From Fibrobacter sp. UWR3 (GTDB lineage Bacteria; Fibrobacterota; Fibrobacteria; Fibrobacterales; Fibrobacteraceae), in assembly GCF_900143055.1 (NCBI RefSeq), contig NZ_FRCW01000008.1, positions 124,001-188,000 on the forward strand: a stretch of DNA of 64,000 nucleotides, written 5' to 3'. The position numbers and the translations under genes are program-made. How positions within the stretch are numbered: the first letter of the stretch is position 1; the number at the start of each line of letters is the position of its first letter. Positions 1 through 64,000 of the stretch are shown here, in pieces. The notes below the pieces were generated by a model. That model saw only the letters and a list, made by a program, of their open reading frames with translations, searched no databases and was not told the origin of the DNA.

Positions 1-767
1 GCAGCCTTGGTTTCGAGACCGATCACGGACTGGTGCAGCAGCACCTGGTTCAGCACGGAACCGAGAACGTAGCGGTAACCCGGCTGCTTCACGGCGGCTT
101 CAACAGCTTCGGAAATGGCGCAGCCGAGGCTACCCGTGGTGCCCGGGAATTCGGCGTTGATCTTCTTGCCGATTTCGGTGGTCATGGAAGGCGACGGGGT
201 GACGCTTGCACCGTAGGTGCGCATCACTTCGCGGCGGAACGGCTTCTGCTCGTAGGAGACCTTCACCATGTAGACCTGGCAGTCCAGTCCGAAGAAGGCG
301 GTGGACATGGAAAGTGCCGTGCCCCACTGGCCAGCACCCGTTTCGGTGGTCACGCCCTTGAGGCCCTGCTTCTTGGCGTAGTAGGCCTGCGCGATGGCGG
401 AGTTAAGCTTGTGGCTACCGCTGGTGTTGTTGCCTTCGAACTTGTAGTAGATGTGCGCCGGAGTGCCGAGCGCCTGTTCCAGGAAGTAGGCGCGGACGAG
501 CGGGGAGGGGCGGTACATCTTGTAGAAAGTGAGAATATCTTCGGGAATTTCGAAGTAGGCGGTATCGTTGTCGAGTTCCTGTTTGATAAGTTCGTCGCAG
601 AACACGGGCTGCAGGTCTTCGAAGGTCACCGGCTTGCCGGTACTCGGGTTCAGGAGCGGCGCGGGCTTCTTCTTCATGTCGGCACGGACGTTGTACCATG
701 CCTTCGGGAGTTCGTTTTCGTCGAGGTAAGTCTTGACCGGACCATCAAGCTTGAGCGAATTTCTCAT
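1..767 (-). CDS. trpB: Tryptophan synthase beta chain, TrpB2 type (3' end cut by window edge)
   Basis: PLP enzyme that condenses indole with serine to make tryptophan. The first 255 residues are visible and the rest lies left of the window. The PLP-binding lysine is in SGSHKLNSA (Lys120) and is followed by ETGAGQWG, both typical of TrpB. The long N-terminal part before the lysine and the YRPSPLVRA motif fit the TrpB2 subfamily rather than classical TrpB1. The start ATG at 767 is preceded by AAAAAAAGGAA, a usable Shine-Dalgarno, and by a TATATTTG box 31 nt upstream. No trpA is visible next to it, which is common for trpB2, where the enzyme may act as a free indole-salvage enzyme (family knowledge). 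Confidence 0.93.
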   Translation of the reverse strand, partial: MRNSLKLDGPVKTYLDENELPKAWYNVRADMKKKPAPLLNPSTGKPVTFEDLQPVFCDELIKQELDNDTAYFEIPEDILTFYKMYRPSPLVRAYFLEQALGTPAHIYYKFEGNNTSGSHKLNSAIAQAYYAKKQGLKGVTTETGAGQWGTALSMSTAFFGLDCQVYMVKVSYEQKPFRREVMRTYGASVTPSPSMTTEIGKKINAEFPGTTGSLGCAISEAVEAAVKQPGYRYVLGSVLNQVLLHQSVIGLETKA

Positions 768-798
768 ACTAATTCCTTTTTTTGAATTTTTAACGCAC

Positions 799-827
799 CA
801 AATATACCTTAAAAAAAGAATGGTTGA
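799..827 (-). promoter_or_regulatory. Bacteroidetes-like promoter of trpB2
   Basis: On the minus strand TTTG, 21 nt, then TATATTTG (box at 799-806) matches the Bacteroidetes pattern TTTG...TA-N2-TTTG. It lies 31 nt before the trpB2 start. Confidence 0.55.
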
Positions 828-851
828 CAAATCAAAAAAATAAATTATCTT
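824..851 (+). promoter_or_regulatory. Putative sigma-70-like promoter for the 858-1090 transcript
   Basis: TTGACA at 824-829, a 16-nt spacer, then TATCTT at 846-851. It points into the structured region that starts near 858. The -35 part overlaps the divergent trpB2 promoter. Confidence 0.4.
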
Positions 852-857
852 GAATAG

Positions 858-1090
858 ACACCCCTCTTATCCATTTTCGCTTTTCACAGGTACGATTTAT
901 GGCAATTGACAGCAGACTTTTGACAGGACAGTGCTCCTCGCTGGAGGAGAACAGGTTGGACCACACGCTTTCGGCAACGGCGAAGGTTATGCCGTTACAT
1001 CCGGGCGATAAGCGCCCGAGCGTCCACCGCACTCCGTGTAAGTCAGTCCGCAGGGGGAAGTCGGGCGAAACTGCCCGCACAACTACGTGA
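858..1090 (+). ncRNA. Structured RNA candidate (small RNA or mRNA leader), unidentified
   Basis: This fills the 421-nt gap between trpB2 and the SDR gene. The GC-rich stretch between AT-rich flanks folds into a branched structure. An outer stem pairs GACTT 915-919 with AAGTC 1040-1044 and AGTG 930-933 with CACT 1030-1033. A hairpin lies at 935-948. A closing stem pairs 954-961 with 1022-1028 with one bulge. It encloses hairpins 972-976/990-994 and 1002-1007/1013-1018. A last hairpin at 1062-1077 comes shortly before a T-run at 1092. I checked for features of cobalamin, TPP, SAM, FMN, glycine and c-di-GMP riboswitches, RNase P, SRP RNA and tmRNA and recognised none. A short ORF from 899 crosses the whole structure and is probably not translated. 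Confidence 0.4.
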
Positions 1091-1188
1091 CTTTTTCACT
1101 TATTGTATAGTTCCTTTCTATAAAATCATACTATTTTTAGGGGAGTTCGTGCGGGTTGAACGTACGGGTTTAAATAGTGAGGTTTTCT

Positions 1189-2109
1189 ATGCGTGTTTTC
1201 GTTACCGGCGGAACAGGTTTTATCGGTCACTACGTTGTAAAGGCGCTTCTCGAACGGGGGCACGATGTCGTTATCGCGACCCGCCACCCGAACAAGGTGC
1301 CCTCGCTTGCGGCAAAACCCAACGTGAGCTTTGTCGAGGCCTCACTTACCGATTTCGACAAGATGGGCGAAGGCCTCAAGGGCTGTGACGCCTGCATCCA
1401 CATTGCGCTTGGCTGGGGCGAAACCCCGAGCACCATGCTCATGAACGACACGCGCGCGACAGTAATGCTTTTGGAAATGGCGGCAAAGGCCGGTTGCAAG
1501 AAGTTCATCCAGACGAGCAGCACCGCCGCGATGGGCCGCATGCGCCCGGTGATGCGCGAAGTTACGAGCAACCTTCCGATGGACCTGTACGGTGCCACCA
1601 AGGCGGCGGGCGAGGCCTACGTGCTCGGTTTCCGCCAGGGCTACGGCAAGAACTTCCCGCATGTCACCATGCAGAGGAACATCATCCGCCCGGGCTACAC
1701 CTTCGGTAACCCCGCTTTCCCCGACGGCTGTTCCCAGCCCGACCGCCGCTTCTTCGACATGGCCCGCGCCGTGAAGGATGACCGCGATATCGAGATTGTC
1801 AAGAACGACGGCACGCAGTTCATACACGCGAGCCAGCAGGCAGAACTCTACATGAAGGTCCTCGAGAGCGACAAGAACGAAGAAATCTTCCTCGGCCTGG
1901 GCGAGGTCTGGATGAGCTGGAAGGAAATCGCAGAGATGATGATTTCCCTGAAGCCCGGCTGCAAGTCGAAGATTGTGGAGAAGGACCTCGGCTGGGGCGA
2001 CGACCCGATGCTCTTTGACGTGAGCAAGATTAAGGACCAGTTTGGCCTTGCCTTCGATGCGCACGATTTTATGATGGACCACGTGAAGTGGACCTACGAG
2101 CAGGCGTAA
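1189..2109 (+). CDS. NAD-dependent epimerase/dehydratase family protein (extended SDR)
   Basis: A 306-residue extended short-chain dehydrogenase/reductase, probably acting on a nucleotide-sugar or a similar hydroxyl or keto substrate. The Rossmann motif GGTGFIG is at residues 7-13. The catalytic pair is Tyr134/Lys138 in LYGATK, with Ser110-Ser111 in the expected serine position. ATG 1189 was chosen over GTG 1177 because the glycine motif then starts at the usual distance and GTGAGG at 1177-1182 serves as Shine-Dalgarno. It converges on mntP with one base between the stops. The substrate cannot be read from the sequence. Confidence 0.85.
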   Translation: MRVFVTGGTGFIGHYVVKALLERGHDVVIATRHPNKVPSLAAKPNVSFVEASLTDFDKMGEGLKGCDACIHIALGWGETPSTMLMNDTRATVMLLEMAAKAGCKKFIQTSSTAAMGRMRPVMREVTSNLPMDLYGATKAAGEAYVLGFRQGYGKNFPHVTMQRNIIRPGYTFGNPAFPDGCSQPDRRFFDMARAVKDDRDIEIVKNDGTQFIHASQQAELYMKVLESDKNEEIFLGLGEVWMSWKEIAEMMISLKPGCKSKIVEKDLGWGDDPMLFDVSKIKDQFGLAFDAHDFMMDHVKWTYEQA

Positions 2110-2110
2110 G

Positions 2111-2674
2111 CTAGAACAGCATCTTCACGCCGATTGCAATCAGAATAATCCCCGCGATAATCTCGGGGATTTTTGTTTTGAAGCGCTTGGCGGCGTGCCT
2201 GCCTATCTCGTACCCGATGACGCCCATGGCAAAACTTGCCAGTGCGATTGCGGAGGTGGCAAGCGCCATGTTCGCATTTATGAACGCGAAGGAAATCCCT
2301 ACGGCAAAGGCGTCGATGCTTGTCGCTACCGAAAGGAGCAATATGTTTGCTATGGTGAGGTTCTTCGCTGCAATCTTTTCGCCTTCTTCTTCGCCGCTGT
2401 CCCCGCGGATTGCGCCCCATATCATGCGGCCTCCCAGAATGCAGAGGATGGTGCAGGCGATGGGCGTGCCTACGGAACTGAACCAGCGTTCGGCGAAGCT
2501 CCCGAGAAAGTACCCGAGGAGAGTCATGACGCCCTGGAATACGCCGAAACTAACCGCCTGGAGCAGCGCTCGGCTATAGCGGATGCCCGACTTGGAAAGC
2601 CCGGTGGCAATGGCGACGGCAAAGCAGTCCATGGCCTCGACGATGGCGATAACTATGTTTTCTACGATTCCCAT
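2111..2674 (-). CDS. mntP: MntP-type manganese efflux pump
   Basis: A 187-residue polytopic inner-membrane protein with about six hydrophobic segments, the usual MntP length. The two internally repeated acidic motifs of the family are present: DCFAVAI near residue 17 and SIDAFAVGISF in the second half. These carry the aspartates thought to handle Mn2+. The start ATG at 2674 overlaps the end of tsaE by 13 nt, so the two are probably co-transcribed. Because tsaE lies directly upstream there is no room for a yybP-ykoY manganese riboswitch, the usual control of mntP elsewhere. Any manganese control must act elsewhere. Confidence 0.9.
   Translation of the reverse strand: MGIVENIVIAIVEAMDCFAVAIATGLSKSGIRYSRALLQAVSFGVFQGVMTLLGYFLGSFAERWFSSVGTPIACTILCILGGRMIWGAIRGDSGEEEGEKIAAKNLTIANILLLSVATSIDAFAVGISFAFINANMALATSAIALASFAMGVIGYEIGRHAAKRFKTKIPEIIAGIILIAIGVKMLF
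2148..2178 (+). terminator. Intrinsic terminator of the SDR gene, inside the mntP coding end
   Basis: ATCCCCG (2148-2154), a 9-nt loop, CGGGGAT (2164-2170), then TTTTTGTTTT. It lies within the last 70 bases of the convergent mntP gene, so those codons also encode the neighbour's terminator. Confidence 0.65.
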
Positions 2675-3075
2675 TTTTCGACGGTCACTTCGCGGACGTT
2701 TTCCGAGACAATCTCGATGTTAATCTTATACGTGACATCGTACGTCTGCCCGTCAAGCCTTTCCGGCCATTCGATTAGCGTGACGCCCCTGGAAAGGTAG
2801 TCGTGGTCGAACCCGACCTCGTACAGTTCCGCACCCGGTTCCAGGCGGTAAAGGTCGAAGTGGAAGAGTGGCGGGTCGTTCGGGTATTCGTGCAGAATGG
2901 TGTAGGTGGGGGAGCAGACCGAGCCTTCGAACCCGAGGCCCTTGCATATCCCGCGGCTCATCACTGTCTTGCCCGCGCCGAGGTTCCCGTACAGCGCGAC
3001 CATGTCACCCGCCTTGAGCGACTTCCCGAATTCCACGGCCCAGTTGTACGTCTCTTCTTCGCTGTTAAAAATCAT
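2662..3075 (-). CDS. tsaE: tRNA N6-adenosine threonylcarbamoylation ATPase TsaE
   Basis: A 137-residue P-loop ATPase of the t6A37 tRNA modification complex (with TsaB, TsaD and TsaC). Walker A is GNLGAGKT at residues 30-37. It is followed by the family motifs SPTYTILHEY and FHFDLYRL and by the C-terminal EWPERL. ATG 3075 was chosen because it follows GGAAGGA at a good distance. A longer reading frame upstream runs through the 7-nt repeat array and is not credible. tsaB is in the same window at 61.2-62.0 kb. Confidence 0.93.
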   Translation of the reverse strand: MIFNSEEETYNWAVEFGKSLKAGDMVALYGNLGAGKTVMSRGICKGLGFEGSVCSPTYTILHEYPNDPPLFHFDLYRLEPGAELYEVGFDHDYLSRGVTLIEWPERLDGQTYDVTYKINIEIVSENVREVTVEKWES

Positions 3076-3084
3076 TACATCCTT

Positions 3085-3183
3085 CCCGCAATAAACATCC
3101 CGCACCCCGCAATAAACATCTCGCAACCCGCAACACTAATAACCAATAACTAATGACTAATGACTAATGACTAATGACCAACT
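3085..3183. repeat. Heptanucleotide-phased tandem array (14 units)
   Basis: Fourteen consecutive 7-mers stay in strict phase from 3085 to 3182. The tsaE side reads CCCGCAA TAAACAT CCCGCAC CCCGCAA and so on. The nspC side reads AACTAAT followed by GACTAAT three times and GACCAAC. The array ends exactly in the nspC stop codon (3182-3184) and fills the tsaE-nspC gap. Confidence 0.85.
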
Positions 3184-4309
3184 ACAGCTTGTCTTTAAAC
3201 TGTTCGTACGTGAACTTGTGCAGCAGGTGGAACTTGCCATCCATATCGAACTTGCCGATGCTCGGGTGCCTTACCCCGTTGAAGAACGTAGTCTTCACCA
3301 TGGTGTAGTGGATCATGTCTTCGAAGATGAGTTTGTCGCCCACCTGGAGCGGCTTGTCGAAGGAGAAATCCCCGAGCTGGTCGCCCGCAAGGCACGAACA
3401 TCCGGTTAACTTGTATGTAAACGCCTTCTCGCCGGGCATCCCGGAGCCCGTAACGGCGGGCCTGTAGGGCATCTCGAGGCAGTCCGGCATGTGCGCGCTG
3501 ATGGACACGTTCAGGATGGCGATGTCGACTTCGTTGTGCACGATATCCTCGACCGTCGTCACCAGTTCGCCGGTCTGCCAGCCGACCGCTTCCCCCGGTT
3601 CCATGATAACCTCGACTCCCGGATGGCGTTCCATGAACCCCTTGAGGATGCGCACGAGTTCGTCCCTGTGGTAATCCTTGCGGGTAATGTGGTGGCCGCC
3701 GCCGAAGTTCACCCACTTCATGCGGTCGATGTACTTGCCGAAGTGCTTCTCGAAAGCAGCGAGCACGCCTTCGAGCGCGTCGGCGTCCTGCTCGCACAGG
3801 GCATGGAAGTGCAGCCCCTCGATCCCGTCCAGCAGTTCGGGCTTGAATTCGGCTTCGGTTACCCCGAGCCTCGAGTGCTTGCCGCACGGGTTGTAGATAT
3901 CGGTCTCGACTGTGGAAAATTCCGGGTTTACGCGTATGCCCGCGCTGACGCCCGCCCTGAGGGTCTTTTCCTTGAACCGCGCCCACTGGCTAAAACTGTT
4001 GAAGCTGATGTGGTCGGCAAGCGAGAGAATCTCGTCGATTTCGTCGTCGGAATACACCGGCGCAAACACGTGCACCTGCTTGTTCATTTCCTCGCGGGCG
4101 AGGCGCGCCTCGTTCAGGCTCGAAGCCGTGGCTCCGGCAAGGTACTTCCCGATGAGGGGGAATGACCGCCAGAAACTGTACCCCTTGAGGGCGCAGATGA
4201 TGTGGACTCCGGTCTTTTTCTGGATATCGTCCAGAATTTCCATGTTTTTTACGAGTCTTTTTTCGTCCAGGACGAAGCAGGGGCTGGGTACTTGGGTGTA
4301 ATCGAGCAT
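3182..4309 (-). CDS. nspC: Carboxynorspermidine decarboxylase
   Basis: A 375-residue fold-III PLP decarboxylase that turns carboxynorspermidine or carboxyspermidine into norspermidine or spermidine, the last step of the alternative polyamine route. The PLP lysine is Lys42 in CALKG. FNSFSQW, HFHALCEQ, the phosphate loop NFGGGHH and EPGEAVGWQTG match NspC. Its usual partner, carboxynorspermidine dehydrogenase, is not adjacent. The gene appears to be led by its own promoter, with TATATTTG ending 4 nt before ATG 4309, so the mRNA may be leaderless. It is followed by tsaE and mntP across a 7-nt repeat array. Confidence 0.93.
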   Translation of the reverse strand: MLDYTQVPSPCFVLDEKRLVKNMEILDDIQKKTGVHIICALKGYSFWRSFPLIGKYLAGATASSLNEARLAREEMNKQVHVFAPVYSDDEIDEILSLADHISFNSFSQWARFKEKTLRAGVSAGIRVNPEFSTVETDIYNPCGKHSRLGVTEAEFKPELLDGIEGLHFHALCEQDADALEGVLAAFEKHFGKYIDRMKWVNFGGGHHITRKDYHRDELVRILKGFMERHPGVEVIMEPGEAVGWQTGELVTTVEDIVHNEVDIAILNVSISAHMPDCLEMPYRPAVTGSGMPGEKAFTYKLTGCSCLAGDQLGDFSFDKPLQVGDKLIFEDMIHYTMVKTTFFNGVRHPSIGKFDMDGKFHLLHKFTYEQFKDKL

Positions 4310-4313
4310 GCCA

Positions 4314-4321
4314 CAAATATA
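4314..4321 (-). promoter_or_regulatory. TATATTTG box, 4 nt before the nspC start
   Basis: Perfect TA-N2-TTTG on the minus strand, then TGGC and ATG. At this distance transcription would begin at or next to the start codon. Confidence 0.55.
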
Positions 4322-4403
4322 AAATTGTTGCCTTATTTTGTGTAGTATGCTTTTTTATGCCGTTTTTTTGTGATTTTGGTGGTCATTTTTCCAAACCTTT
4401 AAC

Positions 4404-4411
4404 TAAATTTA
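4404..4411 (+). promoter_or_regulatory. TAAATTTA box, 5 nt before the 4417 start
   Basis: TA-N2-TTTA followed by AAGCG and ATG. One base off the TA-N2-TTTG pattern, at the same spacing as the other boxes in this window. Confidence 0.4.
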
Positions 4412-4416
4412 AAGCG

Positions 4417-5178
4417 ATGATTTTGTCTATACATAAGTGCTTTTTCGCAGCGTTCGTATCCCTTGCTTTTGCTGGGGTGTCTTTTGCTCAACAACCTGTC
4501 GATTCCGTCGTCGCATCCCGTGGGGCGCAGGCGACCCTCGACGAAATGATTCAGCACAAGCTGGATTCCTTGAACTCCGCTAACCAGTCCAGCGCCCCGA
4601 AGGCCAATACCGATAGCCTTGCGAAGGCGAAGGCCGACAGCGTGCGCAAGATGATCCAGGCGGGCAAGTATGTCCAGCGTGCCAAGTACGACAAGAGTAA
4701 CTTCGACCACTGGAAGGTCGATACGCTTTTCCAGAAGAAGGTCAAGGACCAGGTCAACGGCGTGTGGCGTACTCCTATCGTTGCCCACGGCCATGCCTTC
4801 CGCGATGCCGAACTCCAGTTCAACATGAACGATACGCTTACGGGTGCCACACGCACCTATGCGTCCGCCGACCGCTACCAGAAGACGGGTGACTACGCTT
4901 ACAAGGCCCGTTACCGCTTCGACAACGATTCTTCCATGGTGACCCGCGAAGTCTTCCGCGACCGTCAGGTCATCCGCTGGGACTACGTGACCTTCAAGAT
5001 TGCGGGCGATACGCTCAAGCACAACCTGAAAAAGCTCGAGTTCCGCGACCTGAACGACAACTGGCTCAATGCTCTCCAGGGCTTCGAGAATGTTCCTCCC
5101 GAGAACTACATTCGCGACCAGAAGGAAACCGAAAAGCTCAAGAAGCAGGACCAGGCTAGCGCCAAATCCAAGAAATAA
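4417..5178 (+). CDS. Secreted protein of unknown function, next to ABC importer genes
   Basis: A 253-residue exported protein. A clear Sec signal peptide at residues 1-24 ends in GVSFA. A Lys/Ala/Asp-rich spacer follows, then a beta-rich body with alternating Tyr/Phe residues (VWRTPIVAHGHAFRDAEL, AYKARYRFDND) and a highly charged Lys-rich tail. ATG 4417 was chosen over an earlier in-frame ATG because it starts the signal peptide and has a TA-N2-TTTA box 5 nt before it. I do not recognise the family. It precedes the FecCD-like permease by 9 nt and is probably co-transcribed, so it could serve the same uptake system, but it does not look like a classical periplasmic binding protein. Confidence 0.75.
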   Translation: MILSIHKCFFAAFVSLAFAGVSFAQQPVDSVVASRGAQATLDEMIQHKLDSLNSANQSSAPKANTDSLAKAKADSVRKMIQAGKYVQRAKYDKSNFDHWKVDTLFQKKVKDQVNGVWRTPIVAHGHAFRDAELQFNMNDTLTGATRTYASADRYQKTGDYAYKARYRFDNDSSMVTREVFRDRQVIRWDYVTFKIAGDTLKHNLKKLEFRDLNDNWLNALQGFENVPPENYIRDQKETEKLKKQDQASAKSKK

Positions 5179-5187
5179 GGACCGCTC

Positions 5188-6171
5188 ATGCGGCGTAACC
5201 TGATTTGTTTCGGAACGCTATTTATTGGCGTTCTGGTTCTTTTTGCTTGGACCTTGGTGTCCGGTCCGGTCGACGTTTCCCTTTCCGACCTTGCCGTTGC
5301 GCTGCTTAGCCCCGACAGGGCGGAACCCTTCCATGCGAAAATCCTGTGGGAACTGCGGTTCCCGCGTGCGCTCGCAGCCGTACTTGCGGGTGCGTCGCTC
5401 TCCGTTTCGGGCCTCTGCCTGCAGACCGTTTTCCGTAACCCGCTGTGCGGCCCCTACGTGCTCGGCATCAGCAGCGGGGCGAGTCTCGGGGTGGCGCTTG
5501 CCCTCCTTGCCGGTTTCGGGTTCGGCGCGTTCGGCGTGCTCGGGGCGGCATCGCTCGGGGCAATACTCGTGACGCAGGTGGTATTGGTCCTCGCCTCGAG
5601 GTTCAAGAATGCGTCGGTGCTCCTTGTGGCGGGGCTCATGGTCGGCTACTTCGTGAACGCGCTTGTGAACGTGCTCGTGGCAGGCGCCGATGCGGAAAGC
5701 CTGCAGGCTTACGTGTCGTGGGGGCTTGGCGGGTTTACGCGCCTTACGCTCCCGGCTGTTCCCGGGTTCATTGCCGCGAGTGCGGTGGGGCTTGCGCTCG
5801 TGCTTGTCTCGATGCGGTACCTGAATGTGGTCCGCATGGGCGACGACTTTGCACGCGGGCTGGGCGTTGCCGTGCGCCGTTCCCGCATATTGGTGCTGCT
5901 CGGGTCGAGCATCCTCGCGGGTGCAACTACCGCCTACTGCGGCCCCGTGGCGTTTATCGGTATCGCCGTCCCGCACCTGGCCTTCATGGTTTTCCGCACC
6001 ACGAACCACCGCATTCTTTTGCCGGGTGTTTCGCTGTGCGGTGCGTTCCTCGCGCTGCTCGCGGGCCTGTTCCCGGTATCTATCCCGCTCAATGCGGTGC
6101 TGAGCATCGTGGGCGTTCCTGTTATTTTGTATGTACTCCTGAAAGGCAGTAACCGCGGAGGTGCGCTATGA
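5188..6171 (+). CDS. FecCD/BtuC-family ABC transporter permease
   Basis: A 327-residue integral membrane protein of the iron-siderophore/haem/cobalamin importer class, with about nine to ten hydrophobic helices. Family signatures are LRFPRALAAVLAGASLSVSG near residue 55, FRNPLCGPYVLGISSGASLG near 85 and GPVAFIGIAVPHLA near 255. AAGGA precedes ATG 5188 by six bases. The stop overlaps the ATPase gene by 4 nt (ATGA), so translation is coupled. No substrate-binding protein or TonB-dependent receptor is adjacent. The substrate is therefore open: iron chelate, haem and corrinoid are the usual choices. Confidence 0.92.
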   Translation: MRRNLICFGTLFIGVLVLFAWTLVSGPVDVSLSDLAVALLSPDRAEPFHAKILWELRFPRALAAVLAGASLSVSGLCLQTVFRNPLCGPYVLGISSGASLGVALALLAGFGFGAFGVLGAASLGAILVTQVVLVLASRFKNASVLLVAGLMVGYFVNALVNVLVAGADAESLQAYVSWGLGGFTRLTLPAVPGFIAASAVGLALVLVSMRYLNVVRMGDDFARGLGVAVRRSRILVLLGSSILAGATTAYCGPVAFIGIAVPHLAFMVFRTTNHRILLPGVSLCGAFLALLAGLFPVSIPLNAVLSIVGVPVILYVLLKGSNRGGAL

Positions 6172-6902
6172 GCGTGATTCTCGAGGCCAAGGCCCTACAG
6201 TTCGGGTATGCGGCGGGCCAGCCGTTTTCGCGTGCTTTTGACTTCGCGCTCGATGCGGGCGAGGTCGTTGCCCTGATGGGCGAGAACGGTTGCGGAAAGA
6301 GCACGCTGCTCAAGACATTTGCGGGGATGCTCGCGCCGCTTGCAGGCAGTGTCGCGATACAGGGCCGCGACGTTCATGACCGCGAGAAGGGCTACACCCT
6401 GCAGGAACTCTCGAAGCAGGTGACGCTCATGCGCATGAACATGGCACCACCCGACCGCATGACGGTGCAGGAATTCGTGAGCCTCGGGCGTACCCCCTAT
6501 GCGGGCGTGTTCGACGGGCGTTCCGCCGAAGATGAATCGATTATCGAGCAATCCATGGAATCGCTCGACGTGAAGCGCTTTGCGGGCCGTGCGGTCTGCG
6601 AACTGAGCGATGGCGAGCGCACCCGCGTGTACCTTGCCGAGGCGATTGCGCAGAGCGTGAACGTGCTCCTGCTCGACGAGCCGAATGCGTTTTTGGATAT
6701 TCCCCGCAGCCACGCGCTGTTCCGTACGTTGCGTTCCCTTGCCGCCTCGCGCGGGATGGGAATTGTGGTCTCGACGCATTCGGTGGAATATGCGCTCCGG
6801 TATGCCGACCGCATCATGGTAATCGATGGTGGGGAAGTGAAGGTCGCCGCAGCAGGTTCTGCCGAACAGAGCGGCCTTCTGGACTGGGCCCGCGCGGACT
6901 AG
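6168..6902 (+). CDS. ABC importer ATP-binding protein (FecE/BtuD type)
   Basis: A 244-residue ATPase that pairs with the permease just upstream. Walker A is GENGCGKST at residues 38-46, Walker B is VLLLDEP, and the switch histidine is in VSTHSVEY. The signature motif reads LSDGE instead of the usual LSGGQ, a mild deviation still seen in working importers. PPDRMTVQEFVSLGRTPY is typical of the FecE branch. Its stop overlaps the stop of the convergent sigma-54 regulator (TAG against TAG), leaving no room for an intergenic terminator. Confidence 0.9.
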   Translation: MSVILEAKALQFGYAAGQPFSRAFDFALDAGEVVALMGENGCGKSTLLKTFAGMLAPLAGSVAIQGRDVHDREKGYTLQELSKQVTLMRMNMAPPDRMTVQEFVSLGRTPYAGVFDGRSAEDESIIEQSMESLDVKRFAGRAVCELSDGERTRVYLAEAIAQSVNVLLLDEPNAFLDIPRSHALFRTLRSLAASRGMGIVVSTHSVEYALRYADRIMVIDGGEVKVAAAGSAEQSGLLDWARAD

Positions 6903-8221
6903 CGCAGTTCCTTGATGTTTACGCCGAGGCGGGAAAGCCTGTTGTAGAGCGTGGTGCGCAACATCCCGAGCTTTTCGGCCGCAAGGCTGACCGACCCGCC
7001 GCATTCGTGAATCTTTGATTTCAGGAAGGCGATTTCTTGCTGTTGCTGCATTTGCTGGAACGCATCGTAGCTCTTGATGCCCGTAGTGGCGATGCCCTGG
7101 CTTTGGTATTGCGGGTGCGAGGCCATTTCCTCGATTTGCAGGTCGTCTGCCGTAATGATTCCCGGATTGGTAAAGCAGAGCGTGCGTTGGATAACGTTTT
7201 CGAGCTCGCGTATGTTTCCGGGCCAGTCGTGGTTCCGCAGTTTTTCGATAGCATCGGGCGAGAGCGTGTAGGGCTCACCTGCGGGGGCGTACTGCTTTAT
7301 GAAATACTTCGCGATATCTTCTACGTCTTCCTTGCGTTCGCGCAGGGGGGAGATATGCACGGGAATCACGTTCAGGCGATAGAACAGGTCTTCGCGGAAA
7401 CGTTTCTCGAATATTTCTTCGCGCAGGTCGCGGTTCGTTGCCGCGATTATGCGCACGTCGATATGGCGGGTCTTGTTTGCGCCAATCGGGCGAATTTCCT
7501 TGTTCTGGATAACGCGCAGCAGTTTCACCTGGGCGTGCAGGGGCATGTCGCCGATTTCGTCCAGGAATATGGCACCGCCGTTCGCGTCTTCAAAGAGCCC
7601 GATGCGTTCGTTCTGCGCTCCGGTAAACGCGCCCCGCGTATGCCCGAAGAGCTCGCTCTCGAATAGCGTCTCGGGAATGGCGCTGCAGTTCACCACCACG
7701 AACTTGTCGTACATGCAGGCGATGGCCTTTGCCACCAGGTCCTTGCCGACGCCGGATTCGCCCTGGATGAGCACCGGGCCCGAACTCAGGATGGCGCGTT
7801 CGACCGTCTTGCGGAGGGCCTGCATCGATTCGCTCTTGCCCACGAGGTGGCTCATGCGCTCGTTGAAGATTTGACGTGCCTTCTGGATTTCCTTGAGGCG
7901 GGCAATCTTGCTCATCAGGTGAAGCCGGAGCGATTCCACCGAGAGAAAAATGTCGTAGAGGTTGCCGGGAATGCCGCCGTATTCTTCCGGGTTTTCGGCG
8001 TAGGCGAGAATCATGGTATCGGGGCTAGTCGTGCGTATGCGGGTAAGCGCCGCGGTACTTTCGCCCCCGAAGGAATCCATGTCCCAGATGACGATAGGGG
8101 AGAGCCGCGCCGGAATGGAAGTTTCGGAGTGAGTCTCTACCGAGTAGTCTACGGAAGAAAGAACGTCCTGTATGAACGAGGACGTTGCTGTATCTTGCGA
8201 GAAAAGGTCAATCGAGGACAT
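6899..8221 (-). CDS. Sigma-54-dependent activator with degenerate receiver and Fis-type HTH
   Basis: A 440-residue bacterial enhancer-binding protein that remodels RNA polymerase-sigma-54 by ATP hydrolysis. Residues 1-120 look like a receiver fold that keeps only the central Asp region (IVIWDMDSF). The acidic pocket and the conserved Lys are missing, so it is probably not phosphorylated. The AAA+ core has Walker A GESGVGKD, the sigma-54 contact loop GAFTGA, Walker B AIFLDEIGD and arginine-finger region FREDLFYRLNV. The C-terminus is a Fis-like helix-turn-helix (GSVSLAAEKLGMLRTTLYNRL). No histidine kinase is nearby. proC lies upstream on the same strand, separated by two opposed 7-nt repeat arrays. 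Confidence 0.93.
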   Translation of the reverse strand: MSSIDLFSQDTATSSFIQDVLSSVDYSVETHSETSIPARLSPIVIWDMDSFGGESTAALTRIRTTSPDTMILAYAENPEEYGGIPGNLYDIFLSVESLRLHLMSKIARLKEIQKARQIFNERMSHLVGKSESMQALRKTVERAILSSGPVLIQGESGVGKDLVAKAIACMYDKFVVVNCSAIPETLFESELFGHTRGAFTGAQNERIGLFEDANGGAIFLDEIGDMPLHAQVKLLRVIQNKEIRPIGANKTRHIDVRIIAATNRDLREEIFEKRFREDLFYRLNVIPVHISPLRERKEDVEDIAKYFIKQYAPAGEPYTLSPDAIEKLRNHDWPGNIRELENVIQRTLCFTNPGIITADDLQIEEMASHPQYQSQGIATTGIKSYDAFQQMQQQQEIAFLKSKIHECGGSVSLAAEKLGMLRTTLYNRLSRLGVNIKELR

Positions 8222-8237
8222 GGGTAATGGATCAGGT

Positions 8238-8323
8238 CACTAGTCATTGGTCAATGGTCATTGGCTTTTTCATAATCGCGGCTACGCCAACTAATAACTA
8301 ATGACCAATGACTAACAACTAAT
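8238..8323. repeat. Two opposed heptanucleotide arrays forming an inverted repeat
   Basis: Units of CATTGGT type run at 8238-8265, and AACTAAT/GACCAAT units run at 8289-8323 up to the proC stop. The arrays are inverted to each other: 13 bases at 8241-8253 pair perfectly with 8302-8314. The arrays sit between proC and the sigma-54 regulator. Confidence 0.8.
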
Positions 8324-9129
8324 TATTTTCCCAGTTCCTTACTGCGTTCGGTACCGGCGACTACGGCCTTGATGAGGCTAGAGCGGAAGGCACCCTCTTC
8401 GAGGGCATCCACGCCTGCAATTGTCGTGCCGGCGGGCGAGCAGACCATCGCGCAGAGGTCGCTCGGGCTCTTGCCCGACTGCTTCACGAGTTCGACGCTG
8501 CCTTCGATGGTCCCGAGGGCGAGCTTGAGGGCCACATCGCGGGTTAAACCGGCTTTTACGCCACCGCGGGTAAGGCCTTCGATAAACTCAAATACGTAGG
8601 CGGGGGCACTACCGGAAAGTCCGGTGACGGCGTCCATGAGGCTTTCGGCGACGCGGCAGGTGACCCCGATGTTCCCGAAGATTTCTTCGGCAGCCTTGAG
8701 GGTCGCCTCGTTGACGCCGTCCGTCGCGAGCGCGACGGTGCCCTTGCCGACAGTGAGCGGCAGGTTCGGCATCACGCGGAGCACCTGGTTCTTTGCGCCG
8801 AGAACTTCGGTGAGGTTCTTGCGGGCGACACCCGCCATGATGCTCACGAAAGTCTTGACGCCCTTGATGGCCTTGACGGCGTTCTTCCATTCCGGTGCGA
8901 CGAGCTTGAAAATCTGCGGCTTAACGCAGAGGAAGGTAATGTCTGCCTTCTTGACGCCTTCCGCGAAGTTCTTCACGCGGACGCAGCCGAGTGCGCTTAC
9001 CGCAGCCGCGGCAGCATCGCTCGGGTCAAAGAAGAAGATGGACTTGGGGTCAACTTTCGCATTCAGGAGCCCGCGCAGGATTGCGCCGCCCATGTTGCCC
9101 GTGCCCGCAAAGAAAATTTTCTGGTTCAT
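8323..9129 (-). CDS. proC: Pyrroline-5-carboxylate reductase
   Basis: A 268-residue enzyme, normal length, for the last step of proline synthesis: NAD(P)H reduction of delta-1-pyrroline-5-carboxylate. The N-terminal Rossmann motif is FAGTGNMGGAILRGL. The family core is in the second half: VTGLSGSAPAYVFEFIEGL, followed by SPAGTTIAGVDALEEGAFR. AAAGGA stands nine bases before ATG 9129. It is the second gene after rho on the minus strand, the gap being filled by a 7-nt array, so it may be read from the rho promoter. Confidence 0.95.
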   Translation of the reverse strand: MNQKIFFAGTGNMGGAILRGLLNAKVDPKSIFFFDPSDAAAAAVSALGCVRVKNFAEGVKKADITFLCVKPQIFKLVAPEWKNAVKAIKGVKTFVSIMAGVARKNLTEVLGAKNQVLRVMPNLPLTVGKGTVALATDGVNEATLKAAEEIFGNIGVTCRVAESLMDAVTGLSGSAPAYVFEFIEGLTRGGVKAGLTRDVALKLALGTIEGSVELVKQSGKSPSDLCAMVCSPAGTTIAGVDALEEGAFRSSLIKAVVAGTERSKELGK

Positions 9130-9146
9130 ATCAATAATCCTTTAAA

Positions 9147-9188
9147 AATTATCAATCATCAATTATCAATTATCAATTAATTATCATC
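9147..9188. repeat. Heptanucleotide array AATTATC
   Basis: Six in-phase 7-mers: AATTATC, AATCATC, AATTATC twice, AATTAAT and TATCATC. It lies between rho and proC and runs into the rho stop codon at 9184. Confidence 0.75.
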
Positions 9189-11109
9189 CATTCATGGACG
9201 TGAGGAAGTCGCGGTTCGTCTCGAACATCTTGAGCTTGTCGCGCATGAATTCCATGATTTCGACGGTAGTCATATCCTGCAGGTAGCGGCGCAGCACCCA
9301 GACGCGGCGCAGTTCCTCGTCGCTAAGCAGCAGTTCTTCCTTGCGGGTTCCGGACTTGAAGATATCGATGGCCGGCCAGATGCGCTTTTCGGCGATGCGG
9401 CGGTCGAGCACGAGTTCCATGTTGCCCGTACCCTTGAATTCTTCGAAAATCACTTCGTCCATGCGGCTGCCGGTCTCGATGAGGGCCGTACCGATGATGG
9501 TGAGGGAGCCGCCGTTCTCGATCTTGCGGGCAGCACCGAAGAAGCGCTTGGGGCGCTGCATGGCGTTCGCGTCCACACCGCCGGAGAGAATCTTGCCGGA
9601 ATGCGGAATCACGACGTTGTTCGCGCGGGCGAAGCGCGTGATGGAGTCGAGCAAAATCACCACGTCGTTGCCGTGTTCCACGAGGCGCTTTGCCTTCTCG
9701 AGGACCATGTCGGCCACCTTGATGTGGCGCTCGGGCGGTTCGTCGAACGTAGAGGCGAGCACTTCGGCCTGGATGTTCTTGCCGGCGTTTGCCGCATCGA
9801 TCTTGAGACGGTCGATGAGCTTCCTCATTTCGGTCACTTCTTCGGGACGTTCGTCAATCAGGAGCACCATGAGCTTCACCTCGGGGTGGTTCACGGTGAG
9901 CGCCTGCGTCACGTTCTGGAGCAAAACCGTCTTACCGGTGCGCGGGGGAGCGAGGATAATGCTGCGCTGGCCCTTGCCGATGGGGGTAAAGAGGTTCATG
10001 ATGCGCGTGCTGAATTCGTCCTTCTTCCATTCCAGATTGAGTTTTTCGATCGGGTGGATGGGGGTGAGGTATTCGAATGCGACGCGGCGCTTCGTCTTCT
10101 CGGGCGGTTCGAAGTTCACCGTGTCGATGCGCATCAGGGCAAAGTACTTCTCGCCTTCGCGCGGCTGGCGCACCTGGCCCGTGATGGTGTCGCCCATCTT
10201 GAGGTCGTAACGGCGGATGATGTTCCTGCTGATGTAGATGTCGTCGGGGCCGGCGAGGTAGTTGTGGTCGGGGTTACGCAGGAACCCGTGGCCGCCTTCC
10301 GGAATAATCTCGAGTACGCCTTCCGTGTAGATGGGGGTCTCCTCGCCACCGGTAGAAGAAAGGATGCTGTACACGAGCGCCTGCTTGCGCATCTTCTTGC
10401 AGTCTTCGATGCCGAGTTCTTCGGCGCGCTGCTGCAGTTCGAACATCGGAAGCCCGCGGAGTTCGCGCCACTTAGCCTTTGCGGCCGCCACTACTTCGGG
10501 AGGCGGCGGGGGCAGCTGGATGCTCTCGTCGATAAAGTCGTCTTGCGGGAGGTTCCTGTTGTGGCGGTTCTTGTTCTTGTTGAACTTGTTGAACTTGCCA
10601 TTGTTGTTGAACTTGCCGTTGTTATTGTAGTTCCCGTTATTGTTGAACTTCCCGCCGTTCTGTCCGTTGTTTTGGCCATTATTCTGACCGTTATTCTGGC
10701 CATTGTTCTGCGGGTTGTTCTGGCCGCCCTGCTGCTGGGCCTGCTTGTTTTCGCCGTTCTGCGGGGCATCTGCCGGGGCTGCGGGCGCATTGTTCTGCGG
10801 GGCGTTTTCACTAGACGGTTCGGCCTGAGCCTTTGTTTCTGCCTGGACCGGATTATCGTTCTTTTCCGTACGTTCTTTTTTTACCGGAGCCGCTTCCTGT
10901 GCGGGGGCTTCGGCAGCCACGTTCGGGGCATCGTCTCCCTTGGCCTTCTTGGCGGGGCGTCCACGGCGCTTGGGGGCACCTTCTGCCGCGTCTACGCCCG
11001 GAATGGGTGCAGCGAGGTCGCCAAGTTTTTCATAGTCGATAGATTTGTCCAGGTCGATGGTATCGGAAAGTAATTTCGGTTCGTCTTGAACCTTCTTTGT
11101 TCTAGGCAC
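9184..11109 (-). CDS. rho: Transcription termination factor Rho with large disordered insertion
   Basis: A 641-residue Rho, about 220 longer than the E. coli protein. Residues 1-190 are disordered. [12 protein letters not shown]-hook-like motif is near 48-56, then an Ala/Pro/Glu region, then an Asn/Gln/Gly tract at about 117-186 with GQNN and KFNNNG repeats. A helical N-terminal domain and an OB/cold-shock-type RNA-binding domain follow ([13 protein letters not shown]). The hexameric motor has Walker A PPRTGKT, a [10 protein letters not shown] loop and [16 protein letters not shown] 11109 has AAAGGA seven bases upstream. Disordered Rho inserts are known in Bacteroides and Clostridium, where they promote condensate or aggregate formation. 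The same role here is an inference. Confidence 0.96.
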
Positions 11110-11242
11110 TCTACGTTCCTTTGTCTAGTTGTTTTTATGGGAAATTGTGAAATGATAAACTGTTTAACGAGAAAAAAGGGAGATAAAAATCCCTTTGCTG
11201 AAATATTTATGGGAATATTCGATTCCCTCAGGAATCACGTAT

Positions 11243-11271
11243 AAAATATAAAAAATTGAAAAGTCTGTCAA
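11243..11271 (-). promoter_or_regulatory. Possible sigma-70-like promoter of rho
   Basis: On the minus strand TTGACA (11266-11271), 17 nt, TATTTT (11243-11248), in the AT-rich 288-nt gap between rho and folK. A small hairpin, GATTCC/GGAATC at 11221-11236, follows in the leader. Nothing else is evident in this gap. Confidence 0.35.
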
Positions 11272-11385
11272 AAAAATTGCCTTCTGTGCGGTATTTTTTT
11301 TGTAAAATCGTCAAGTTTTCAAGAAATTCCATAAAAAACACATTTTTTGCTCCAGAATGTCAGTAAATTGACACCTTGAAAAAAC

Positions 11386-11393
11386 TATATTGG
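11386..11393 (+). promoter_or_regulatory. TATATTGG box, 4 nt before the folK start
   Basis: Seven of eight bases match TA-N2-TTTG, followed by GGTC and GTG 11398. A TTGACA stands at 11368-11373 but is too close for a sigma-70 pair. Confidence 0.4.
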
Positions 11394-11397
11394 GGTC

Positions 11398-11907
11398 GTG
11401 GATTCATTAAACCGCGTATTTATTGCTTTGGGTTCAAATCTCGCTCCCCGGTATGCAAGACTTGCCGAGGGGCGCGATATGCTGTCCCGTATTTCCTCGG
11501 GAGGCTGGCTCGAAAGTCCTATATACGAAACTCCGCCTGTAGGCCCAGAAGGCCAGGGCCCGTACTTTAACCAGGTGGTGAGTTTCTGGTACGACGGTGA
11601 ACCGAAGCGCCTGCTCCATTACTTGAAGGGTGCGGAACTCGTGCTCGGGCGTAAACCCCGCGGGCACTGGAATTCACGCGAAATCGATTTGGACCTGCTC
11701 TATTTCGGGAACAGGGTCATGGCTGGCCGACCGACCATCCCGCATGTAGAAATCCCCAATAGACAGTTTGTGCTTGTACCGTTGAACGACATCGCACCCG
11801 ACTGGGTGGACCCGTTGAGCAACGTTACCGTGAAGGACTTGCTTGCGCAGCTTTTGGAAAAGGAATCGAAGATTCCGTTCCGGACCATAACCGCGGAGGA
11901 ACCCTAA
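11398..11907 (+). CDS. folK: 7,8-dihydro-6-hydroxymethylpterin pyrophosphokinase
   Basis: A 169-residue HPPK of the folate pathway that transfers pyrophosphate from ATP to the pterin alcohol. IALGSNLAPRYARL at the N-terminus, ESPIYETPPVG, and HWNSREIDLDLLYFG with the Mg-binding Asp pair are diagnostic. The GTG start lies 4 nt after a TATATTGG box and has no Shine-Dalgarno, so it may be leaderless. Its TAA stop shares one base with the ATG of the deoxynucleoside kinase, and panC follows, giving a three-gene cofactor/nucleotide operon. Confidence 0.93.
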   Translation: MDSLNRVFIALGSNLAPRYARLAEGRDMLSRISSGGWLESPIYETPPVGPEGQGPYFNQVVSFWYDGEPKRLLHYLKGAELVLGRKPRGHWNSREIDLDLLYFGNRVMAGRPTIPHVEIPNRQFVLVPLNDIAPDWVDPLSNVTVKDLLAQLLEKESKIPFRTITAEEP

Positions 11908-12557
11908 TGCTGACCGAAAAAGGTGTACATTTTCTCGCCATAGAAGGCGTCATCGGGGCAGGGAAGACCTCCCTCGCGCGGATTATCGCCGAACGCTGGA
12001 ACGGACTCTGCATCGAGGAAAACTTCGACGAGAACCCGTTCCTCGAGAAGTTCTACGAGAATCCGGAGCCCTACGCGTTCCAGACCCAGCTGTTCTTCTT
12101 GCTCGACCGCCACAAGCAGTTGCAGAACTACGCCATGCAGAGCGACCTGTTCCACGACCTTATCGTGAGCGACTACACCTACGACAAGGACGCCATATTT
12201 GCGGCCCAGAACCTTTCGGACAGCGAGTTCGCGATGTACGAGCAGATATCCAGGACGCTCGACCGCGACGTGCCGAGGCCCGACCTGGTGGTTTACCTGC
12301 AGGCGAGCATCCCCACGCTGTTAAACCGTATCAAGATGCGCGGTCGCCCGATGGAAAGGAACATCGAGGGCAACTACTTGAAAGATCTCCAGAGCAGGTT
12401 CGACCTGCATTTCTGGCATTACCCGTACGCGCCGGTGCTTATCATTAACACCGACCACATAGACTTTGTCCACAACGAGAACCATCTGAAGCTTGTTTTA
12501 GATGCTATCGCAGCCTGCCCACAGCAGACGACTTACTTTGTCCCAGAAGGAAATTAA
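11907..12557 (+). CDS. Deoxynucleoside kinase family protein
   Basis: A 216-residue P-loop kinase of the dNK/dGK/dAK family that phosphorylates salvaged deoxynucleosides. The P-loop is GVIGAGKTS at residues 14-22. The ENFDENPFL motif carries the family Glu of the nucleoside pocket. QTQLFFLLDRHKQL and SDYTYDKDAIFA (the DRS-like region, here DYT) follow, then a lid arginine in KMRGRPMERNI. Overlap with folK is TAATG. The base specificity cannot be told from the sequence. This dNK next to folK and panC recalls FCB gene order, which is family knowledge rather than proof. Confidence 0.88.
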   Translation: MLTEKGVHFLAIEGVIGAGKTSLARIIAERWNGLCIEENFDENPFLEKFYENPEPYAFQTQLFFLLDRHKQLQNYAMQSDLFHDLIVSDYTYDKDAIFAAQNLSDSEFAMYEQISRTLDRDVPRPDLVVYLQASIPTLLNRIKMRGRPMERNIEGNYLKDLQSRFDLHFWHYPYAPVLIINTDHIDFVHNENHLKLVLDAIAACPQQTTYFVPEGN

Positions 12558-12566
12558 GAAGGTTAT

Positions 12567-13418
12567 ATGCAAATCATCAAGTCAATTGAATCTCTGCGCG
12601 AAACACTCAAGCCGTTTCAGAAGGAGGGAAAGAAAGTCGGTCTTGTCCCTACCATGGGGGCGCTACACGATGGCCACGGTGCCCTTATCAAGGCTTCCGT
12701 GAAAGATTGCGACATTACGGTTGTCAGCGTGTTTTTGAACCCGATTCAGTTCGGCAGGAATGAGGATTTGGACAAGTACCCCAAGAGGCTCGAGGCCGAC
12801 GCGAATTTCGCTGCCTCGCTCGGGGCGGATTATGTTTTTGCACCGAGTGTAGCCGAGATGTACCCGAACGGTGACCCGCTCACGCTTGTCCGCAACGAGT
12901 CGCTCGAATGCCTTTACTGCGGTGCCTACAGGCCCGGGCATTTCCGCGGCGTGTTGACCGTCGTTTCCAAGCTTTTCTTGATCAGCAAGGCGAATCACGC
13001 CTATTTCGGCGAGAAGGACTACCAGCAGCTCTTCCTTATCGAGCGCATGGTGAAGGACCTGAACTTCGATATCGAGATTCACCGCGTGCCTATCGTGCGT
13101 GAATCTACAGGCCTTGCGATGTCTAGCCGTAACGAGTACCTTTCTGTTGACGAACGCAAGCAGGCACTCGCCATTTCGCGCGGCCTGAACGAGGCGAAGG
13201 AAGCCTACCTTGCCGGCGAAAGGGGAGTGTCGAAACTCCGCGATATCGTGGTGAAGTCGATTGTGCTGAGCCGCGGCCAGGTGCAGTTCGTGGAAATCGT
13301 GAACCAGAATGACTTGCAGAAGTATTCGGGCGTGCTCAAGCCGACCGACAAGGTCGTCGTGCTCGTCGCCGCCTTCTTCGGCAAGACACGACTCATCGAT
13401 AACATTGAATTCAACTGA
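12567..13418 (+). CDS. panC: Pantothenate synthetase
   Basis: A 283-residue ATP-dependent ligase joining pantoate and beta-alanine, the usual length. Motifs are PTMGALHDGHGAL (HIGH-type nucleotide site), VFLNPIQFG, RPGHFRGVLTVVSKLF, FGEKDYQQLFLIERMV and GLAMSSRNEYLS (KMSKS-like). GAAGG precedes ATG 12567. It is the last gene of the folK-dNK-panC unit and is followed by a large inverted repeat that ends in a T-run. Confidence 0.95.
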   Translation: MQIIKSIESLRETLKPFQKEGKKVGLVPTMGALHDGHGALIKASVKDCDITVVSVFLNPIQFGRNEDLDKYPKRLEADANFAASLGADYVFAPSVAEMYPNGDPLTLVRNESLECLYCGAYRPGHFRGVLTVVSKLFLISKANHAYFGEKDYQQLFLIERMVKDLNFDIEIHRVPIVRESTGLAMSSRNEYLSVDERKQALAISRGLNEAKEAYLAGERGVSKLRDIVVKSIVLSRGQVQFVEIVNQNDLQKYSGVLKPTDKVVVLVAAFFGKTRLIDNIEFN

Positions 13419-13426
13419 CACGCAGT

Positions 13427-13540
13427 GTCATACCGAAGCATTGCGTAGCAAGGCAAGAGTATCCATATAATATGGATACTTTGTTTTTGTTGCGCTAAAT
13501 GGATACCCTTGTGCCTTCGGCACTTCGGTATGACGTTTTT
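13427..13540. repeat. GTCAT palindromic element with nested hairpins; possible panC terminator
   Basis: A 12-bp perfect inverted repeat, GTCATACCGAAG (13427-13438) and CTTCGGTATGAC (13523-13534), closes the element and is followed by TTTTT. Nested inside are TTGCgtaGCAA, a 10-bp perfect hairpin at 13458-13480 (AGTATCCATA arms) and GTGCCttcGGCAC at 13511-13523. Related GTCAT...GGATC elements lie at 37044, 45277 and 62004. A small GCACC/GGTGC hairpin follows at 13545-13558. Confidence 0.7.
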
Positions 13541-13695
13541 ATAAGCACCGCTAGGTGCCCACGCACAAACACGCTAGAAGCGGTTTAATTTTTAACCTGC
13601 TTCTCGTCGAAGGCCGCAGGGACTAACAGTGGTAAGCGACCGTTCGCGTTACACTTTGGTTTTTATACTCAGTATAACGCTCACTCCCACCTAAA

Positions 13696-13768
13696 GGTGG
13701 CCATGTACACTAAGGCAACAAGTTGCCAAGTGTCCAAAGGTCGCCACCACACCTCGTTAATACGAGGT
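13696..13768. repeat. Long stem-loop plus palindrome, panC-cyclase gap
   Basis: GGTGGC (13696-13701) pairs with GCCACC (13743-13748), ACACT with AGTGT, and GGCAAC with GTTGCC around a 2-nt loop. The palindrome ACCTCGT TAAT ACGAGGT follows at 13751-13768. Its core CTCGTTAATACGAG recurs in the terminator at 45225. No protein gene is evident in 13419-13937. Confidence 0.65.
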
Positions 13769-13853
13769 GCTTGTGACTCACGGCCTTCGTCAGCGCCCGA
13801 ATTCTGTAGTTTACTGCTACAAACTATTTTCTGCCAGAGCAATCTATTGTTTT

Positions 13854-13934
13854 TTTGCGTAGAGGATTGCTTCGCAAAGCGAACACTGGAACGAAGTGAT
13901 TGTGTGAGCGTGCGAAGTAATCCTTGAAGCAAAC
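13854..13934. repeat. 81-nt REP-like structured element, copy A
   Basis: Ends pair TTTGC with GCAAA. A 13-bp stem pairs GGATTGCTTCGCA with TGCGAAGTAATCC. The 81-nt copy at 28978-29058 is identical except in the stem, where the changes are compensatory. It ends 4 nt before the cyclase stop codon. Confidence 0.85.
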
Positions 13935-13937
13935 TAA

Positions 13938-16900
13938 CTATTTACTTGTCGCGGTAAACACACCGTCCCATTCCTCGCCAGGCTTGACAGGCGGGTTTTC
14001 CCTGTACGTCTTGCAGCGCTCGATATACACGAGGCTCGGGCAGCTCTTGCTTCCCGGGTCGCGTTCGGGCAGGTGCGGCTCGTAATCCAGGCACTGCGTA
14101 AACAGTTCGATGGCCTTGTCCCATTCCATGGCGAGGTATGCCGCACGTGCCTGTTCCCAGATTTCCACGAGTTTGAGGAGAGTTTCCTCGTTCTCGCAGC
14201 CGGTCTTGGAGAGCAGTTCGAATGTCTTGACAGGCTGGCTCTTACCCACCACGCGGATAGTGTCGAGCGAGCGGTAAATAAACAGGCCCGGTTCCAGGTG
14301 CTTCTGCGTGTCTTCACTAATTTGTATGTACGCGCCGTACTGCTTGGCCGCACTCTCGAGTCGTGCGGCGAGGTTCACGGCGTCGCCCATCATGGTGTAG
14401 TTCTTGCGCATGGTAGAACCCATGTTACCCGTCACTATGTCGCCCGAGTTGATACCGATGCGCATGTGCATATCGTGCACCACCTTCGGCCACTTGTCGC
14501 CTTCGCTGGCCCACTTTTTACGGAGCTTCATGAGTTTGCTCTGCATGTCGCAGGCGGCGCTACAGGCGCTCTGGGCGTGGTTCTCGAGGGGCATCGGTGC
14601 ACCGAAGAATGCAATGATGGCGTCACCTTCGTACTTGTCTAGCGTACCCTTGTTGCTCAGTAGCGTGTCGGTCATTGCCGTCAGGTATTCGTTCAACAGG
14701 TCCACGAGTCGGCTCGGGTCGCCAATCTTTTCGGAGAACGTGGAGAAGCTTGCGATATCGGTAAAGTATGCGGTGATGTTCGATTTTTCGCCACCGAGGG
14801 TCGGCATAATCTCGTTGTTCACCATTTCGTCGATCAGTTCAGGCGAAATATACTGCTTGAACGCGTTGTCGAGGAATCGCTTTTCCTTGTTTTCGTAGTA
14901 GAACTGCACAATCAATGCGGCGATGTTCGTGAGCAGCATGGCGAGCAGTTGCTTGGAAACGCCGATGTAGAGGCCGTCCTGGAAGTAGCGGAACGCGATG
15001 AATGCATACAGGCCCATGAGAATCATCGAAATTGCAATCGATATGTAGCTCTTGATGAAGAGGCCGAGCAACATGCAGAGGATGGCGAGCAGGATTACAA
15101 TGACCTGCTGGTGTTTTTCGGCGAGGTTCACAATATAGTTGTCGTTCAGGATATTCTGGATGATAGTCGCGTGTATGAGCACCGCCGGGTTGTTTTCTTC
15201 GTGAGGACCCGGCACAAAGTCGAACAGGGCAGGAGCGGCAGAACCGAGGATGAAAACCTTGCCCTGGAACATCGCCTGGTCGTGACGGTTCATGGTCACG
15301 TCGTAGTAGGAGAGGTGCTGGAACGGGCGGCTTTCCTTGTCGGTATTGAAACGCCCGATGTAGTTCACGAGGTAGCGGCCGTAGTTGTCGATAGGCACGC
15401 GCTTTACGGGGCCAAAGCGGAATTCTTCGCCGGACTTCAGGTTATCCACCTTCTCGTTCGGGGCGTTCATAATATCGCGGATGACCTTGTCGGTCAAGAT
15501 GACGAGGCTAGATTTCCATTTTTTTTCGGCCTTGTCGTAGCGCACGTCCATGTCGATGGAAAGGTGCTTGGGTTCGTTTTCGGGGAGAACCTTGAGAGAA
15601 TCCCTGAAGAACCGCAGCGTGTTGAGCGTGGAGGGGACTATGTTGAATTCCTCCTCGCTTTTTGCGTCGGTCACGAGGAACAGATTGTTGATTTCTGCAT
15701 CTTCCTCGTGGGTAATGGAAACCCCTTCGAACACTTCGAGCGTTTCGCCTTCCGGAATGGCGAGGAGGGAATCCCCGTCAATCTTGTCGGCAATATTCAA
15801 AAGCAGTTCAGAAACATCCTCGTCGAGCGCCTGCCCGTCAAAGAGCGAAATCTGGATTTTCCCGTCGCTGTTCTTTTTCGCGATAAGTTTCTTGGATATA
15901 TCGATGATTTCGTCTGTCGCAATCTGCTGGGCGTCCTTGTTCTTGAGGAACTTGCGCAGTTCGGTGAACATCGGGTAACTGAACTGCGGGAAAGTCGTGT
16001 GGAATATGCCCGTGGAATCGCGGTAGATGCCGAAGGGCTTGCCGAGCTCGATGTATTGCCCCATCTTGATTTTAACGTCTTTTGGGTCGAGGTGGAACAG
16101 GTGCATCACCGTCATGAGCGACATGGTGGAGTACACGCGGCTCGGGACATCGGGATAGGCGTAGGGGTTCGGGAAGCGGTAGAGCATCGACACGTGACGC
16201 ACCACGCCGTCATCGTCGGGGTAGGCGTTCACGGAACCCATGCGGGCGCCGGCCCGGGCAAGTTCGGGATAGATGTTGTCGAGGAGCGTCTTGGGTTCAA
16301 CGTGGGTGATGGAATCAACCTGCGAGTTGTCGAACGTGGAACTGAACCCGAGTTCCTCGGCGCGCTCATAGGTGGCAAGCTTTTCCCATACGGACTTGTG
16401 GCTGAACGAGGTCGAGTCGTCCATCATGAAGCACACGATGGCGTTCCCGCTCTCCTTGATGTCCTTGATCATGAGGGAGTCGAAGTTGTAGTGCGAACGG
16501 ATGTCCGAAAACAGCGTGTCCCAGGGCTTTGTGGAATCGAGAGAGTTCAAGATGCCAATCGTCTGCTCGGCTTTTTTTTGCCCGAAGTCCGCGCTCTTGA
16601 ACAGAATATCGAAGCCGATTGCCGACGCTCCGCCCTCGCTCAGGTTCTTGATGACGTTTGCATGGATGGAACGGTCCCACTCGTTGTAGTTGCCCAGTTT
16701 CGTAAGCGCGTTCTCGTCGATATCGACAATCATGATGTTGGGCTCGAAGCTGTGGCTCATCGAGACCTTGCCATCCTTTTCCAGCTTTTCGAATGTCTTG
16801 CCGGTCTTTATCTTGAAGAACTGGTCGTAGAAAATGTTCTCCATGTCCTGCGCCGCCGTCTTCGTGACGTCGATGTAGGGGTCCTGCGAATTTCCGAGGA

Positions 16901-16982
16901 GGAGTATGAGAAAGACAAGTATACTTGTAATCGCCGTACCGACGAGAATCTTCTTAATCTTTTTCAATATTTTTTTATTCAT
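13938..16982 (-). CDS. CHASE2-domain adenylate/guanylate cyclase
   Basis: A 1014-residue class III cyclase that makes cAMP or cGMP. An N-terminal membrane anchor (residues 10-32) leads into an unusually long extracytoplasmic CHASE2 sensor. Three membrane helices lie at about 614-697 and the catalytic domain at about 725-925. The metal-binding aspartates are in YFTDIASFS (Asp about 737) and YEGDAIIAFFG, and the transition-state Asn/Arg are in GDAVNLAARLE. The last 90 residues hold a TPR-like pair of helices. ATG 16982 was chosen because it begins the membrane anchor. A longer frame upstream only mirrors ftsK. TATACTTG lies 5 nt before the start. The gene is divergent from ftsK. Confidence 0.92.
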   Translation of the reverse strand: MNKKILKKIKKILVGTAITSILVFLILLLGNSQDPYIDVTKTAAQDMENIFYDQFFKIKTGKTFEKLEKDGKVSMSHSFEPNIMIVDIDENALTKLGNYNEWDRSIHANVIKNLSEGGASAIGFDILFKSADFGQKKAEQTIGILNSLDSTKPWDTLFSDIRSHYNFDSLMIKDIKESGNAIVCFMMDDSTSFSHKSVWEKLATYERAEELGFSSTFDNSQVDSITHVEPKTLLDNIYPELARAGARMGSVNAYPDDDGVVRHVSMLYRFPNPYAYPDVPSRVYSTMSLMTVMHLFHLDPKDVKIKMGQYIELGKPFGIYRDSTGIFHTTFPQFSYPMFTELRKFLKNKDAQQIATDEIIDISKKLIAKKNSDGKIQISLFDGQALDEDVSELLLNIADKIDGDSLLAIPEGETLEVFEGVSITHEEDAEINNLFLVTDAKSEEEFNIVPSTLNTLRFFRDSLKVLPENEPKHLSIDMDVRYDKAEKKWKSSLVILTDKVIRDIMNAPNEKVDNLKSGEEFRFGPVKRVPIDNYGRYLVNYIGRFNTDKESRPFQHLSYYDVTMNRHDQAMFQGKVFILGSAAPALFDFVPGPHEENNPAVLIHATIIQNILNDNYIVNLAEKHQQVIVILLAILCMLLGLFIKSYISIAISMILMGLYAFIAFRYFQDGLYIGVSKQLLAMLLTNIAALIVQFYYENKEKRFLDNAFKQYISPELIDEMVNNEIMPTLGGEKSNITAYFTDIASFSTFSEKIGDPSRLVDLLNEYLTAMTDTLLSNKGTLDKYEGDAIIAFFGAPMPLENHAQSACSAACDMQSKLMKLRKKWASEGDKWPKVVHDMHMRIGINSGDIVTGNMGSTMRKNYTMMGDAVNLAARLESAAKQYGAYIQISEDTQKHLEPGLFIYRSLDTIRVVGKSQPVKTFELLSKTGCENEETLLKLVEIWEQARAAYLAMEWDKAIELFTQCLDYEPHLPERDPGSKSCPSLVYIERCKTYRENPPVKPGEEWDGVFTATSK

Positions 16983-16987
16983 GTAAT

Positions 16988-16995
16988 CAAGTATA
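16988..16995 (-). promoter_or_regulatory. TATACTTG box, 5 nt before the cyclase start
   Basis: Seven of eight bases match TA-N2-TTTG, followed by ATTAC and ATG. It sits in the short divergent region shared with ftsK. Confidence 0.4.
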
Positions 16996-17045
16996 ACAAA
17001 AGAATAAAATGTATATTTCCGAAGGTATTGCCCCAGGAGCGCATT

Positions 17046-20045
17046 TTGGCTGCACAAAAAAAGAAATCCTCTAAAAAAACAAGTACTAAATCGAAGGGAA
17101 AGTCCCCTGTTGAACCCGAAACCCCGTTTATCGCCCTGCTTGCGGGCTGGTTCTTGGTTGCTTTTGGCGTAATCCTCTTGCTCGGGTGCGTCAGTTCGGT
17201 GTATAGCGGCTCGGACGGGAACTGGCTTGGCCCTTATCTCGGCAAGCTGATTCCCGACTTTTTCTGTTTCGTTTTCGGCAAGCTCCCGGTTGTAGCCTTT
17301 ATTGCAGGCCTTGTGCTTTGGGGACTCTTCGTCGCCATCCGTTCCGTGCGCCCGCATATACTGAGTTTCGCGATTGGCTGCACCCTGCTTACGCTCGACC
17401 TTTCGTGCCTCATGGCGCTCAAGACCTACGGCCTGGCTCAAGTCGGCCGCGATGTGATGATGATGAACGGTGGCATCGTGGGTCAGTTCTTCTGCCAGAA
17501 CATCGCTATCCCCGTGTTCGGGAAGGTCTCGTTCGTAGCGCCGCTCCTGCTGCTCCTTACGGTGCTCGTGCTCATTCTTGTGCTCTCGTTCGGGCTTCGT
17601 CCGCGCCACTTTGCGTTTATCGCAAGCGGGACGCGCTGGTTTGTGGGCCTGTTCCGCAAAAAGCAGGAAGAAAGCGAGGATGGCGACGAGCCGGAAGAAA
17701 CCGACGTGGAACCCTCGAAGCCTCTGCGCCGCGGAATTTCACTGATAGACGACGACACGCTCTTCCGTGAACCCGACGGCTACAAGATCAAGCGCCGCGG
17801 TGAACTGAAGCCCTTTAGCGCACGCAAGAACTGGATGGATTCTCCCTTGATGGATCGCGGGGACGAGGCCGGTTCGGGCGAAACGACAATTGCACCGATG
17901 ATGAATGCTACGATGCCGGCTGCACCCGCAAGGACCATGGCTCCGGCAGAAACGGCCGCGCCGGACCTGTCGGGCGAGGATCCCGAAATCTTGCGCTTGG
18001 AACAGCAACTGCGCGATAACTACCGCAACATGAGCGCACTGGAAATCAAGGATATCAAGGACAAGATTGCGGAAATCCGCCGTGCCCGCGAAGAAATCAA
18101 GTGGGAAAACGAGCGCAAGGGCAACCTCGTGGTGAAGGGTGCCGTGCGCGGACAGCCCGGCGATGAGCCTGCAGGCCGCCCGGCTGCCGCTCCGGAAGAC
18201 GCTACTGTTGCCGCGGGCGCAGCCTCCGAACCGACGCTTGTCGCGGGAGCCAGGACGACCCAGGCGAATGGAACTATCGGCGGGTTCCCGGGTAGTGAAT
18301 CCCCGGATGAAGATGCGACTGCGGGTGGCTTTGATTCTACGGCATCGGGAAGCACGGAGGGCGAATCTGCGGACGATGACACGTTTATGCCCGAGATTGT
18401 CACGAGCGACGATGTGGAACGCGACCCGACCATGGGGCAGGACCCGAGCTACGTGGCCCCGAACCAGATTGGTACATCTTCTTCGGGCAATACGACCGTG
18501 GGCGGTGCCGCGAACGGGATTCCGCAGCCTGACCCGACGGTGCATTACGACCCGTACCGCATTCCGACGGTGGACGAGATTCTCGACGCGCACGACCCGC
18601 AGCCTGCGGACTACACCGTGGAAGAACTCAATGCGATTGGCCGCATGCTCGAGGAAAAGCTCGAGAACTTCAAGGTGAAGGGGAAGGTGGTCGGCTGCGA
18701 GACCGGCCCCGTGATTACGCGCTTCGAGGTGGAACCGGGCCCGGGCGTGAAGGTAAGCCAGTTCAGCGCGCTGCAAGATGACCTCGCGATGGCCCTGAAG
18801 GCGGTCTCTATCCGCATCCTCGCGCCGATTCCTGGAAAGGGAGCCGTGGGCATTGAAATCCCGAACCGCAAGATGCAAACCATCTTCGGGCGCGACATCT
18901 TCGAGAGCGAGGCCTTCAAGCCCACGCCGGACAAGATTATCATGGCCCTCGGTAAGGATATCTCCGGCGAGCCGTTTACGATGGACCTGGCGAAGGCCCC
19001 GCACCTGATGATTGCGGGCCAGACCGGTTCCGGTAAATCCGTGTGCATTAACGCCCTCATGGCGAGCATGCTTTTGAGCAAGACTCCCGATGAACTCCGC
19101 ATGATTCTCGTGGACCCGAAGGCGGTGGAACTCAAGATGTACGAGAACATTCCGCACCTGCTCGCTCCCGTGATTACCAAGCCCGAAGTCGCTATCCAGG
19201 CGCTGCAATGGCTTTGCTACGAGATGGACCGCCGTACCGAAGTGCTCGCGAAGGCGAAGGTGCGTAACCTCAACGGCTTTAACGAGAAGTTCGATGCGGG
19301 CCTGCTCCCCGAAGACGTGCCCGATACGGACCGCGGCCACCGCATGGCGTTTATCGTCGTGATTATCGACGAAATGGCAGACCTCATGATGGTCGCCGGG
19401 AAGGAAATCGAGAAGAACGTGAGCCGCCTTGCCGCAAAGGCGCGCGCCGTGGGTATCCACTTGGTGCTTGCAACCCAGCGCCCGTCGGTGAAGGTGATTA
19501 CCGGTAACATCAAGGCGAACCTGCCGACGCGTATCAGCTTCAAGGTGGCCTCCCAGGTGGATGCGCGTACCGTGATGGACCACGCCGGTGCCGAGAAACT
19601 GCTTGGCCGCGGCGATATGCTGTTCAAGGCGGTGAATGCACCCGACCCGGTGCGCGTACACGGTGCATTCCTGAGCGACGAGGAAGCGGAAAAACTTGCC
19701 GATGCCTGTAGCAACCAGAACGTCTGTTACCCGCAGCTCGAGACCTTCGAGGTCGAGGAAGCGGGCGGGGAAGGCGATGACGAAGAAGGCAATGCCGCCA
19801 TGAACGAGAAGAAGGACAAGCTCCTGTTCGAAGTGGCCAAGTGGGCCATTGAATGCGGGAACGGTCTTTCTACTTCTGCCGTGCAGCGCCACTTCAGCGT
19901 GGGTTACAGCCGTGCGGGCAAGATTGTGGACCAGCTTTACGGTATGGGCCTGTGCGCCCGCAGTACAGGCAATTCCAAGCCCCGCGCGATGCTCATCGGC
20001 ATGGACGAACTCATGCAACTCGAACGCTCCGGCGCGTTTAGGTAG
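17046..20045 (+). CDS. ftsK: DNA translocase FtsK/SpoIIIE
   Basis: A 999-residue membrane-anchored DNA pump for chromosome segregation at the septum. About four hydrophobic helices lie within residues 30-190. A long Ala/Pro/Asp/Glu linker follows to about 510, then the motor with Walker A GQTGSGKSV (about 657-665), Walker B VVIIDEMADLM and LATQRPSVKVITGNIKANLP. The C-terminal gamma winged helix (STSAVQRHFSVGYSRAGKIVDQL) reads polar DNA motifs. The start is TTG 17046, with AGGAG six bases before it. The open frame extends far upstream but only as the shadow of the cyclase gene. Its XerD partner is encoded at 49.6 kb. Confidence 0.94.
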   Translation: MAAQKKKSSKKTSTKSKGKSPVEPETPFIALLAGWFLVAFGVILLLGCVSSVYSGSDGNWLGPYLGKLIPDFFCFVFGKLPVVAFIAGLVLWGLFVAIRSVRPHILSFAIGCTLLTLDLSCLMALKTYGLAQVGRDVMMMNGGIVGQFFCQNIAIPVFGKVSFVAPLLLLLTVLVLILVLSFGLRPRHFAFIASGTRWFVGLFRKKQEESEDGDEPEETDVEPSKPLRRGISLIDDDTLFREPDGYKIKRRGELKPFSARKNWMDSPLMDRGDEAGSGETTIAPMMNATMPAAPARTMAPAETAAPDLSGEDPEILRLEQQLRDNYRNMSALEIKDIKDKIAEIRRAREEIKWENERKGNLVVKGAVRGQPGDEPAGRPAAAPEDATVAAGAASEPTLVAGARTTQANGTIGGFPGSESPDEDATAGGFDSTASGSTEGESADDDTFMPEIVTSDDVERDPTMGQDPSYVAPNQIGTSSSGNTTVGGAANGIPQPDPTVHYDPYRIPTVDEILDAHDPQPADYTVEELNAIGRMLEEKLENFKVKGKVVGCETGPVITRFEVEPGPGVKVSQFSALQDDLAMALKAVSIRILAPIPGKGAVGIEIPNRKMQTIFGRDIFESEAFKPTPDKIIMALGKDISGEPFTMDLAKAPHLMIAGQTGSGKSVCINALMASMLLSKTPDELRMILVDPKAVELKMYENIPHLLAPVITKPEVAIQALQWLCYEMDRRTEVLAKAKVRNLNGFNEKFDAGLLPEDVPDTDRGHRMAFIVVIIDEMADLMMVAGKEIEKNVSRLAAKARAVGIHLVLATQRPSVKVITGNIKANLPTRISFKVASQVDARTVMDHAGAEKLLGRGDMLFKAVNAPDPVRVHGAFLSDEEAEKLADACSNQNVCYPQLETFEVEEAGGEGDDEEGNAAMNEKKDKLLFEVAKWAIECGNGLSTSAVQRHFSVGYSRAGKIVDQLYGMGLCARSTGNSKPRAMLIGMDELMQLERSGAFR

Positions 20046-20046
20046 C

Positions 20047-20081
20047 AACTATTGACTAATGACTATTGACCAATGACTATG
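20047..20081. repeat. Heptanucleotide array containing the ispE start codon
   Basis: Five in-phase units (AACTATT, GACTAAT, GACTATT, GACCAAT, GACTATG) begin one base after the ftsK stop and end with the ATG of ispE (20079-20081). Confidence 0.85.
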
Positions 20082-20957
20082 AAAGAATTTGCTCCCGCTA
20101 AAATCAATCTTTTTCTCGATGTCATCCGCAAGCGTGAGGACGGCTATCACGACCTGGGAACGGTTTTCCAGACGGTAGATGTCGGCGATACGCTTGAATT
20201 CAGCGCCCGCGACGACGGAGAAATCCACCTGGAGTACAGCAACCCGCAGGAATACCCCGTGGAATCGGACCTCGTGTACAAGGCGGCGGTCGCACTGCGT
20301 TCGCATGTGGGCAACAACGACCTGGGTGCGGATATCTTTTTGGACAAGATAATGCCGCTCGGTGCAGGCCTTGGCGGTGGTTCCGCCGATGCAGCAGCGG
20401 CGCTCCGCGCGCTGAACCGCCTCTGGGAGTTGCGCTTGCCGCCTGCGGAACTGGAACGCATCGGGGCAAAGCTCGGGGCCGACGTTCCCTTCCTGGTCAG
20501 AGGCGGCACGGCTTTCGCCGAGGGCATCGGCGAACGTTTGTCGTTTATCTCCCCGTTAGACCTGCCTGCGGGCGAGGTGTTGCTTATCGCGACCCCGCAC
20601 GACAGCGTCCCCACCAAGGATGCCTATGCGGGTGTCCCCAAGTCCGGGCCTGACCGCTGGGAAGGCTACAAGCTCGCATGGGAAACGGCTTCCGATGCGG
20701 AACGTTCTTTCGGCGGGCCGCTGCTCGATTCAGGTGCGTTCTTCAATGCGTTCGAGGTTTCCGTATTCCCGAAGCACCCGCTGGTGGGTGCGATGAAGGA
20801 CAAGTTCTTGGACCTCGGGGCGAGGGTCGCCCTCATGAGCGGCTCCGGCGCATCGGTCTTCGGAATATTTGCCGACAGGACCACCGCCGAAACCGCCGCC
20901 GAAACCCTCAAGGCATACTCCCGCTACATCGCCCTCACCAAATTCTGGCACACGTAG
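20079..20957 (+). CDS. ispE: 4-diphosphocytidyl-2-C-methyl-D-erythritol kinase
   Basis: A 292-residue GHMP kinase of the MEP isoprenoid pathway. The N-terminus FAPAKINLFLDV, the ATP loop PLGAGLGGGSADAAAALRALN and the C-terminal MSGSGASVFGIF are all diagnostic. ATG 20079 gives the family-standard N-terminus. An in-frame ATG two codons earlier (20073) is also possible. Both lie inside the 7-nt array that fills the ftsK-ispE gap, and no Shine-Dalgarno is present. Initiation therefore may depend on coupling to ftsK or on the array itself. Confidence 0.94.
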   Translation: MKEFAPAKINLFLDVIRKREDGYHDLGTVFQTVDVGDTLEFSARDDGEIHLEYSNPQEYPVESDLVYKAAVALRSHVGNNDLGADIFLDKIMPLGAGLGGGSADAAAALRALNRLWELRLPPAELERIGAKLGADVPFLVRGGTAFAEGIGERLSFISPLDLPAGEVLLIATPHDSVPTKDAYAGVPKSGPDRWEGYKLAWETASDAERSFGGPLLDSGAFFNAFEVSVFPKHPLVGAMKDKFLDLGARVALMSGSGASVFGIFADRTTAETAAETLKAYSRYIALTKFWHT

Positions 20958-20964
20958 TGGGCTC

Positions 20965-20981
20965 GCGGGGGCCCCTCCCGC
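20965..20981. repeat. GC-rich hairpin after ispE
   Basis: GCGGG (20965-20969) pairs with CCCGC (20977-20981). It contains GGGCCCCTCCC, an 11-mer that recurs in the GC-rich insertion at 40391. There is no T-run, so it is not a classical terminator. Confidence 0.4.
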
Positions 20982-21056
20982 AGCAGTTCTTACCCCTAAA
21001 AAAGAATTATATACCCTAAAAAAGCCTATTCCCTTTAAAAATTTCGCGAAATTTTT

Positions 21057-21064
21057 TATATTTG
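21057..21064 (+). promoter_or_regulatory. TATATTTG box of tRNA-Gln
   Basis: Perfect TA-N2-TTTG ending 9 nt before the first base of the tRNA, a distance that fits a transcription start at or just before the tRNA. Confidence 0.55.
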
Positions 21065-21073
21065 CGCCACCAT

Positions 21074-21145
21074 TGGGGTATCGTCAAGTGGTAAGACAAC
21101 GGATTTTGATTCCGTTATTCGTTGGTTCGAATCCAGCTACCCCAA
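21074..21145 (+). tRNA. tRNA-Gln(TTG)
   Basis: A complete cloverleaf. The acceptor stem is TGGGGTA/TACCCCA. The anticodon stem ACGGA/TCCGT encloses the loop TTTTGAT with anticodon TTG. The T arm GTTGG/CCAGC carries TTCGAAT. The discriminator base is A and CCA is not encoded. It very closely resembles bacterial tRNA-Gln. rplY starts 38 nt downstream and may be co-transcribed. Confidence 0.96.
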
Positions 21146-21183
21146 TGAACTTTTTAACATTCAAACTCAAATTGGAGTAAAAA

Positions 21184-21828
21184 ATGGAACTCACAAAACT
21201 CGCAGCAACCTCGAGAGTGCTAGGCAAGAGCCGCGACAACGCCCGCCTTCGTAAGGCTGGCCAGATTCCGGCCGTCTATTATGGTAAGGGTCAGGAGTCT
21301 GTGAATATCAGCGTCAGCGCTATTGATGTTCGCAAGGTTCTCGCCCCGGGCAAGCGTTACACCCTTCTCGACCTCGAGATCGACGGCAAGGCCGGCAATC
21401 CCGCAGTCATCTACAACTACCAGAAGGATGCCATCACGCAGGCGATTACCCACATCGACTTCATCAAGATCAGCGACGACTCCAAGATCAAGGTCCGCGT
21501 TCCGGTGAAGCTCACCGGTCTTCCGGTCGGTGTCAAGACTCAGGGTGGCGTGTTCTCTCAGGAATCCCGCTACCTCATGCTCTCCGCCAAGCCGGGTTGC
21601 ATCCCGACCGTTCTCGAAATGGATATCTCCGAATTCGAGACGAACGTTACGTTCTACGCCAAGTCCTTCAAGCTCCCGGAAGGCTGCGAACTCGCCAGCC
21701 TCCCGCGCACCGTGATCTTCACGATTACGTCCAAGTCCAAGAAGAAGGACGATGCCGCTGATGCCGCTGCCGCAGCTCCTGCTGCCGCCGCTGCTGCCGC
21801 TCCGGCCGCTGCTGAAGAAAAGAAGTAA
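21184..21828 (+). CDS. rplY: 50S ribosomal protein L25 / general stress protein Ctc
   Basis: A 214-residue long-form L25 (Ctc type) that binds 5S rRNA. The L25 domain lies at residues 1-95 (ARLRKAGQIPAVYYGKG, ITHIDFIKI). The TL5-type beta C-terminal domain follows (PVKLTGLPVGVKTQGGVF). The last 30 residues are a low-complexity Ala/Pro tail ending in EEKK. TTGGAG lies seven bases before ATG 21184. The usual downstream partner pth is absent. A strong terminator follows at 21854. Confidence 0.95.
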   Translation: MELTKLAATSRVLGKSRDNARLRKAGQIPAVYYGKGQESVNISVSAIDVRKVLAPGKRYTLLDLEIDGKAGNPAVIYNYQKDAITQAITHIDFIKISDDSKIKVRVPVKLTGLPVGVKTQGGVFSQESRYLMLSAKPGCIPTVLEMDISEFETNVTFYAKSFKLPEGCELASLPRTVIFTITSKSKKKDDAADAAAAAPAAAAAAAPAAAEEKK

Positions 21829-21853
21829 TTCTTGCTTCACAGACAGGAACTTT

Positions 21854-21880
21854 GGGAGAGCGCTTGCGCTCTCCCTTATT
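21854..21880 (+). terminator. Terminator after rplY
   Basis: Perfect 9-bp hairpin GGGAGAGCG/CGCTCTCCC around CTTG, followed by TTATTTAT. It ends only 14 nt before the ATG of the next gene. Confidence 0.8.
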
Positions 21881-21893
21881 TATATTTATAGCC

Positions 21894-22313
21894 ATGCAAG
21901 AAACGCTCTATGACCCGATACGCAAGAAGGATGTACCCGCGACTCCCGAAGAACACGTGCGGCAGGCAACTATACGCTTCTTGCTCGATGTGGTCAAGGT
22001 TCCCGAGCACGCCATCACTGTCGAGTTCCCGCTAGGGCTTGTAGACCCTAAATCCGACGAGCGAGCCGATATCGTGGTCAGCAATTTCCGCGAGGGTGCG
22101 TCCATCGACAGGCCGTGGCTCATGGTGGAATGCAAGGCTCCGGGCGAATACACCTGGCCCGAGCTGCAGGTGCAGTTGAACCGCTACCTGAAGATTCTTA
22201 CGCCGAAATACGTGATGCTTGCGCTGGGCGACGCTACACGTTATTTTGTTCTAGACCCCGTGGGCAAGACTTTTAAAAGCGTGAATTCTTTACCCGAATA
22301 TTCCAATTCCTAG
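21894..22313 (+). CDS. Stand-alone HsdR N-terminal-type nuclease domain protein
   Basis: A 139-residue protein that consists only of the fold found at the N-terminus of type I restriction HsdR subunits. The PD-(D/E)xK-like elements are ADIVVSNF (Asp) and MVECKAP (Glu-x-Lys), with HVRQATIRFLL before and QVQLNRYL after them. No methylase, specificity subunit or helicase is nearby, so it is not a restriction system. Such single-domain proteins are common in Bacteroidetes and their role is unknown. ATG 21894 was chosen because the upstream frame runs through the rplY terminator. Confidence 0.8.
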   Translation: MQETLYDPIRKKDVPATPEEHVRQATIRFLLDVVKVPEHAITVEFPLGLVDPKSDERADIVVSNFREGASIDRPWLMVECKAPGEYTWPELQVQLNRYLKILTPKYVMLALGDATRYFVLDPVGKTFKSVNSLPEYSNS

Positions 22314-22314
22314 T

Positions 22315-22345
22315 CAAAAAAGCACCCCGATTTGCGCTTTTTTTT
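22315..22345. terminator. Weak A/T-rich terminator after the HsdR-N gene
   Basis: AAAAAAGC at 22316-22323 pairs with GCTTTTTT at 22336-22343 across a 12-nt loop. It is mostly A-T pairs and could act in both directions. Confidence 0.35.
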
Positions 22346-22380
22346 TACTTTTTAAGTGTGCGCTACGTCACGAAAATTGG

Positions 22381-22388
22381 TATATTTT
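22381..22388 (+). promoter_or_regulatory. TATATTTT box, 4 nt before the FISUMP gene
   Basis: TA-N2-TTTT followed by TCGT and GTG 22393. One base off the pattern, at the same spacing as the others. Confidence 0.4.
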
Positions 22389-22392
22389 TCGT

Positions 22393-23472
22393 GTGCAGGA
22401 AATAAAAAGAATAGTTTTGTTAGGATCGCTCCTCGCCATTGCCGGGGGTATGGTTTCCTGTGAGCAAAACGAGCCTGCAAAGCAGTCTGTAGCGCAATCG
22501 CAAACGGCTGCTACCGAAAACAAGACAGAAAAAAAGCTTGTTAAGCGGGAGATTCCTTCTCCGGTTCCGCTCGTATATCGCGACGAATCTGCGTTCCATC
22601 CTGCACTGGCAGATACCGCTGCTGCAAGTCAGGATAGTTTGGTTGTTCCGGAGTCTTCGGAAACGGTCGCGACTTCCTCGTCCATCGAATCTTCTTCGAG
22701 CGAGAAGGTCGTGGTGAAAAATTCCCCGCTTGTCGAATCGTCCTCGTCGTCTGCTCCGCCTGCGCCGGTGTTTTGCGAGAACGCTCCCGAAGAAATGCTT
22801 TGCGACAAGCGTGATGGACATCTCTACAGGCTGGTGCACATCGGGAACCAAATATGGATGGGCCAGAACCTGAACTACGCCACGCACGGCAGTTACTGCT
22901 ACGAAGACAAGCACGAGAACTGCAAGGTGTTCGGAAGGCTCTACACCTGGACTTCCGCGATGGCGCTCGACAAGTCTTACGCGACGGCGTCTGCAGCAGG
23001 CGTGATAGAAAAGGAACACAGGGGAGCATGCCCGGAAGGTTTCCACATGCCTAAGGATGCCGACTTCAACACGCTTGTCTCTTACATGAAGAACAACAAC
23101 CGCTTCCCCAATGAAAGGAGCGGAACAGCACTGAAGATGGCGTTCTCCTGGAAGTACAGCGAGGAATGGCCTGCAGGCACGGACCGCTTCGGCTTTGGCG
23201 CGATGGCATCCGGTTTCCGCAATGCGCAGGGCGTGTTCAGGGAACTCGGGCACGACGCCGACTTCTGGGTTGCAGAAGAAAGCAACAATCCTTCGCACGC
23301 GCCGTACTGGAACCTCTATTACGATAACGACGAGTTCCTGGGCGACTACAGCAAGAAGAAAACGTACGCCTACTCGGTGCGCTGCCTCAAGAACAAGGCT
23401 GCTGACGACAAGCCGCATACAGAACCGAACCCGGAAGCAGAAAAAGCCCCGGAAGATTCCACGGCAGAATAG
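22393..23472 (+). CDS. FISUMP-domain lipoprotein
   Basis: A 359-residue predicted lipoprotein: N-terminal hydrophobic helix and lipobox ending in MVSC (Cys about 23). A disordered Ser/Glu-rich spacer extends to about 125. The Fibrobacter succinogenes major paralogous domain (FISUMP) spans about 130-350, with IGNQIWMGQNLNYATHGSYCY, FGRLYTWTSAM, GACPEGFHMPKDADFNTLV and YAYSVRCLK. The domain occurs in large numbers of surface lipoproteins in this genus and its function is unknown. The GTG start follows a TATATTTT box by 4 nt and lacks a Shine-Dalgarno. Confidence 0.9.
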   Translation: MQEIKRIVLLGSLLAIAGGMVSCEQNEPAKQSVAQSQTAATENKTEKKLVKREIPSPVPLVYRDESAFHPALADTAAASQDSLVVPESSETVATSSSIESSSSEKVVVKNSPLVESSSSSAPPAPVFCENAPEEMLCDKRDGHLYRLVHIGNQIWMGQNLNYATHGSYCYEDKHENCKVFGRLYTWTSAMALDKSYATASAAGVIEKEHRGACPEGFHMPKDADFNTLVSYMKNNNRFPNERSGTALKMAFSWKYSEEWPAGTDRFGFGAMASGFRNAQGVFRELGHDADFWVAEESNNPSHAPYWNLYYDNDEFLGDYSKKKTYAYSVRCLKNKAADDKPHTEPNPEAEKAPEDSTAE

Positions 23473-23489
23473 TTAAGAGTAAAAAAGAA

Positions 23490-23518
23490 CCCCGCTTCAT
23501 GAGAGGCGGGGAAATTTT
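23490..23518. terminator. Bidirectional terminator between FISUMP gene and serS
   Basis: CCCCGC (23490-23495) pairs with GCGGGG (23506-23511). An A-run precedes it and AAATTTTATT follows, in a convergent gap. Confidence 0.7.
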
Positions 23519-23549
23519 ATTGCGGGAAGGCTTGCCCTCCCAAGTCTCA

Positions 23550-24836
23550 TTACTTCTTCGGCTCGATCTTCTCGAGACCACCCATATACGGCCTCAGCAC
23601 TTCAGGAATCAAGAGCGAGCCGTCCTTCTGCTGGTAGTTGTCGCAGATGCCGACCATCACGCGCGGAGTGGCGAGGCCGGAACCGTTCAGCGTGTGCACG
23701 AAGGTGTTCTTGCCGTTAATCTTCGTCTTGATGTTGGCGCGGCGTGCCTGGTAGTCTTCGAAGTTACTGCAGGAGCTGACTTCGAGCCACTTCTTTTCCA
23801 CCGGGGCGTAGACTTCCAGGTCGTAGCACTTGGCGGCACCGAAACCGAGGTCACCCTTGCAGAGGGCCAGACGGTGGTAGGGGAGGCCGAGCTTTTCCAG
23901 GAGCTTTTCACCGAAGCGGGTGAGTTCCTCGTGGTCCTCGTAGCTGTGTTCCGGATGGGCAAAGTAGACCATTTCCACCTTGTTGAACTGGTGCAGGCGC
24001 AACAGACCGCGGGTGTCCTTGCCGTAGCTGCCAGCTTCACGGCGGAAGCAGGCGGAGTAGGCGCAGATGCGCTTCGGGAGTTCAGATTCCGGAATCACTT
24101 CGCCGGCGTAAAGGTTGGTCAGAGGCACTTCTGCTGTGGGGATGAGGAACAGGTCGTCGTCCTTGTCGCAGCGGTACATGTCTTCTTCGAACTTCGGGAG
24201 CTGGCCCGTGCCGCGCATGGTGTTGCGGGTCACGAGGTACGGAGGCGTGAATTCTTCGAAGCCGTTCTTCATGTGTTCGTCGAGGAAGAACTGGATGAGG
24301 GCGCGTTCCAGGCGGGAACCGAGACCGCGGTAGACCGGGAAGCCGCTACCGGAAATCTTTGCGCCGCGTTCGAAGTCGAAAATGCCGAGGCGTTCGCCGA
24401 GGGTCTTGTGGTCCACGCGGGCAAAGTCATCGTTCTTGGTGTAGTAGTCAAACGGAATCGGGCCGTCCTTCTCGACCACGTTGTCCGAGCTGTCCTTGCC
24501 TTCCGGGGAACGCGGGGCGATGTTCGGCACGTGCATGAGCATTTCGGTCTGCTTGTAGTCCAAATCCTTGAGCTTCTTGTCAAGTTCGTCAATCTTGTCG
24601 CCGAGTGCGCGCATGGCGGCCACGGCCTCGTCGGCGTTCTCGCCCTTCTTCTTGAGGTCGCCAATCTTCTTGGATTCGGCGTTGCGTTCGCTCTTGAGGC
24701 GTTCCACTTCGGTGAGGAGCGGGCGGCGTTCGTTGTCGATGGCGAGCACGTCCTTCAGGCTCACTGTGGTGTACTTCTTTTCGGTTTCAGCAATGTAGTA
24801 TTCCGGATTTTCGCGGATTTTCTTGATGTCAAGCAT
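23550..24836 (-). CDS. serS: Seryl-tRNA synthetase
   Basis: A 428-residue class II aminoacyl-tRNA synthetase, standard length. The N-terminal coiled-coil arm (about 30-100) reads the long variable arm of tRNA-Ser. Motif 2 is in ACFRREAGSYGKDTRGLLR. Motif 3 is near the C-terminus in GSGLATPRVMVGI and LLIPEVLRPYMGG. It follows the ABC exporter gene of the PqqD cassette by 75 nt on the same strand and could be read from the same transcript. Confidence 0.97.
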   Translation of the reverse strand: MLDIKKIRENPEYYIAETEKKYTTVSLKDVLAIDNERRPLLTEVERLKSERNAESKKIGDLKKKGENADEAVAAMRALGDKIDELDKKLKDLDYKQTEMLMHVPNIAPRSPEGKDSSDNVVEKDGPIPFDYYTKNDDFARVDHKTLGERLGIFDFERGAKISGSGFPVYRGLGSRLERALIQFFLDEHMKNGFEEFTPPYLVTRNTMRGTGQLPKFEEDMYRCDKDDDLFLIPTAEVPLTNLYAGEVIPESELPKRICAYSACFRREAGSYGKDTRGLLRLHQFNKVEMVYFAHPEHSYEDHEELTRFGEKLLEKLGLPYHRLALCKGDLGFGAAKCYDLEVYAPVEKKWLEVSSCSNFEDYQARRANIKTKINGKNTFVHTLNGSGLATPRVMVGICDNYQQKDGSLLIPEVLRPYMGGLEKIEPKK

Positions 24837-24911
24837 TTTATGCCTCGGATGATAAAAATTTTACGGGGGTAAATTTAGCAACTTTTGCGTAAGGCGAGAG
24901 TCGCGGCTGTA

Positions 24912-26663
24912 TCAAACCCGTACAATCTCGTCGCACAGCTCGCAGATGGCGGTGCGGTGAGTGATGAAGATCATCGTCTTTTCGGGGGAGGCGGCAAAGA
25001 GGCGCGTGTACAGCTCGCGTTCGGTTTCTTCGTCGAGCGACGCGCTGATTTCGTCGAGCAAGAGGATGCTGCCCGGGCGAAGTAACCCGCGGGCAATCGC
25101 GATACGCTGTGCCTGGCCCTCGCTGAGGCCCGCGCCCCGCTCGCCGATTTCGGTATCGAGCCCGCAGGGGAAATCTAGCACGAAGTCTGCACAGGCGGTA
25201 TGCAAAGCCGCCCTGAGTTCCTCGTCGCTTGCGCTAGGCTTTGCAAGGAGCAGGTTGTACCGGATGGAACCGCTCATGAGCGTATTGCCTTGGGGGACAT
25301 ATACGAAATTCGCCCGCGTCGCCTTGCCTGCGGGGAACTCGTTGTTGCCTGCAGGGGCCGCTGTAGGCTTGTCGCCCGAGTTAGACTGCGCCGCATATAC
25401 CGAGACGTGCCCGCCGGTAGGTTCGATAAACCCGAGCATGAGCCTGAAGAGGGTCGTCTTCCCGGCGCCGGTTTCGCCCAGGAGGGCTGTCTTTGTACCC
25501 GGTTTAAAATCGTGCGTAAAGTGCGATACTATTTCGCGGTCACCCTTCGCGTACTTGAACGTGGCATCCTCGAACCGCACCCCGGCCGCGCCGTTTAATA
25601 CCGCGCCGTTTAATACCGCGCCGTTTAACAGAGAACCGTTTGATACAGCACCGTTTGATTCCTCGCCGTTCGCCGCAGGCGCGTCGCTTACCGCAAGCGC
25701 GTTGCCAGCAACATCGTCGCCTGTACGGATTTCCTCGAGCCTGTCGATACTTGCGGTGGAGTGCACGACCTGCGGGGTCATGTTGAGTAGCGTGAGAATC
25801 GGCTGCTGGATTTGCCCCACCAGCTGCAGGAACGATGTCATGACGCCGAACGTGATTACGCCGTTCCTGAGCCCGATACCGCCCCACACGAATGCCATCA
25901 GGTAGCCGATGCCGAAGGCGCACCCGAGCATGAACCGCGTGACGGTCGAGAACTTTGTCCTGCGCTGCACGCCACTCTCGAGTTCGCTCTGCATGGTGCC
26001 GAGGCGCTCCGTCATCCACTGTTCGCTCCCGAGAGAGCGCAGTACCGCATTGTGTTCCACGCCTTCCTGCACATGCATCTGGATATTGCTTTCCTTCTCG
26101 CGGATATCGTGCGTCATGTTCTTGAGGCGGTGGGCGATAAACTTGCCGATGATAATCGCGAACGGCGTGAATATCACGAGCGCCCAGGCGAGTCGCGCAT
26201 CGAAGAACCGCATCAGCAGGAACGCGCCTAGCAACTGCAGGCCCGTAACGACCATCTGCGGGAGCGTGTCGGCAATGACCGTCGCTACGGAATCGATGTC
26301 CTTCGTGAGGCGCGAGGTTATGTCGCCGGAATGGAAGTCGTGCTCGCTAAAGAGGTGCTTCGAGAAATACCTGCCGAAGAGGTCTAGCCGGAGCGCGTTA
26401 GACTTGCGCGTGACGGTGACCGTCGTCATGTAGTAGTAGACCTGGCGGAGCAGGATTCGCCCCACGACGGTAAGCACGAGGAATGCAATCATCCATGCGA
26501 TTTCGCGCGATGTTCCCGTGCGTATGGTCTCGTCGATAAACTTCTTGGAGAGCCATACCATCAAAAGCCCGAGCACCACCTGGACCGAACCGATCCCGAT
26601 GCGTACCAGGGCGTTTAGCCGTGTACCGCGCGTGTTGCGCCATAGCCAGGCCGCGTATTTCAT
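24912..26663 (-). CDS. ABC exporter (fused membrane and ATPase domains) of the PqqD/peptidase/kinase cassette
   Basis: A 583-residue half-transporter. A six-helix membrane domain spans about 1-300 and an ATPase domain spans about 350-583. Walker A is GETGAGKTT, the signature LSEGQ, Walker B ILLLDEIS with the catalytic Glu, and the switch His is in FITHRTA. There is no N-terminal C39 leader peptidase; the S24/S26 peptidase two genes upstream may fill that role. A 15-bp minisatellite encodes NG-x-x-x repeats in the linker, and an extra Ala/Gly-rich stretch sits between Walker A and the Q-loop. ATG 26663 overlaps the PqqD stop (ATGA). Confidence 0.9.
   Translation of the reverse strand: MKYAAWLWRNTRGTRLNALVRIGIGSVQVVLGLLMVWLSKKFIDETIRTGTSREIAWMIAFLVLTVVGRILLRQVYYYMTTVTVTRKSNALRLDLFGRYFSKHLFSEHDFHSGDITSRLTKDIDSVATVIADTLPQMVVTGLQLLGAFLLMRFFDARLAWALVIFTPFAIIIGKFIAHRLKNMTHDIREKESNIQMHVQEGVEHNAVLRSLGSEQWMTERLGTMQSELESGVQRRTKFSTVTRFMLGCAFGIGYLMAFVWGGIGLRNGVITFGVMTSFLQLVGQIQQPILTLLNMTPQVVHSTASIDRLEEIRTGDDVAGNALAVSDAPAANGEESNGAVSNGSLLNGAVLNGAVLNGAAGVRFEDATFKYAKGDREIVSHFTHDFKPGTKTALLGETGAGKTTLFRLMLGFIEPTGGHVSVYAAQSNSGDKPTAAPAGNNEFPAGKATRANFVYVPQGNTLMSGSIRYNLLLAKPSASDEELRAALHTACADFVLDFPCGLDTEIGERGAGLSEGQAQRIAIARGLLRPGSILLLDEISASLDEETERELYTRLFAASPEKTMIFITHRTAICELCDEIVRV
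25591..25670. repeat. 15-bp minisatellite inside the ABC exporter gene
   Basis: Units of CCGTTTAATACCGCG start at 25591, 25606, 25621, 25636 and 25651, with a partial unit at 25666. The first two are identical and the others drift. In frame they encode the pentapeptide pattern NGAVL between the membrane and ATPase domains. Confidence 0.85.
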
Positions 26664-26929
26664 TCTACGACGCCGACCTTCTTCCATTCTTCGACGATGG
26701 CGGCGACATCCGTCTTGGCCTGTTCCGCGCTCACGTCGTATTCTTCGCAAAGGGCCTCGACAAGAGAATCGACGCTGAATTCGCCCGCGGCGTCTGCCTT
26801 TTTCCAAAGGAATACTGCCGTCTCGTTGAGGCACAGGAGCCGCCCGAAATCGAGAGCGCCGATACCTTCGCCCATAATCACCTGTTCGCCGCACACGTCG
26901 CGCAGCACGAATCCGCTTTTCAGTTTCAT
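26660..26929 (-). CDS. PqqD-like peptide-binding (RRE) protein
   Basis: An 89-residue protein of the PqqD family. Such winged-helix domains hold the leader peptide of ribosomally made, modified peptides (RiPPs). Family marks are the N-terminal strand pair, then LDFGRLLCLNETAVFLWKKAD (the conserved LN-x-T/S-A-x-x-L-W pattern), and the C-terminal helices FSVDSLVEALCEEYDV and VAAIVEEWKKVGVV. It overlaps the peptidase gene upstream and the exporter downstream by 4 nt each (ATGA). No precursor peptide or core-modifying enzyme was found beside it. Confidence 0.85.
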   Translation of the reverse strand: MKLKSGFVLRDVCGEQVIMGEGIGALDFGRLLCLNETAVFLWKKADAAGEFSVDSLVEALCEEYDVSAEQAKTDVAAIVEEWKKVGVVE

Positions 26930-27375
26930 AATGCTTTTACCTTTTCTAAAACTCTATAGCACAATAGTAGCCATTTCCGCGCGGGCCTGAGCTTGCACCA
27001 GAGCGATGCGCGTCGCCTCGATTGCCTTGAAACGAGCGAGCGGCGTTTACCCTTGCTGTTCACGGCATAAGTGGCCTGCGCCTTGATATCCGTAACCTTG
27101 CAATGTTCAACCCCGTAGAGGTTTCCGTCGCCCATGAGAATCACGCTTTCGCCGTCGATTTTCAATATGCGGTGTATGACGTAGCGGTTGCCTTCGACAA
27201 ACGCAAGCACGATATCGCCGACCTGCGGGGCAATCGCCTTTTCCAGGACGACGCTTTCACGGCCACCCACGATAAACGGGAGCATGCTCCTGCCGTTCAC
27301 GGGGAAGGTGACCGGGATTCCTTCCGCTACAAGCCGGATAGCTTCCGCGAGAATTTCGTCGTCCGAAACGTTCAT
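26926..27375 (-). CDS. S24/S26-family (signal-peptidase-like) serine peptidase
   Basis: A 149-residue peptidase-fold protein. The nucleophile serine is in NGRSMLPFI. The second catalytic position is in GNRYVIHRIL, a His where bacterial signal peptidase I has Lys, as in archaeal or ER signal peptidases. GDIV and MGDGN are the remaining family boxes. There is no clear N-terminal membrane anchor, and a basic then hydrophobic C-terminus (RKWLLLCYRVLEKVK) may associate with the membrane. ATG 27375 overlaps the kinase stop. The context suggests cleavage of a leader peptide rather than general secretion. This is an inference. Confidence 0.82.
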   Translation of the reverse strand: MNVSDDEILAEAIRLVAEGIPVTFPVNGRSMLPFIVGGRESVVLEKAIAPQVGDIVLAFVEGNRYVIHRILKIDGESVILMGDGNLYGVEHCKVTDIKAQATYAVNSKGKRRSLVSRQSRRRASLWCKLRPARKWLLLCYRVLEKVKAL

Positions 27376-28232
27376 GCTTCCTGTACCCTTATGGCGTTGT
27401 AGCTGGTATTGGCCGCATCCGCGTCGGGAAGGCATTCCAGGTACCAGGTAGGCACCCTCATCGCAAGTGCATTTTCGGTTTCGTGAAGCCCGTCGGCGAT
27501 TTGCTTGTCCCAGCGCTTGCCGGAGATGCTCGGCACGAGGGCTGCATAAGCCTCTATCCCGCGTAACCGCTCAATCTTGTTGTAGGGAGCCTGGATCAAG
27601 AGCACGATGCCCCCGAGGGCGCAAGAATCGTTCTTATAGCAGGGCGTCTTGCCGCTCCAGGGCGAACCGAACACGCGGATTTCGTTATCGAAGACGCGCA
27701 CCACCGGGTTGTCGTCGTTCAGGAGTTCCGTACCCTCGATGTTCTCGAGCCAGAGCCGCGCGTGCGTGCTCTTTCCCGTGCCGCTCTTGCCGAGGAACAT
27801 GTACCCGTAGCCTTCATGCTTTATTACGGCCGAATGGAATAGAGCCGTCTTGTGGCGGGCCGTCGCAAGAGCGTAGAAAACCATCAGCGAGTTGTTTATC
27901 GAAAATTTCTGGGCGAATTCGGTGAGGTAGAGCGTTCCCCGCCGGTATTCTCCTTCGCAAACAAGCGTCCCGCAAATCCTGTTCTGCAGCCTGAATTCAA
28001 ATACGGCGTCGTTGCCCTGCGTGTGCCCGCAGATAATCTGCTGGCCTTCCTCGTCCTGCCTGGTCTCTTCGGTAAATGCGGGGGAGTCGCCCTTCTCGAT
28101 TTTCAGGGAAAACAGCGCGGATTCGTCGCCTGCATAGGCGAACGGCGCGTAGTTGTCGAGCAGCGGGGCAATTTCGAGCCCGGATTCCAGAGTGAAAACG
28201 TGCCCTGCGACCTTGTATGAATAACATGCCAT
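27372..28232 (-). CDS. HprK-like P-loop kinase of the PqqD cassette
   Basis: A 286-residue protein resembling HPr kinase/phosphorylase and the kinases of some lasso-peptide clusters. Walker A is GKSGTGKST in the middle, preceded by FHSAVIKHEGYGYMFL. LLNDDNPVVR (metal/acid site) and FGSPWSGK follow. It lacks the N-terminal HprK domain, and no HPr or PTS genes are close. First gene of the four-gene cassette, divergent from lptE. Start ATG 28232 has AAAAGG ten bases upstream. Probable role: phosphorylating a peptide or a small molecule in the pathway (inference). Confidence 0.82.
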   Translation of the reverse strand: MACYSYKVAGHVFTLESGLEIAPLLDNYAPFAYAGDESALFSLKIEKGDSPAFTEETRQDEEGQQIICGHTQGNDAVFEFRLQNRICGTLVCEGEYRRGTLYLTEFAQKFSINNSLMVFYALATARHKTALFHSAVIKHEGYGYMFLGKSGTGKSTHARLWLENIEGTELLNDDNPVVRVFDNEIRVFGSPWSGKTPCYKNDSCALGGIVLLIQAPYNKIERLRGIEAYAALVPSISGKRWDKQIADGLHETENALAMRVPTWYLECLPDADAANTSYNAIRVQEA

Positions 28233-28287
28233 TTTCAGTGAAGCCTTTTCTTTTTAATATAAAAATGTTTTTGCCTGCAAAATATGC

Positions 28288-28295
28288 TACATTTG
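28288..28295 (+). promoter_or_regulatory. TACATTTG box, 4 nt before lptE
   Basis: Perfect TA-N2-TTTG followed by CAAT and ATG 28300. Confidence 0.55.
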
Positions 28296-28299
28296 CAAT

Positions 28300-28821
28300 A
28301 TGTTCTTGTTCAACGGAAAGGTCTTTACCCGGTTGCTTGCATGTGTTAGCCTGTGCCTGCTTACGCTTGCATTTTCGGGCTGCTATAGCTTTACGGCAAG
28401 TACGCTCCCGAGCCACATCAAGACGGTGCAGATTCACGATGTCGAAGACAAGGCCCTCGACCCGGTGCTTGCAAACGACCTCCACACGGCAGTCGTCGAC
28501 ATGTTCAAGAAGAACGCCGGCGGTATACGTCTCGTGAACGAGGACGCAAATGCCGATTTCGAGATTACGCTCCTGAGTTACGCGAACAAGCCCGAGAACT
28601 ACAACAGCAACAGCGATGTGGAAACCTACCGCGTTACTATCCGCGTGAGCGTGAAGTTCTACGACAACGTGAAGGAACGCATTATCTACGAGAACAAGTC
28701 GCTCTCTGCCGACGGCGTGTACGATATCCAGAAGAACGAATCCGAAGAAAGGCACGGCCAGGCCCGCGCCATCGAGAAGCTGCAGGACCTGATTATCGCG
28801 AACGCCCTCGCGAAGTGGTAG
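28300..28821 (+). CDS. lptE: LptE-like LPS-assembly lipoprotein
   Basis: A 173-residue outer-membrane lipoprotein that would plug and support LptD during lipopolysaccharide insertion. The signal peptide ends in the lipobox FSGC (Cys about 27). GCYSFTASTLPSHIKTVQIHDVEDKAL is the typical FCB-type LptE beginning, and an alpha/beta body of normal length follows. The start lies 4 nt after a TACATTTG box and lacks a Shine-Dalgarno. No lptD is adjacent. Confidence 0.85.
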   Translation: MFLFNGKVFTRLLACVSLCLLTLAFSGCYSFTASTLPSHIKTVQIHDVEDKALDPVLANDLHTAVVDMFKKNAGGIRLVNEDANADFEITLLSYANKPENYNSNSDVETYRVTIRVSVKFYDNVKERIIYENKSLSADGVYDIQKNESEERHGQARAIEKLQDLIIANALAKW

Positions 28822-28857
28822 TGCTCGCTTCTTATAAATACAAAAGCAAATACTCGC

Positions 28858-28894
28858 ACGAAGTGATTGTGTGAGCGTGTGGGAACTCCTTCCC
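28858..28894. repeat. Partial copy of the REP-like element
   Basis: The 22-nt loop core at 28858-28879 is identical to the core of the 81-nt elements. A GGGAA/TTCCC hairpin follows at 28881-28894, with a degenerate stem around it. Confidence 0.6.
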
Positions 28895-28977
28895 GCAGTT
28901 TAATATCAGAATTGATTTTCGTAGAATCCCGAAGGGACTAACATAAACTATTTCCGTCCGGAACAAATATCGTAGTC

Positions 28978-29058
28978 TTTGCGTAGAGGGGCACTTTGCA
29001 AAGCGAACACTGGAACGAAGTGATTGTGTGAGCGTGCGAAGTGCCCCTTGAAGCAAAC
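28978..29058. repeat. 81-nt REP-like structured element, copy B
   Basis: Same length as copy A at 13854-13934. The stem is GGGGCACTTTGCA with TGCGAAGTGCCCC, and the loop is identical to copy A. It ends 12 nt before the NUDIX stop codon, in the convergent gap after lptE. No protein gene is evident in 28822-29070. Confidence 0.85.
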
Positions 29059-29070
29059 ATTATAAACTGG

Positions 29071-29556
29071 TTAAATAAAATCCTTGACGAATACGGGTTT
29101 CTCGTTCAACAGGGCCTCGGTAAGTGTCGATCCCGCATACGTCAATTTTAACGAGAAGAACGGCTCGCCCCGTTCCAGCAGGGCGAGGAATATGAGGTCG
29201 CCGTCCCAGTGGGGGAGGCGAATCACGTCTTCCTTGGGCACCCACTCGAGAGTCCCCTCGTCGCATTCCTTGATTGTACCCGCAAATTCGGTTGCGGTGA
29301 ACAGGTGCATGAATTCCGTTTCCTGCATGCCGTCGCTGATGAATGTCACTATACCGCGGTAGCGCGGGTGCACAAGCGTGAGGCCTGTCTCTTCCATGAC
29401 CTCGCGTCGGATGCAGTCCTCGGGCGATTCCTTTTCCTCGAACTTGCCGCCGATTCCAATCCACTTGTCCTTGTTGATATCGTTCTTCTTCTTGATGCGG
29501 TGGAGCAGCAGGTACTTGCCGTCTTGCTCAATATAGCAGAGGGTCGTGTTTATCAT
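29071..29556 (-). CDS. NUDIX hydrolase (8-oxo-dGTP diphosphatase-like)
   Basis: A 161-residue pyrophosphohydrolase. The NUDIX box is complete, from GGKFEEKES to REVMEETGL, with all metal-binding glutamates. The N-terminal ATLCYIEQ-like strand (MINTTLCYIEQDGKYLLLHR) and the DKWIGIGGK lead-in fit MutT/NUDT1-type enzymes acting on oxidised nucleotides, although the exact substrate is uncertain. The start overlaps the stop of the TSP3/OmpA gene by 4 nt (ATGA), a surprising coupling of a cytosolic enzyme to an outer-membrane protein. Confidence 0.9.
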   Translation of the reverse strand: MINTTLCYIEQDGKYLLLHRIKKKNDINKDKWIGIGGKFEEKESPEDCIRREVMEETGLTLVHPRYRGIVTFISDGMQETEFMHLFTATEFAGTIKECDEGTLEWVPKEDVIRLPHWDGDLIFLALLERGEPFFSLKLTYAGSTLTEALLNEKPVFVKDFI

Positions 29557-31676
29557 TTCTTTTCTTCTTCGGCGTACATTATGGGGATGAGCCGCACGCC
29601 GCTCCTGTTCCAGTTCTTGAATTCTTCGCCTTGCGGGAGTTTCGTGCCGAACCCTTGCGCATGGATGCGCTTCTTGTCGATTCCCTTCTCGATGAGGTAA
29701 TCGGCAATCGCCTGCGCCTGCAGGTTCGAGACCTCTTCTCCCGCGGGGGTGCTGCACTGTATTTCGAGGTCGAACACGAACTTGCGCATCAGGTAGATAA
29801 CATCGTTCAGTGCGGTGTAGCTCGAGTTCAGCAGTGTTTCGGAATTGTTCTTGAACTTCACGAGCGCGGCGATGGAGTTCAGGTTGTTCTTTGAGTTCAG
29901 CGGGCATCCGTCACGCCCGACAATCACGTTCGGGAACGTTCCCGGGCATTTGTCCATGTAGTCGTACACCTCATCGTTGTCCGAGTCAATCGGGCATCCG
30001 ACAGAATCCACGGGAGCGTGTGCGGGCGAGTTCGGGCACTTGTCGAGCGCGTCGGGCACGCCGTCCTCGTCGTGGTCGCGCGGGCATCCGTTCTCGTCTA
30101 CCGGGAATCCTCTAGGGGTGTCGAGGCACTTGTCCCTGCTGTCAGCGACGCCGTCGCGGTCGTTGTCGGCGGGGCAGCCGTCCTCGTCCACAGTTTCGCC
30201 CTCGACGCTGTTCGGGCACATGTCGATATCGTTGGGAACGCCGTCATGGTCAAAATCGAGCGGGCATCCACGAAGGTCGACTGAGTATCCGCGCGGGGTA
30301 TGCGGGCACTCGTCGCGGTCGTTCAATACGCCATCGTGGTCATCGTCAAGCGGGCAGCCGTCCTCGTCCACCTTGTCCCTCGAAAGCGAGTTCGGGCACT
30401 TGTCATGGTTGTCGTCCACGCCGTCGCCATCGCTATCGCGCATACATCCTGTGCTATCGACAGCCGTACCCTTGGGCGTCGCCTGGCACTGGTCCAGATA
30501 GTCCGGTACGCCGTCACCATCATTATCTACGGGGCATCCGAAATAGTCTACGGTTACGCCGCGCGGGGTCTCGGGGCAGTTGTCGAATATGTTGAGCACG
30601 CCATCCTGGTCGTTATCCACGGGGCAACCCCTGCTGTTGACCGCGACCCCCAGTTCGGTGTTCGGGCACAGGTCATGGCGGTCAATCACACCGTCATTGT
30701 CGGCATCCTTGCGGCTAAAGTCAAGCGTCTTGGTGACGGCGAGGACCATCGCGAACTCGGGCGTACCGCGAATGTTGTACTTGAGCGTCTTGTCTTCGTA
30801 CCGCCGGTTTACCTCTATGCTGTTGTCGAGGTTCGCCTTGCGCACGAAATCGAAACCAACGTCCATGCCGAGCATCAGGTTGAGCATATCGGGCAAATGA
30901 ATCTTCACCGCGGGCGTCACGCGGAACACGTCGTTCATGAGTTCCTTGACGGGATTGTCGCGGAACAGCGATGTTTCTGCAGTCATCTCGAGCACGCCCG
31001 AAACCATCTTCTTCGGGAATATCTCGAACCCGGAACCCCAGACCACGGTGTAGTTCTTTGCATTCAGCACGTGGAAGTAGCCCGCATAGCTGTTCCAGTA
31101 GACGTAGTCGAAGATGTTTACCGAAACGATTCCTTCTATGAACAAGCCCCACTTGCCTGTCGTGTAGGCGTACGAATTGCGGTTGTCGTATATGAACCAC
31201 TGGTGCCTGGGCCGAAACCCGATGGATTTAGCGCCCGTGGGGAGCGTGAGGGCGCTTACGAACGCGAGATTGACCGGAACGCCCGGAATGGGGTAAGAAT
31301 ACTTGATTCCCGCATACAGGTCGCCTGCGCCGAAACCGTCAAGTTCCGTACCGTCGATGGTGCCCTCGTAGTAGAGGGGGAGCATGAGCGAGAGTTCCAG
31401 GTTGTCAGTCGCACCGAACCCGAGCGTAAGCGAGCCGCCCGAGGAGGGCGTGTTCTTGTCGAGCGGGGTAATGTCGGAGCCGTCGTCGATTGTGTAGCCG
31501 TTCATGGCGAGCGCATGCCCGTCGCTTATAGCCTCGTAACTGCCTGAAATAAAGAAATAACCCTGGCTCAAGGTGTTCGCGGTAGGCACGCGGACGCCCT
31601 CCATATCCTGCCCGATGCCAATTTGGGCGTACAGGATTTGGGCTATAAACAGCAGTGAGAGCAGGATTTTCTTCAT
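29553..31676 (-). CDS. OmpA-like outer-membrane protein with nine thrombospondin type 3 repeats
   Basis: A 707-residue protein: signal peptide 1-18, then a predicted beta-barrel (about 20-330) with repeated amphipathic strands. Nine TSP3 calcium-binding repeats follow, each D-x-D-x-D-G-x-x-D...C-P...G-C, the cysteines spaced regularly. The OmpA-like peptidoglycan-binding end (about 600-707) is diverged: LVKFKNNSETLLNSSYTALNDVIYLM, then VSNLQAQAIADYLIEKGI. ATG 31676 begins the signal peptide. Probably an abundant structural link between outer membrane and cell wall. OmpA-type function is family knowledge. Confidence 0.9.
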   Translation of the reverse strand: MKKILLSLLFIAQILYAQIGIGQDMEGVRVPTANTLSQGYFFISGSYEAISDGHALAMNGYTIDDGSDITPLDKNTPSSGGSLTLGFGATDNLELSLMLPLYYEGTIDGTELDGFGAGDLYAGIKYSYPIPGVPVNLAFVSALTLPTGAKSIGFRPRHQWFIYDNRNSYAYTTGKWGLFIEGIVSVNIFDYVYWNSYAGYFHVLNAKNYTVVWGSGFEIFPKKMVSGVLEMTAETSLFRDNPVKELMNDVFRVTPAVKIHLPDMLNLMLGMDVGFDFVRKANLDNSIEVNRRYEDKTLKYNIRGTPEFAMVLAVTKTLDFSRKDADNDGVIDRHDLCPNTELGVAVNSRGCPVDNDQDGVLNIFDNCPETPRGVTVDYFGCPVDNDGDGVPDYLDQCQATPKGTAVDSTGCMRDSDGDGVDDNHDKCPNSLSRDKVDEDGCPLDDDHDGVLNDRDECPHTPRGYSVDLRGCPLDFDHDGVPNDIDMCPNSVEGETVDEDGCPADNDRDGVADSRDKCLDTPRGFPVDENGCPRDHDEDGVPDALDKCPNSPAHAPVDSVGCPIDSDNDEVYDYMDKCPGTFPNVIVGRDGCPLNSKNNLNSIAALVKFKNNSETLLNSSYTALNDVIYLMRKFVFDLEIQCSTPAGEEVSNLQAQAIADYLIEKGIDKKRIHAQGFGTKLPQGEEFKNWNRSGVRLIPIMYAEEEKK

Positions 31677-31735
31677 AATCCTCAAAAAATTTAACTTTTT
31701 TTTGATTTTTCTTGTTGCTTTTTCAAGTTTATGTA

Positions 31736-31743
31736 TATATTTG
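31736..31743 (+). promoter_or_regulatory. TATATTTG box, 5 nt before the 31749 start
   Basis: Perfect TA-N2-TTTG followed by CCTCC and GTG. A TTG lies at 31715-31717, 18 nt upstream of the box. Confidence 0.55.
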
Positions 31744-31748
31744 CCTCC

Positions 31749-31907
31749 GTGAGTCTCGCGTCCAGACAAAAACAGAATCTTCCCGCGTGGCATAGGAAGG
31801 CACAGAAGGCTTATCGCGTGAACCGCGTGATAATCATTCTCCAGATGGTTGCCGCCCTTGTGATGTGCGGGGTTATCCTGTATGGCATGGCGCGCGTGTT
31901 AAACTGA
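31749..31907 (+). CDS. Small single-pass membrane protein, unknown
   Basis: A 52-residue ORF starting at GTG 31749. A basic, Gln-rich N-terminus (QKQNLPAWHRKAQKAYRVNR) precedes one hydrophobic helix (VIIILQMVAALVMCGVILYGM). An in-frame ATG at 31731 would add six residues, but the TATATTTG box ends just before the GTG, so the GTG is preferred as a leaderless start. It is first in line before the acidic microprotein and the transglycosylase. I do not recognise a family. Confidence 0.6.
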   Translation: MSLASRQKQNLPAWHRKAQKAYRVNRVIIILQMVAALVMCGVILYGMARVLN

Positions 31908-31920
31908 AACAAGAGGTATT

Positions 31921-32121
31921 ATGTTACAGTTCGCCTATCATTGTGGTCGCCGCCCTAAAGGTGATGGTTTTGATGCCCCGATGCCCTTCTCCAACGAAGA
32001 AGAAGAGGAAGAAATCGAGGAAGAGGAAGAAGTCGACGAGGAAGTGGACTTCGACCAGCCTTCCTTCAAGCGCGACCAGATCTGGTCCGATTACGCCGAA
32101 GACCTGGACTACGACCAGTGA
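31921..32121 (+). CDS. Glu-rich acidic microprotein, unknown
   Basis: A 66-residue cytosolic protein with a central run of Glu/Asp (about residues 25-45, mostly Glu) and an aromatic/acidic C-terminus (WSDYAEDLDYDQ). AAGAGG lies five bases before ATG 31921. Its stop overlaps the GTG start of the transglycosylase (GTGA), so the two are translationally coupled. No known domain. The real start and Shine-Dalgarno argue that it is translated. Confidence 0.7.
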   Translation: MLQFAYHCGRRPKGDGFDAPMPFSNEEEEEEIEEEEEVDEEVDFDQPSFKRDQIWSDYAEDLDYDQ

Positions 32122-34415
32122 TCCGCTGGTGCAGGCCCGTTGGCTATCTTTTAGCCGTATTCGCTACATCCGTCCTGTTAGCCTGTGCTCCAAACCAGGC
32201 CGATAGCGGTTTGGCCGACGTGCAGGTGCAAGAAGCGCCTGTGAGCGATACGTTGTCTTTTGCCGAATGGTCGCTCCGGTTCAAGGTTTCCGATTCGCTT
32301 GCCATGCGCCCCTCGTGGGAAAACTACCAGTACGCATTGCAGGCGATGGACAACCAGGAATGGAACCAGGCTCGCCGTTACCTGAACCGCTCTCTCCGCA
32401 ATCTTGTTACTGAACATTTCGATTCTACCTACGCGAACGTGAGCCCTAAGGAGGATTCCCTCTACAGGCTCAAGATGTCCGTGCTATTGGTGCGTGCGCT
32501 CGACGAAGTTTACCCCAACGAGGTGACGCGTGCCGACGAAGGCCCGCTCGATGGCATATTCCAGGACGAAAGTGTCCTTGCCGACAGTGCCTCCCTCACG
32601 AGCCTCGAGTACCAGCTCGATTCCCTCGACGTGAACGAGTTTACGCTCCCCATCAAGTTCAACGAGCGCGTGCTGCAGGAGGTATTCTACCTCACCTCGA
32701 AGGCAAAGAGCTTTACCGAAGGGTCGCTTAGCCGCAAGACCGCCTACGATTCGCTTGTCTACGCGAAGCTCGCCGAGCACAACATGCCCCGCGACCTCAT
32801 ATTCCTTTCCCTCGTGGAATCCGGCTTCAAGGTGAAGGCCTACAGCCGCGCGAAGGCTTCGGGTCTGTGGCAGTTTATCCCCGAGACGGGCAAGCGCTAC
32901 GGCCTGAGCGTCGACTACTGGGTGGACATGCGCCGCAACCCGGAACTTGCTACCGAGGCCGCGCTCAACTATCTCTCTTACCTGTACAATGAATTTGGGG
33001 ACTGGCTTTTGGCCATGGCTGCCTACAACTGCGGTGAAGGCCGTATCCGTCGCGAAATCCGCGAATGGAAGGCAGACTCCACGCACGATACCACGCAGGC
33101 CGTGACCTACTGGGATTTGGAACTCCCGAAGGAGACGATGCACTACGTTCCGCGTATCCTCGCGGCGATGGTCATCGGTCATTACCCGGAACAGTACGAT
33201 ATCAACGTGAAGCAGACGTTCCGCCCGCAGTTCGATACCGTGACGGTGTTCGACTCCTTCTCGCTCGAAGAAGTGGCGAAACTCCTGAAGGTCCCCGAAG
33301 ATACGCTCCGCACGCTCAACATGGAACTCGTGATGTGGTGTACACCGCCCAACGTGGATTCTTACCTGCTGCGCCTGCCGTTCGGCACCCGCGCTACGTT
33401 TGTCGAGGGCTATGACCGCATGCAGAAGAACTCGTTCTCCAGCTGGCACAACCACAGGGTCAAGAAGGGCGAGAACCTGGGGGCGATTGCCAAGCAGTAC
33501 GGCATTACCGTCACGGAACTCAAGCTCGCGAACAACCTCAAGAACGACCGCGTGCGCCAGGGCAAGACTCTCCTGATTCCTATCAAGGTGAGCCCGAAGA
33601 AGTCATCGGGCAAAAAGCCCATGAAGGTACGCACCTACGTGGTGGAACTGAGCGACAACCTCGCGTCTATCGCCCGCCAGTTCGGCGTCTCGCAGGAATC
33701 CCTGCGTATATGGAACCAGATGGAACCGAGCGCGGTTGTAAAGCCAGGCGATACGATTTTCGTGTCTAAGCCCGAGCTCAAGCCCGCAGACGAAGTGAAG
33801 AAGATTACCCTCAAGAAGGGGGAACACTACGTGGTGGGGGCGGGTGATACCTACGCGAACATTGCCGAGGCGCTCTCCATACCGACGCGCCTTTTGATGG
33901 AAGCGAACAGCGGGTTTATCCGCAGGCTTACCATCGGAGATTCACTCGTAATTCCGGCCTACACGCCGCCCAAGAAGCCCGCAAAGCCCGAACCGAAGGC
34001 CGATAGCAAGAAGGCTAACGAGAAGGCGGAAAAGGCGAAGAAGACATCCGAGAAGGTCGCTCCCACGAAGGGCAATACCTACGTGGTGGAATCGGGCGAC
34101 AACCTCTACTACATCTCGAAGAAGTTCTCCTGCACGGTCGATGACCTGATGGCTTGGAACGGGCTAACCAACTCGAATATCCATCCGGGCGATACGCTCG
34201 TGGTTCGTGGCGCGAAGGGGGCTGCAAAACCTGCCTCGAAGGAGAATTCCGGCGCACAGGCCGAAAAATTCATCACCTACACGGTGAAGCAGGGCGATTC
34301 CTTGTTCGACATAGCCAAGAGCTACAAGACGACCAAGGAAGACATAATGAAGTGGAACGGGCTCAAGGACACAAAGATCAAGCCCGGCGATAAACTCAAG
34401 ATTAAAAAGCCTTAA
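32118..34415 (+). CDS. MltD-like membrane-bound lytic transglycosylase with five LysM
   Basis: A 765-residue lipoprotein (lipobox LLAC near residue 23) that would cut glycan strands of peptidoglycan. The SLT domain spans about 220-340, with catalytic Glu234 in SLVESGF, then AKASGLWQFIPETGKRYGL and MAAYNCGEGRI. Five LysM modules follow from about 445 to the end, each beginning with a Y/H-x-V...GD/GE-N-L motif. Two Lys-rich linkers separate the modules. The family usually has two to three LysM, so five is long. The GTG start overlaps the acidic microprotein gene. Confidence 0.93.
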   Translation: MIRWCRPVGYLLAVFATSVLLACAPNQADSGLADVQVQEAPVSDTLSFAEWSLRFKVSDSLAMRPSWENYQYALQAMDNQEWNQARRYLNRSLRNLVTEHFDSTYANVSPKEDSLYRLKMSVLLVRALDEVYPNEVTRADEGPLDGIFQDESVLADSASLTSLEYQLDSLDVNEFTLPIKFNERVLQEVFYLTSKAKSFTEGSLSRKTAYDSLVYAKLAEHNMPRDLIFLSLVESGFKVKAYSRAKASGLWQFIPETGKRYGLSVDYWVDMRRNPELATEAALNYLSYLYNEFGDWLLAMAAYNCGEGRIRREIREWKADSTHDTTQAVTYWDLELPKETMHYVPRILAAMVIGHYPEQYDINVKQTFRPQFDTVTVFDSFSLEEVAKLLKVPEDTLRTLNMELVMWCTPPNVDSYLLRLPFGTRATFVEGYDRMQKNSFSSWHNHRVKKGENLGAIAKQYGITVTELKLANNLKNDRVRQGKTLLIPIKVSPKKSSGKKPMKVRTYVVELSDNLASIARQFGVSQESLRIWNQMEPSAVVKPGDTIFVSKPELKPADEVKKITLKKGEHYVVGAGDTYANIAEALSIPTRLLMEANSGFIRRLTIGDSLVIPAYTPPKKPAKPEPKADSKKANEKAEKAKKTSEKVAPTKGNTYVVESGDNLYYISKKFSCTVDDLMAWNGLTNSNIHPGDTLVVRGAKGAAKPASKENSGAQAEKFITYTVKQGDSLFDIAKSYKTTKEDIMKWNGLKDTKIKPGDKLKIKKP

Positions 34416-34423
34416 ATTTGCGT

Positions 34424-34441
34424 GGGCGCCTAAACGGCGCC
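34424..34441. terminator. Hairpin in the convergent gap after the transglycosylase gene
   Basis: GGCGCC (34425-34430) and GGCGCC (34436-34441) around TAAAC, flanked by TTAAATTT and TTAAATTATTT. It could act in both directions. Confidence 0.5.
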
Positions 34442-34450
34442 TTAAATTAT

Positions 34451-35230
34451 TTAGAACAAATCTATTGTCGCGCTTACGTAAGGCTGGAGGAAGGCGTCGA
34501 AGTCAAGCATGAACTCCTCGTTTTCCTTCTTGTCCGAAATGGGCTGCTCGTAGTAGGTGTGGAAGTATTCGTGCGTATTGCGGATGCCGCCGGCGAGCGT
34601 GAAGGCATGGAACGCGACGCGCAGGCCCGCACCGTAGGTGTAGCCCCAAATAGCGGGAGCGAGGTACTTGGAATCGTTCTGGAAGAACGTCTTGCCGGTA
34701 ATGCCGCCCACGAAACCGTAGAGCTTGCACATGAACTGGTAGTTGTAGCTGCTGTACAGCGGAACGCCGAAATCCACGCCAATCTGCGCGAGCGCGATGT
34801 GAATCTTGTGATGGCCCTCGATATCATCCTTCTCGACGGGCACGTTCCAGCCGTCATATTCGATTTCCATCGCTTCCTGTACCGCGTAGGCTTCCTTGAG
34901 GTTCCTGTCCTTGTAAGAAACACCCAGGAACTGGTAGGCGAGAATGGCATAGATGCCGACGTAGTTGTTGAAGGGGAGGATACCCGTACCGCCGAAGGTG
35001 AACGTGTTGTTGACCTCGATATTGTACTTGCGGCCGTAAACCGTGTAGTCCCAGTTCACGTTGTCCATCTTGATGTTCGTGAATTCGATGTAGGGGCCGA
35101 TAGCGAAGCGTTCCTCGTATTCGTTGATGTCGCTCTTGTTGTCGGCGGCCATGGAATTGTCGATAAAGACGGTGTCGGCGTTGCAAATCGCGGCTGCGCC
35201 GAGTGCTAAGGCAAAGAAAAATTTACTCAT
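34451..35230 (-). CDS. Predicted outer-membrane beta-barrel protein, unknown
   Basis: A 259-residue exported protein: signal peptide 1-17 (MSKFFFALALGAAAICNA), then a series of alternating amphipathic, Gly/Tyr-rich strands (FAIGPYIEFTNIKM, FNNYVGIYAILAYQFLGVS, LYGFVGGITGK, YTYGAGLRVAFHAFTLAGG) and a C-terminal aromatic residue (ATIDLF), the usual ending of outer-membrane barrels. ATG 35230 was chosen because it begins the signal peptide. The frame upstream is not coding. Function unknown. It lies convergent to the transglycosylase and divergent from the ankyrin lipoprotein. Confidence 0.75.
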   Translation of the reverse strand: MSKFFFALALGAAAICNADTVFIDNSMAADNKSDINEYEERFAIGPYIEFTNIKMDNVNWDYTVYGRKYNIEVNNTFTFGGTGILPFNNYVGIYAILAYQFLGVSYKDRNLKEAYAVQEAMEIEYDGWNVPVEKDDIEGHHKIHIALAQIGVDFGVPLYSSYNYQFMCKLYGFVGGITGKTFFQNDSKYLAPAIWGYTYGAGLRVAFHAFTLAGGIRNTHEYFHTYYEQPISDKKENEEFMLDFDAFLQPYVSATIDLF

Positions 35231-35342
35231 GAGTGGAAATTTAAAAAAATTTGGAAAAAAATTTTTTTTTGTGAATAAATTGGCTAAAAAAAGTGTAATT
35301 TTAGAGGTATAAGAACAAAAACACCTTTTTTGGAGTAAAAAA

Positions 35343-36116
35343 ATGAAGAAAACCCTTCTTGGACTCTGCGGTCTCGGTCTTGCATTTTCCCTTGTCGCCT
35401 GCGGTGACGACGTAAACTTTAAGGATCCGGCCTCCGTGCAGGCCTTCCTCGCCAAAGCCGACCCCCAGGGCGTCCGCAAGGCTCTCGAAAACAACCACAT
35501 CGCTTTCAATGCAAACAACTTCATCAATTACGCATTCAACAGCGATACGCTCATGATGACCGTGTTCCTGAAGGCCTCCTTCGAAATCGACGCCATTGCC
35601 GACAACGGTAACAACGCCGTGGCCATTGCCGCAAACAAGGGCAACATGATGGTGCTGAACTACCTCTTCAACAACGGCGCAAAGGCGAACGTCAAGAACA
35701 GCAACGGTGAAGCCGTGCTCGACAACGCCGTGATGATGGGCAACGCCGATGTGGTGAAGCTTCTCATTGACCAGCTCAAGAAGGAAGGCGCAGACCCGGC
35801 AAGCCTCGGCACTGCAGTGCTTATCGCCGCCAAGACCGGCAAGGTAGACATGCTCCAGGTGCTCGCCGATGCAGGCGCTCCGCTCGAGAACCGTGGCCCG
35901 GATGGCTACCTCCCGATTCACTGGACCGTGAAGAACGGCAACTACGACGCCATGATGTTCCTCATCGACAAGAAAGTGGACGTGAACGCCAAGTGCGACC
36001 AGGGCTACTCCGTGCTCGACTGGGCCACGAACGAAGGCTACACCCGCCTGATCAAGGCCCTGAAGAAGGCCGGCGCAAAGAACACCGCTCAGTACTTCAA
36101 GGATTCCAAGAAGTAA
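35343..36116 (+). CDS. Ankyrin-repeat lipoprotein
   Basis: A 257-residue lipoprotein (lipobox LVAC, Cys 20), followed by about six ankyrin repeats from residue 50 to 250. Typical units are DNGNNAVAIAANKGNMMVLNYLFNNGA, GPDGYLPIHWTVKNGNYDAMMFLIDK and DQGYSVLDWATNEGYTRLIKALKKAGA. Ankyrin arrays are protein-binding scaffolds. The partner is unknown. GGAG precedes ATG 35343. A strong terminator follows the stop. Confidence 0.88.
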   Translation: MKKTLLGLCGLGLAFSLVACGDDVNFKDPASVQAFLAKADPQGVRKALENNHIAFNANNFINYAFNSDTLMMTVFLKASFEIDAIADNGNNAVAIAANKGNMMVLNYLFNNGAKANVKNSNGEAVLDNAVMMGNADVVKLLIDQLKKEGADPASLGTAVLIAAKTGKVDMLQVLADAGAPLENRGPDGYLPIHWTVKNGNYDAMMFLIDKKVDVNAKCDQGYSVLDWATNEGYTRLIKALKKAGAKNTAQYFKDSKK

Positions 36117-36146
36117 TCTGTGACACGGTTCCTAATCCGTTTTCTC

Positions 36147-36180
36147 ATCCCCGCCATTATGCGGGGATCTTTGTTTTTTA
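36147..36180 (+). terminator. Terminator after the ankyrin lipoprotein gene
   Basis: ATCCCCGC (36147-36154), CATTAT loop, GCGGGGAT (36161-36168), then CTTTGTTTTTTA. Confidence 0.85.
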
Positions 36181-36194
36181 GGGGCACATTTTTG

Positions 36195-36202
36195 TATTTT
36201 TC
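36195..36202 (+). promoter_or_regulatory. TATTTTTC box, 4 nt before the Ton operon
   Basis: TA-N2-TTTC followed by GCTT and ATG 36207. It is likely the promoter of the six-gene Ton operon. Confidence 0.35.
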
Positions 36203-36206
36203 GCTT

Positions 36207-36998
36207 ATGAATTTTAGATTCTCGAAACTACTCGTATGTATCGGGCTTGTCGCCGTAATGGCTGGCGCCCAAGAAACGGTGGAAAGCGTACGCCGCCAGA
36301 TAAAGGCGGTCGAGGCAGAAACCGCCCGCGAAAAGAACATGCACGACGCCGAAAAGAAGCGCCATGCGGAATTTGTCGAAGTCGGGCGCAAGAAGGTGCA
36401 GGCGCTCTCGAGCCAGAACAAGACGCTCAAGGCCGAAATCGATTCCCTGAAGGCGGAACTCGGGCACATTGCCGAGGTACGCCAGAAGACGATGGGTACC
36501 ATCCGCTGGTACGAAAGCCGCAAGGCGAAGTACAACGAATCCTTCGCGAAGGTTATCGATTCCCTGGTACCCGTTTTCGAGTCGGACTTCCCCTACAGGA
36601 ACGAGGAAACGGTAAAGAGTGTCAGGGAAATTGCCGAACAGCTCCACAAGGGTGTTATCGAGGCGGACGACGCATTGAACCGCACGCTTGAGGTGTTTTA
36701 CGACCGCATCCGCCTGGGCTACACGACCGAGGTCTACAAGGGCTTTTTGCAGGTGGATGCCCGCAGCGTACCGGGAACGTACCTGCGTTACGGTGCCGTT
36801 GCCTCCGTATTCGTGAGCAACGACGGCAACGACGTGCTTTGGCTTTCGAGGACTCCCGATGGCGGTTACGCCTGGAAGAACGTGTCCGACGACCTCGCGA
36901 TGCGTACCGTACTGAAGGACGTGATGAAGGTCGCCGAAGGGAAGACCGCTCCGAGGCTCGTGACCATACCAGTCGCCTTCCCGAAGGAGGGTGAATGA
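36207..36998 (+). CDS. DUF3450-family periplasmic coiled-coil protein, first gene of Ton operon
   Basis: A 263-residue exported protein: signal peptide 1-21 ending VMAGA, coiled coil at about 25-105 (heptads in QIKAVEAETAREK and QNKTLKAEIDSLKAEL), then an alpha/beta domain with IRWYESRKAKYNESF and VDARSVPGTYLRYGAVASVFVS. DUF3450 genes regularly open TonB-ExbB-ExbD operons of the TtpC type in proteobacteria and FCB bacteria, and this gene order agrees. A longer frame upstream includes the preceding terminator and is rejected. The stop overlaps the next start (ATGATG). Confidence 0.88.
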   Translation: MNFRFSKLLVCIGLVAVMAGAQETVESVRRQIKAVEAETAREKNMHDAEKKRHAEFVEVGRKKVQALSSQNKTLKAEIDSLKAELGHIAEVRQKTMGTIRWYESRKAKYNESFAKVIDSLVPVFESDFPYRNEETVKSVREIAEQLHKGVIEADDALNRTLEVFYDRIRLGYTTEVYKGFLQVDARSVPGTYLRYGAVASVFVSNDGNDVLWLSRTPDGGYAWKNVSDDLAMRTVLKDVMKVAEGKTAPRLVTIPVAFPKEGE

Positions 36999-38572
36999 TG
37001 AAATTCGGAATTCGGAATTCGGAATTAGGAATTGGCCTCAATCGTCATCCTGAGCGAAGCGCGAAGCGCGGAGTCGAAGGATCCAGTGCACGTTTCTTCA
37101 TACCTCTTGTTGTAGCAGCATTCGCAATTCTCGCTCCTGCAGCCAATGCCCAGCAGCCTTCCGACATCGACGCGGTGAAAAAGCGCGCAGAACTCAACAG
37201 CGCGAAGGCCGACCTGGAAGAAGCCCGCAAAAAGCGCGACATGGCAGTTGCCGCCCGCTGGAAGGACCGCGAGACGGCAAACCAGGAACGCGAGATGTTC
37301 AACGACAAGTACCAGGAAAGCAAGGAGAAGGTCGATGCCCTGATGTCGGAACGTGCCCGCCTGTTCGAGGACGTGCGCGTGGCCCGCGAGGACTTGGCCC
37401 AGGTGAAGCTTCAGGCCGAAAAGGCTCGTGCCGAATTCCTGTCCTTGGCTGCCGGTCCGGAACGCCTTGAGACGCTCGCGAAGTTCCAGGAACAGGGCGT
37501 GCCTTTCAAGATGGCGGAACGCGTGGAAGTGCAGAACAAGGTGAAGAAAGAGATGGGCCTCTACAAGGACGACCCGCTCCGCATTGCGAAGGGCGTGCTC
37601 GACGCGGCCCGCGCCGAGATGGCCTTTACCCGCGAGACAAGCGTTGAGAAGGCAGAACTCGTGTTTGGCTCTGCCGTCGCGCAGGGCGACCGCATGCGCC
37701 TCGGCGGGCTGTATGCCGTGCAGATGGCGAACGTCGCCGACATTCACGGCCTGCACGCGGCGGCAATGATGCTCCCCGTTGCGGGCGAAAAGAAGCGCGC
37801 CTACAGTTGGCAAGAAAACCTCGCTCCCGAAGCGAAGAAGAATATCGCGACCGTGTTTGCGAACGTGAACGATTCCGCGTTCGTGATGGTGCCGGTCGAC
37901 GTGCTCCTGAGTACGGAACTTTCGTCTGAACTCGCGAACCACCAGGAAACCACCTGGAAGGACAAGCTCAGGCAGTTCTTCAAGGACGGCGGCATTATCA
38001 TGTACCCGATTGTTGCGCTGTTTGCCATCGGCCTGCTCATCGCCCTCTGGCGCTTTGTATGGCTCGTGGTGAGGGGCTTCGGCGGTATCGCGAACAGGCG
38101 CGTGCTGAAGGCACTCAAGGCGGGCGACATCGATACGGCACGTTCGCTTGCGGCAAAGACGCACGGCGAAGTGGGGAAGGTGCTGCGTACCGTGCTTTCC
38201 AAGAACTACGCCGGCCGCGAAGGTGCCGAGAAGGCGCTCGAGGAACTCTTCTCCGCCGATGTCCCGAAACTGGAATCCGGACTCACTTGGATTTCCGTGA
38301 TTGCGGCGACCGCCCCGCTGCTCGGGCTCCTGGGTACCGTGATGGGCATGATTGAACTCTTCGACGTGATTACGATGCACGGTACATCCGACCCGAAGCT
38401 TTTGGCGGGGGGCATTTCCATCGCCCTCGTGACCACGGAAGCGGGCCTGATTGTGGCGATTCCCTTGCAACTGATTCACACCTTCCTCGTGAACCGCGCC
38501 GACGCCGTTCGCAGCCGTATGGAAAGTGCCGGGCTCGCCGTGCTGAATGCGCTCTGGATCAAGGAAAAGTAA
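36998..38572 (+). CDS. TtpC-like ExbB/TolQ-family protein with periplasmic coiled coil
   Basis: A 524-residue inner-membrane protein that helps pass proton-motive force to TonB. A hydrophobic signal segment lies at about 34-50 (ending PAANAQ). A periplasmic coiled coil spans about 55-190, a first main membrane helix is near 335-355 (GIIMYPIVALFAIGLLIAL), and the MotA/TolQ/ExbB domain follows to the end (TAPLLGLLGTVMGMIELFD, LVTTEAGLIVAIPLQL). Residues 3-33 are translated 7-nt repeats and a GTCAT palindrome element (RHPERSAKRGVEGS), so the signal segment sits unusually far in. ATG 36998 has AAGGAGG at seven bases. Confidence 0.9.
   Translation: MKFGIRNSELGIGLNRHPERSAKRGVEGSSARFFIPLVVAAFAILAPAANAQQPSDIDAVKKRAELNSAKADLEEARKKRDMAVAARWKDRETANQEREMFNDKYQESKEKVDALMSERARLFEDVRVAREDLAQVKLQAEKARAEFLSLAAGPERLETLAKFQEQGVPFKMAERVEVQNKVKKEMGLYKDDPLRIAKGVLDAARAEMAFTRETSVEKAELVFGSAVAQGDRMRLGGLYAVQMANVADIHGLHAAAMMLPVAGEKKRAYSWQENLAPEAKKNIATVFANVNDSAFVMVPVDVLLSTELSSELANHQETTWKDKLRQFFKDGGIIMYPIVALFAIGLLIALWRFVWLVVRGFGGIANRRVLKALKAGDIDTARSLAAKTHGEVGKVLRTVLSKNYAGREGAEKALEELFSADVPKLESGLTWISVIAATAPLLGLLGTVMGMIELFDVITMHGTSDPKLLAGGISIALVTTEAGLIVAIPLQLIHTFLVNRADAVRSRMESAGLAVLNALWIKEK
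37002..37084. repeat. Heptanucleotide array (AATTCGG) plus GTCAT...GGATC element within a coding N-terminus
   Basis: Five in-phase 7-mers (AATTCGG three times, AATTAGG, AATTGGC) at 37002-37036, then a GTCAT...GGATCC palindromic element at 37044-37084. Both are read in frame as residues about 3-30 of the TtpC-like protein. Confidence 0.85.
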
Positions 38573-38584
38573 GCGGGAATCCCT

Positions 38585-39262
38585 GTGGAAACCGTAAGCG
38601 AAATATCTGTAATCGAAGCCGCCATGGCCGTGCTCTTCCGCGGAGGATGGGTGCTTGCGCCCATATTCGTTATCGGGTGGTTCGGCTGGTTCCTGATGCT
38701 CGAACGCTACGGCTATTACTTCATGCTCAAGGGCGGCAGCGTGAACGGCGTGTTCGGCGGGTTCTGGAACAACCTGAAAAAGAAGGGCGAGGATGTCGCG
38801 TTCGCGAAGCTTGCCCGCAGGCCCTACGGCTACTTTTACGCGCTTGCATGCGACGTGCGCGACCACCGTGCAGAAGGCCCCGTTGCCGTGCGTAACGCGA
38901 TGGAAGAGACGCGCCACCGCATATCCGTGAACCTCTCGCGCTCGCTCAAGACGATTTCTACATGCGCGGCACTGGCCCCGATGCTCGGCCTGCTCGGTAC
39001 GGTTTCGGGCATGGCGCATACATTCGATACCATCAAGCTTTTCGGGTTCGGAAACCCGACACTCCTGGCCGACGGCATCTCCGAGGCCATGCTTACCACG
39101 CAGGCGGGCCTGCTCGTGGCGTTCCCACTGATGCTTGCCTACAACTTCCTCTCGGGTTGCGTTGAGAAGGTCGAAAAGCAGGCGTGGAGCGAAGCGCTCA
39201 AGTACGAATCCTTTGTGTTTGAAAATCCCGCTTCAAATGAAATTGCAGGGGAGGAAAAATGA
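38585..39262 (+). CDS. exbB: ExbB/TolQ-family proton channel protein
   Basis: A 225-residue protein with the three-helix ExbB layout: helix 1 near residues 18-40 (GWVLAPIFVIGWFGWFLML), then SLKTISTCAALAPMLGLLGTVSGMAHTFDTI and GISEAMLTTQAGLLVAFPLMLAYNFL. It forms the pentameric channel with the ExbD dimer. GTG start at 38585, 12 nt after the TtpC-like gene. The last codons overlap exbD by 4 nt (ATGA). Confidence 0.92.
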   Translation: METVSEISVIEAAMAVLFRGGWVLAPIFVIGWFGWFLMLERYGYYFMLKGGSVNGVFGGFWNNLKKKGEDVAFAKLARRPYGYFYALACDVRDHRAEGPVAVRNAMEETRHRISVNLSRSLKTISTCAALAPMLGLLGTVSGMAHTFDTIKLFGFGNPTLLADGISEAMLTTQAGLLVAFPLMLAYNFLSGCVEKVEKQAWSEALKYESFVFENPASNEIAGEEK

Positions 39263-39663
39263 GTTTCATACGTAAACGTTCTAGCGATTCCGGCAAGATA
39301 GACATTTCCCCGATGCTCGACATCGTGTTCATCTTGCTCATCTTCTTCGTGGTGACGTCGACCTTCACGCGCGAAACCGGCGTGGACGTGACGAAGCCGA
39401 AGGCAAGCTCCGCGAAGGAACTCGCGAAGGAAAGCATATTGATTGGCGTGACGCGCCAGGGGACAATCCACATCAACGAGACACAGGTGAACCTCTCTAC
39501 CCTGAATACAGTATTGCGCCAGATGATGGCCGAAGCGCCCGACCGCCCCGTGATTATCGTGAGCGACCGCGACGCCCCCAACGGCGTGGTGGTGGACATT
39601 CTTGATGAATGCAATTTGGCTAAAGTCCGCAAGGTTTCCATTTCCGCGAACAAAGAGGAATAG
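39259..39663 (+). CDS. exbD: ExbD/TolR biopolymer transport protein
   Basis: A 134-residue protein with one N-terminal membrane helix (MLDIVFILLIFFVVTSTF) carrying the proton-translocating Asp of the D-I-x-P-M-L-D motif, followed by a periplasmic domain (VDVTKPKAS, ITLIGV-like strands, PVIIVSDRDAPNGVVVDILDECNL). It overlaps exbB by ATGA, and its TAG stop shares its last base with the GTG of the TonB gene. Confidence 0.93.
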   Translation: MSFIRKRSSDSGKIDISPMLDIVFILLIFFVVTSTFTRETGVDVTKPKASSAKELAKESILIGVTRQGTIHINETQVNLSTLNTVLRQMMAEAPDRPVIIVSDRDAPNGVVVDILDECNLAKVRKVSISANKEE

Positions 39664-40304
39664 TGCTCGACTTTCTCGCTAAATATTTCCGGTTCCCGGT
39701 GGCATTCGTGCTCTCCTTTGCGGTGAGCGCGGTGTTCTTCCTTGCCGTGCCGGTGCTGAACGCGCTGTTCTTCGACAGGGGCGTAAAGACGGAGAAGGAA
39801 CTCGACACCGTGACGGAAGTCGAGGTGCTCGTGAGCGAGAAAAAGCCCGAGGTGAAGCAGAAGGTTATACGCACTATCGTGAACCCGAACCCGTTCAAGA
39901 TTTCCTCGAACATGGGTGTAAGCCGCAGCCAGAATTTCCAGATGGACCTTTCGCTTGCGCGCGGTGCAGCAGGCGACGGAGTCGCCGTGGGTACGGGCTC
40001 GATGGAAAACGTCGTGTACGAAGCGGGCGAGGTGGACGAACAGGCCCAGGTTCTTAAGGAAGTTCAGCCGAAGTTCCCCGAACGCGCAAAAAAACTCGGC
40101 ATTTCGGGCTACGTGAAGGTAATGGTTGTCATCGACGTGTATGGCGACGTGGCGCAGGCGAACGTGATGAGCCTCGACCCGCCGGGTTACGGCTTCGAGA
40201 ACGAGGCCCTGAAGGCAGTTCGCCAGTGGAAGTTCAGCCCCGCACAGCTAGGCGGATATCCCGTGGCACAGAAGGCCACAAAGGAGTTCCGCTTTGTCAA
40301 ATAG
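39663..40304 (+). CDS. tonB: TonB-family energy transducer
   Basis: A 213-residue protein with an N-terminal membrane helix at about 10-35. The periplasmic spacer is short, not the long Pro-rich rod of classical TonB. The TonB C-terminal domain spans about 130-213: VQPKFPERAKKLGISGYVKVMVVIDVYGDV, GFENEALKAVRQWKFSPAQ and an F-R-F-V end. It would couple the ExbB/ExbD motor to outer-membrane receptors. No receptor gene is in the window. The GTG start overlaps the exbD stop. Confidence 0.92.
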   Translation: MLDFLAKYFRFPVAFVLSFAVSAVFFLAVPVLNALFFDRGVKTEKELDTVTEVEVLVSEKKPEVKQKVIRTIVNPNPFKISSNMGVSRSQNFQMDLSLARGAAGDGVAVGTGSMENVVYEAGEVDEQAQVLKEVQPKFPERAKKLGISGYVKVMVVIDVYGDVAQANVMSLDPPGYGFENEALKAVRQWKFSPAQLGGYPVAQKATKEFRFVK

Positions 40305-41412
40305 TTTTAATTACAAATTGCTGAGCCTTATAACTCGGGTGCGAACTGCACGCGGGCGGGGCCCCAGCTCAGAGTTGCGAAGGCCGCACGGGCCCCTCCC
40401 TGCACCCTCCCCATCCTTGGCCGACGCGCAGACGGGTAAGAGATGTTTATCTCTGGTTTTATTCTTCTTTATTTTTGTTGCTTATAGTTTCGCGGCGGAG
40501 GATTATTTCTTCAAGGCGAACGAGCTTTACGACCAAGGGAAGTACAAGGAAGCGGTGCCGCTCTACCGCGCGGCGATTGACGAGGGCCGTTACGAGCCTT
40601 TCGCATGGTTCAACTTGGGCAACGCGCTGGTGCAACTCGACCGCAAGCAGGTCGCGATGGTCGCCTACAAGCGCACCGTAGAACTCCTGCCGAATTTCGA
40701 GAAGGCCTGGATGTTGCTCGGTGACCTCTACTACCTCGCAGATTCTCCAGGCGATGCGATTGCGGCATACCGGCGCGCCATAGAACTCGGGGTGGAATCG
40801 GACCACGTGCACTTTGCGCTTGCCGAATGTTACCTGAAGGGCCGCGACTGGACGCTTGCGCAGAAGAACTTCGAGCGGGCGCTGCAGCTGAACCCCGACC
40901 GCATGGATGCCTGGTACGGGCTTGCCGAAGTCTACGAGAAGCTGGGCGACTACGAGTATGCCATCAAGACGCTCCAGAATGCGCTCCAGATGACGGCTAC
41001 CGCGGGTGCCGACGTGCATTTCACGATGGCGTATTATTACCGCAGCATGGATTCCACGCGCCAGTCCCTGAACGAGATGGAGAACGGCCTGCTGATGGAC
41101 CCCGAGAACGTTTCGGCCCGCCGCTACCTCGCGCAGATGTACGTGCAGAACAATTCCCCGTGGATGGCAATCTTCACGCTGGAAGAAGGCCTGCGGCACA
41201 ACAAGGGCAAGGGCGACCTCAATTTGGATTTGGGGCAGATTTACTTTAACCAGAAGCGCTACGACGAAGCGTTCGAATGCTACATGAAGGCCTGGCTTGC
41301 GGGCAGTTCACAGGGCCGCATCGGTGCCGAGAACGTGGGCCACGTGTTCTCGAACGCGGGCGATACCGAGAAGGCCGAAAGCCTGTACAAGCGGATTCGG
41401 GAAAAGAAGTAG
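40294..41412 (+). CDS. TPR-repeat periplasmic protein, last gene of Ton operon
   Basis: A 372-residue exported TPR protein. About seven to eight tetratricopeptide repeats lie from residue 68 on (AEDYFFKANELYDQGKYKEAVPLYRAAI, LQLNPDRMDAWYGLAEVYEKLGDYEYAIKTL). A TPR gene often closes TtpC-type Ton operons and its product may organise the complex. The TTG start has AAGGAG at seven bases and overlaps tonB. Residues about 14-50 are encoded by a GC-rich stretch with hairpins that seems to have been inserted into the signal peptide. The hydrophobic core LSLVLFFFIFVAYSFA comes after it. Confidence 0.85.
   Translation: MSNSFNYKLLSLITRVRTARGRGPSSELRRPHGPLPAPSPSLADAQTGKRCLSLVLFFFIFVAYSFAAEDYFFKANELYDQGKYKEAVPLYRAAIDEGRYEPFAWFNLGNALVQLDRKQVAMVAYKRTVELLPNFEKAWMLLGDLYYLADSPGDAIAAYRRAIELGVESDHVHFALAECYLKGRDWTLAQKNFERALQLNPDRMDAWYGLAEVYEKLGDYEYAIKTLQNALQMTATAGADVHFTMAYYYRSMDSTRQSLNEMENGLLMDPENVSARRYLAQMYVQNNSPWMAIFTLEEGLRHNKGKGDLNLDLGQIYFNQKRYDEAFECYMKAWLAGSSQGRIGAENVGHVFSNAGDTEKAESLYKRIREKK
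40335..40440. repeat. GC-rich insertion within the TPR gene N-terminus
   Basis: About 105 bp far richer in G+C than the flanking signal-peptide codons, with a GTGC/GCAC hairpin at 40339-40351, GGGGCCCC at 40358-40365 and GGGCCCCTCCC at 40390-40400, the latter shared with 20969-20979. Its length keeps the frame open. The exact edges are uncertain. Confidence 0.5.
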
Positions 41413-41433
41413 AATGGTTTCGTGGTGTAGCGC

Positions 41434-42741
41434 TTGTTTCTCCTGATTGTCATATATGTGGCCTTTATCGGCCTCGGGCTTCCGGATACGGTTTTAGGGG
41501 CGGCCTGGCCGCTGATGCAGCGCGACCTGCATGCACCGCTTTCGGCTGCGGGCCTCCTCTCAATTATCGTGAGCGCGGGTACGATTGTTTCTAGCCTCCT
41601 CACGCCAAAACTCCTGCGCCAGTTCGGTACGGGCAAACTCGTCTTCGTGAGTATCGCGCTGACGGCTGTCGCATCCGCAGGGTACGGCTTTTCGCCTGCG
41701 TTCTGGATGATGTGCCTGTTTGCAATCCCGATGGGAATCGGTGCGGGGGCAATCGACGTCGCGATGAACAACTTTGCGGCAATCCATCTGGAATCGAAAC
41801 ACACGAACTGGCTGCATGCGAGCTGGGGAATCGGCGCGTGCCTTGGCCCCGCGCTGCTTGCGGGTTCTGCCTTCTTCGGGTTCGGCTGGCGCGGCGCTTA
41901 CGAACTGGTGGCATTGTTGCTCGGCGTCATCGCGGTCATGATGCTTGTTTCGCTCCCGCTTTGGAAGCGGAGGGAGCGAGGCGATTCCCGCCTGCAACAA
42001 ACATCCAGTATTCCCGATATCTCATTGCGGGCCGCCTTGCGCGTCCCAGGAATGAAACTCTCGTTCCTGACGTTCTTCTTCTATTCTTCGCTTGAGATAT
42101 CGACGAGCCTCTGGTGCGGTACGTACCTGGTAGCCCGCGGTTTCGAACCCGAGGTGGGCGCGCTCGCCGTTTCGCTCATGTTCGCTTCCGTAATGGTAGG
42201 GCGCATCCTCAGCGGTATTTTCGCCATCCGGTTTACCGACATGCGCCTTGTGCATGCGGGTATCGCGATTGTCGTTGTCGGCTGCCTTGTCCTCGTATTC
42301 CCGCTCCCGCCGTGGGTCACGCCGGTTTGCATCTGCCTGCTTGGTTTCGGGTGCGCTCCCGTTTACCCGTCGCTTATCCATGCCACTCCTGCGCGGTTCG
42401 GTGAAGAACTTTCGGGGCGTGCCATCAGCATACAGATGGCGGGTTCGTATCTGGGTTCCATCATGATGCCGCCAGCATTCGGGTTTGTTGCGAGCCATTT
42501 TTCAGTGATTGTATGGCCTGTGGCTCTTGCCTTTTTTGTGGGTTCGCTTCTGCTGTGTGTGTGCCTGCTCGATTACGTGACACGCAAGAGGCTCAATAAG
42601 GCTTTCGCTGTCGAACGCTTCATGGATGTTCTGCAGCAGGTGAAGTTGATGGATGAGCGGCGCCGTAGTGCACGCCGCGAACGCCGCAGGCTCCGCCGAA
42701 AACAAAAGCGTGCTAAGCTCGCGAAGGCCCGCATGCGGTAA
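41434..42741 (+). CDS. Major facilitator superfamily transporter
   Basis: A 435-residue permease with about twelve hydrophobic helices, of the sugar/FucP-like or YbjJ-like MFS branch: GLGLPDTVLGAAWPLM in helix 1, GIGAGAIDVAMNNFAA and HASWGIGACLGPAL. Starts at TTG 41434, the only in-frame start before helix 1. An in-frame stop lies just upstream. The cytosolic C-terminus is strongly basic (about 30 residues, over half Arg/Lys). It follows the Ton operon by 21 nt and may be co-transcribed. Substrate unknown. Confidence 0.88.
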   Translation: MFLLIVIYVAFIGLGLPDTVLGAAWPLMQRDLHAPLSAAGLLSIIVSAGTIVSSLLTPKLLRQFGTGKLVFVSIALTAVASAGYGFSPAFWMMCLFAIPMGIGAGAIDVAMNNFAAIHLESKHTNWLHASWGIGACLGPALLAGSAFFGFGWRGAYELVALLLGVIAVMMLVSLPLWKRRERGDSRLQQTSSIPDISLRAALRVPGMKLSFLTFFFYSSLEISTSLWCGTYLVARGFEPEVGALAVSLMFASVMVGRILSGIFAIRFTDMRLVHAGIAIVVVGCLVLVFPLPPWVTPVCICLLGFGCAPVYPSLIHATPARFGEELSGRAISIQMAGSYLGSIMMPPAFGFVASHFSVIVWPVALAFFVGSLLLCVCLLDYVTRKRLNKAFAVERFMDVLQQVKLMDERRRSARRERRRLRRKQKRAKLAKARMR

Positions 42742-42748
42742 ATGTTTC

Positions 42749-42756
42749 TACATTTG
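42749..42756 (+). promoter_or_regulatory. TACATTTG box, 5 nt before the 42762 start
   Basis: Perfect TA-N2-TTTG followed by TAATC and ATG. Confidence 0.55.
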
Positions 42757-42761
42757 TAATC

Positions 42762-43877
42762 ATGGCTAAGAAGAAAAAAGTTTGGAAATCGAATAGCGGG
42801 GCTGCCGCATTCCGCGGTAAGGAAGACCGCATTCGCGAGACGCTCACGCAGATTATTAGCGGGCAGAGCCGCCTGTTGCACCGCCCGGACGAACTCTATG
42901 AATTTATCGCGCAGACTATTGACGATATCGAGGATTTCAAGGGTGTTCGCCTGCAGCTAGAACTGCTCGCGTGGACGCTCCGTACGGACTTTCTCTCGTT
43001 CAAGGCCGACGACGAGGAACGTGACGACTGGGAAAGCCTCTTCTACGACGCGGGAACCTTCTTCGTGGAACTTGCAAGCCAGTACGATGACAAGGACTAC
43101 ATTGCCGACCTGATTCACGACCTGGCGCTCCGTCACGTGGGTGGGGAAGGCCGCTCGGTCCTATTCCTCTCGCTCAACGAGGTTTTGCCCGACGAACGCG
43201 CTAAGGCTCTTGTTGACGAGCTTATCGCGACGGTCTCAGAAGTGGAAATGCAGAACCGCGAGGACGTTCTCGACGCCCTGACTGACATGGCAGATGCTCT
43301 CGGCGACTACGAACGCTATACGAAGGCTGCCCTCCTGAAGGACCCGGACAAGAGCAACGCGACGCTTATCGATATCGCGAACGAGTGCTTTGTCGCGGGC
43401 AACATCGAGCTTGCCAAGCAGTGGCTCGGCGACGTGCGCGACCCCGGTTCCGAAGACGAGGAAGCCTACCTCGACCTCATGGCGGCAATTGCCGACAAGG
43501 AAGGCCGTAAGTCCGACTGCATCAAGATTGCGACGCGACTGTACGAAAGCTACCCGAAGGTCATCAACCTCGCGCGCCTCTGCCAGCAGGTCGACGAGAA
43601 GCAGGCCGATACGCTCCTCAGGGAACATTCCAGTTTCCGCAGCGGCGGGAACATCGACATGGAATTCATGCAGCTCCTGGCCAGAATGAAGCGTTACGGC
43701 ATTCTCGAGCAGTACATCGACATGTACGAGAAGGACTTGCCCGCACAGGATGCAGAAATCCTGAAAGGCATCTCCGACGAACTCGAGAAGGACGGCCTGA
43801 AGGCACTTGCGGACCACATTCGCGAATGGACCGTCGAGGAGCCCGAAGAAGCCCAGGCATTCGACGACCGCGACTAA
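42762..43877 (+). CDS. Helical-repeat protein of unknown function
   Basis: A 371-residue cytosolic protein that is highly acidic and almost entirely helical after a short basic start (MAKKKKVWKSN). Repeated helix pairs such as DLMAAIADKEGRKSDCIKIATRLYESYP and MQLLARMKRYGILEQYIDMYEKDL recall TPR-like solenoids, but no clean repeat consensus is visible. The start is 5 nt after a TACATTTG box, so it is likely an independent leaderless transcript. A terminator follows. I do not recognise the family. Confidence 0.75.
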   Translation: MAKKKKVWKSNSGAAAFRGKEDRIRETLTQIISGQSRLLHRPDELYEFIAQTIDDIEDFKGVRLQLELLAWTLRTDFLSFKADDEERDDWESLFYDAGTFFVELASQYDDKDYIADLIHDLALRHVGGEGRSVLFLSLNEVLPDERAKALVDELIATVSEVEMQNREDVLDALTDMADALGDYERYTKAALLKDPDKSNATLIDIANECFVAGNIELAKQWLGDVRDPGSEDEEAYLDLMAAIADKEGRKSDCIKIATRLYESYPKVINLARLCQQVDEKQADTLLREHSSFRSGGNIDMEFMQLLARMKRYGILEQYIDMYEKDLPAQDAEILKGISDELEKDGLKALADHIREWTVEEPEEAQAFDDRD

Positions 43878-43909
43878 TACGTTGTCCTTACATACAACGG
43901 AATTTTACC

Positions 43910-43940
43910 TCCGGAGGCACTGTTTCTCCGGATTTTTTTT
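43910..43940 (+). terminator. Terminator after the helical-repeat gene
   Basis: TCCGGAG (43910-43916), 9-nt loop, CTCCGGA (43926-43932), then TTTTTTT. Confidence 0.85.
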
Positions 43941-43975
43941 ACATTTTACCCGTCCTTCTTTTAAAAGGAGAAAAT

Positions 43976-45163
43976 ATGAATATCTCGAAATTTGGTTTTG
44001 GTCTTTCTCTTGCTACCGCTATCGGTCTTGTCGCCTGTGGTGACGATTCCAGCAGTTTTTCGCCTGCATCGAACGACGACCCGGATACGACGCTCTCTTC
44101 CAGCAGCGAAGGTACCGGCGCTCCGGACTCCAGCGAAGATAAAGGAACTTCTTCCAGTTCCAACAAAGGCGGCTCTTCTAGTTCTGCAGAGTCCAGTTCT
44201 TCTGTCGAAGAGGCGGAACCCTGCACGTTTGCCGCAACGGACAATGCATGGGCTGTTTCTTACAAGGGGAACGATGGCGACAACAGCGCGAGCATCCGTA
44301 CCGTGTTTGAAATCCAGGGCGAAGACCTTATCATTCGTGACTCCGTACGCTTTACGGGCCAGACGGCAAATATCTACTGCCGCCTGATGAGCATGAACGA
44401 CTCTACCGCGACGCACCCCAAGTCCATGGACGGAAAGCTTGCCGGCGAAGAGACCTGCGAAGGCGGAAGCACTGCAGTGCTCGTTTCTACCCGTACGGAG
44501 AAGGGTTACTTCGCAAGCAACGCCCGCGAGGCCGTGCACGCATCCGTGCTGAAGGCCTGCCAGGCTGCCGTGAACGGCACTGCTTTCGAAGTGTTCCCGC
44601 TCGAAACGAAGTCCAACTGCAACTTCTCTGTCGATGACCCTGAATGGATTTACTCCTACCTCGACGAGAACTGGCGCGGTACTGACAGCGTCATCGTGAA
44701 GTATGTCGTGGCGTACGATTCTGCGGAAGGCGAAATCATGAGCCACAAGTACGAAATCCAGCCGATGCCTTATGTGGAATGCATGACCAAGAAGTTCTCG
44801 AATATCGGTACGACCAACTTCTGCACCATGGAAGGCTATGTCAACGCTTCTTCTTCGGGCACGCTCTCCAAGCCGAGGGAAGATGTCTTCAAGAGCGAGC
44901 AGAACTACTGCAAGGAAAAGGTTCCTGCTGAAGTTGAACCGGAAAGTTCCAGTTCCGCAGAAGGCGGTGAAACCTCTTCGTCTAGCGAGGGAACCGTTTC
45001 TTCGAGCAGTGTCACGACTCCTGCGGGCGACATGGTCTCCTGCGACATCCCGGGTGTCATGGGTGAATGCCTTGAATTCCCTGTCGGAAGCGAAGAAGCC
45101 GCTGGACTGACAGCTCAGTGTGAATCCGTACTCGAAGGCACGCTCGGCACCGGCTGTAACTAA
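43976..45163 (+). CDS. Poly-Ser-linker lipoprotein, unknown
   Basis: A 395-residue predicted surface lipoprotein (lipobox LVAC, Cys about 20). Two disordered Ser/Glu/Gly spacers with runs of four to five Ser (about 25-80 and 325-350) flank a Cys-containing globular domain (about 85-320, with even Cys spacing suggesting disulfides). The end is short and Cys-rich (CDIPGVMGECLEFP...GTGCN). AAAAGGAG stands five bases before ATG 43976. Ser-run linkers are typical of exported Fibrobacter proteins. No family recognised. Confidence 0.8.
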   Translation: MNISKFGFGLSLATAIGLVACGDDSSSFSPASNDDPDTTLSSSSEGTGAPDSSEDKGTSSSSNKGGSSSSAESSSSVEEAEPCTFAATDNAWAVSYKGNDGDNSASIRTVFEIQGEDLIIRDSVRFTGQTANIYCRLMSMNDSTATHPKSMDGKLAGEETCEGGSTAVLVSTRTEKGYFASNAREAVHASVLKACQAAVNGTAFEVFPLETKSNCNFSVDDPEWIYSYLDENWRGTDSVIVKYVVAYDSAEGEIMSHKYEIQPMPYVECMTKKFSNIGTTNFCTMEGYVNASSSGTLSKPREDVFKSEQNYCKEKVPAEVEPESSSSAEGGETSSSSEGTVSSSSVTTPAGDMVSCDIPGVMGECLEFPVGSEEAAGLTAQCESVLEGTLGTGCN

Positions 45164-45224
45164 TGAGACCGTTCGCGCTTCGCTCAGGAATTAAATTACT
45201 CCGGCAAGCGCTCGCTCTCACTCC

Positions 45225-45249
45225 AAAGGCTCGTTAATACGAGCCTTTT
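45225..45249 (+). terminator. Terminator after the poly-Ser lipoprotein gene
   Basis: AAAGGCTCGT, TAAT loop, ACGAGCCTTT, then T and C. Perfect 10-bp stem. The CTCGTTAATACGAG core also occurs at 13753. Confidence 0.8.
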
Positions 45250-45276
45250 CCGTTCACGGACCGTTCGCGCTTCAAC

Positions 45277-45324
45277 GTCATCCTCGCGACTTGTGCTGAG
45301 CGTTGCCGAAGCAAGGCGAGGATC
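45277..45324. repeat. GTCAT...GGATC palindromic element
   Basis: GTCATCCTCGC (45277-45287) pairs by its TCCTCGC part with GCGAGGA (45316-45322). Same family as 13427, 37044 and 62004, with a different stem sequence. Part of the 241-nt gap that otherwise holds only terminators. Confidence 0.65.
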
Positions 45325-45335
45325 TTACAAGAAAA

Positions 45336-45393
45336 GCCCCCTTTCGGGGGCCATTTCTGTACGCAAAGAAGATTCCCGGCCGTAGCCGGGAAT
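45336..45393. terminator. Two hairpins downstream of leuB
   Basis: GCCCCC/GGGGGC (45336-45351), preceded by GAAAA on the plus strand, gives a T-run for leuB on the minus strand. ATTCCCGGC/GCCGGGAAT (45372-45393) is a perfect 9-bp hairpin nearer the leuB stop. Confidence 0.65.
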
Positions 45394-45404
45394 GACAATG
45401 CTGG

Positions 45405-46526
<1,122 letters not shown>

Positions 46527-46527
46527 T

Positions 46528-46535
46528 CAAATTTA
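46528..46535 (-). promoter_or_regulatory. TAAATTTG box of leuB
   Basis: Perfect TA-N2-TTTG on the minus strand, 31 nt before the leuB start, leaving a leader with a Shine-Dalgarno. Confidence 0.45.
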
Positions 46536-46575
46536 GTAAAATTATGGGTGAAGGGCACTTTTTTGCGGGTGTTGT

Positions 46576-47625
46576 ATGCTTTATAGAGTTCTGATTCTTT
46601 TGATTTTGGCGGTTTTGGCAGGGTGTCACCCAAAGCCAAAGTGCTCTCCTTCAGGATGGTGCCCTAATGAAGTGAGTCCCGGAATCTCGGAACAACAGTA
46701 TCACAACAGTTTGGAATATTGCTCTTCTTGGATTAATTCGCACTCTAATAGAGCCGATTTTATTGACACTATACCCCGTAAAGCGTTACTGTACAAGGCG
46801 TGTTCGACGAGTGTAGAAGGAGAGAACCTGTGGTATCCCTGCGATTTAGACACCTCATTACTTGTTCGAATTCTTAAAATTTTTAATTCTCGTGATTCTG
46901 TAAAAGATTTGGAAACAAGGGTGAATCATATTTCATATGCAAATATGGTGCTTAACTCTGGTGCTGCAGGCTTTTCTCATCTTTATCAGAATGAAGATGG
47001 ATCCTATGATGCAATTTGTGCTTCTAAAGATAGCGTGAAGTGCGATTTTTTGTATGCAAATGTTGTTGTCTCTAAAAAGATGAAGCCATCTGCTAAATAT
47101 TGGCCAAGGAAATATGATTTCTTGATTGGCGAAGATTTTGGTGCAAAAGATGAACTTTCTGCATTGCTTGATTCGGTGTATGAAAAAGAAATCTATGTGA
47201 AGGAAAGTGTGCGAGATTCCTTAATAGCCTTTGATATGTGTTACAAGGACGGATTTGCAGAACCTTGCGTCATGGACTCTGCTGTCGTGGAATATGTTCA
47301 TAAAGTTATAGAAGAAAGACTAGATACTTTGGTTTCTTTTACTTATCAGTATGGAAGTTGGAGCGCGGAACAATTCTTTGCAGGGAGCGTTTCCCGCAAA
47401 CATCAATGTTATTCTAAAGATGGAATTCATTGCTCGGAGTTAATCGCTTTAGTTCGTTGGAACATAAAGAATTGGCAGATTGATACGTATTCTCTAGGTA
47501 CATGTCGCTTTGATTTAGAAAATTTGAGTTATTCATGTCAGGATGTATTGGGAAGTGATGTGATAAGGCATGACGGATTGTCCATCTATAAGAAAGATGG
47601 AACATTTGTGAGAAACGTGCCATAA
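46576..47625 (+). CDS. AT-rich lipoprotein, unknown, possibly acquired
   Basis: A 349-residue lipoprotein (lipobox LAGC, Cys about 17) with many cysteines that probably form disulfides. Codon use differs clearly from the neighbours: third positions are mostly A/T (TTT, AAA, GAT, ATT), while the flanking genes favour G/C. No domain recognised; the D-S-V/S-K-D motifs recall other Fibrobacter cell-surface proteins. The different composition suggests recent transfer or relaxed codon selection. A terminator follows. Confidence 0.78.
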   Translation: MLYRVLILLILAVLAGCHPKPKCSPSGWCPNEVSPGISEQQYHNSLEYCSSWINSHSNRADFIDTIPRKALLYKACSTSVEGENLWYPCDLDTSLLVRILKIFNSRDSVKDLETRVNHISYANMVLNSGAAGFSHLYQNEDGSYDAICASKDSVKCDFLYANVVVSKKMKPSAKYWPRKYDFLIGEDFGAKDELSALLDSVYEKEIYVKESVRDSLIAFDMCYKDGFAEPCVMDSAVVEYVHKVIEERLDTLVSFTYQYGSWSAEQFFAGSVSRKHQCYSKDGIHCSELIALVRWNIKNWQIDTYSLGTCRFDLENLSYSCQDVLGSDVIRHDGLSIYKKDGTFVRNVP

Positions 47626-47693
47626 TTTTATCGTGCAATCCGCACTTGTTTTTCGGTGCCGTTCCTAACGGAGCGGAGCATCTTGTCAAACGT

Positions 47694-47719
47694 AAAAAGG
47701 AACCTTGCGGTTCCTTTCT
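47694..47719. terminator. Bidirectional terminator
   Basis: AAAAAGGAACC, TTGC loop, GGTTCCTTTCT in the convergent gap between two lipoprotein genes. Confidence 0.75.
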
Positions 47720-47738
47720 GCCTGAAATGTCGATGAAA

Positions 47739-49532
47739 TTAATCGTCGTTTTCGTTGCCCGAGGGCTTAGCGCAGCGGTCTCTCGACCAGTTGGTCTGCT
47801 TGAAGCAGGCGCTTCTGGTGTAGCAACATCCGTTGGCGTTGCTAGCTGTTTTTTCGCATTCGCAAGCAATACCGTCGTTATTGCCATCAGCGTCAACAAG
47901 TTCGCCGCTAGCGCAGACCACCATAAATCCCTCACCATGGTAAACATTGTTGATGCAGGTCTGCAGGGTGTTGTGGCATAAGCCGAAGTAGGTTCCCAGG
48001 GCGTTGCACGATACGCGGCGCGTCTCGTTAGTAAGGTCGAATTCAAAATCTTCCACGCGTTCTTCAGGAGCGGAGACTGGTTTGTGATTCGTCCAGTTGT
48101 AGCCGTGAACTTCTTTCGCTGCCATTTTTTTACTAGGAATCAGGTCCTTCCATTTCTGTTTCGTCTCGAAACTTCTGAACGGCGGGTAGTCGGGGTCTTC
48201 GTCCTTAAGAATTTGTTTGCAACGTTCTTCGTCGTAACAGGGATTTGGATTGGAGGGTGCTCCCTCCATTTTCTCACCCCAGCAAGGATCGCAATTAGAA
48301 CATTGGTCTATGTCGCATTGGTCTATCATCTTATCTATAGGGTAGCCTTCTCTACAAGCGACGGGACATTTGTAATACTCCTTGTCGAGCGGGTCGAACT
48401 TGTTATGGAGCCTTTCCCATTGCCCGTCGACGCACCTGTACATGATGGCGTTGTTGTTGATGTCGTTGTCGCACCTCAATTCGCCGTTCAGGCATTCGCC
48501 GCAGATGGCCTTGTCGGTACGGCACGACTTGTTGCCGCATATGGAAACGGCCTTCTTGGCTTCGCCTGCAACACACTCGTAGACGGTTCCCTTTCCTTCG
48601 TCATCGTTGGTGCAGGTGTGTTCGTAGTTCGTGCACTCGCCGCAACTGTTGTCGCGCGGGTCGCAGGATTTCCCGTTACAGCTCTCGGTCACCTTCTTGC
48701 CCTTTTCGCAGCGGGTGACGGTCGCCTTGAAGTTCTTGTCCTCGGTACAAGTCTGTACGTCATCAAGGCATTCGCCGCAGTCCGTGGCCTCTTCGTTACA
48801 AGAGACTGCTGTGCACGAGCGGTTCACGACAACGCCCTTCACGCATTCCTTGACAATCCCGACGCCCAAAAGACTGTTAGAACAGGTATTCTTGTAACTG
48901 TCGTCGCACTCAATTTCGACGGCGTCCTTGTTCGCGCATTCCTTGGTCTTCGTATTGCAGAGAACGCCTTCGTCGCAGGAAACTTCGTCGCAGACACAGG
49001 CGCCGTCTTTCGCCGTACCGCCAGAAGCCTTGCACAAGTCGGCGAATGTAGTTGCGGTCGAGGAGGAACTCGCCTTGGAATCCGACGATATGTCGGAGGG
49101 TTTGCTCTGGTTGCCGCAGACGCCCGTGATGGTGTTACAGACAGCACCGATATCGCAGAGTTCGCTCTTGCAGACACAGGCCCCATCTTTCGCGGTACCG
49201 CCGGAAGCCTTACACAGTTCCGTAAATTTATCAAGTTCCGCCTTGGTCATGGACGAGGAACTCGCAACACTGCTAGAGGATTTTGCGGAACTGGATGAGA
49301 CGGGGGTGGCAACAGGCGACCATTTCGCTTCGTGGCAGTAGTACTCCGCATCCTGTTCCTTGGCGTATACTGTATCGCCCTCGTTATCCTCGCCACATGT
49401 TCCGAGTTCGAAAATTGAGTTGACTTCCGTTATAACCTCGCGACCGGATGAATCATCGTCACCGCAGGCTATAAATGACATTGCGGCTCCGACAACGGCC
49501 ACAAGGAAAAAAGAGAAAAAGGCTTTCCTCAT
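47739..49532 (-). CDS. Large Cys-rich lipoprotein with repeated Cys modules
   Basis: A 597-residue predicted surface lipoprotein (lipobox FIAC, Cys about 23) with several dozen cysteines. Two near-identical modules CKASGGTAKDGACVC...C...CNT are joined by poly-Ser linkers. Four to five C-G-E-C-type modules follow (CGECLDDVQTC, CGECTNYEHTC, CGECLNGELRC), then a Cys-rich end with DADGNNDGIACECE. The even, repeated cysteine spacing suggests a disulfide-stabilised rod. ATG 49532 begins the signal peptide. Function unknown; display or adhesion is only a guess. Confidence 0.8.
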   Translation of the reverse strand: MRKAFFSFFLVAVVGAAMSFIACGDDDSSGREVITEVNSIFELGTCGEDNEGDTVYAKEQDAEYYCHEAKWSPVATPVSSSSAKSSSSVASSSSMTKAELDKFTELCKASGGTAKDGACVCKSELCDIGAVCNTITGVCGNQSKPSDISSDSKASSSSTATTFADLCKASGGTAKDGACVCDEVSCDEGVLCNTKTKECANKDAVEIECDDSYKNTCSNSLLGVGIVKECVKGVVVNRSCTAVSCNEEATDCGECLDDVQTCTEDKNFKATVTRCEKGKKVTESCNGKSCDPRDNSCGECTNYEHTCTNDDEGKGTVYECVAGEAKKAVSICGNKSCRTDKAICGECLNGELRCDNDINNNAIMYRCVDGQWERLHNKFDPLDKEYYKCPVACREGYPIDKMIDQCDIDQCSNCDPCWGEKMEGAPSNPNPCYDEERCKQILKDEDPDYPPFRSFETKQKWKDLIPSKKMAAKEVHGYNWTNHKPVSAPEERVEDFEFDLTNETRRVSCNALGTYFGLCHNTLQTCINNVYHGEGFMVVCASGELVDADGNNDGIACECEKTASNANGCCYTRSACFKQTNWSRDRCAKPSGNENDD

Positions 49533-49576
49533 AATTGACTCCTTTATTTTCCCATACAAAGTCAATTATAGTTTTT

Positions 49577-50479
49577 TTATCCAGAGGTAATGGAGCCATT
49601 TTCACGCGGATGATGCGCACGGTGTTCCTGCTTGATGAATTCCTTATCGATGTGCGTATAAATTTGCGTCGTACTGATGTCGGCGTGGCCTAGCAGTTCC
49701 TGCAGCACGCGCAGGTCCATGCCCGCCTCCAGGCAGTGCGTGGCAAAGCTGTGCCGGAAGGTGTGCGGCGAAACCTGCTTGCTCAGGTGGGCCGTGTGCT
49801 GTTGCACGATTTTCCAAGCCCCCATACGGGTCATGGGCTTGCCGCGGGAATTCAATATAACGTTGTCCGTAGTCGGGTGGGTGAGGGGGCGGCCATCCTC
49901 AATCCAGGCTTTCAGGTTTTCTTTCGCCTTGCTCCCGAGGGGCACCAGACGTTGCTTGTTGCCTTTCCCGATGGGAGTAAGCCATTCGTTTTCCAGGTCC
50001 AGCTGCGATAGTTTTATTCCGAGGGTCTCCGAGATGCGTAGCCCCGCGCTGTACATGAGTTCGAAAAGCGCCGTATCCCTCAGCGGGTTCTTGCCGTTTG
50101 CCGCACTCTCGAACACGCTGTTGACCTCCTCGCGGGTGAGGTACTGGGGGAGGTAGTGCCCGAGTTTCGGGCGTTCGAGCATCGATTCGGTGCTGTAGTC
50201 GTACTCGCCCTCCTTCTGCATGTACTTGAGGAACCCGCGCAGGCTCGAAAAATGCCTCGCGATGGACGTGGGGGAGTATTCCACCTGCCCGGCGGTGAGC
50301 GTCAGGAATTCGTCCAGCTTTTCGGGGGTCAGGGCCTTCAAATCGAGCCCGATTTCGTCGAGCCAGCCCACAAAATGCCGCAAATCCTCCTGATAGCTCT
50401 GGATGGTGGCCGGCGAAAGGTTCCGTTCCACCCCCAAAAACGCCAGATAAGCATCTACACGGTTCGAATTGAGGCTCAT
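49577..50479 (-). CDS. xerD: Tyrosine recombinase XerD
   Basis: A 300-residue site-specific recombinase that resolves chromosome dimers at dif together with XerC and FtsK. The N-terminal SAM-like domain covers 1-100 (LAFLGVERNLSPATIQSYQEDLRHF). The catalytic residues are Arg in SAGLRISE, a Lys in the beta hairpin, HTFRHSFATH, and the HxxR-H/W...Tyr end GHADISTTQIYTHI. ATG 50479 gives the standard length. The frame upstream is not coding. A TA-N2-TTCC stretch (50485-50492) lies 5 nt before the ATG. No integrase context (att sites, phage genes) is present, so this is the housekeeping enzyme. Confidence 0.92.
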   Translation of the reverse strand: MSLNSNRVDAYLAFLGVERNLSPATIQSYQEDLRHFVGWLDEIGLDLKALTPEKLDEFLTLTAGQVEYSPTSIARHFSSLRGFLKYMQKEGEYDYSTESMLERPKLGHYLPQYLTREEVNSVFESAANGKNPLRDTALFELMYSAGLRISETLGIKLSQLDLENEWLTPIGKGNKQRLVPLGSKAKENLKAWIEDGRPLTHPTTDNVILNSRGKPMTRMGAWKIVQQHTAHLSKQVSPHTFRHSFATHCLEAGMDLRVLQELLGHADISTTQIYTHIDKEFIKQEHRAHHPRENGSITSG

Positions 50480-50524
50480 ATACCGGAATTTAGCATTTTT
50501 TTTGAAAAAACGGCGCAAAACCTC

Positions 50525-50553
50525 TTGACAGTCGGCAAATTATATTCTATAAT
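50525..50553 (+). promoter_or_regulatory. Consensus sigma-70 promoter of tRNA-Lys
   Basis: TTGACA (50525-50530), exactly 17 nt, TATAAT (50548-50553): a perfect housekeeping promoter 21 nt before the tRNA. Confidence 0.85.
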
Positions 50554-50574
50554 TGACCCCGTCCAAGCGACAAT

Positions 50575-50647
<73 letters not shown>

Positions 50648-50650
50648 CGA

Positions 50651-50679
50651 AGACCTCTCCTAGCGGAGAGGTCTTTTTT
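50651..50679 (+). terminator. Terminator of tRNA-Lys
   Basis: AGACCTCTCC, TAGC loop, GGAGAGGTCT, then TTTTT. Perfect 10-bp stem starting 3 nt after the tRNA. Confidence 0.9.
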
Positions 50680-50686
50680 GTGCTTT

Positions 50687-52015
50687 TTAAAACTTGCGTT
50701 CGGCAATCCACTGGCGGACGGCCTGCTCGGCTCGTGCAGCGAGGATTTCTTTCTTGTTCTTTTTCTTGAGGCCTTCGTGGTTGGGGAGGAGCCCGAAATT
50801 GAAGTTCATGGGCTGGAAATCCTCGTTTTCTTCCACAAGGCGGTTCATGAGCGATGCGATGCAGCTCTCGTTCGGGAGCGGGTCGGCATGCCCGTGCAGG
50901 ATTGTCTGCGCCATGTTCCAGGCGGCGTACCAGCCGGTGGCGACCGCCTCGGTATAGCCTTCACTGCCGGTAATCTGGCCCGCAAACCATGTGGGTGGGA
51001 TTCCCTGGGCGCAGGGGAGGTCTGGGCGCAAGCGCAAGGTCGCGTCCAGGAACTTGGGCGATTCGATAAACGTGTTGCGGTGCATGCAGCCGAGGCGGGC
51101 AAAACGGGCGTTCCGGAGGGCGGGAACCATCGTGAAGATTTCCTTTTGCGTGCCCCACTTGAGGCGCGTCTGGAAACCCACCATGTTAAAGAGCGTCTTC
51201 TGCTTGTTTTCGGCGCGGAGCTGGATTACCGCGTACCACAGGTGACCGTTATTGCCCAAGCCAAGCCCGATGGGGCGCATGGGGCCGTGACGGAGCGTCT
51301 CGTAACCGCGGCGGGCCATTTCTTCGACGGGCAGGCAGCCCTCGAACAGTTCGTTCTTCTCGAAGGGGCGCGGCTCCACGGCTTCGGCTTCGCACAGCTT
51401 GCGTACAAACTCGGCGTAGGTTTCCTTGTCCAGCGGGCAGTTGATAAAGTCCGCCGTTTCGCCCTTTTCCCAGCGGTTCATGTAGAAGGCGTGGTCAAAG
51501 TCGATACTGTCGGTCTCTACCACAGGGGCGATGGCGTCGAAGAAATGGAGGCGCTCGCTCCCCAGGCGCTTGAAGATATCGTCGGCGAGCGCGTCGCTGG
51601 CCAGCGGCCCCGCCGCAACGAGGGTAGGGCTGTCGCCTTCAAGGCTCGTGACTTCTTCGCGGTGGAGCGTGATATTCGGGCTTTCCGCAATCTTTTTTTC
51701 CACAGATTCGCTGAAGATATCGCGGTTCACGGTCAAGGAATCGCCTGCGGGTACGGCCGCCTCACGGGCGCTATCCAGCAGAAAGCTCCCGAGCATCGTG
51801 AGTTCCTGTTTTAAAAGCCCGTGTGCGCTCGTGACGCCCAGCGCCTTAAAGCTGTTGGAACAAACTAACTGCGCCAGGTGGCCGTCCTTGTGGGCGGGAG
51901 TGTTCTTGACCGGGCGCATCTCGTACAGGTCTACCTTGAAACCACGGCTCGCCAACTGCAAAGCCGCCTCGCAACCTGCAAGACCACCACCTATGACACG
52001 AACTTTATAGGTCAT
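50687..52015 (-). CDS. trmFO: Methylenetetrahydrofolate-tRNA-(uracil-5-)-methyltransferase TrmFO
   Basis: A 442-residue FAD/folate enzyme making ribothymidine at position 54 of tRNAs. The FAD motif GGGLAGCEAALQLA is at residues 9-22, followed by LYEMRP, the nucleophile-region CSNSFKALG, and the C-terminal FAGQITGSEGYTEAVATGWYAAWN and FNFGLLP. AGGAAG precedes ATG 52015. Folate-dependent TrmFO replaces the SAM-dependent TrmA of E. coli in many FCB and Firmicutes bacteria (family knowledge). Confidence 0.95.
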   Translation of the reverse strand: MTYKVRVIGGGLAGCEAALQLASRGFKVDLYEMRPVKNTPAHKDGHLAQLVCSNSFKALGVTSAHGLLKQELTMLGSFLLDSAREAAVPAGDSLTVNRDIFSESVEKKIAESPNITLHREEVTSLEGDSPTLVAAGPLASDALADDIFKRLGSERLHFFDAIAPVVETDSIDFDHAFYMNRWEKGETADFINCPLDKETYAEFVRKLCEAEAVEPRPFEKNELFEGCLPVEEMARRGYETLRHGPMRPIGLGLGNNGHLWYAVIQLRAENKQKTLFNMVGFQTRLKWGTQKEIFTMVPALRNARFARLGCMHRNTFIESPKFLDATLRLRPDLPCAQGIPPTWFAGQITGSEGYTEAVATGWYAAWNMAQTILHGHADPLPNESCIASLMNRLVEENEDFQPMNFNFGLLPNHEGLKKKNKKEILAARAEQAVRQWIAERKF

Positions 52016-52030
52016 TCTTCCTACTAAATC

Positions 52031-52075
52031 CTTTCGTCTTTCGTCTGTAGGACCGTAGGTCCGTTCTTTCGTCTA
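52031..52075. repeat. Heptanucleotide array CTTTCGT
   Basis: Six 7-nt steps in one phase: CTTTCGT twice, CTGTAGG, ACCGTAG, GTCCGTT, CTTTCGT. The third perfect copy is exactly 35 nt from the first. It ends in the stop codon of the 52073 gene. A GGACC/GGTCC hairpin lies inside. Confidence 0.7.
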
Positions 52076-52528
52076 GTTAGCCACCACTTTCCGGTAGCTT
52101 TTCGCGTTGCCTATCCAGAGCTTCACGAGCAGTTCCTCGAGCGAGGCGGTTGACACGCATTCCGGGTCGGCATCCTGGATTTCGTCCGAAATCAGGTTCG
52201 CCTGCGTCAGGTTGAGCATCCCGTAGTACATCGCTTCCATCAGTTGCGACGCGAACTTCGGGGAAATGTTCGCCACGTAGTCCATGTCGTTGAGCGGCGG
52301 CAACTGCTTGTTGTCGGGGCTGAACTGGTCGAGGTTGTCCATCGTCCACATATCGGCGGCCTTTCCCATGTCGGGCGTAGGCGCAATCTTCAGGAGCTTT
52401 TCCTTGTATTCGCGCCACTCGACATCGGTCGTGCGGCCTGCCTTGCGGACAGACTTCAAGAAGGAGAGGACCGCGTAGTAGAGGTCCTTTTCCTTCTGGT
52501 TCGTTTCTTTCTGCGACACGGGAGGCAT
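52073..52528 (-). CDS. Small protein of unknown function downstream of the AICAR formyltransferase gene
   Basis: A 151-residue, mostly helical, cytosolic protein with many Met/Asp/Leu residues (KDLYYAVLSFLKSVRKAGRTTDVEW, MDNLDQFSPDNKQLPPLNDMDYVANISP, LEELLVKLWIGNAKSYRKVV). ATG 52528 follows AAGGG at eight bases; a TTG two codons earlier is less likely. It starts 10 nt after the formyltransferase stop and is surely co-transcribed. I recognise no family. It might assist purine synthesis, but only position suggests that. Confidence 0.72.
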   Translation of the reverse strand: MPPVSQKETNQKEKDLYYAVLSFLKSVRKAGRTTDVEWREYKEKLLKIAPTPDMGKAADMWTMDNLDQFSPDNKQLPPLNDMDYVANISPKFASQLMEAMYYGMLNLTQANLISDEIQDADPECVSTASLEELLVKLWIGNAKSYRKVVAN

Positions 52529-52538
52529 ACGCAAACCC

Positions 52539-53591
52539 TTAGTGGCGGAAGTGCCTCATGCCGGTGAACACCATGGCCACGCCAAGCTTGTCGCAAGCTT
52601 CGATGGAGAGGTTGTCCTTCTTGGAACCACCCGGTTGCACGATGTACTGGACGCCAGCCTTGGCAGCGGCTTCCACGTTGTCCGGGAACGGGAAGAAGGC
52701 GTCGGAGCCCATCACGACTTCGCTGAACACCTTCTTTTCCAGAGCCTTGAGACCGGCCTTGTCGATGCACTTGCCCTTTTCGTTGAAGAACTTCTGGGCT
52801 GCCTTCATGCGGGCGACGTTGTCACGGACGCGGGGCTGGCAGAGGCGGAGGTTAGAGTCGATGCGGTTCGGCTGGCCGGGGCCAAGGCCGATGACCTGGA
52901 AGTAGCCGCGGGCGTATTCATAACCCATGACGATGGCGTTTGACTTGGTGTGCTTGGTCACGATCCAGGTAAAGCGGGCGAGTGCTTCCTTGTTCTTTGC
53001 GAACTTCTTCTTGGTGACGCATTCGAACTTTTCGTAAACGTCCACGTCGCGGTCCTGAACCAGCATGCCACCGATCACGTGCTTATAGACCTTGCAGCGG
53101 GTTGCCTTCTTGATCTTGCCAACTTCAAGGAGACGAATGTCCTTGGACTTGTTCTTCAAAAATTCCAGAGCGTCCTTGTCGAATGCCGGGGCGAGAAGGA
53201 TTTCAACGAACTTGCCCTTCAGGAATTCGGCGGTTTTCAGGTCCACCTTCTTGGTTACGGCAATCACGGAACCGAAGGCCGACACCGGGTCGCCTTCCCA
53301 GGCGGCTTCCATGGCGTTGCGCAGCGTCTTGCCGGTAGCGAGTCCGCACGGGTTCATGTGCTTCACGATAACGACCGCATTGTCGTCGCTGAATTCGCGG
53401 GCCATTTCCAGGGCGGCGTCGGCATCCACGATGTTGTTGTAAGAAAGTTCCTTACCCCAGAGCTGCTTTGCGGTGGCGAGGCTTGCTTCGGTGCAGGTCG
53501 GGTCGCGGTAGAACACTGCGGACTGGTGGGAGTTTTCACCGTAGCGCATCGGCACGGGGTCAACGAATTTCAAAACGAGTTCTTCGGACAT
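52539..53591 (-). CDS. AICAR formyltransferase domain protein, without IMP cyclohydrolase
   Basis: A 350-residue protein matching only the C-terminal AICAR formyltransferase part of PurH, which adds a formyl group from 10-formyl-THF to AICAR in purine synthesis. RYGENSHQSA (residues 16-25), the catalytic Lys-His in IVKHMNPCGLATG, DPVSAFGSV, VMGSDAFFPFPDNVE and YIVQPGGSKKD are present. The MGS-like IMP cyclohydrolase domain (about 190 residues) that normally precedes them is absent, and ATG 53591 with AAAGGA seven bases before is a proper gene start. The ring closure must be done by another protein. Confidence 0.92.
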   Translation of the reverse strand: MSEELVLKFVDPVPMRYGENSHQSAVFYRDPTCTEASLATAKQLWGKELSYNNIVDADAALEMAREFSDDNAVVIVKHMNPCGLATGKTLRNAMEAAWEGDPVSAFGSVIAVTKKVDLKTAEFLKGKFVEILLAPAFDKDALEFLKNKSKDIRLLEVGKIKKATRCKVYKHVIGGMLVQDRDVDVYEKFECVTKKKFAKNKEALARFTWIVTKHTKSNAIVMGYEYARGYFQVIGLGPGQPNRIDSNLRLCQPRVRDNVARMKAAQKFFNEKGKCIDKAGLKALEKKVFSEVVMGSDAFFPFPDNVEAAAKAGVQYIVQPGGSKKDNLSIEACDKLGVAMVFTGMRHFRH

Positions 53592-53667
53592 ATATTTTCC
53601 TTTGAGTAAATCCTTTTTCTAAAGAAAAATATAGAAAAACACCGCCCGTTTAATCCATTTTTTACAA

Positions 53668-53700
53668 GAAAACCCCTGGCAGCGGGGCCAGAGGCTTTTT
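53668..53700. terminator. Bidirectional terminator between the cellulase and formyltransferase genes
   Basis: CCCCTGGC (53673-53680) pairs with GCCAGAGG (53687-53694) with one mismatch. AAGAAAA on the left gives the T-run for the cellulase on the minus strand, and CTTTTTTTTT on the right gives one for the plus strand. Confidence 0.7.
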
Positions 53701-53750
53701 TTTGTGGTTACTAGAATCACTGAATAAAATTCAATGATTCTGGTTCGGAA

Positions 53751-56492
53751 TTACTTGATCGTAATGCGGGCGGACTTGACTGCGCTGCCAGCCTGCACGC
53801 GGACGATATAGCTGCCAGCCGTCAGGTTCTCGAGAGAAACCGCGTGGGCACCAGCCTGCATGTTCTCGGAGACGCTCTTGACGGCGTGGCCGGTCATGTC
53901 GAACACCTGGACCTTCACGACGCCGGACTTCGCAATAGAGATATTGAGCGAAGAACCCTGAGCGGCAAGCTTGAGGCCCTGTGCAGAAGCGCGAGCGATG
54001 GACTTGATGCCGACAGTCGCATTCACGCACTTCAGGTCATCCACGTAGAGGAAGGGAATTGCCGGCTGCATGTCGAAGTTCTTGTAACCGACAACTTCCC
54101 AGGCAATCTTCTTCACTGAGGCAAAGTTCATGTCCTTGGGATCCTTTGTCCAGCTCGGCTGTTCAAGCTTTTCGAACGGAACAATCGCTTCCGTCCAAAC
54201 AGACGAGGAATCCATCTTGAGCTGGTGGTAGGCGTAGTCCGTCACGGAGCCGTCCTGCACCTTAATCACGTGCTGAGCACCCTTGTAACGGTAAGAAAGG
54301 GCGTTGCAGCCAGAAAGGTTGGCACCGAGCGAAGTATCGGCCATCAGGTTCAATCCGAGAGCCACAAACGGAGCTTCTTCGTAATCGGCCTGGTTCCACA
54401 CGATGCCCTGAAGGCCTACAAAGCCTGCAGTTCCGTTGGTCGGGTCAACTGTTGCGGAAAGGTTAACGACGTAGCCGGGGAGGGCCGGGTCATAAACGTT
54501 AGTAATGGAGGATTGTCCGCCCGGTTCCTTATCAGTGTAGGCATACCAGGTTCCAGTCGTTGCGGCAACTTCGTCACCATCTTCAACATCGTCGATAATG
54601 ACGAGTTCGGCAACCACGACAGAAGAGGATACCGGCGGAACATAGATGGAAGAAGAGCTGGCAGGAGCAATGCCACTGGAGCTAGACTTACCACCCTTGC
54701 TGGAACTGGACTTTGCAGAAGAAGAGGAAGATGTCGGATTGTCATTACCACCGTTATTGTCGGAGATAGCCGTGACGCTCACGCCGTTGCAGCGCACGTC
54801 ATCGACATAGAGGTAGTTGTACTTCGGCTGGTTCGCTTCATCAGGAACATCGAGAGCGCCCTTGACTTCCCAGGCGAAGCGCTGCACCTTGTTCATGCCC
54901 TTGTCCAGGCTGAAGTGCTGAGCGTCATCGCCCCAGCTTTCCTGAGTGAACTGGTCCCAAGTGAGTTCGACTTCCTTCCATTCCGCAGAACCGTCCTTGT
55001 TCACGTGGTGGAAGTTCCAGTTCCTTACAAGGGAAGTTTCAACGCGGAAGTTGTGGCTTGCACCCTTAAACTTGTAGCTAATGGACTTGCAGGCAGAAAG
55101 GTCAATTTCTGTCGTATCGCGCTTGAGGTTCAGGCCAATTGCAACATAGGGGGCGTACTTGTACTGACCCTGAGAAAGCTTGATTCCTTCGATGCCGACC
55201 ATGTACTTGGAGGTATTCTTGCCGCCGCTAGACGGCATCAACACATCGTAGACCTGCTTGCCGAAGTCATTTTCCCACTTGCCATTGGTAATGCTCGTCT
55301 TGCCGCGTCCGTCCGTGTCATCGTCGGAATCGGCGAATGCGGACCACCATCCACCCGTGTAGGCAAAGCGGTCACCGTCTTCGAGGTCGTCAATGATATC
55401 GGTCTTGGCTCCGTTTGCAACACCGGTCGAAAAACCGCTGCTTTCGCTGCCGTTACCATTCTGGAGACCGCAATCCTTGTAACCATTCGCACCGTTCATC
55501 CAGCCCTTGACCATGTTGCCGGAATTCGTAAAGGTAAGGCCGTTGTCGATTGCAAGGTTCTGGAATGCAGCGGACTGTTCCTTGATGGCGGAAGCAGACC
55601 AGTTCGCCCAAGAAACATTGTTCTGGTTCATCCAGTTAATCCATGCCTGGCTCGCACTCTGGTTCGGAGAGCCGTTACCGTCGGCGCTGACCGTACCCCA
55701 TTCCGTAGCGAACACGGGAACGCCATTAGACATAGCCTGAGCGGCACGGTCATTGTAGCCGCCGTTATCCGTCTGGTGCGTTGCTGCATAGAAGTGGAGC
55801 GTGCAACCGAAGTTTTTCTTGCTATCCTGAATGCCTGCCGTAGCGCACTGTTCCGGATGGCTGGACCATTCCGGGCTACCCACGAGCACGAGGTTATCGG
55901 AGTACTTACGGATAGCGGCAATCACGGTGTTCGCGTGAGAAGCGACTGTACCCATGTCGGCACCAACAGGTTCGTTCCACACTTCGAAAATCACGTTGTT
56001 GTAGGAACCATATTCCTTAGCGGCATATTCGAAAAACTTGGCGGCTTCGCTGGTATTGCCATTAGCACTTTCGATGTGCCAGTCGATAATCACGTAGATG
56101 TCGTTGTCGATGGCTGCGTTTACCACGTTCTTGAGGTAGCCCTTTTGCAAGATGGCTCCCTGTTCACTGCTCAGGTATCCGCGACCCTGGTCCTCGAATT
56201 TTTCCTTGGTGACGCCCATTGCAAAGCGGATGACTTCGATGTTCATCTGCTTCACCATCGCGTTGACGGCCTTTTCAGAATAGAACACCGTGGAACTATC
56301 GGCACCCGAGCTCCAGAAAAGGCTCATGCCCTTCACCTGCACGGCAGAATTCTGGTATTGCGGGCAAGTGCCGGAGAGCTTACCGCCGTTAGCCTTGAGT
56401 TCACCGTACGTGCTGACGGGGCCAACACGGCTTGCACTGATGGCCATGGCAGATACTGCAGCCATGCCGAGAATTGCAAGAATCTTTTTCAT
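53751..56492 (-). CDS. Secreted GH5 cellulase with two CBM11-like modules and type IX-like C-terminal tail
   Basis: A 913-residue secreted endoglucanase. Signal peptide 1-18. The GH5 barrel covers about 25-340 with acid/base Glu174 (FEVWNEPV), nucleophile Glu264 (FATEWGT) and IYVIIDWHIE. Module 1 (about 365-595, starting IIDDLEDGDRFAY) and module 2 (about 660-825, starting IIDDVEDGDEVAA) resemble CBM11-type beta-sandwich domains. A poly-Ser linker separates them. The last 80 residues (FDMTGHAVKSV, GSYIVRVQAGSAVKSARITIK) resemble type IX secretion sorting tails. AGAGGA precedes ATG 56492. It would degrade cellulose or beta-glucans at the cell surface. Confidence 0.92.
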   Translation of the reverse strand: MKKILAILGMAAVSAMAISASRVGPVSTYGELKANGGKLSGTCPQYQNSAVQVKGMSLFWSSGADSSTVFYSEKAVNAMVKQMNIEVIRFAMGVTKEKFEDQGRGYLSSEQGAILQKGYLKNVVNAAIDNDIYVIIDWHIESANGNTSEAAKFFEYAAKEYGSYNNVIFEVWNEPVGADMGTVASHANTVIAAIRKYSDNLVLVGSPEWSSHPEQCATAGIQDSKKNFGCTLHFYAATHQTDNGGYNDRAAQAMSNGVPVFATEWGTVSADGNGSPNQSASQAWINWMNQNNVSWANWSASAIKEQSAAFQNLAIDNGLTFTNSGNMVKGWMNGANGYKDCGLQNGNGSESSGFSTGVANGAKTDIIDDLEDGDRFAYTGGWWSAFADSDDDTDGRGKTSITNGKWENDFGKQVYDVLMPSSGGKNTSKYMVGIEGIKLSQGQYKYAPYVAIGLNLKRDTTEIDLSACKSISYKFKGASHNFRVETSLVRNWNFHHVNKDGSAEWKEVELTWDQFTQESWGDDAQHFSLDKGMNKVQRFAWEVKGALDVPDEANQPKYNYLYVDDVRCNGVSVTAISDNNGGNDNPTSSSSSAKSSSSKGGKSSSSGIAPASSSSIYVPPVSSSVVVAELVIIDDVEDGDEVAATTGTWYAYTDKEPGGQSSITNVYDPALPGYVVNLSATVDPTNGTAGFVGLQGIVWNQADYEEAPFVALGLNLMADTSLGANLSGCNALSYRYKGAQHVIKVQDGSVTDYAYHQLKMDSSSVWTEAIVPFEKLEQPSWTKDPKDMNFASVKKIAWEVVGYKNFDMQPAIPFLYVDDLKCVNATVGIKSIARASAQGLKLAAQGSSLNISIAKSGVVKVQVFDMTGHAVKSVSENMQAGAHAVSLENLTAGSYIVRVQAGSAVKSARITIK

Positions 56493-56633
56493 TTGACATC
56501 CTCTGTTTTTTTGGTTTACACCATCCCGGCCTAAAAATAACTTTATATGGTAAAAATGCATGTAATATTTGTAAAACACGCAAAAAACGCGGTTTTTGAC
56601 CGCTTTGGATAATATTATTTTACACGATTTAGG

Positions 56634-57455
56634 CTAGAAAAGGCTTGCAGGAGGATTGTTGTCGTCGAGGCCGGGGAGGTTCGGGTTCGGCTGGATGTTG
56701 TCGAGCGGGTCCTCGGGTTCCACAATCAGGTTGTAGTACACGTTGTTCTTGAGTTCGTCCTCGATGTAGAACAGCGTGCCACCCATTGCAGAACCGCAGC
56801 CCGCACACGCCCCCTGGTAACGAATCTTGAGGCGGTTGTCTTCCGTGAGGTCGAGTATTTCCACGTCTCCGCCGTCGCCCTGCAGCATGCCGCGCACGGA
56901 CTGGTGGAGCCAGGCCTCGATCTTCTCGATTTTCTCGTGCTTCGCGAGCGCATTCCATTCGGCGTCGGCTTCGGCGCGGCCTTCGGCGGTCTGCGTGCGG
57001 TACTTGATACGCTCCATCTTCTCGCGCACCAAGATGGCGGTCGCCTTCTTTTCGGGGTAGGCTTCCAGGACCTTCTTGATAAGCGTGTTCATCTGGCCAA
57101 TCTCGGGCGCATTTGCCGGAATGGCGGGGGAGTCGGGGTTATCGCGGAGTTCTTGTTCCAGGCTCTCGGCGGTAATCGCGCACGCTTCCTCGATAGTCAC
57201 CATCTGGATTTTCTTGCAGAATGTATCGGCGAGGGCGGTAAATATGGGGCCGCCGTATGTGAAGAAGCGCGTTTCCAGAATCTTGTCGCATTCGGGGTCA
57301 ACCATCAGGTAGACCTTCAGGCTCGATTCCTTCGCGTCAACAAGGGCAAGCCCCTTCTCGTCGGCTTCAATCTGGAAAATTGCCCCGCGGTACTTGGGGG
57401 CCTTTGCAATCTCTTGAACCTTGCTGGAGAGGTTCGCGCACAATTCTTCACTCAT
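56634..57455 (-). CDS. NifU-like Fe-S protein with degenerate scaffold domain
   Basis: A 273-residue two-part protein. The C-terminal NifU domain (about 175-245) keeps the Fe-S ligands in GACAGCGSAMGG and the VRGMLQGDGGDVEI start. The N-terminal part (about 1-110) has an IscU-like layout (DPECDKILETRFFTYGGPIFTALADTF) but lacks the usual FGCG and the other two conserved Cys-type ligands, so it probably cannot assemble a cluster alone. The Pro/Asn-rich tail is unusual. The gene starts 7 nt after a TACATTTG box. Likely role: Fe-S carrier. Confidence 0.83.
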   Translation of the reverse strand: MSEELCANLSSKVQEIAKAPKYRGAIFQIEADEKGLALVDAKESSLKVYLMVDPECDKILETRFFTYGGPIFTALADTFCKKIQMVTIEEACAITAESLEQELRDNPDSPAIPANAPEIGQMNTLIKKVLEAYPEKKATAILVREKMERIKYRTQTAEGRAEADAEWNALAKHEKIEKIEAWLHQSVRGMLQGDGGDVEILDLTEDNRLKIRYQGACAGCGSAMGGTLFYIEDELKNNVYYNLIVEPEDPLDNIQPNPNLPGLDDNNPPASLF

Positions 57456-57462
57456 AGCGTGG

Positions 57463-57470
57463 CAAATGTA
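57463..57470 (-). promoter_or_regulatory. TACATTTG box before the NifU-like gene
   Basis: Perfect TA-N2-TTTG on the minus strand, then CCACGCT and ATG 57455. Confidence 0.5.
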
Positions 57471-57491
57471 GAAAAAATGAGGTTTGTAAAA

Positions 57492-59831
57492 TTACTGCAC
57501 ATCGACGGAAACCTTGTACATCGCCTTCCCGCGATGGCTCGAAAGCTGGTTCGCCGGGGCAGTAATCACCTTGATGTTCTTCTTGGTCACGCCGCTCTGC
57601 TGCGAGAGGACCTTCAGCAAGTCCTGGTTCCTGCCCTCGGCGAGGGTGGAAAGTTCCTTGCGGAGCGCCTTCGCGTCGAGCTTGTCGCCGTTTTCCTTCA
57701 CGTAGGCAACAAAGCCCTCGTCGCTGTCGCTCATTTCGGCAATGGCCCGCTCGTCGAGTTCGGTCAGTTTTTCCTTGCCGTGCGTCTTCTTGTAGTATTC
57801 CGTCTTGAGCTTTACGGTGCGGTAGGCTTCCGTAGTCTTGCGCACGTTGTAGAGTTGCGTGAACACGAGCTTCAGGTTCTTGTCCTTCGAGAGCGCTTCC
57901 GTCATCTTGGACGCCTTCGCGTACTGCTCGCTCGTGAATGTCTTGGCCGTCGCGTCGATGATGATTTCGTCGTTCTTGCCGAGGTCAAGCCCGATGGCTC
58001 CTGCGCCGGTAGAGGCGAGGTTACCCACAATCTTGAGCGGGGAGAGGGCCACCTTGATAAGCAGGTTCATCACCGTCTTCCAGATAATCTTGCCCACGGA
58101 GAACTGCGGGTCCTTCAGGTTGCCGTGTACCGGAATATCGAACTGAATCTTGTCGTCCTTGTCCTTCAAGATGTACAGGCCCACCTTCATGGGCACCATA
58201 AATTCCGGGTTCGAATTCGGGTCCTTGTCCGCGACATCGATGTTGTATATGTCGATGGTGTTCTTGCTGTCGAGTTCAAAATTCTTTATCTTGTTCTCGC
58301 TCGCAAAGGCAAGCGTGCCGGCGCTAAGCGGGTATCCCGTGTAATGGTGGCTGTAGTTGCTGAAGTGCTTCAGGGCGAGGTTCTTCACGCTCACATAGGC
58401 ATCCATCGTGCCGATATTGCTGAGCGCTCCCTTGTATTTCACGTTCAGGCTTCCGCCGTCGGGGAATGCCGCCTTCACGTTGATGGAACAGGGTGTATCG
58501 TAGTTGATGTTCGAGCCGAGCACCGTAATTCCGCTCACCGTGTAGTTAAACGGCCTGGTGATGGAATGGTCGGTCGCGCTCACCTTCGTGTTCTGCAAAA
58601 GAAGTTTGTTGATCTTTGCCTTGAGCGGCTTGGACTTTTCGGCAGGCGCAGGCTCTTCCTTCACTTCGGTGGCGGTAGAATCGGGTGCATCGCCAAGCAC
58701 CAGTTGCTGGTCGGCAGCAAGCTGCGCGCTATCCGGCTCATCGGCGGAACCCTTCTTCAACAACACGTCGATATTCGTCTTACCGTTCTTGTACAGGTCA
58801 ATGTGCGCAAAGGCTCCGTCTACCACCACAGAATCCACCACGTAGTTGTTCTCGTTGATGTTCGCCTTGCCAATACCCACGCCCACGTGGTTCACACCGA
58901 GCGTACGCCCGCTCGTTTCGGTAAGCACGACGCTATCGAGCGATACGGTGCCCTTGATATCCGAAGAGAGAATGTCGTTCAGGTTGCCCGCCATGTTCAC
59001 GGCCACAGAGAGCGTGCCTGTAAAGTCCTTGTAGTTGATAAAGTCGTTCAGGTACGGCTTTCCGCAGGCGAGCGCGAAGTCCTTGAGGTTCACGTCAAGC
59101 TTAAAGTCGTTTGTCGCCGCGTTCGCTTCCACCTTCACATTCAGGTCACCACCGTCGGCAAACTTGAGGCTTAAACCCACGTCGGTCTGCTTGTTGCTCA
59201 GGTACACCGCAGGGATATTGAGCGAAAAGTCCTGCAGATGAATCTTGGAACCGACCTTCGTATCCTGGTAAATGATGTTGCCCTTCTCGAACACGATGTT
59301 CTTTACGGAAATGTTGAAGGGGAGGCCTTCCGCAATCTCGGCCGCATTCACCATGCCCGCAGAATCCACGCTTGCCGTATCGGCCTTCGCAGTAGCGGAA
59401 TCGGCCGCAGCCACGCCAGCAGCGGAATCGAGCGCCGTAGAATCGCCCTTCGCAAGGAACTCAATGATGTCGGTAAAATTGAAGCGGTCCTCGTGCTGGA
59501 GCACTCGCGCGTACAGGCCCTTCAGGTAGATTTCGCTCACCGAGGCCGTACCCGTAAGCATATCGAACGGGTCCACATTCACGCGGAACTTCTCGAATGC
59601 GACAAACGGCGTCTCGCCATCCTTCTCGAACACAGCAAGGCTGTCGATGCTCAGCGTAAACGAGAACGGATCGAGCGAGATGCTCTCGATAGCGACCTTG
59701 CGCCCGATGAGGTCCTCGGAGTTGTTGACGATATAGCCCCTTACAATTCCAGGAGCGAACTTGAGCGCGGCAATCACGAGAATGAGTAGAGCCGCAATTA
59801 CGATGCCTGTTATCTTGAGTGCCTTTTTCAT
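57492..59831 (-). CDS. DUF748/AsmA-family envelope protein
   Basis: A 779-residue protein: one N-terminal membrane helix (about 4-28), then a long repetitive beta-rich periplasmic body with alternating hydrophobic strands (VNVDPFDMLTGTASVSEIYLKGLYARV, ISVKNIVFEKGNIIYQD) and Ala/Asp-rich linkers. The C-terminal third has the DUF748 region (PEFMVPMKVGLYILKDKDDKIQFDIPVHGNLKDPQFSVGKIIWKTVMNLL). AsmA-like proteins bridge the membranes and are thought to move phospholipids. TAAATTGG lies 5 nt before ATG 59831. Confidence 0.88.
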   Translation of the reverse strand: MKKALKITGIVIAALLILVIAALKFAPGIVRGYIVNNSEDLIGRKVAIESISLDPFSFTLSIDSLAVFEKDGETPFVAFEKFRVNVDPFDMLTGTASVSEIYLKGLYARVLQHEDRFNFTDIIEFLAKGDSTALDSAAGVAAADSATAKADTASVDSAGMVNAAEIAEGLPFNISVKNIVFEKGNIIYQDTKVGSKIHLQDFSLNIPAVYLSNKQTDVGLSLKFADGGDLNVKVEANAATNDFKLDVNLKDFALACGKPYLNDFINYKDFTGTLSVAVNMAGNLNDILSSDIKGTVSLDSVVLTETSGRTLGVNHVGVGIGKANINENNYVVDSVVVDGAFAHIDLYKNGKTNIDVLLKKGSADEPDSAQLAADQQLVLGDAPDSTATEVKEEPAPAEKSKPLKAKINKLLLQNTKVSATDHSITRPFNYTVSGITVLGSNINYDTPCSINVKAAFPDGGSLNVKYKGALSNIGTMDAYVSVKNLALKHFSNYSHHYTGYPLSAGTLAFASENKIKNFELDSKNTIDIYNIDVADKDPNSNPEFMVPMKVGLYILKDKDDKIQFDIPVHGNLKDPQFSVGKIIWKTVMNLLIKVALSPLKIVGNLASTGAGAIGLDLGKNDEIIIDATAKTFTSEQYAKASKMTEALSKDKNLKLVFTQLYNVRKTTEAYRTVKLKTEYYKKTHGKEKLTELDERAIAEMSDSDEGFVAYVKENGDKLDAKALRKELSTLAEGRNQDLLKVLSQQSGVTKKNIKVITAPANQLSSHRGKAMYKVSVDVQ

Positions 59832-59836
59832 AATAA

Positions 59837-59844
59837 CCAATTTA
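59837..59844 (-). promoter_or_regulatory. TAAATTGG box, 5 nt before the DUF748 gene
   Basis: One base off TA-N2-TTTG, followed by TTATT and ATG 59831. Confidence 0.35.
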
Positions 59845-59850
59845 ACAAAG

Positions 59851-60711
59851 TTATTTTAAGTTGTTCGTGTTTGCCTGGGAACTAGAAGTAGCCTGGGCGG
59901 AATCGCCCGCAGGGGCAGGTACCGCAACAGTGTCGCGGGGGAGTTCCTTTTCAGGTTTTTCCTCGCTCTTTTGCAGGTTAAAGAGGTCAATGACGGGTTC
60001 ATCCTTCTCCTCTTCGGCGATGGAACGAATTTTTGAGAAATACGTTGAATCGCTTTCCGACAAGGGATATGCACCGGCCAAGTCCAGATAAGAATGGGCC
60101 AGGGCAAACCATTCGCGCAGCCAGCTCTTGCGCGACTCGCGGTTGAAAATCCAGGCATCGGCGATATACTGCTGCTTGTAACCAATATCTGCGGTAACGT
60201 ACACGGGACTATCACCCGAAAGCGTCTCGAAAATGCGCTTCGCCCTGCGGGTGGCCGGAGCCGCCGTAACCAGAAGGACCGTATCCGCCTTGTGTTTCTT
60301 GAGCCAGGGAATAATCGTGCACGCCTCGCTCAGCGTGGAAGGGTCGTCGTGCCGGACAAGGAAAATTGTGGCGGGGTTGAACTTGCCGAGGCGCATGAAG
60401 TCTTCGGCGTAAAAGTCCACGTTGCTCTTGTCGCGGTAGACGCGCCGCCCGAGGATAAGCACGGAATCGACTTTCCCTTGAGCCTTCAGGTCTGCCACGT
60501 AGTCATTCCTTTCCATGTTCGCGGATTGCCCGTCAAGAATCACTGCCCAGGTGGCGTGTTCGAACTCGTCATTGACCACGAGCCACTTGCCGCTCTTTTC
60601 CACAACGACATAGATGGCGGCCAACAAGCAAAATACCACGACTATAATCGCACCCAGAACCTTGCGGCTCCTTTTGCGCGTATTCTTGTCCTGCATCAGA
60701 ATCTTAGTCAC
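59851..60711 (-). CDS. DUF218/SanA-like membrane-anchored protein
   Basis: A 286-residue protein with a basic N-terminus and one membrane helix (about 19-39), then a domain resembling the ElyC/SanA/YdcF (DUF218) family. It shows a first strand WAVILDGQ, SVLILGRRVYR, LSEACTIIPWLKKHKADTVLLVTAAPATRRAKRIFETL, and a disordered Glu/Pro/Ser tail. The match to DUF218 is partial and the canonical G-G-x-x motif is altered, so the assignment is tentative. GTG 60711 has AAAGGA seven bases upstream. It is 11 nt downstream of rimI on the same strand. Confidence 0.68.
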   Translation of the reverse strand: MTKILMQDKNTRKRSRKVLGAIIVVVFCLLAAIYVVVEKSGKWLVVNDEFEHATWAVILDGQSANMERNDYVADLKAQGKVDSVLILGRRVYRDKSNVDFYAEDFMRLGKFNPATIFLVRHDDPSTLSEACTIIPWLKKHKADTVLLVTAAPATRRAKRIFETLSGDSPVYVTADIGYKQQYIADAWIFNRESRKSWLREWFALAHSYLDLAGAYPLSESDSTYFSKIRSIAEEEKDEPVIDLFNLQKSEEKPEKELPRDTVAVPAPAGDSAQATSSSQANTNNLK

Positions 60712-60722
60712 GAGTACATCCT

Positions 60723-61211
60723 TTATTTTGATTTCTGATAAAGTATTGCGTTTTCACCGTCGGCATAGTACTTCTTGCGCTCTGCGTATGGCTCGAAACC
60801 ATGCTTCTCGTAGAAGCGGCGGGCTTTTGTATTGCCTTCGCGGACCTCGAGGAACATTTTATCGCCTTTTGCGAAATCGAGATGCGCAAGGCCCGCGTTC
60901 AATAGCGCCGTGCCGATTCCTGCGCGCTGGTGCGACGCGTTTGCGGCGATACTCAGAAGTTCGCTGTCCGGGCCCATCAGATGGAAGACGGCATAACCCA
61001 ATATATCCTTGCTGTCATTCTGGAGGGGCGAAGCCCCGATAGAATCACGGGGATCTTCGTTAAACTGCGCTTCCTCGTAAACGACGCACAGGGCATAGTT
61101 CGCCGTGATTTCTGCAATAAACTGCCGCTCGTTCCAGTCCTGGAAGGCAAGCGCCTTCTGGATTTGAAGGACCTGCGGCAAGTCATCTATTTTCATTTCG
61201 CGAACGGGCAT
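60723..61211 (-). CDS. rimI: Ribosomal protein S18-alanine N-acetyltransferase RimI
   Basis: A 162-residue GNAT acetyltransferase. Family marks are WNERQFIAEITANYALCVVYEE, GYAVFHLMG, LLSIAANASHQRAGIGTALL (acetyl-CoA loop Q-R-A-G-I-G) and FLEVREGNTKARRFYEKHGF. It follows tsaB by 26 nt, the standard bacterial gene pair, which supports RimI over other GNATs. ATG 61211 was chosen because GGAAGG stands seven bases before it. The longer frame overlaps tsaB. Confidence 0.9.
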   Translation of the reverse strand: MPVREMKIDDLPQVLQIQKALAFQDWNERQFIAEITANYALCVVYEEAQFNEDPRDSIGASPLQNDSKDILGYAVFHLMGPDSELLSIAANASHQRAGIGTALLNAGLAHLDFAKGDKMFLEVREGNTKARRFYEKHGFEPYAERKKYYADGENAILYQKSK

Positions 61212-61237
61212 CGGCAAACCTTCCGCAAGCCCGCGGG

Positions 61238-61975
61238 CTATGATTTCAACTTTTCGAAATAGGACGGCTGAATGTAGTTCGCTTCCTGAATGAGCGACGG
61301 CTTTACGGTACTGAACAGCGGGGCCCACATGTCGAGAGGCTTGCCCGTATCGGGCGAAACACTTGCGCCAATCTCTGCAAAGACGGCCTTGAGCGCTTCG
61401 TCTTCCTGTGCGGGGGCGTCCGCGACAATCGCCTTAACTTTCGCGTTCTTGATGCGTTCGATAACCTCGGGCGTCTCGATGAAGAATTCCTCGCCGTTCA
61501 GCCTCATGTACCAGAACCCGGTGCGAGCGCGGATAACGACCGCAGTCTCGGCGCATTCCTTGCCCGCGACAGTACCAGCAGGCTTATTGCCCGCGGCATC
61601 GGTACACGCAGGCTTATTGTCCGCGGCATCGTGCGCAAAACATGCGAGCGCCTGCAGGGTCGTGACCCCGTAGAGTTCGCGCTTCCCGCTGAAGCAAAGC
61701 CCCTGGCAGAATGCCACTCCGGTCCTGAGCCCGCTGAAAGAGCCGGGCCCGAGCGTCACCATCACGCGCTTCACGTCATCGAGAGTCGCGCCCACGCGCG
61801 TGAGCAGCGTGTCGAGCGATTCCCCGAGAATTTCCCCGCGGGCCTCCGTGTTCACGATTTCCTCGTAAACGCGAGCGCTTGCATCCGTAGTTCGCGCATT
61901 CATAGGCTGGCCGCTGGTCGCAACCGCCATCGAGATGCCCTTCCGGGAAGTATCTACGTATAAGTCAATAGTCAT
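61238..61975 (-). CDS. tsaB: tRNA threonylcarbamoyladenosine biosynthesis protein TsaB
   Basis: A 245-residue ASKHA-fold partner of TsaD in t6A modification. LYVDTSRKGISMAV, LLTRVGATLDDVKRVMVTLGPGSFSGLRTGV and AFCQGLCF are diagnostic. Two oddities: the start codon and the first four codons (MTID) are made from a 7-nt repeat array, and an inserted segment at about 120-145 (CAFAHDAADNKPA...AAGNKPAGT) is a 30-bp tandem duplication absent from typical TsaB. rimI follows. Confidence 0.93.
   Translation of the reverse strand: MTIDLYVDTSRKGISMAVATSGQPMNARTTDASARVYEEIVNTEARGEILGESLDTLLTRVGATLDDVKRVMVTLGPGSFSGLRTGVAFCQGLCFSGKRELYGVTTLQALACFAHDAADNKPACTDAAGNKPAGTVAGKECAETAVVIRARTGFWYMRLNGEEFFIETPEVIERIKNAKVKAIVADAPAQEDEALKAVFAEIGASVSPDTGKPLDMWAPLFSTVKPSLIQEANYIQPSYFEKLKS
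61584..61640. repeat. 30-bp tandem duplication inside tsaB
   Basis: The 25-nt block from GCAGGCTTATT to CGCGGCATCG appears twice with 30-nt period and one base change. It encodes DAADNKPA and DAAGNKPA on the minus strand. Confidence 0.75.
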
Positions 61976-61997
61976 TGGTCAATGGTCATTGGTTATT
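61963..61997. repeat. Heptanucleotide array containing the tsaB start codon
   Basis: AGTCAAT, AGTCATT, GGTCAAT, GGTCATT, GGTTATT in one phase. The tsaB ATG is the complement of CAT at 61973-61975, inside unit two. Confidence 0.85.
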
Positions 61998-62003
61998 AGA
62001 ATC

Positions 62004-62053
62004 GTCATCCTGAGGCCCTTCGACAAGCTCAGGGTAAACTCCGTCGAAGGATC
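62004..62053. repeat. GTCAT...GGATC palindromic element
   Basis: Starts GTCATCCTGAG, inner hairpin CCTGAG/CTCAGG (62009-62014 with 62028-62033), ends GAAGGATC directly before the ddl stop codon. Family members at 13427, 37044 and 45277. Confidence 0.75.
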
Positions 62054-63087
62054 TACCGCTTGATTGCGAGGCTCTTGTCGATAATCATGTCAATGAGCTG
62101 GCTGTAGGTAATGCCGTTGCAGGCCGCCTGAGCCGGGAGAATCGACGTGGGAGTCATGCCCGGGAGCGTGTTCGTCTCGATGGCGTAAATCTGGCCATCC
62201 TTCGCGATGCGCACGTCCGTGCGGCTGTAGCCTGCACCGCCGAGCGCGAAGTGAGCGTTCTTGGCGAGTTCCTGGATGCGGGCCGTGAGTTCGGCAGGGA
62301 ATTCCGCGGGAGTCACTTCCTGACATTCACCGTTGTACTTCGCCTCGAAGTCGAAGTATTCACGGGTCGTCATGCGCATCTCGGTGGGCGGGAGCGGCTT
62401 TTCGCCTTCAATGTAGCCGCAGCTCGCTTCGCCGCCGGCAATAAACTTCTCGCAAAGCAGGCGGTTGGAATCCTTGAACAAGTCCTGCGCAATCTTGCCC
62501 GCTTCATCGAGATTCTTGGCAATGCCAATGCCGATGGAGGAGCCGCCCAGCGGATCCTTGATGACAAGCGGGAACCCGAGTTCGTCGGCGACGCTCACGA
62601 GCGTATCGCCCGTAAAGTCGTGCTTCCAGATGACGCGGTACGGCGGGGTCGGGATGCCGTTCGCGCGGTAGATTTCCTTGGACTTGATCTTGTCCATCGC
62701 AAGTGCCGAGGCAAGGAGCCCGCAACCCGTGTACGGGATGCCCCAGTTCTCGAGCAGGGCCTGGATGTGACCATCTTCGCCCCACTTGCCGTGCAGTGCC
62801 AAAAACGCGATGTCGGCAGCCGGGAGTTCGGAGAGGGCAGGGGACTTCTTGGTGCAGGCGGCCGTGCCTTCGAGGCTACGGAAGTAGTTGACCGAGAAAT
62901 TGTCCTTCTGGTAGGGGGAAAGTTCGCGGGCGGACCAGTGCCAGGTGCCGTCCTTGTCAATCAAAACGGGGTGGATATTGTAGCGTTCCGGGTTCATGGC
63001 GCGGACAACACCGGTGCCACTCACTACAGAAACATCGTGCTCGGTGGACGGACCACCCATCAGGACCAATACGCGTAAGCGGGACAT
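62053..63087 (-). CDS. ddl: D-alanine--D-alanine ligase
   Basis: A 344-residue ATP-grasp enzyme making the D-Ala-D-Ala dipeptide of peptidoglycan. LVLMGGPSTEHDVSVVSG at the N-terminus, LHGKWGEDGHIQALLE, YTGCGLLASALAMDK, the ATP-grasp loop KDPLGGSSIGIGIA, CEKFIAGGEASCGYIEG and the C-terminal YAIETNTLPGMTPTSILP are all present. AGAGG is seven bases before ATG 63087. It is divergent from the small 63239 gene. Confidence 0.96.
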   Translation of the reverse strand: MSRLRVLVLMGGPSTEHDVSVVSGTGVVRAMNPERYNIHPVLIDKDGTWHWSARELSPYQKDNFSVNYFRSLEGTAACTKKSPALSELPAADIAFLALHGKWGEDGHIQALLENWGIPYTGCGLLASALAMDKIKSKEIYRANGIPTPPYRVIWKHDFTGDTLVSVADELGFPLVIKDPLGGSSIGIGIAKNLDEAGKIAQDLFKDSNRLLCEKFIAGGEASCGYIEGEKPLPPTEMRMTTREYFDFEAKYNGECQEVTPAEFPAELTARIQELAKNAHFALGGAGYSRTDVRIAKDGQIYAIETNTLPGMTPTSILPAQAACNGITYSQLIDMIIDKSLAIKR

Positions 63088-63238
63088 AAAAACCTCTTTG
63101 TGAATTATATGCTTTAATTATAGTAAAACGCCGGTACGAGGCCGACGCCAAAGAACCATATTTAGGATTGTTTATCGTGTTAAAAAATCGCTACATAATA
63201 TGTAAAAATTTGTAGTTTATAAAGTAACGGTTGATACG

Positions 63239-63607
63239 ATGAAAATCGAACGCAGAAAAGTCGAATGTGTGGGCGAGTTTAACCCCAGAACCAAGGCGAG
63301 GCTCGTCGCCCTTTTGGGGCTTTCTGCGGCATTGTCCGTTCCGGCGGAGCCTCAGGGTAGCGATGCTGTTATTCCTGCGCCCCCGACGGATTCAACAAAC
63401 ACGATCACGCAAGATTCTACCGTTTCTTTATCCAGTTCATCTGATTCGACCGATACTCAGAAAGTACCAGAAAATACCAATATGCGTTGGTTGTTTGATC
63501 CAGATGCACTTGCCGGCATTATGGAAGATTCTGACGAAGAAATTTCCCCTGAAAATTTTGTTCAGAATGCTATTGAATCCGCAATCGAGCGGAATGTAAC
63601 GCGATGA
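63239..63607 (+). CDS. Small exported or disordered protein, unknown
   Basis: A 122-residue protein. Residues 1-36 contain a weak hydrophobic segment (ARLVALLGLSAALSVPAEP) that may be a signal peptide after an unusually long charged start. A Thr/Ser/Asp-rich disordered middle and a short acidic helix at the end (DALAGIMEDSDEEISPENF) follow. No Shine-Dalgarno is evident. It lies 30 nt before tgt and may share its transcript. I do not recognise a family. Confidence 0.6.
   Translation: MKIERRKVECVGEFNPRTKARLVALLGLSAALSVPAEPQGSDAVIPAPPTDSTNTITQDSTVSLSSSSDSTDTQKVPENTNMRWLFDPDALAGIMEDSDEEISPENFVQNAIESAIERNVTR

Positions 63608-64000
<393 letters not shown>

Follow-up and report, generated by a model that had tools for sequence, protein, structure and literature searches.

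The closest described relatives of the gene cassette analysed here are the Linear Polyphosphorylated Peptides (LPPs), known from the lppA-K-B-S-D-N genes of Paenibacillus alginolyticus (PMC13381572, Nat Commun, May 2026). Their core set consists of an SpI peptidase, a discrete RiPP recognition element (RRE), an HprK-like kinase, an NTP transferase and an MsbA-like exporter. The leaders of the Bacillota precursors follow the consensus YxxPxVLxHQxIxFETxxS; the leader Tyr is bound by residues N33 and D70 of LppB, and the kinase LppK did not accept S3T. The same study described LPPs as restricted to Bacillota, and patchy there, and did not identify the final product (PMC13381572).

A second group are the phosphorylated lasso peptides paeninodin, pseudomycoidin (PMC9266682) and BsfA (PMC10368454). 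For example, BsfK phosphorylates Ser3, aided by the RRE (PMC10368454). Two lasso B1 proteins, TbiB1 and TfuB1, have been crystallised with their own leader peptides. Finally, the HPr-rel-A and SynChlorMet systems (TIGR04352/TIGR04353 and TIGR04248/TIGR04249) resemble our cassette in that an HprK-like kinase is paired with a PqqD-like protein.

We consider it probable (roughly 0.85) that Fibrobacter sp. UWR3 makes a family of LPP-type ribosomal peptides and that the cassette is its only set of genes for maturing and exporting them.

The cassette and its enzymes

The window, that is, the whole stretch of 64,000 nucleotides that was analysed, contains four genes on the minus strand at 24912-28232 (C8:148912-152232 in contig coordinates), and all three junctions between them are 4-base ATGA overlaps. 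A preliminary description of this DNA had proposed four same-strand genes with ATGA at each junction, encoding HprK-like, S24/S26-like, PqqD-like and ABC exporter proteins. The ORF coordinates agree with this (3/3 overlaps) and so do the identities: the PqqD protein is clear in Pfam, and the kinase and the peptidase score below the cut-offs with invariant catalytic residues. The gene order was found again in many Fibrobacter and Bacteroidota genomes, more than expected by chance. Prevotella aff. ruminicola Tc2-24 and Prevotella sp. khp7 are among the strains with relatives of the cassette. A gene for an LptE-like lipoprotein (28300..28821, plus strand; PF04390, 34.3 bits) lies 67 bp from the cassette and is transcribed divergently; it flanks the system and is not part of it.

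The kinase (27372..28232, 286 aa) carries a Walker A motif GKSGTGKST, H133 and an LNDD motif. Its match to Pfam Hpr_kinase_C is below the threshold (15.4 bits, cut-off 33.3), and the closest PDB entry to its profile is the HprK structure 1ko7 (E 0.006). Since H133, K154, N172 and D174 are invariant across 22 relatives, the protein is, as judged from its sequence, an HprK-like kinase with intact catalytic residues, similar to LppK, PadeK and BsfK. We also compared the cassette with the HPr-rel-A, PQQ and SynChlorMet models of NCBIfam. None of the matches reaches its curated cut-off, and the scores are far below the cut-offs of the HPr-rel-A and SynChlorMet models (TIGR04352 19.1/200, TIGR04353 17.1/35, PQQ_PqqD 17.2/46, TIGR04248 26.1/100), so that the known PqqD/HprK systems in NCBIfam were rejected.

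The peptidase (26926..27375, 149 aa) is predicted to be an LppS-like leader peptidase of the SipW/archaeal SpI type with a Ser-His-Asp triad: S30, H68 and D83 are invariant in 20 relatives. Its Pfam match to Peptidase_S24 stays under the cut-off (19.9 against 23.3 bits), as does its best NCBIfam match, sigpep_I_arch (3.7e-5), and inspection by eye revealed no obvious membrane anchor. The exporter (24912..26663, 583 aa) is LppD-like, with an MsbA-like TMD-NBD architecture (ABC_membrane and ABC_tran in Pfam) and no C39 peptidase domain; MsbA_lipidA is among its best NCBIfam matches (206 bits, below the equivalog cut-off).

The PqqD-family protein (26660..26929, 89 aa) matches Pfam PF05402 with 57.3 bits (cut-off 23.4), and its residues N35 and D74 align with LppB N33 and D70. 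The predicted structure (pLDDT 90) is a winged helix. The preliminary description had held that a PqqD-like protein without a peptide-binding groove would speak against a peptide system; what we see is a model whose best PDB matches are the leader-bound lasso proteins TbiB1 and TfuB1 (TM 0.74-0.76). Both fold and sequence fit a discrete RRE, which is predicted to bind a YxxP leader. In the RRE tree the Fibrobacterota and Bacteroidota proteins form one clade (95/92), which the tree, with its long branches and 57-aa fragments, places neither clearly with LppB nor clearly apart from it.

Precursor genes and their distribution

No precursor was found beside the cassette when the whole UWR3 genome was searched with a profile, as in all our whole-genome searches. 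Precursors occur solely at C8:69667-69913, about 79 kb from the cassette, and on a different contig at C10:47394-47555, where the sequence begins MNLKFEKKEYVAPKL. In total there are two intact ORFs (42-55 aa) and one broken copy. The earlier statement that no precursor adjoins the cassette therefore holds, and of the options offered for it, a precursor located elsewhere proved right. Every precursor locus adjoins an NTP transferase gene; the genome has two of these (PF14907, 142.9 and 119.1 bits), neither of them in the cassette, whereas most cassette relatives have an NTP_transf_5 gene upstream of the kinase. The four genes described earlier thus stand, but they are not the complete set, as this unlinked fifth gene had been missed. 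Among 79 NTP transferase genes, 33 follow a listed precursor on their own strand within 3 kb, two precede one and none has one on the other strand.

Across the family the precursors are 37-63 aa long and share the leader consensus KKxYxxPxMxVVxLxHQxxLLxxS, followed by a hypervariable core. The spacing from Y..P to LL is 16 residues in 100/104 precursors, and position L+4 is Ser in 93, Thr in 4 and neither in 7 of the 104. If cleavage occurs after LL, this near-invariant Ser would occupy core position 3, where LppK and BsfK phosphorylate. The leader has a pN/pS of 0.26, with pN below pS in 172/173 (non-independent) pairs, a sequence signature of purifying selection. Searches of Pfam and NCBIfam put no name to the precursors; the sole match, to bZIP, was at chance level.

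Next, we looked at 44 Fibrobacter genomes. Precursors are present in 41 of them (1-13 copies each), the NTP transferase in 41, the PqqD protein in 41 (one weak match) and the kinase and the peptidase in 40 each; the latter three are near-universal in the genus, the PqqD protein and the peptidase being single-copy. Precursor, kinase, peptidase and NTP transferase are missing alike from G001, G016 and G038. In one genome, G015 (completeness 90%, contamination 7%), precursors and the NTP transferase were detected, but not the PqqD protein, kinase or peptidase. Furthermore, the peptide family was found in 11/11 genomes of Bacteroidota with close relatives of the cassette; the A1 profile detected no such precursor in the genomes of six clostridial relatives, nor in a more distant bacteroidial one. 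Since precursor and machinery are unlinked in UWR3, their connection rests on this co-occurrence and on relatives in which they adjoin. Cassettes that never occur with a conserved short ORF had been suggested as evidence against a peptide system; the family described here does co-occur with them.

LPPs and the system described here comprise the same six functions (kinase, RRE, Ser-His-Asp peptidase, exporter, NTP transferase and a YxxP-leader precursor with a variable C-terminus) and no cyclase, and both have the equivalents of N33/D70 and a conserved Ser three residues beyond the supposed cleavage point. The leaders have YxxP, the following HQ and the terminal Ser in common, while the spacing and the FET motif differ (Y..P.M.VV.L.HQ..LL..S in Fibrobacter), the distance from Tyr to Ser being 20 residues here and 18 in Bacillota LPPs; the Bacillota motif was published as a consensus and not as something every LPP must have. 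On the other hand, LPPs are patchy within Bacillota, whereas our system belongs to Fibrobacterota and Bacteroidota; its NTP transferase is unlinked in UWR3, and each Fibrobacter cassette would serve mostly distant precursors paired with secreted proteins. An LPP-type system in these two phyla, with precursors apart from the machinery, is new here; we found neither Fibrobacter nor Bacteroidota versions in the openly accessible literature.

By analogy with the biochemistry of LppA-K-B-S-D-N and BsfA-K-B1, the steps would be as follows. The RRE would bind the YxxP leader of a precursor encoded elsewhere, and the kinase would (poly)phosphorylate its near-invariant Ser, the third core residue provided that LL closes the leader. 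The NTP transferase, whose gene is unlinked, may attach a decoration to this phosphate; removal of the leader would fall to the SipW-type peptidase and export of the linear phosphopeptide to the ABC protein. The peptide might then act at the cell surface with a paired protein. The precursor family, the leader-binding fold and the co-occurrence agree with the RiPP-type system proposed earlier, and phosphorylation is likely to be the modification itself, as had been offered as an option. The system is not of a new kind, however, as had been thought possible, since its gene set is that of LPPs (PMC13381572).

Secreted proteins encoded upstream of the precursors

Directly upstream of most precursor genes lies one that encodes a large secreted protein with an all-beta C-terminal domain (CTD). 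Such a gene precedes 105 of the 150 listed precursors on the same strand, at a distance of 0-400 bp (chance ~0.0003 each); conversely, 88 of 150 listed CTDs have a precursor downstream, none upstream and one on the other strand. The copy numbers of both per genome are correlated (Spearman 0.84; 0.80 among carriers), and the CTD is absent from G001 and G016, with one weak match in G038. This pairing is new here. The partners are beta-repeat proteins (List_Bact_rpt, GLUG); cluster c15, at first suspected to be a cyclase, is such a CTD protein. While the CTD model is all beta (AlphaFold, pLDDT 83), the domain has no match in Pfam or NCBIfam and no convincing one among PDB folds (Foldseek; VIA-align best Z 3.1), which is not proof of a new fold.

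What, then, do the peptides do? Tentatively, each matured phosphopeptide could belong to the secreted protein encoded upstream as its dedicated partner, and may bind it, maybe with a beta strand added or swapped, or mark its CTD at the surface. This concerns function and is compatible with the LPP-type explanation. The pairing and the correlated copy numbers argue for it, and cores are more alike to their own CTD than to shuffled ones (41/20000 shuffles reach the observed value, shared ancestry being ignored). Within the partner, the best matches concentrate 49-60 residues before its end, at a predicted strand (residues 227-233), which is suggestive of some cores resembling one strand of their own partner. 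However, the resemblance is seen in only ~10 of 57 non-redundant cores, many cores (DELGF type) are unlike the domain, and about a third of the precursor neighbours in Bacteroidota are different secreted lipoproteins. We regard as doubtful the broader proposal of a single cassette that processes phosphopeptides encoded across the genome, each made together with a CTD protein of its own and docking on it (some by strand copy), so that their maturation would control how a family of surface proteins is displayed or assembled in Fibrobacter and Bacteroidales of the gut.

Potentially, the exported peptides could also act like bacteriocins or pheromones, in which case the secreted protein encoded next to them would serve as immunity factor, receptor or adhesin. 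A hypervariable core after a conserved leader, several paralogues per genome and the patchy Bacillota relatives (PMC13381572) would fit antagonism or signalling, but the system is near-universal in the genus, no immunity-like gene was recognised and the partners are large beta-repeat proteins, so that we think this rather unlikely.

Other readings of the cassette and significance

Could UWR3 instead make a phosphorylated lasso peptide of the paeninodin/Bsf type, with cyclase and B2 protease encoded elsewhere? Such systems share with ours a YxxP/WxxP leader bound by a B1/RRE protein, an HprK-like kinase with His-Lys-Asp-Asp, an NTP_transf-like N protein and an ABC exporter. The RRE is nearest to TfuB1 and TbiB1 in sequence and fold, and a YxxP leader with the kinase/NTP transferase pair also occurs in the Bsf and pseudomycoidin lasso clusters. 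However, the whole UWR3 genome, estimated to be 100% complete, has no match to Transglut_core3 (B2, PF13471), and its Asn_synthase match covers only 66 residues (25.8 bits), leaving no full-length cyclase; in place of B2, an SpI-type peptidase is encoded within the cassette, as in LPP clusters. These searches largely refute a lasso peptide, which we judge highly improbable. A non-peptide substrate, with unrelated short ORFs, had been another earlier alternative and fits the lack of an adjoining precursor in the window, but it can be virtually dismissed given the leader-binding fold, the relatives in which precursors adjoin the NTP transferase or kinase, and the genus-wide co-occurrence.

Nearly every member of a genus prominent among rumen fibre degraders has this machinery, and it is present in rumen Bacteroidales as well; on the LPP-type explanation, a single set of enzymes would process as many as 13 unlinked precursors. 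Since the precursor genes lie apart from those of the enzymes, cluster-based RiPP mining is expected to miss this family. The pairing of most precursors with CTD proteins provides the first concrete, testable hypothesis for the role of such phosphopeptides, and it names the partner.

A four-gene cassette and its remote precursors

The four minus-strand ORFs reported in the preliminary description (window 24912-28232) are present and joined by three ATGA overlaps. The window covers C8:124001-188000 in a Fibrobacter genome of 3.55 Mb with an estimated completeness of 100%. Pfam identifies the PqqD-type leader-binding protein (RRE) and the ABC exporter unambiguously; the kinase and the peptidase do not reach its cut-offs. 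When we aligned 20-22 relatives per protein, H133, K154, N172 and D174 of the kinase were invariant, as were S30, H68 and D83 of the peptidase; archaeal/SipW-type signal peptidases use this Ser-His-Asp combination. The top NCBIfam match of the peptidase is sigpep_I_arch, and we could not make out a membrane anchor by eye. The exporter gene carries 15-bp near-repeats (window 25590-25660, coding NGAVLNGAVLNGA) between its membrane and ATPase domains, and the intergenic DNA next to an LptE-like gene contains acgaagtgattgtgtgagcgtg at two places, 28857-28880 and 29017-29040.

The suggestion that the precursor may be elsewhere was correct. ORFs of 37-63 aa sit immediately upstream of NTP transferase genes (NTP_transf_5, PF14907) in this genome and most relatives; they share the N-terminus KKxYxxPxMxVVxLxxxxxLLxxS, have unrelated C-termini and match no Pfam or NCBIfam model. 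Our genome holds two intact precursors, MTNMEKEKKEYVAPKMDVVNIQARGRLLGASSDPPIFHGDGG and MNLKFEKKEYVAPKLSFIDMRGEMYLLAGSGDGPDADEYDDELGFNLNEGANRHV, and one with an in-frame TAA, which lies in the leader of the first of two tandem precursors (positions 7669-7795 of locus L067, on contig C8). Some 79 kb separate the cassette from the closest precursor.

We analysed 104 precursors, chosen by a pattern that includes Y, P and LL and leaves the Ser outside the selection. The spacing from Tyr to LeuLeu is 16 in 100 of them, and residue L+4 is Ser in 93 and Thr in four. Column entropy is below 1 bit at this Ser and rises to 3-4 bits past it. Leader codons have a pN/pS of 0.26, with pN below pS in 172 of 173 (non-independent) pairs; judged from these sequences, the leader is under purifying selection.

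Distribution of the system

With PqqD as the query, genome contigs yielded 62 loci, the majority from Fibrobacter, followed by rumen Bacteroidales/Prevotella and a few Clostridia. The usual order is kinase-peptidase-PqqD-ABC, in many loci with the NTP transferase gene as a fifth member immediately 5' of the kinase. Our cassette contains none; two copies lie elsewhere (C8:70028-70843 and C10:46514-47290).

We surveyed 44 Fibrobacter genomes whose completeness is 90% or more. The NTP transferase, PqqD (single copy) and precursors (1-13 copies) each occur in 41 of them, the kinase and the single-copy peptidase in 40. In this profile survey, genomes G001, G016 and G038 have neither precursor, kinase, peptidase nor NTP transferase; the PqqD match of G038, counted among the 41, is weak and in a long frame. 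In G015, whose completeness is 90% and contamination 7%, precursors and NTP transferase were found and no cassette gene was detected. Fisher tests of co-occurrence, which ignore phylogeny, gave p = 8e-5 to 3e-4. An NTP transferase gene is immediately upstream of 25 of the 40 kinases. Among 150 precursors listed, which makes these counts lower bounds, at least 33 of 79 NTP transferase genes have one no more than 3 kb upstream and in the same orientation, at least two have one downstream, and none has one on the opposite strand. Some genomes, G018 and G019 among them, have the kinase apart from peptidase and PqqD, immediately after a precursor (in G018, precursor C16:2040-2183, kinase 2223-3092).

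Every one of the 11 Bacteroidota genomes that have close relatives of the cassette carries the peptide family (2-16 copies); a profile search did not find it in a more distant bacteroidial relative (L057) or in six clostridial genomes. Bacteroidota peptides adjoin proteins with the C-terminal domain (CTD) treated below, or other secreted lipoproteins. In L048 (6155-7233), L151, L153 and L166, precursors lie 18-26 bp before, or overlap, secreted-lipoprotein genes without a Pfam family, that of L151 having a weak FimD-like N-terminal match. Kinases and RREs of Fibrobacterota and Bacteroidota form one clade apart from those of Bacillota, in trees with long branches. The PqqD identity of 58-69% between the two phyla suggests lateral transfer.

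A different cassette occurs in Clostridia bacterium RGIG2835 (L054, 4753-8276): a 64-aa YxxP-type ORF (MNLKKSYIKPEIKVES...) immediately before an HprK-like kinase; next come a radical-SAM-like gene and PqqD, the latter some 2 kb further on. It is possibly a kinase and radical SAM RiPP system; L060 and L062 show a similar neighbourhood of kinase, radical-SAM-like gene and PqqD.

Secreted partner proteins

We fetched 40 regions around precursors without an NTP transferase neighbour. A secreted-protein gene immediately precedes 87 of the 104 precursors, and several of the proteins have an evident Sec signal. They share the CTD, which ends in ...WFDLKGRKLNxKPTxKGTYYNNGKKVIIK and has no model in Pfam or NCBIfam. 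Independently, in genome-wide profile matches, 105 of the 150 precursors listed follow a CTD in the same orientation at a distance of 0-400 bp; of 150 CTDs listed, 88 have a precursor downstream, none upstream and one on the other strand. The per-genome copy numbers of CTD and precursor rise together (Spearman 0.84, or 0.80 for carriers alone). The CTD is missing from G001 and G016, with one weak match in G038; in our genome a precursor follows both CTDs. A gene that by eye looks Wzc-like (polysaccharide co-polymerase/tyrosine kinase; L068, 10565-12700) lies just 5' of the CTD-precursor-NTP transferase locus on C10; Bacillota clusters for Linear Polyphosphorylated Peptides (LPPs) also have a capsule-locus setting.

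The CTD is predicted to be all-beta, and structure comparison gave no convincing PDB match. About 10 of 57 non-redundant cores (the part beyond the leader) show similarity to their own partner, at a single site that lies 49-60 residues before the partner's end (e.g. MDVEFINRD/MDVEFVNRE and DDLPETLNVIIR/DELPESMDVVIR) and is a predicted strand, residues 227-233, in the structure model. When partners were shuffled, the observed sum was reached in 41 of 20000 trials. Since shared ancestry is uncontrolled here, the likeness of these cores to one strand of their partner's CTD is only suggestive. In L011 (4264-5220), the predicted mature N-terminus of a CTD protein (EELPDVIDVVIVDPADLP) carries a strand-like motif common to some cores and CTDs.

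Proposed pathway and assignment

LPPs were described in Bacillota: LppK adds phosphate to Ser3 up to four times, LppB (the RRE) binds the YxxP leader, its N33 and D70 holding the Pro kink and Tyr, SpI-like LppS (S29/H68/D93) cuts after T-1 with LppB assistance, LppD is the exporter, and the activity of LppN is unknown (PMC13381572). In biosynthesis of the lasso peptide BsfA the kinase target is likewise Ser3, with RRE assistance (PMC10368454), and phosphoserine carrying hexoses is connected with PsmN, a homologue of nucleotidyltransferases (PMC9266682). The near-invariant Ser of Fibrobacter precursors would also be core residue 3, if the leader is cut after LL. The PqqD model (pLDDT 90) best matches the TbiB1-leader and TfuB1-leader complexes (TM 0.74-0.76), and its N35 and D74 align with N33 and D70 of LppB. 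From this biochemistry, the Ser position and the PqqD fold and residues we infer a pathway in which the RRE would capture the leader, Ser3 would be phosphorylated, the NTP transferase might decorate the phosphate, the leader would be removed and the ABC exporter would carry the peptide out.

While the cassette proposed as a possible new RiPP-type system is real, its kind is already known, being LPP-like. The Fibrobacter leader consensus is a variant of that of LPPs; the RRE tree, with its long branches, does not settle the position of the clade relative to LPP RREs. On sequence grounds, the cassette is likely an LPP member in the strict sense. What is new with respect to known LPPs is the presence of an LPP-like system in new phyla, the dispersed-precursor architecture and the consistent protein partner.

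Follow-up and report, generated by a model that had tools for sequence, protein, structure and literature searches.

The TtpC-like ExbB gene at this Fibrobacter locus opens with repeat DNA, which raises the question of whether short dispersed repeats have become codons of a conserved operon protein and, if so, by what route. The window, i.e., the whole stretch of 64,000 nucleotides that was analyzed, belongs to Fibrobacter, all of its closest named orthologs being from that genus (91% for the closest of them, over its best segment). ttpC is the second of six genes (DUF3450 [ttpB-like], ttpC-like, exbB, exbD, tonB, and a TPR gene), and its product was classed as a TtpC-like ExbB by a MotA_ExbB domain behind a long N-terminal part, encoded within a ttpB-ttpC-exbB-exbD-tonB-ttpD operon. 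Residues 74 to 239 form a DUF3450-like stretch with a score below the family cut-off. The genes are of the same kind and in the same order as those of the Vibrio TonB2 operon, described as running ttpB-ttpC-exbB-exbD-tonB-ttpD with ttpB first and ttpD last (PMC6957404, in the part concerned with that operon); in contrast, the repeat leaders are a feature of Fibrobacter. The initial annotation had regarded ttpC as an essential-type gene, a description that is not supported, because a second ttpC-like gene is present in the genome (C7:149501-150802) and ttpC may therefore be dispensable.

At the junction of the first two genes, the DUF3450 stop codon (TGA, 36996-36998) lies within the string ATGATGA and overlaps both ttpC ATG codons (36995 and 36998), with the Shine-Dalgarno sequence inside the DUF3450 coding end; a GGAGG-type motif stands at the equivalent spot in the ortholog junctions listed. 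Five GGAATTN units begin directly after the ttpC ATG (in order, GAAATTC, GGAATTC, GGAATTC, GGAATTA, and GGAATTG), and a short linker separates this array from a 40-nt palindromic element (GTCATCCTGAGCGAAGCGCGAAGCGCGGAGTCGAAGGATC). Array and element together make up codons 2 to 30, and the leader translation, MMKFGIRNSELGIGLNRHPERSAKRGVEGSSARFFIPLVVAAFAILAPAANAQQ, matches that of the initial annotation, whose claim of repeats absorbed in frame into the TtpC N terminus holds. By hydropathy, the hydrophobic core begins at residue 34-35, and cleavage is probable after ANA at residue 52, a site picked by eye. No ATG, GTG, or TTG was found between element and core in the window, and no Shine-Dalgarno-like sequence was seen by eye between repeat and core. 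Since no start codon stands between element and core, export of the protein would require translation of the repeat.

Table 1. Features of the ttpC region, in positions of the window
Feature	Position	Strand	Basis or remark
DUF3450 / TtpB-like gene	36120..36998	+	ORF; PF11932 85.2 bits (cut-off 32.6)
Shine-Dalgarno AAGGAGGG of ttpC	36984..36991	+	sequence; inside DUF3450 coding end
TtpC-like ExbB gene, 525 aa, repeat-encoded leader	36995..38572	+	ORF; PF01618 101.9 bits
7-nt tandem array, five GGAATTN units, conceptual translation KFGIRNSELGIG	37000..37034	+	sequence, pattern scan
Dispersed palindromic (REP-like) element GTCATCCTGAGC...GAAGGATC, conceptual translation RHPERSAKRGVEGS	37044..37083	+	39 copies, genus-restricted, predicted hairpin
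Signal-peptide hydrophobic core and probable AxA cleavage site	37097..37150	+	hydropathy; cleavage site by eye
exbB, exbD, tonB, same operon	38585..40304	+	PF01618, PF02472, PF03544
ttpD-like TPR gene	40294..41412	+	TTG start overlapping tonB stop; leader with another dispersed repeat before hydrophobic segment

When GGAATTNGGAATTNGG was searched with one mismatch, four matches were obtained in the window, all within the ttpC array (0.02 expected). The 17-mer head of the element had one exact match in the window, and two matches when up to three mismatches were allowed (0.19 expected), the second of them with three mismatches. Genomes were scanned with the pattern GTCATCCTGAGC-N(4-34)-GAAGGATC and, as control, with the reversed pattern; a looser pattern, GTCATTCN{6,30}GGATC, matched other GTCAT families and was dropped in favor of the exact element. 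The window genome contains 39 copies of the element pattern and none of the control, and the element is present in 36 of the 37 genus genomes, this one counted (G021 is the only genome in which no match was found), as compared to 0 of 23 from other genera. Copy numbers within the genus extend from 0 to 4 in G021, G008, and G018 up to more than 50 in G004, G006, and G035. Heptad arrays of the AATT type are less frequent than the element, occurring at three places in the whole window genome. Further heptad arrays in the window, with CACTAAT-, GTCATTG-, and ATTATCA-like units, lie at 3134-3186, 8236-8316, 9142-9186, 20048-20077, and 61963-61999, and other, related GTCAT-type palindromic elements at 61014-61055, 45371-45396, and 61985-62053.

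Among the 30 of 39 element copies that were examined, 22 follow a gene on the same strand and 11 lie at −4 to 20 nt from a same-strand upstream stop, so that junction targeting of the element is a tendency only; six were called inside an ORF (L120, L124, L127, L132, L137, and L140, with L127 doubtful). A hairpin with an outer ATCCT/AGGAT stem is predicted for most of these copies, the inner stem varying between copies yet remaining paired in most; for several short ones, the predicted folding is weak (about −5 to −8 kcal/mol). The GTAG and CGTC tags were not found on the element, a C preceding GTCAT in only 6 of 30 copies (by eye) and no copy having a GTAG end. A profile search for the Y1 transposase domain PF01797 found none in the window genome and detected it in 7 of 25 genus genomes searched; with this domain absent from the own genome and scattered in the genus, RAYT/Y1 mobilization is not claimed. 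The initial annotation had spoken of mobile repeats; movement, no mobilizing enzyme having been found in the genome, is presumed.

The junction was compared across 53 loci, comprising the window and 52 named Fibrobacter loci. In 52 of these, the ttpC start codon ATG either overlaps the ttpB stop or directly adjoins it and leads in frame, without a stop, into the conserved core, which supports the proposed tolerance of the repeat codons. The sole exception, L099 (identical in sequence to L049, genome G015, 74% complete), is a broken gene in a MAG and was left out of the tree and the leader statistics. Leaders range from 81 to 213 nt with 31 distinct lengths. Repeats of several unrelated families, by classes and thresholds of the analysts' own choice, were scored in 39 of 52 leaders, and 13 contained none of the scored classes. 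Leader heptads are built on GGAATTC, GAAATGT, AGACGAA, CTCTCGT, and CCAGGCT, and the non-heptad repeats are the GTCATCCTGAGC element and five others. Across the 695 kb of the 53 loci, 60 arrays of period 7 were counted as compared to 1 to 6 for each of the periods 5, 6, 8, 9, 10, and 11, and 26 of the 59 heptad arrays that remain after discarding an N-run of L083 are located at the ttpC start, a recurrent hotspot of which the initial annotation was unaware. When the leaders were compared by BLAST with the remainder of the loci, in which the ttpC start had been masked, copies elsewhere were found for many of them, the leader of the window matching four loci.

The gene frame is open in all 39 repeat-bearing leaders, the +1 frame in none, and the +2 frame in eight. 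Hydrophobic cores begin at a median of residue 32 in leaders with repeats versus residue 8 in the 13 without; set against this 8, the core at residue 34-35 in the window shows that the earlier estimate of a core displaced from near residue 5 to near 34 was right in substance. Orthologs lacking the insert, with which a comparison had been proposed, exist and have short leaders, including that of the sister locus L056 (MMIRQFTLAFAV...). An extension of equal length without repeat DNA, named beforehand as the observation that would speak against absorption, was looked for and not found, the longest repeat-free leader placing the core at residue 20 (L063). In 12 of the 39 repeat-bearing leaders, the repeat encodes at least one residue at the beginning of the hydrophobic core itself (e.g., MSLVSRLSSLVLISLLCLAPLSFA from (CTCTCGT)n in L097). 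Families outside the genus have a diverged ttpC with only rough N termini and were left out of these counts.

Wherever a leader bears the palindrome, it does so in the sense direction (13 of 13). The palindrome is read in phase 1 in 11, giving (C/R)HPE... peptides (CHPERS...), and in phase 0 in two, giving VILS... (VILSEVEGS...); the phase giving TGA is never used. Because the element is read in two frames and never in the stop frame, it seems to be an open frame, and not a peptide, that is kept at the leader, a pattern of frame use that fits selection for openness without selection for a particular peptide. A conserved peptide function of the leader is unsupported, given these two frames and the 13 leaders without scored repeats.

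Mapped on a quickly built ttpC-core tree (52 rows), the combination of repeat classes undergoes a minimum of 28 changes, a figure for state changes rather than insertions because recombination contributes; part of these changes may reflect horizontal exchange instead of new insertion. The sister L056, 89% identical in the ttpC core, has a plain leader without repeats, while L057, an independent assembly, carries the leader of the window, and in L086, which belongs to a distant clade, heptads and flanks are similar but the sequence is 45 nt shorter and lacks the element. Identity between the window and L057 is 91 to 96% within −300 to +400 of the core anchor, as compared to 66 to 92% outside, and 96 to 99% identity to L056 is reached only further downstream. 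This mosaic along ttpB-ttpC (around 36900-38500 of the window) suggests that Fibrobacter species have exchanged DNA near the leader by homologous recombination.

Repeats at comparable positions were observed in other genes. The leader of ttpD in the window holds a repeat, GRGPSSELRRPHGPLPAPSPSLADA (40294-40500), with matches elsewhere in the genome (97% over 76 nt, 89% over 88 nt). As an independent replicate of the ttpC pattern, 52 of 52 scorable loci (of 53; L073, in which no core was found, was left out) retain a TTG in frame at −11 relative to the tonB stop, the distance from tonB stop to ttpD core ranging from 49 to 349 nt, and heptad or GTCAT patterns were matched in 15 of the 52 ttpD leaders. 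Among the second ttpC paralogs of 20 genomes fetched (L158-L177), many, by impression rather than formal count, have heptad- or element-derived leaders, e.g., that of the own genome (L158) and CHPERNVVKSKDL in L159. The own tilS (tRNA-Ile lysidine synthase, named by the PP-loop motif SGGLDS alone; L039:645-1787, G000:C5:295573-296715) contains two elements in frame, DPSTPLRFAQDD and DPRLRGDDNK, and 14 of 19 Fibrobacter tilS ORFs (including L178-L195 and L207; 349 to 604 aa) have a recognized repeat, mostly in two loops. An in-frame element (VILSGAQAESKDP) also lies in a linker of a 664-aa signal-peptide-bearing protein (L137:1045-3036) that by eye looks like a TonB-dependent receptor. In the own genome, the ORFs L120 (464 aa) and L124 (319 aa) each hold an element in frame, one by eye resembling an LlaJI-type restriction protein and the other a radical SAM protein (CxxxCxxC).

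The arrangement of the leaders is very probably explained by repeats that settle at junctions and permissive coding sites, with only in-frame, open insertions surviving at gene overlaps, within a tolerant n-region. Fibrobacter genomes hold several families of short dispersed repeats, both 7-nt tandem arrays and REP-like hairpins, that tend to gather mainly at gene junctions, often some 20 nt or less after a stop codon. With the ttpC ATG over the ttpB stop and the Shine-Dalgarno sequence inside ttpB, there is no neutral spacer, and for this reason a repeat landing at the ttpB/ttpC junction would fall inside ttpC. The anchored ATG would force the frame to be kept, insertions that close it being lost, and the n-region of the signal peptide may tolerate some 10 to 45 added residues. 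Given this tolerance and an open frame, the repeat would become a translated leader, presumably neutral, that should leave together with the cleaved signal peptide of the exported protein. Such leaders would turn over fast, by gain, loss, and recombination between congeners.

A function for the repeats, whether a hairpin or array in the first 30 codons that tunes translation or mRNA stability or a longer n-region that alters targeting, is unlikely. The element as a predicted hairpin, with an inner stem that varies but mostly stays paired, would suit such a role, and Beggiatoaceae heptads near starts have been proposed as translational regulatory sites (PMC4679880, where these arrays are treated). 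However, a quarter of the orthologs (13/52) do without a scored repeat, unrelated families swap at one place, the element occurs in two reading frames, and no shared sequence or structure is conserved.

Still less probable is that the repeat forms an untranslated leader, with ttpC starting at a noncanonical codon such as ATA or ATT inside the signal core. Many REPs at the N termini of ORFs elsewhere are thought to be extragenic, translation starting later (PMC3733652, in its account of such cases), and eight of the 39 repeat-bearing leaders have an ATG, GTG, or TTG after the repeat as a possible later start. The other 31, the window included, have none in the stretch from repeat to core, and there would be no need for an untranslated leader to stay in frame with, and open toward, the junction ATG, as is the case in 52 of 53 loci. 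Downstream initiation, which the initial annotation had left as an option, was rejected for the window on both grounds. It is highly improbable that the heptad array acts as a phase-variation switch in which gain or loss of units would turn ttpC off: the array does lie between start codon and signal core, and each change of one unit shifts the frame, 7 not being a multiple of 3, but the arrays are short and imperfect, all 39 repeat-bearing leaders are in the on frame across species, and the only off-frame case is the broken gene L099. An assembly artefact or pseudogene is scarcely credible, for although repeats are prone to misassembly and many of the relatives are MAGs, the window genome, in 20 contigs, is 100% complete and has the 525-aa ORF intact, independent assemblies (e.g., L057) show the same leader, and the operon genes are recovered in 52 to 53 of 53 loci.

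Settlement of repeats in open frame at the overlapping junction, the preferred reading, has partial precedents. Rickettsia palindromic elements (RPEs) occur in protein-coding genes (Ogata et al. 2000, cited in PMC2229807), and an N-terminal position has been reported for RPE-1 proteins expressed in vivo (PMC3733652). As for RPEs, short dispersed palindromes confined to one genus stand in frame inside conserved proteins and are absent from orthologs, in ttpC and also in tilS. In contrast to the 105 to 146 bp given for RPEs, the Fibrobacter element measures about 40 bp and belongs to an unrelated phylum; its site is shared with 7-nt arrays and other families, and the start codon is anchored to the upstream stop. 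REPs of the GTAG/CGTC superfamilies are described as hairpins of 20 to 40 bp in tens of copies, mostly intergenic with some in ORFs, lying near 3′ ends, often just after stops, and between unidirectional genes (PMC3733652, main text, in which a text search found no mention of Fibrobacter). The Fibrobacter element resembles these in hairpin size, many dispersed copies, and mostly extragenic position near 3′ ends, but it lacks a general GTAG/CGTC tag and its own genome lacks a Y1/RAYT gene; since both markers fail, it is called REP-like and not a REP of those superfamilies.

TAACTGA heptanucleotide arrays of Beggiatoaceae likewise consist of few 7-nt tandem units near start codons (PMC4679880, as far as its description of them extends). 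The Fibrobacter units, by contrast, are of several sequences, stop-free, placed after the start codon, and predicted to be translated, whereas TAACTGA in forward orientation gives stops in all frames. In Yersinia, a palindrome/RU-2 repeat has been proposed as part of the predicted signal peptide of YPO1552 (PMC2229807, in its treatment of that gene); the contribution of a repeat to a predicted signal peptide is alike, but that case is a single putative new gene, and the present gene is conserved within an operon and occurs with many different repeat leaders. Translation of short palindromes within conserved proteins is thus known from RPEs and intragenic REPs (PMC2229807 and PMC3733652, in the sections drawn on here), and the present case differs in the genus, the mixture of heptads and palindromes, and the recurrence at one anchored start codon. 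No paper on repeats in Fibrobacter coding sequences was found in the open-access literature searched, a scope outside which most subscription papers fall.

Most known cases of repeats inserted in frame into conserved bacterial proteins come from Rickettsia, Wolbachia, and REP-rich genomes. At the ttpC start codon, compared in 52 congeners, the repeat state has changed at least 28 times with the frame strictly kept, which makes the locus a natural experiment both on the tolerance of n-regions and protein loops for foreign codons and on whether repeats feed new export signals. For annotation, Fibrobacter ORF starts with HPERSAKRGVEGS-like peptides can be real. Whichever frame is read, an open 7-nt array yields the same 7-residue period, and heptads would for that reason be suited as raw material for signal peptides. 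Tentatively, unrelated repeat families might flow into proteins throughout the genus, by way of overlapping junctions and permissive loops, and there supply Fibrobacter with raw material for new signal peptides.
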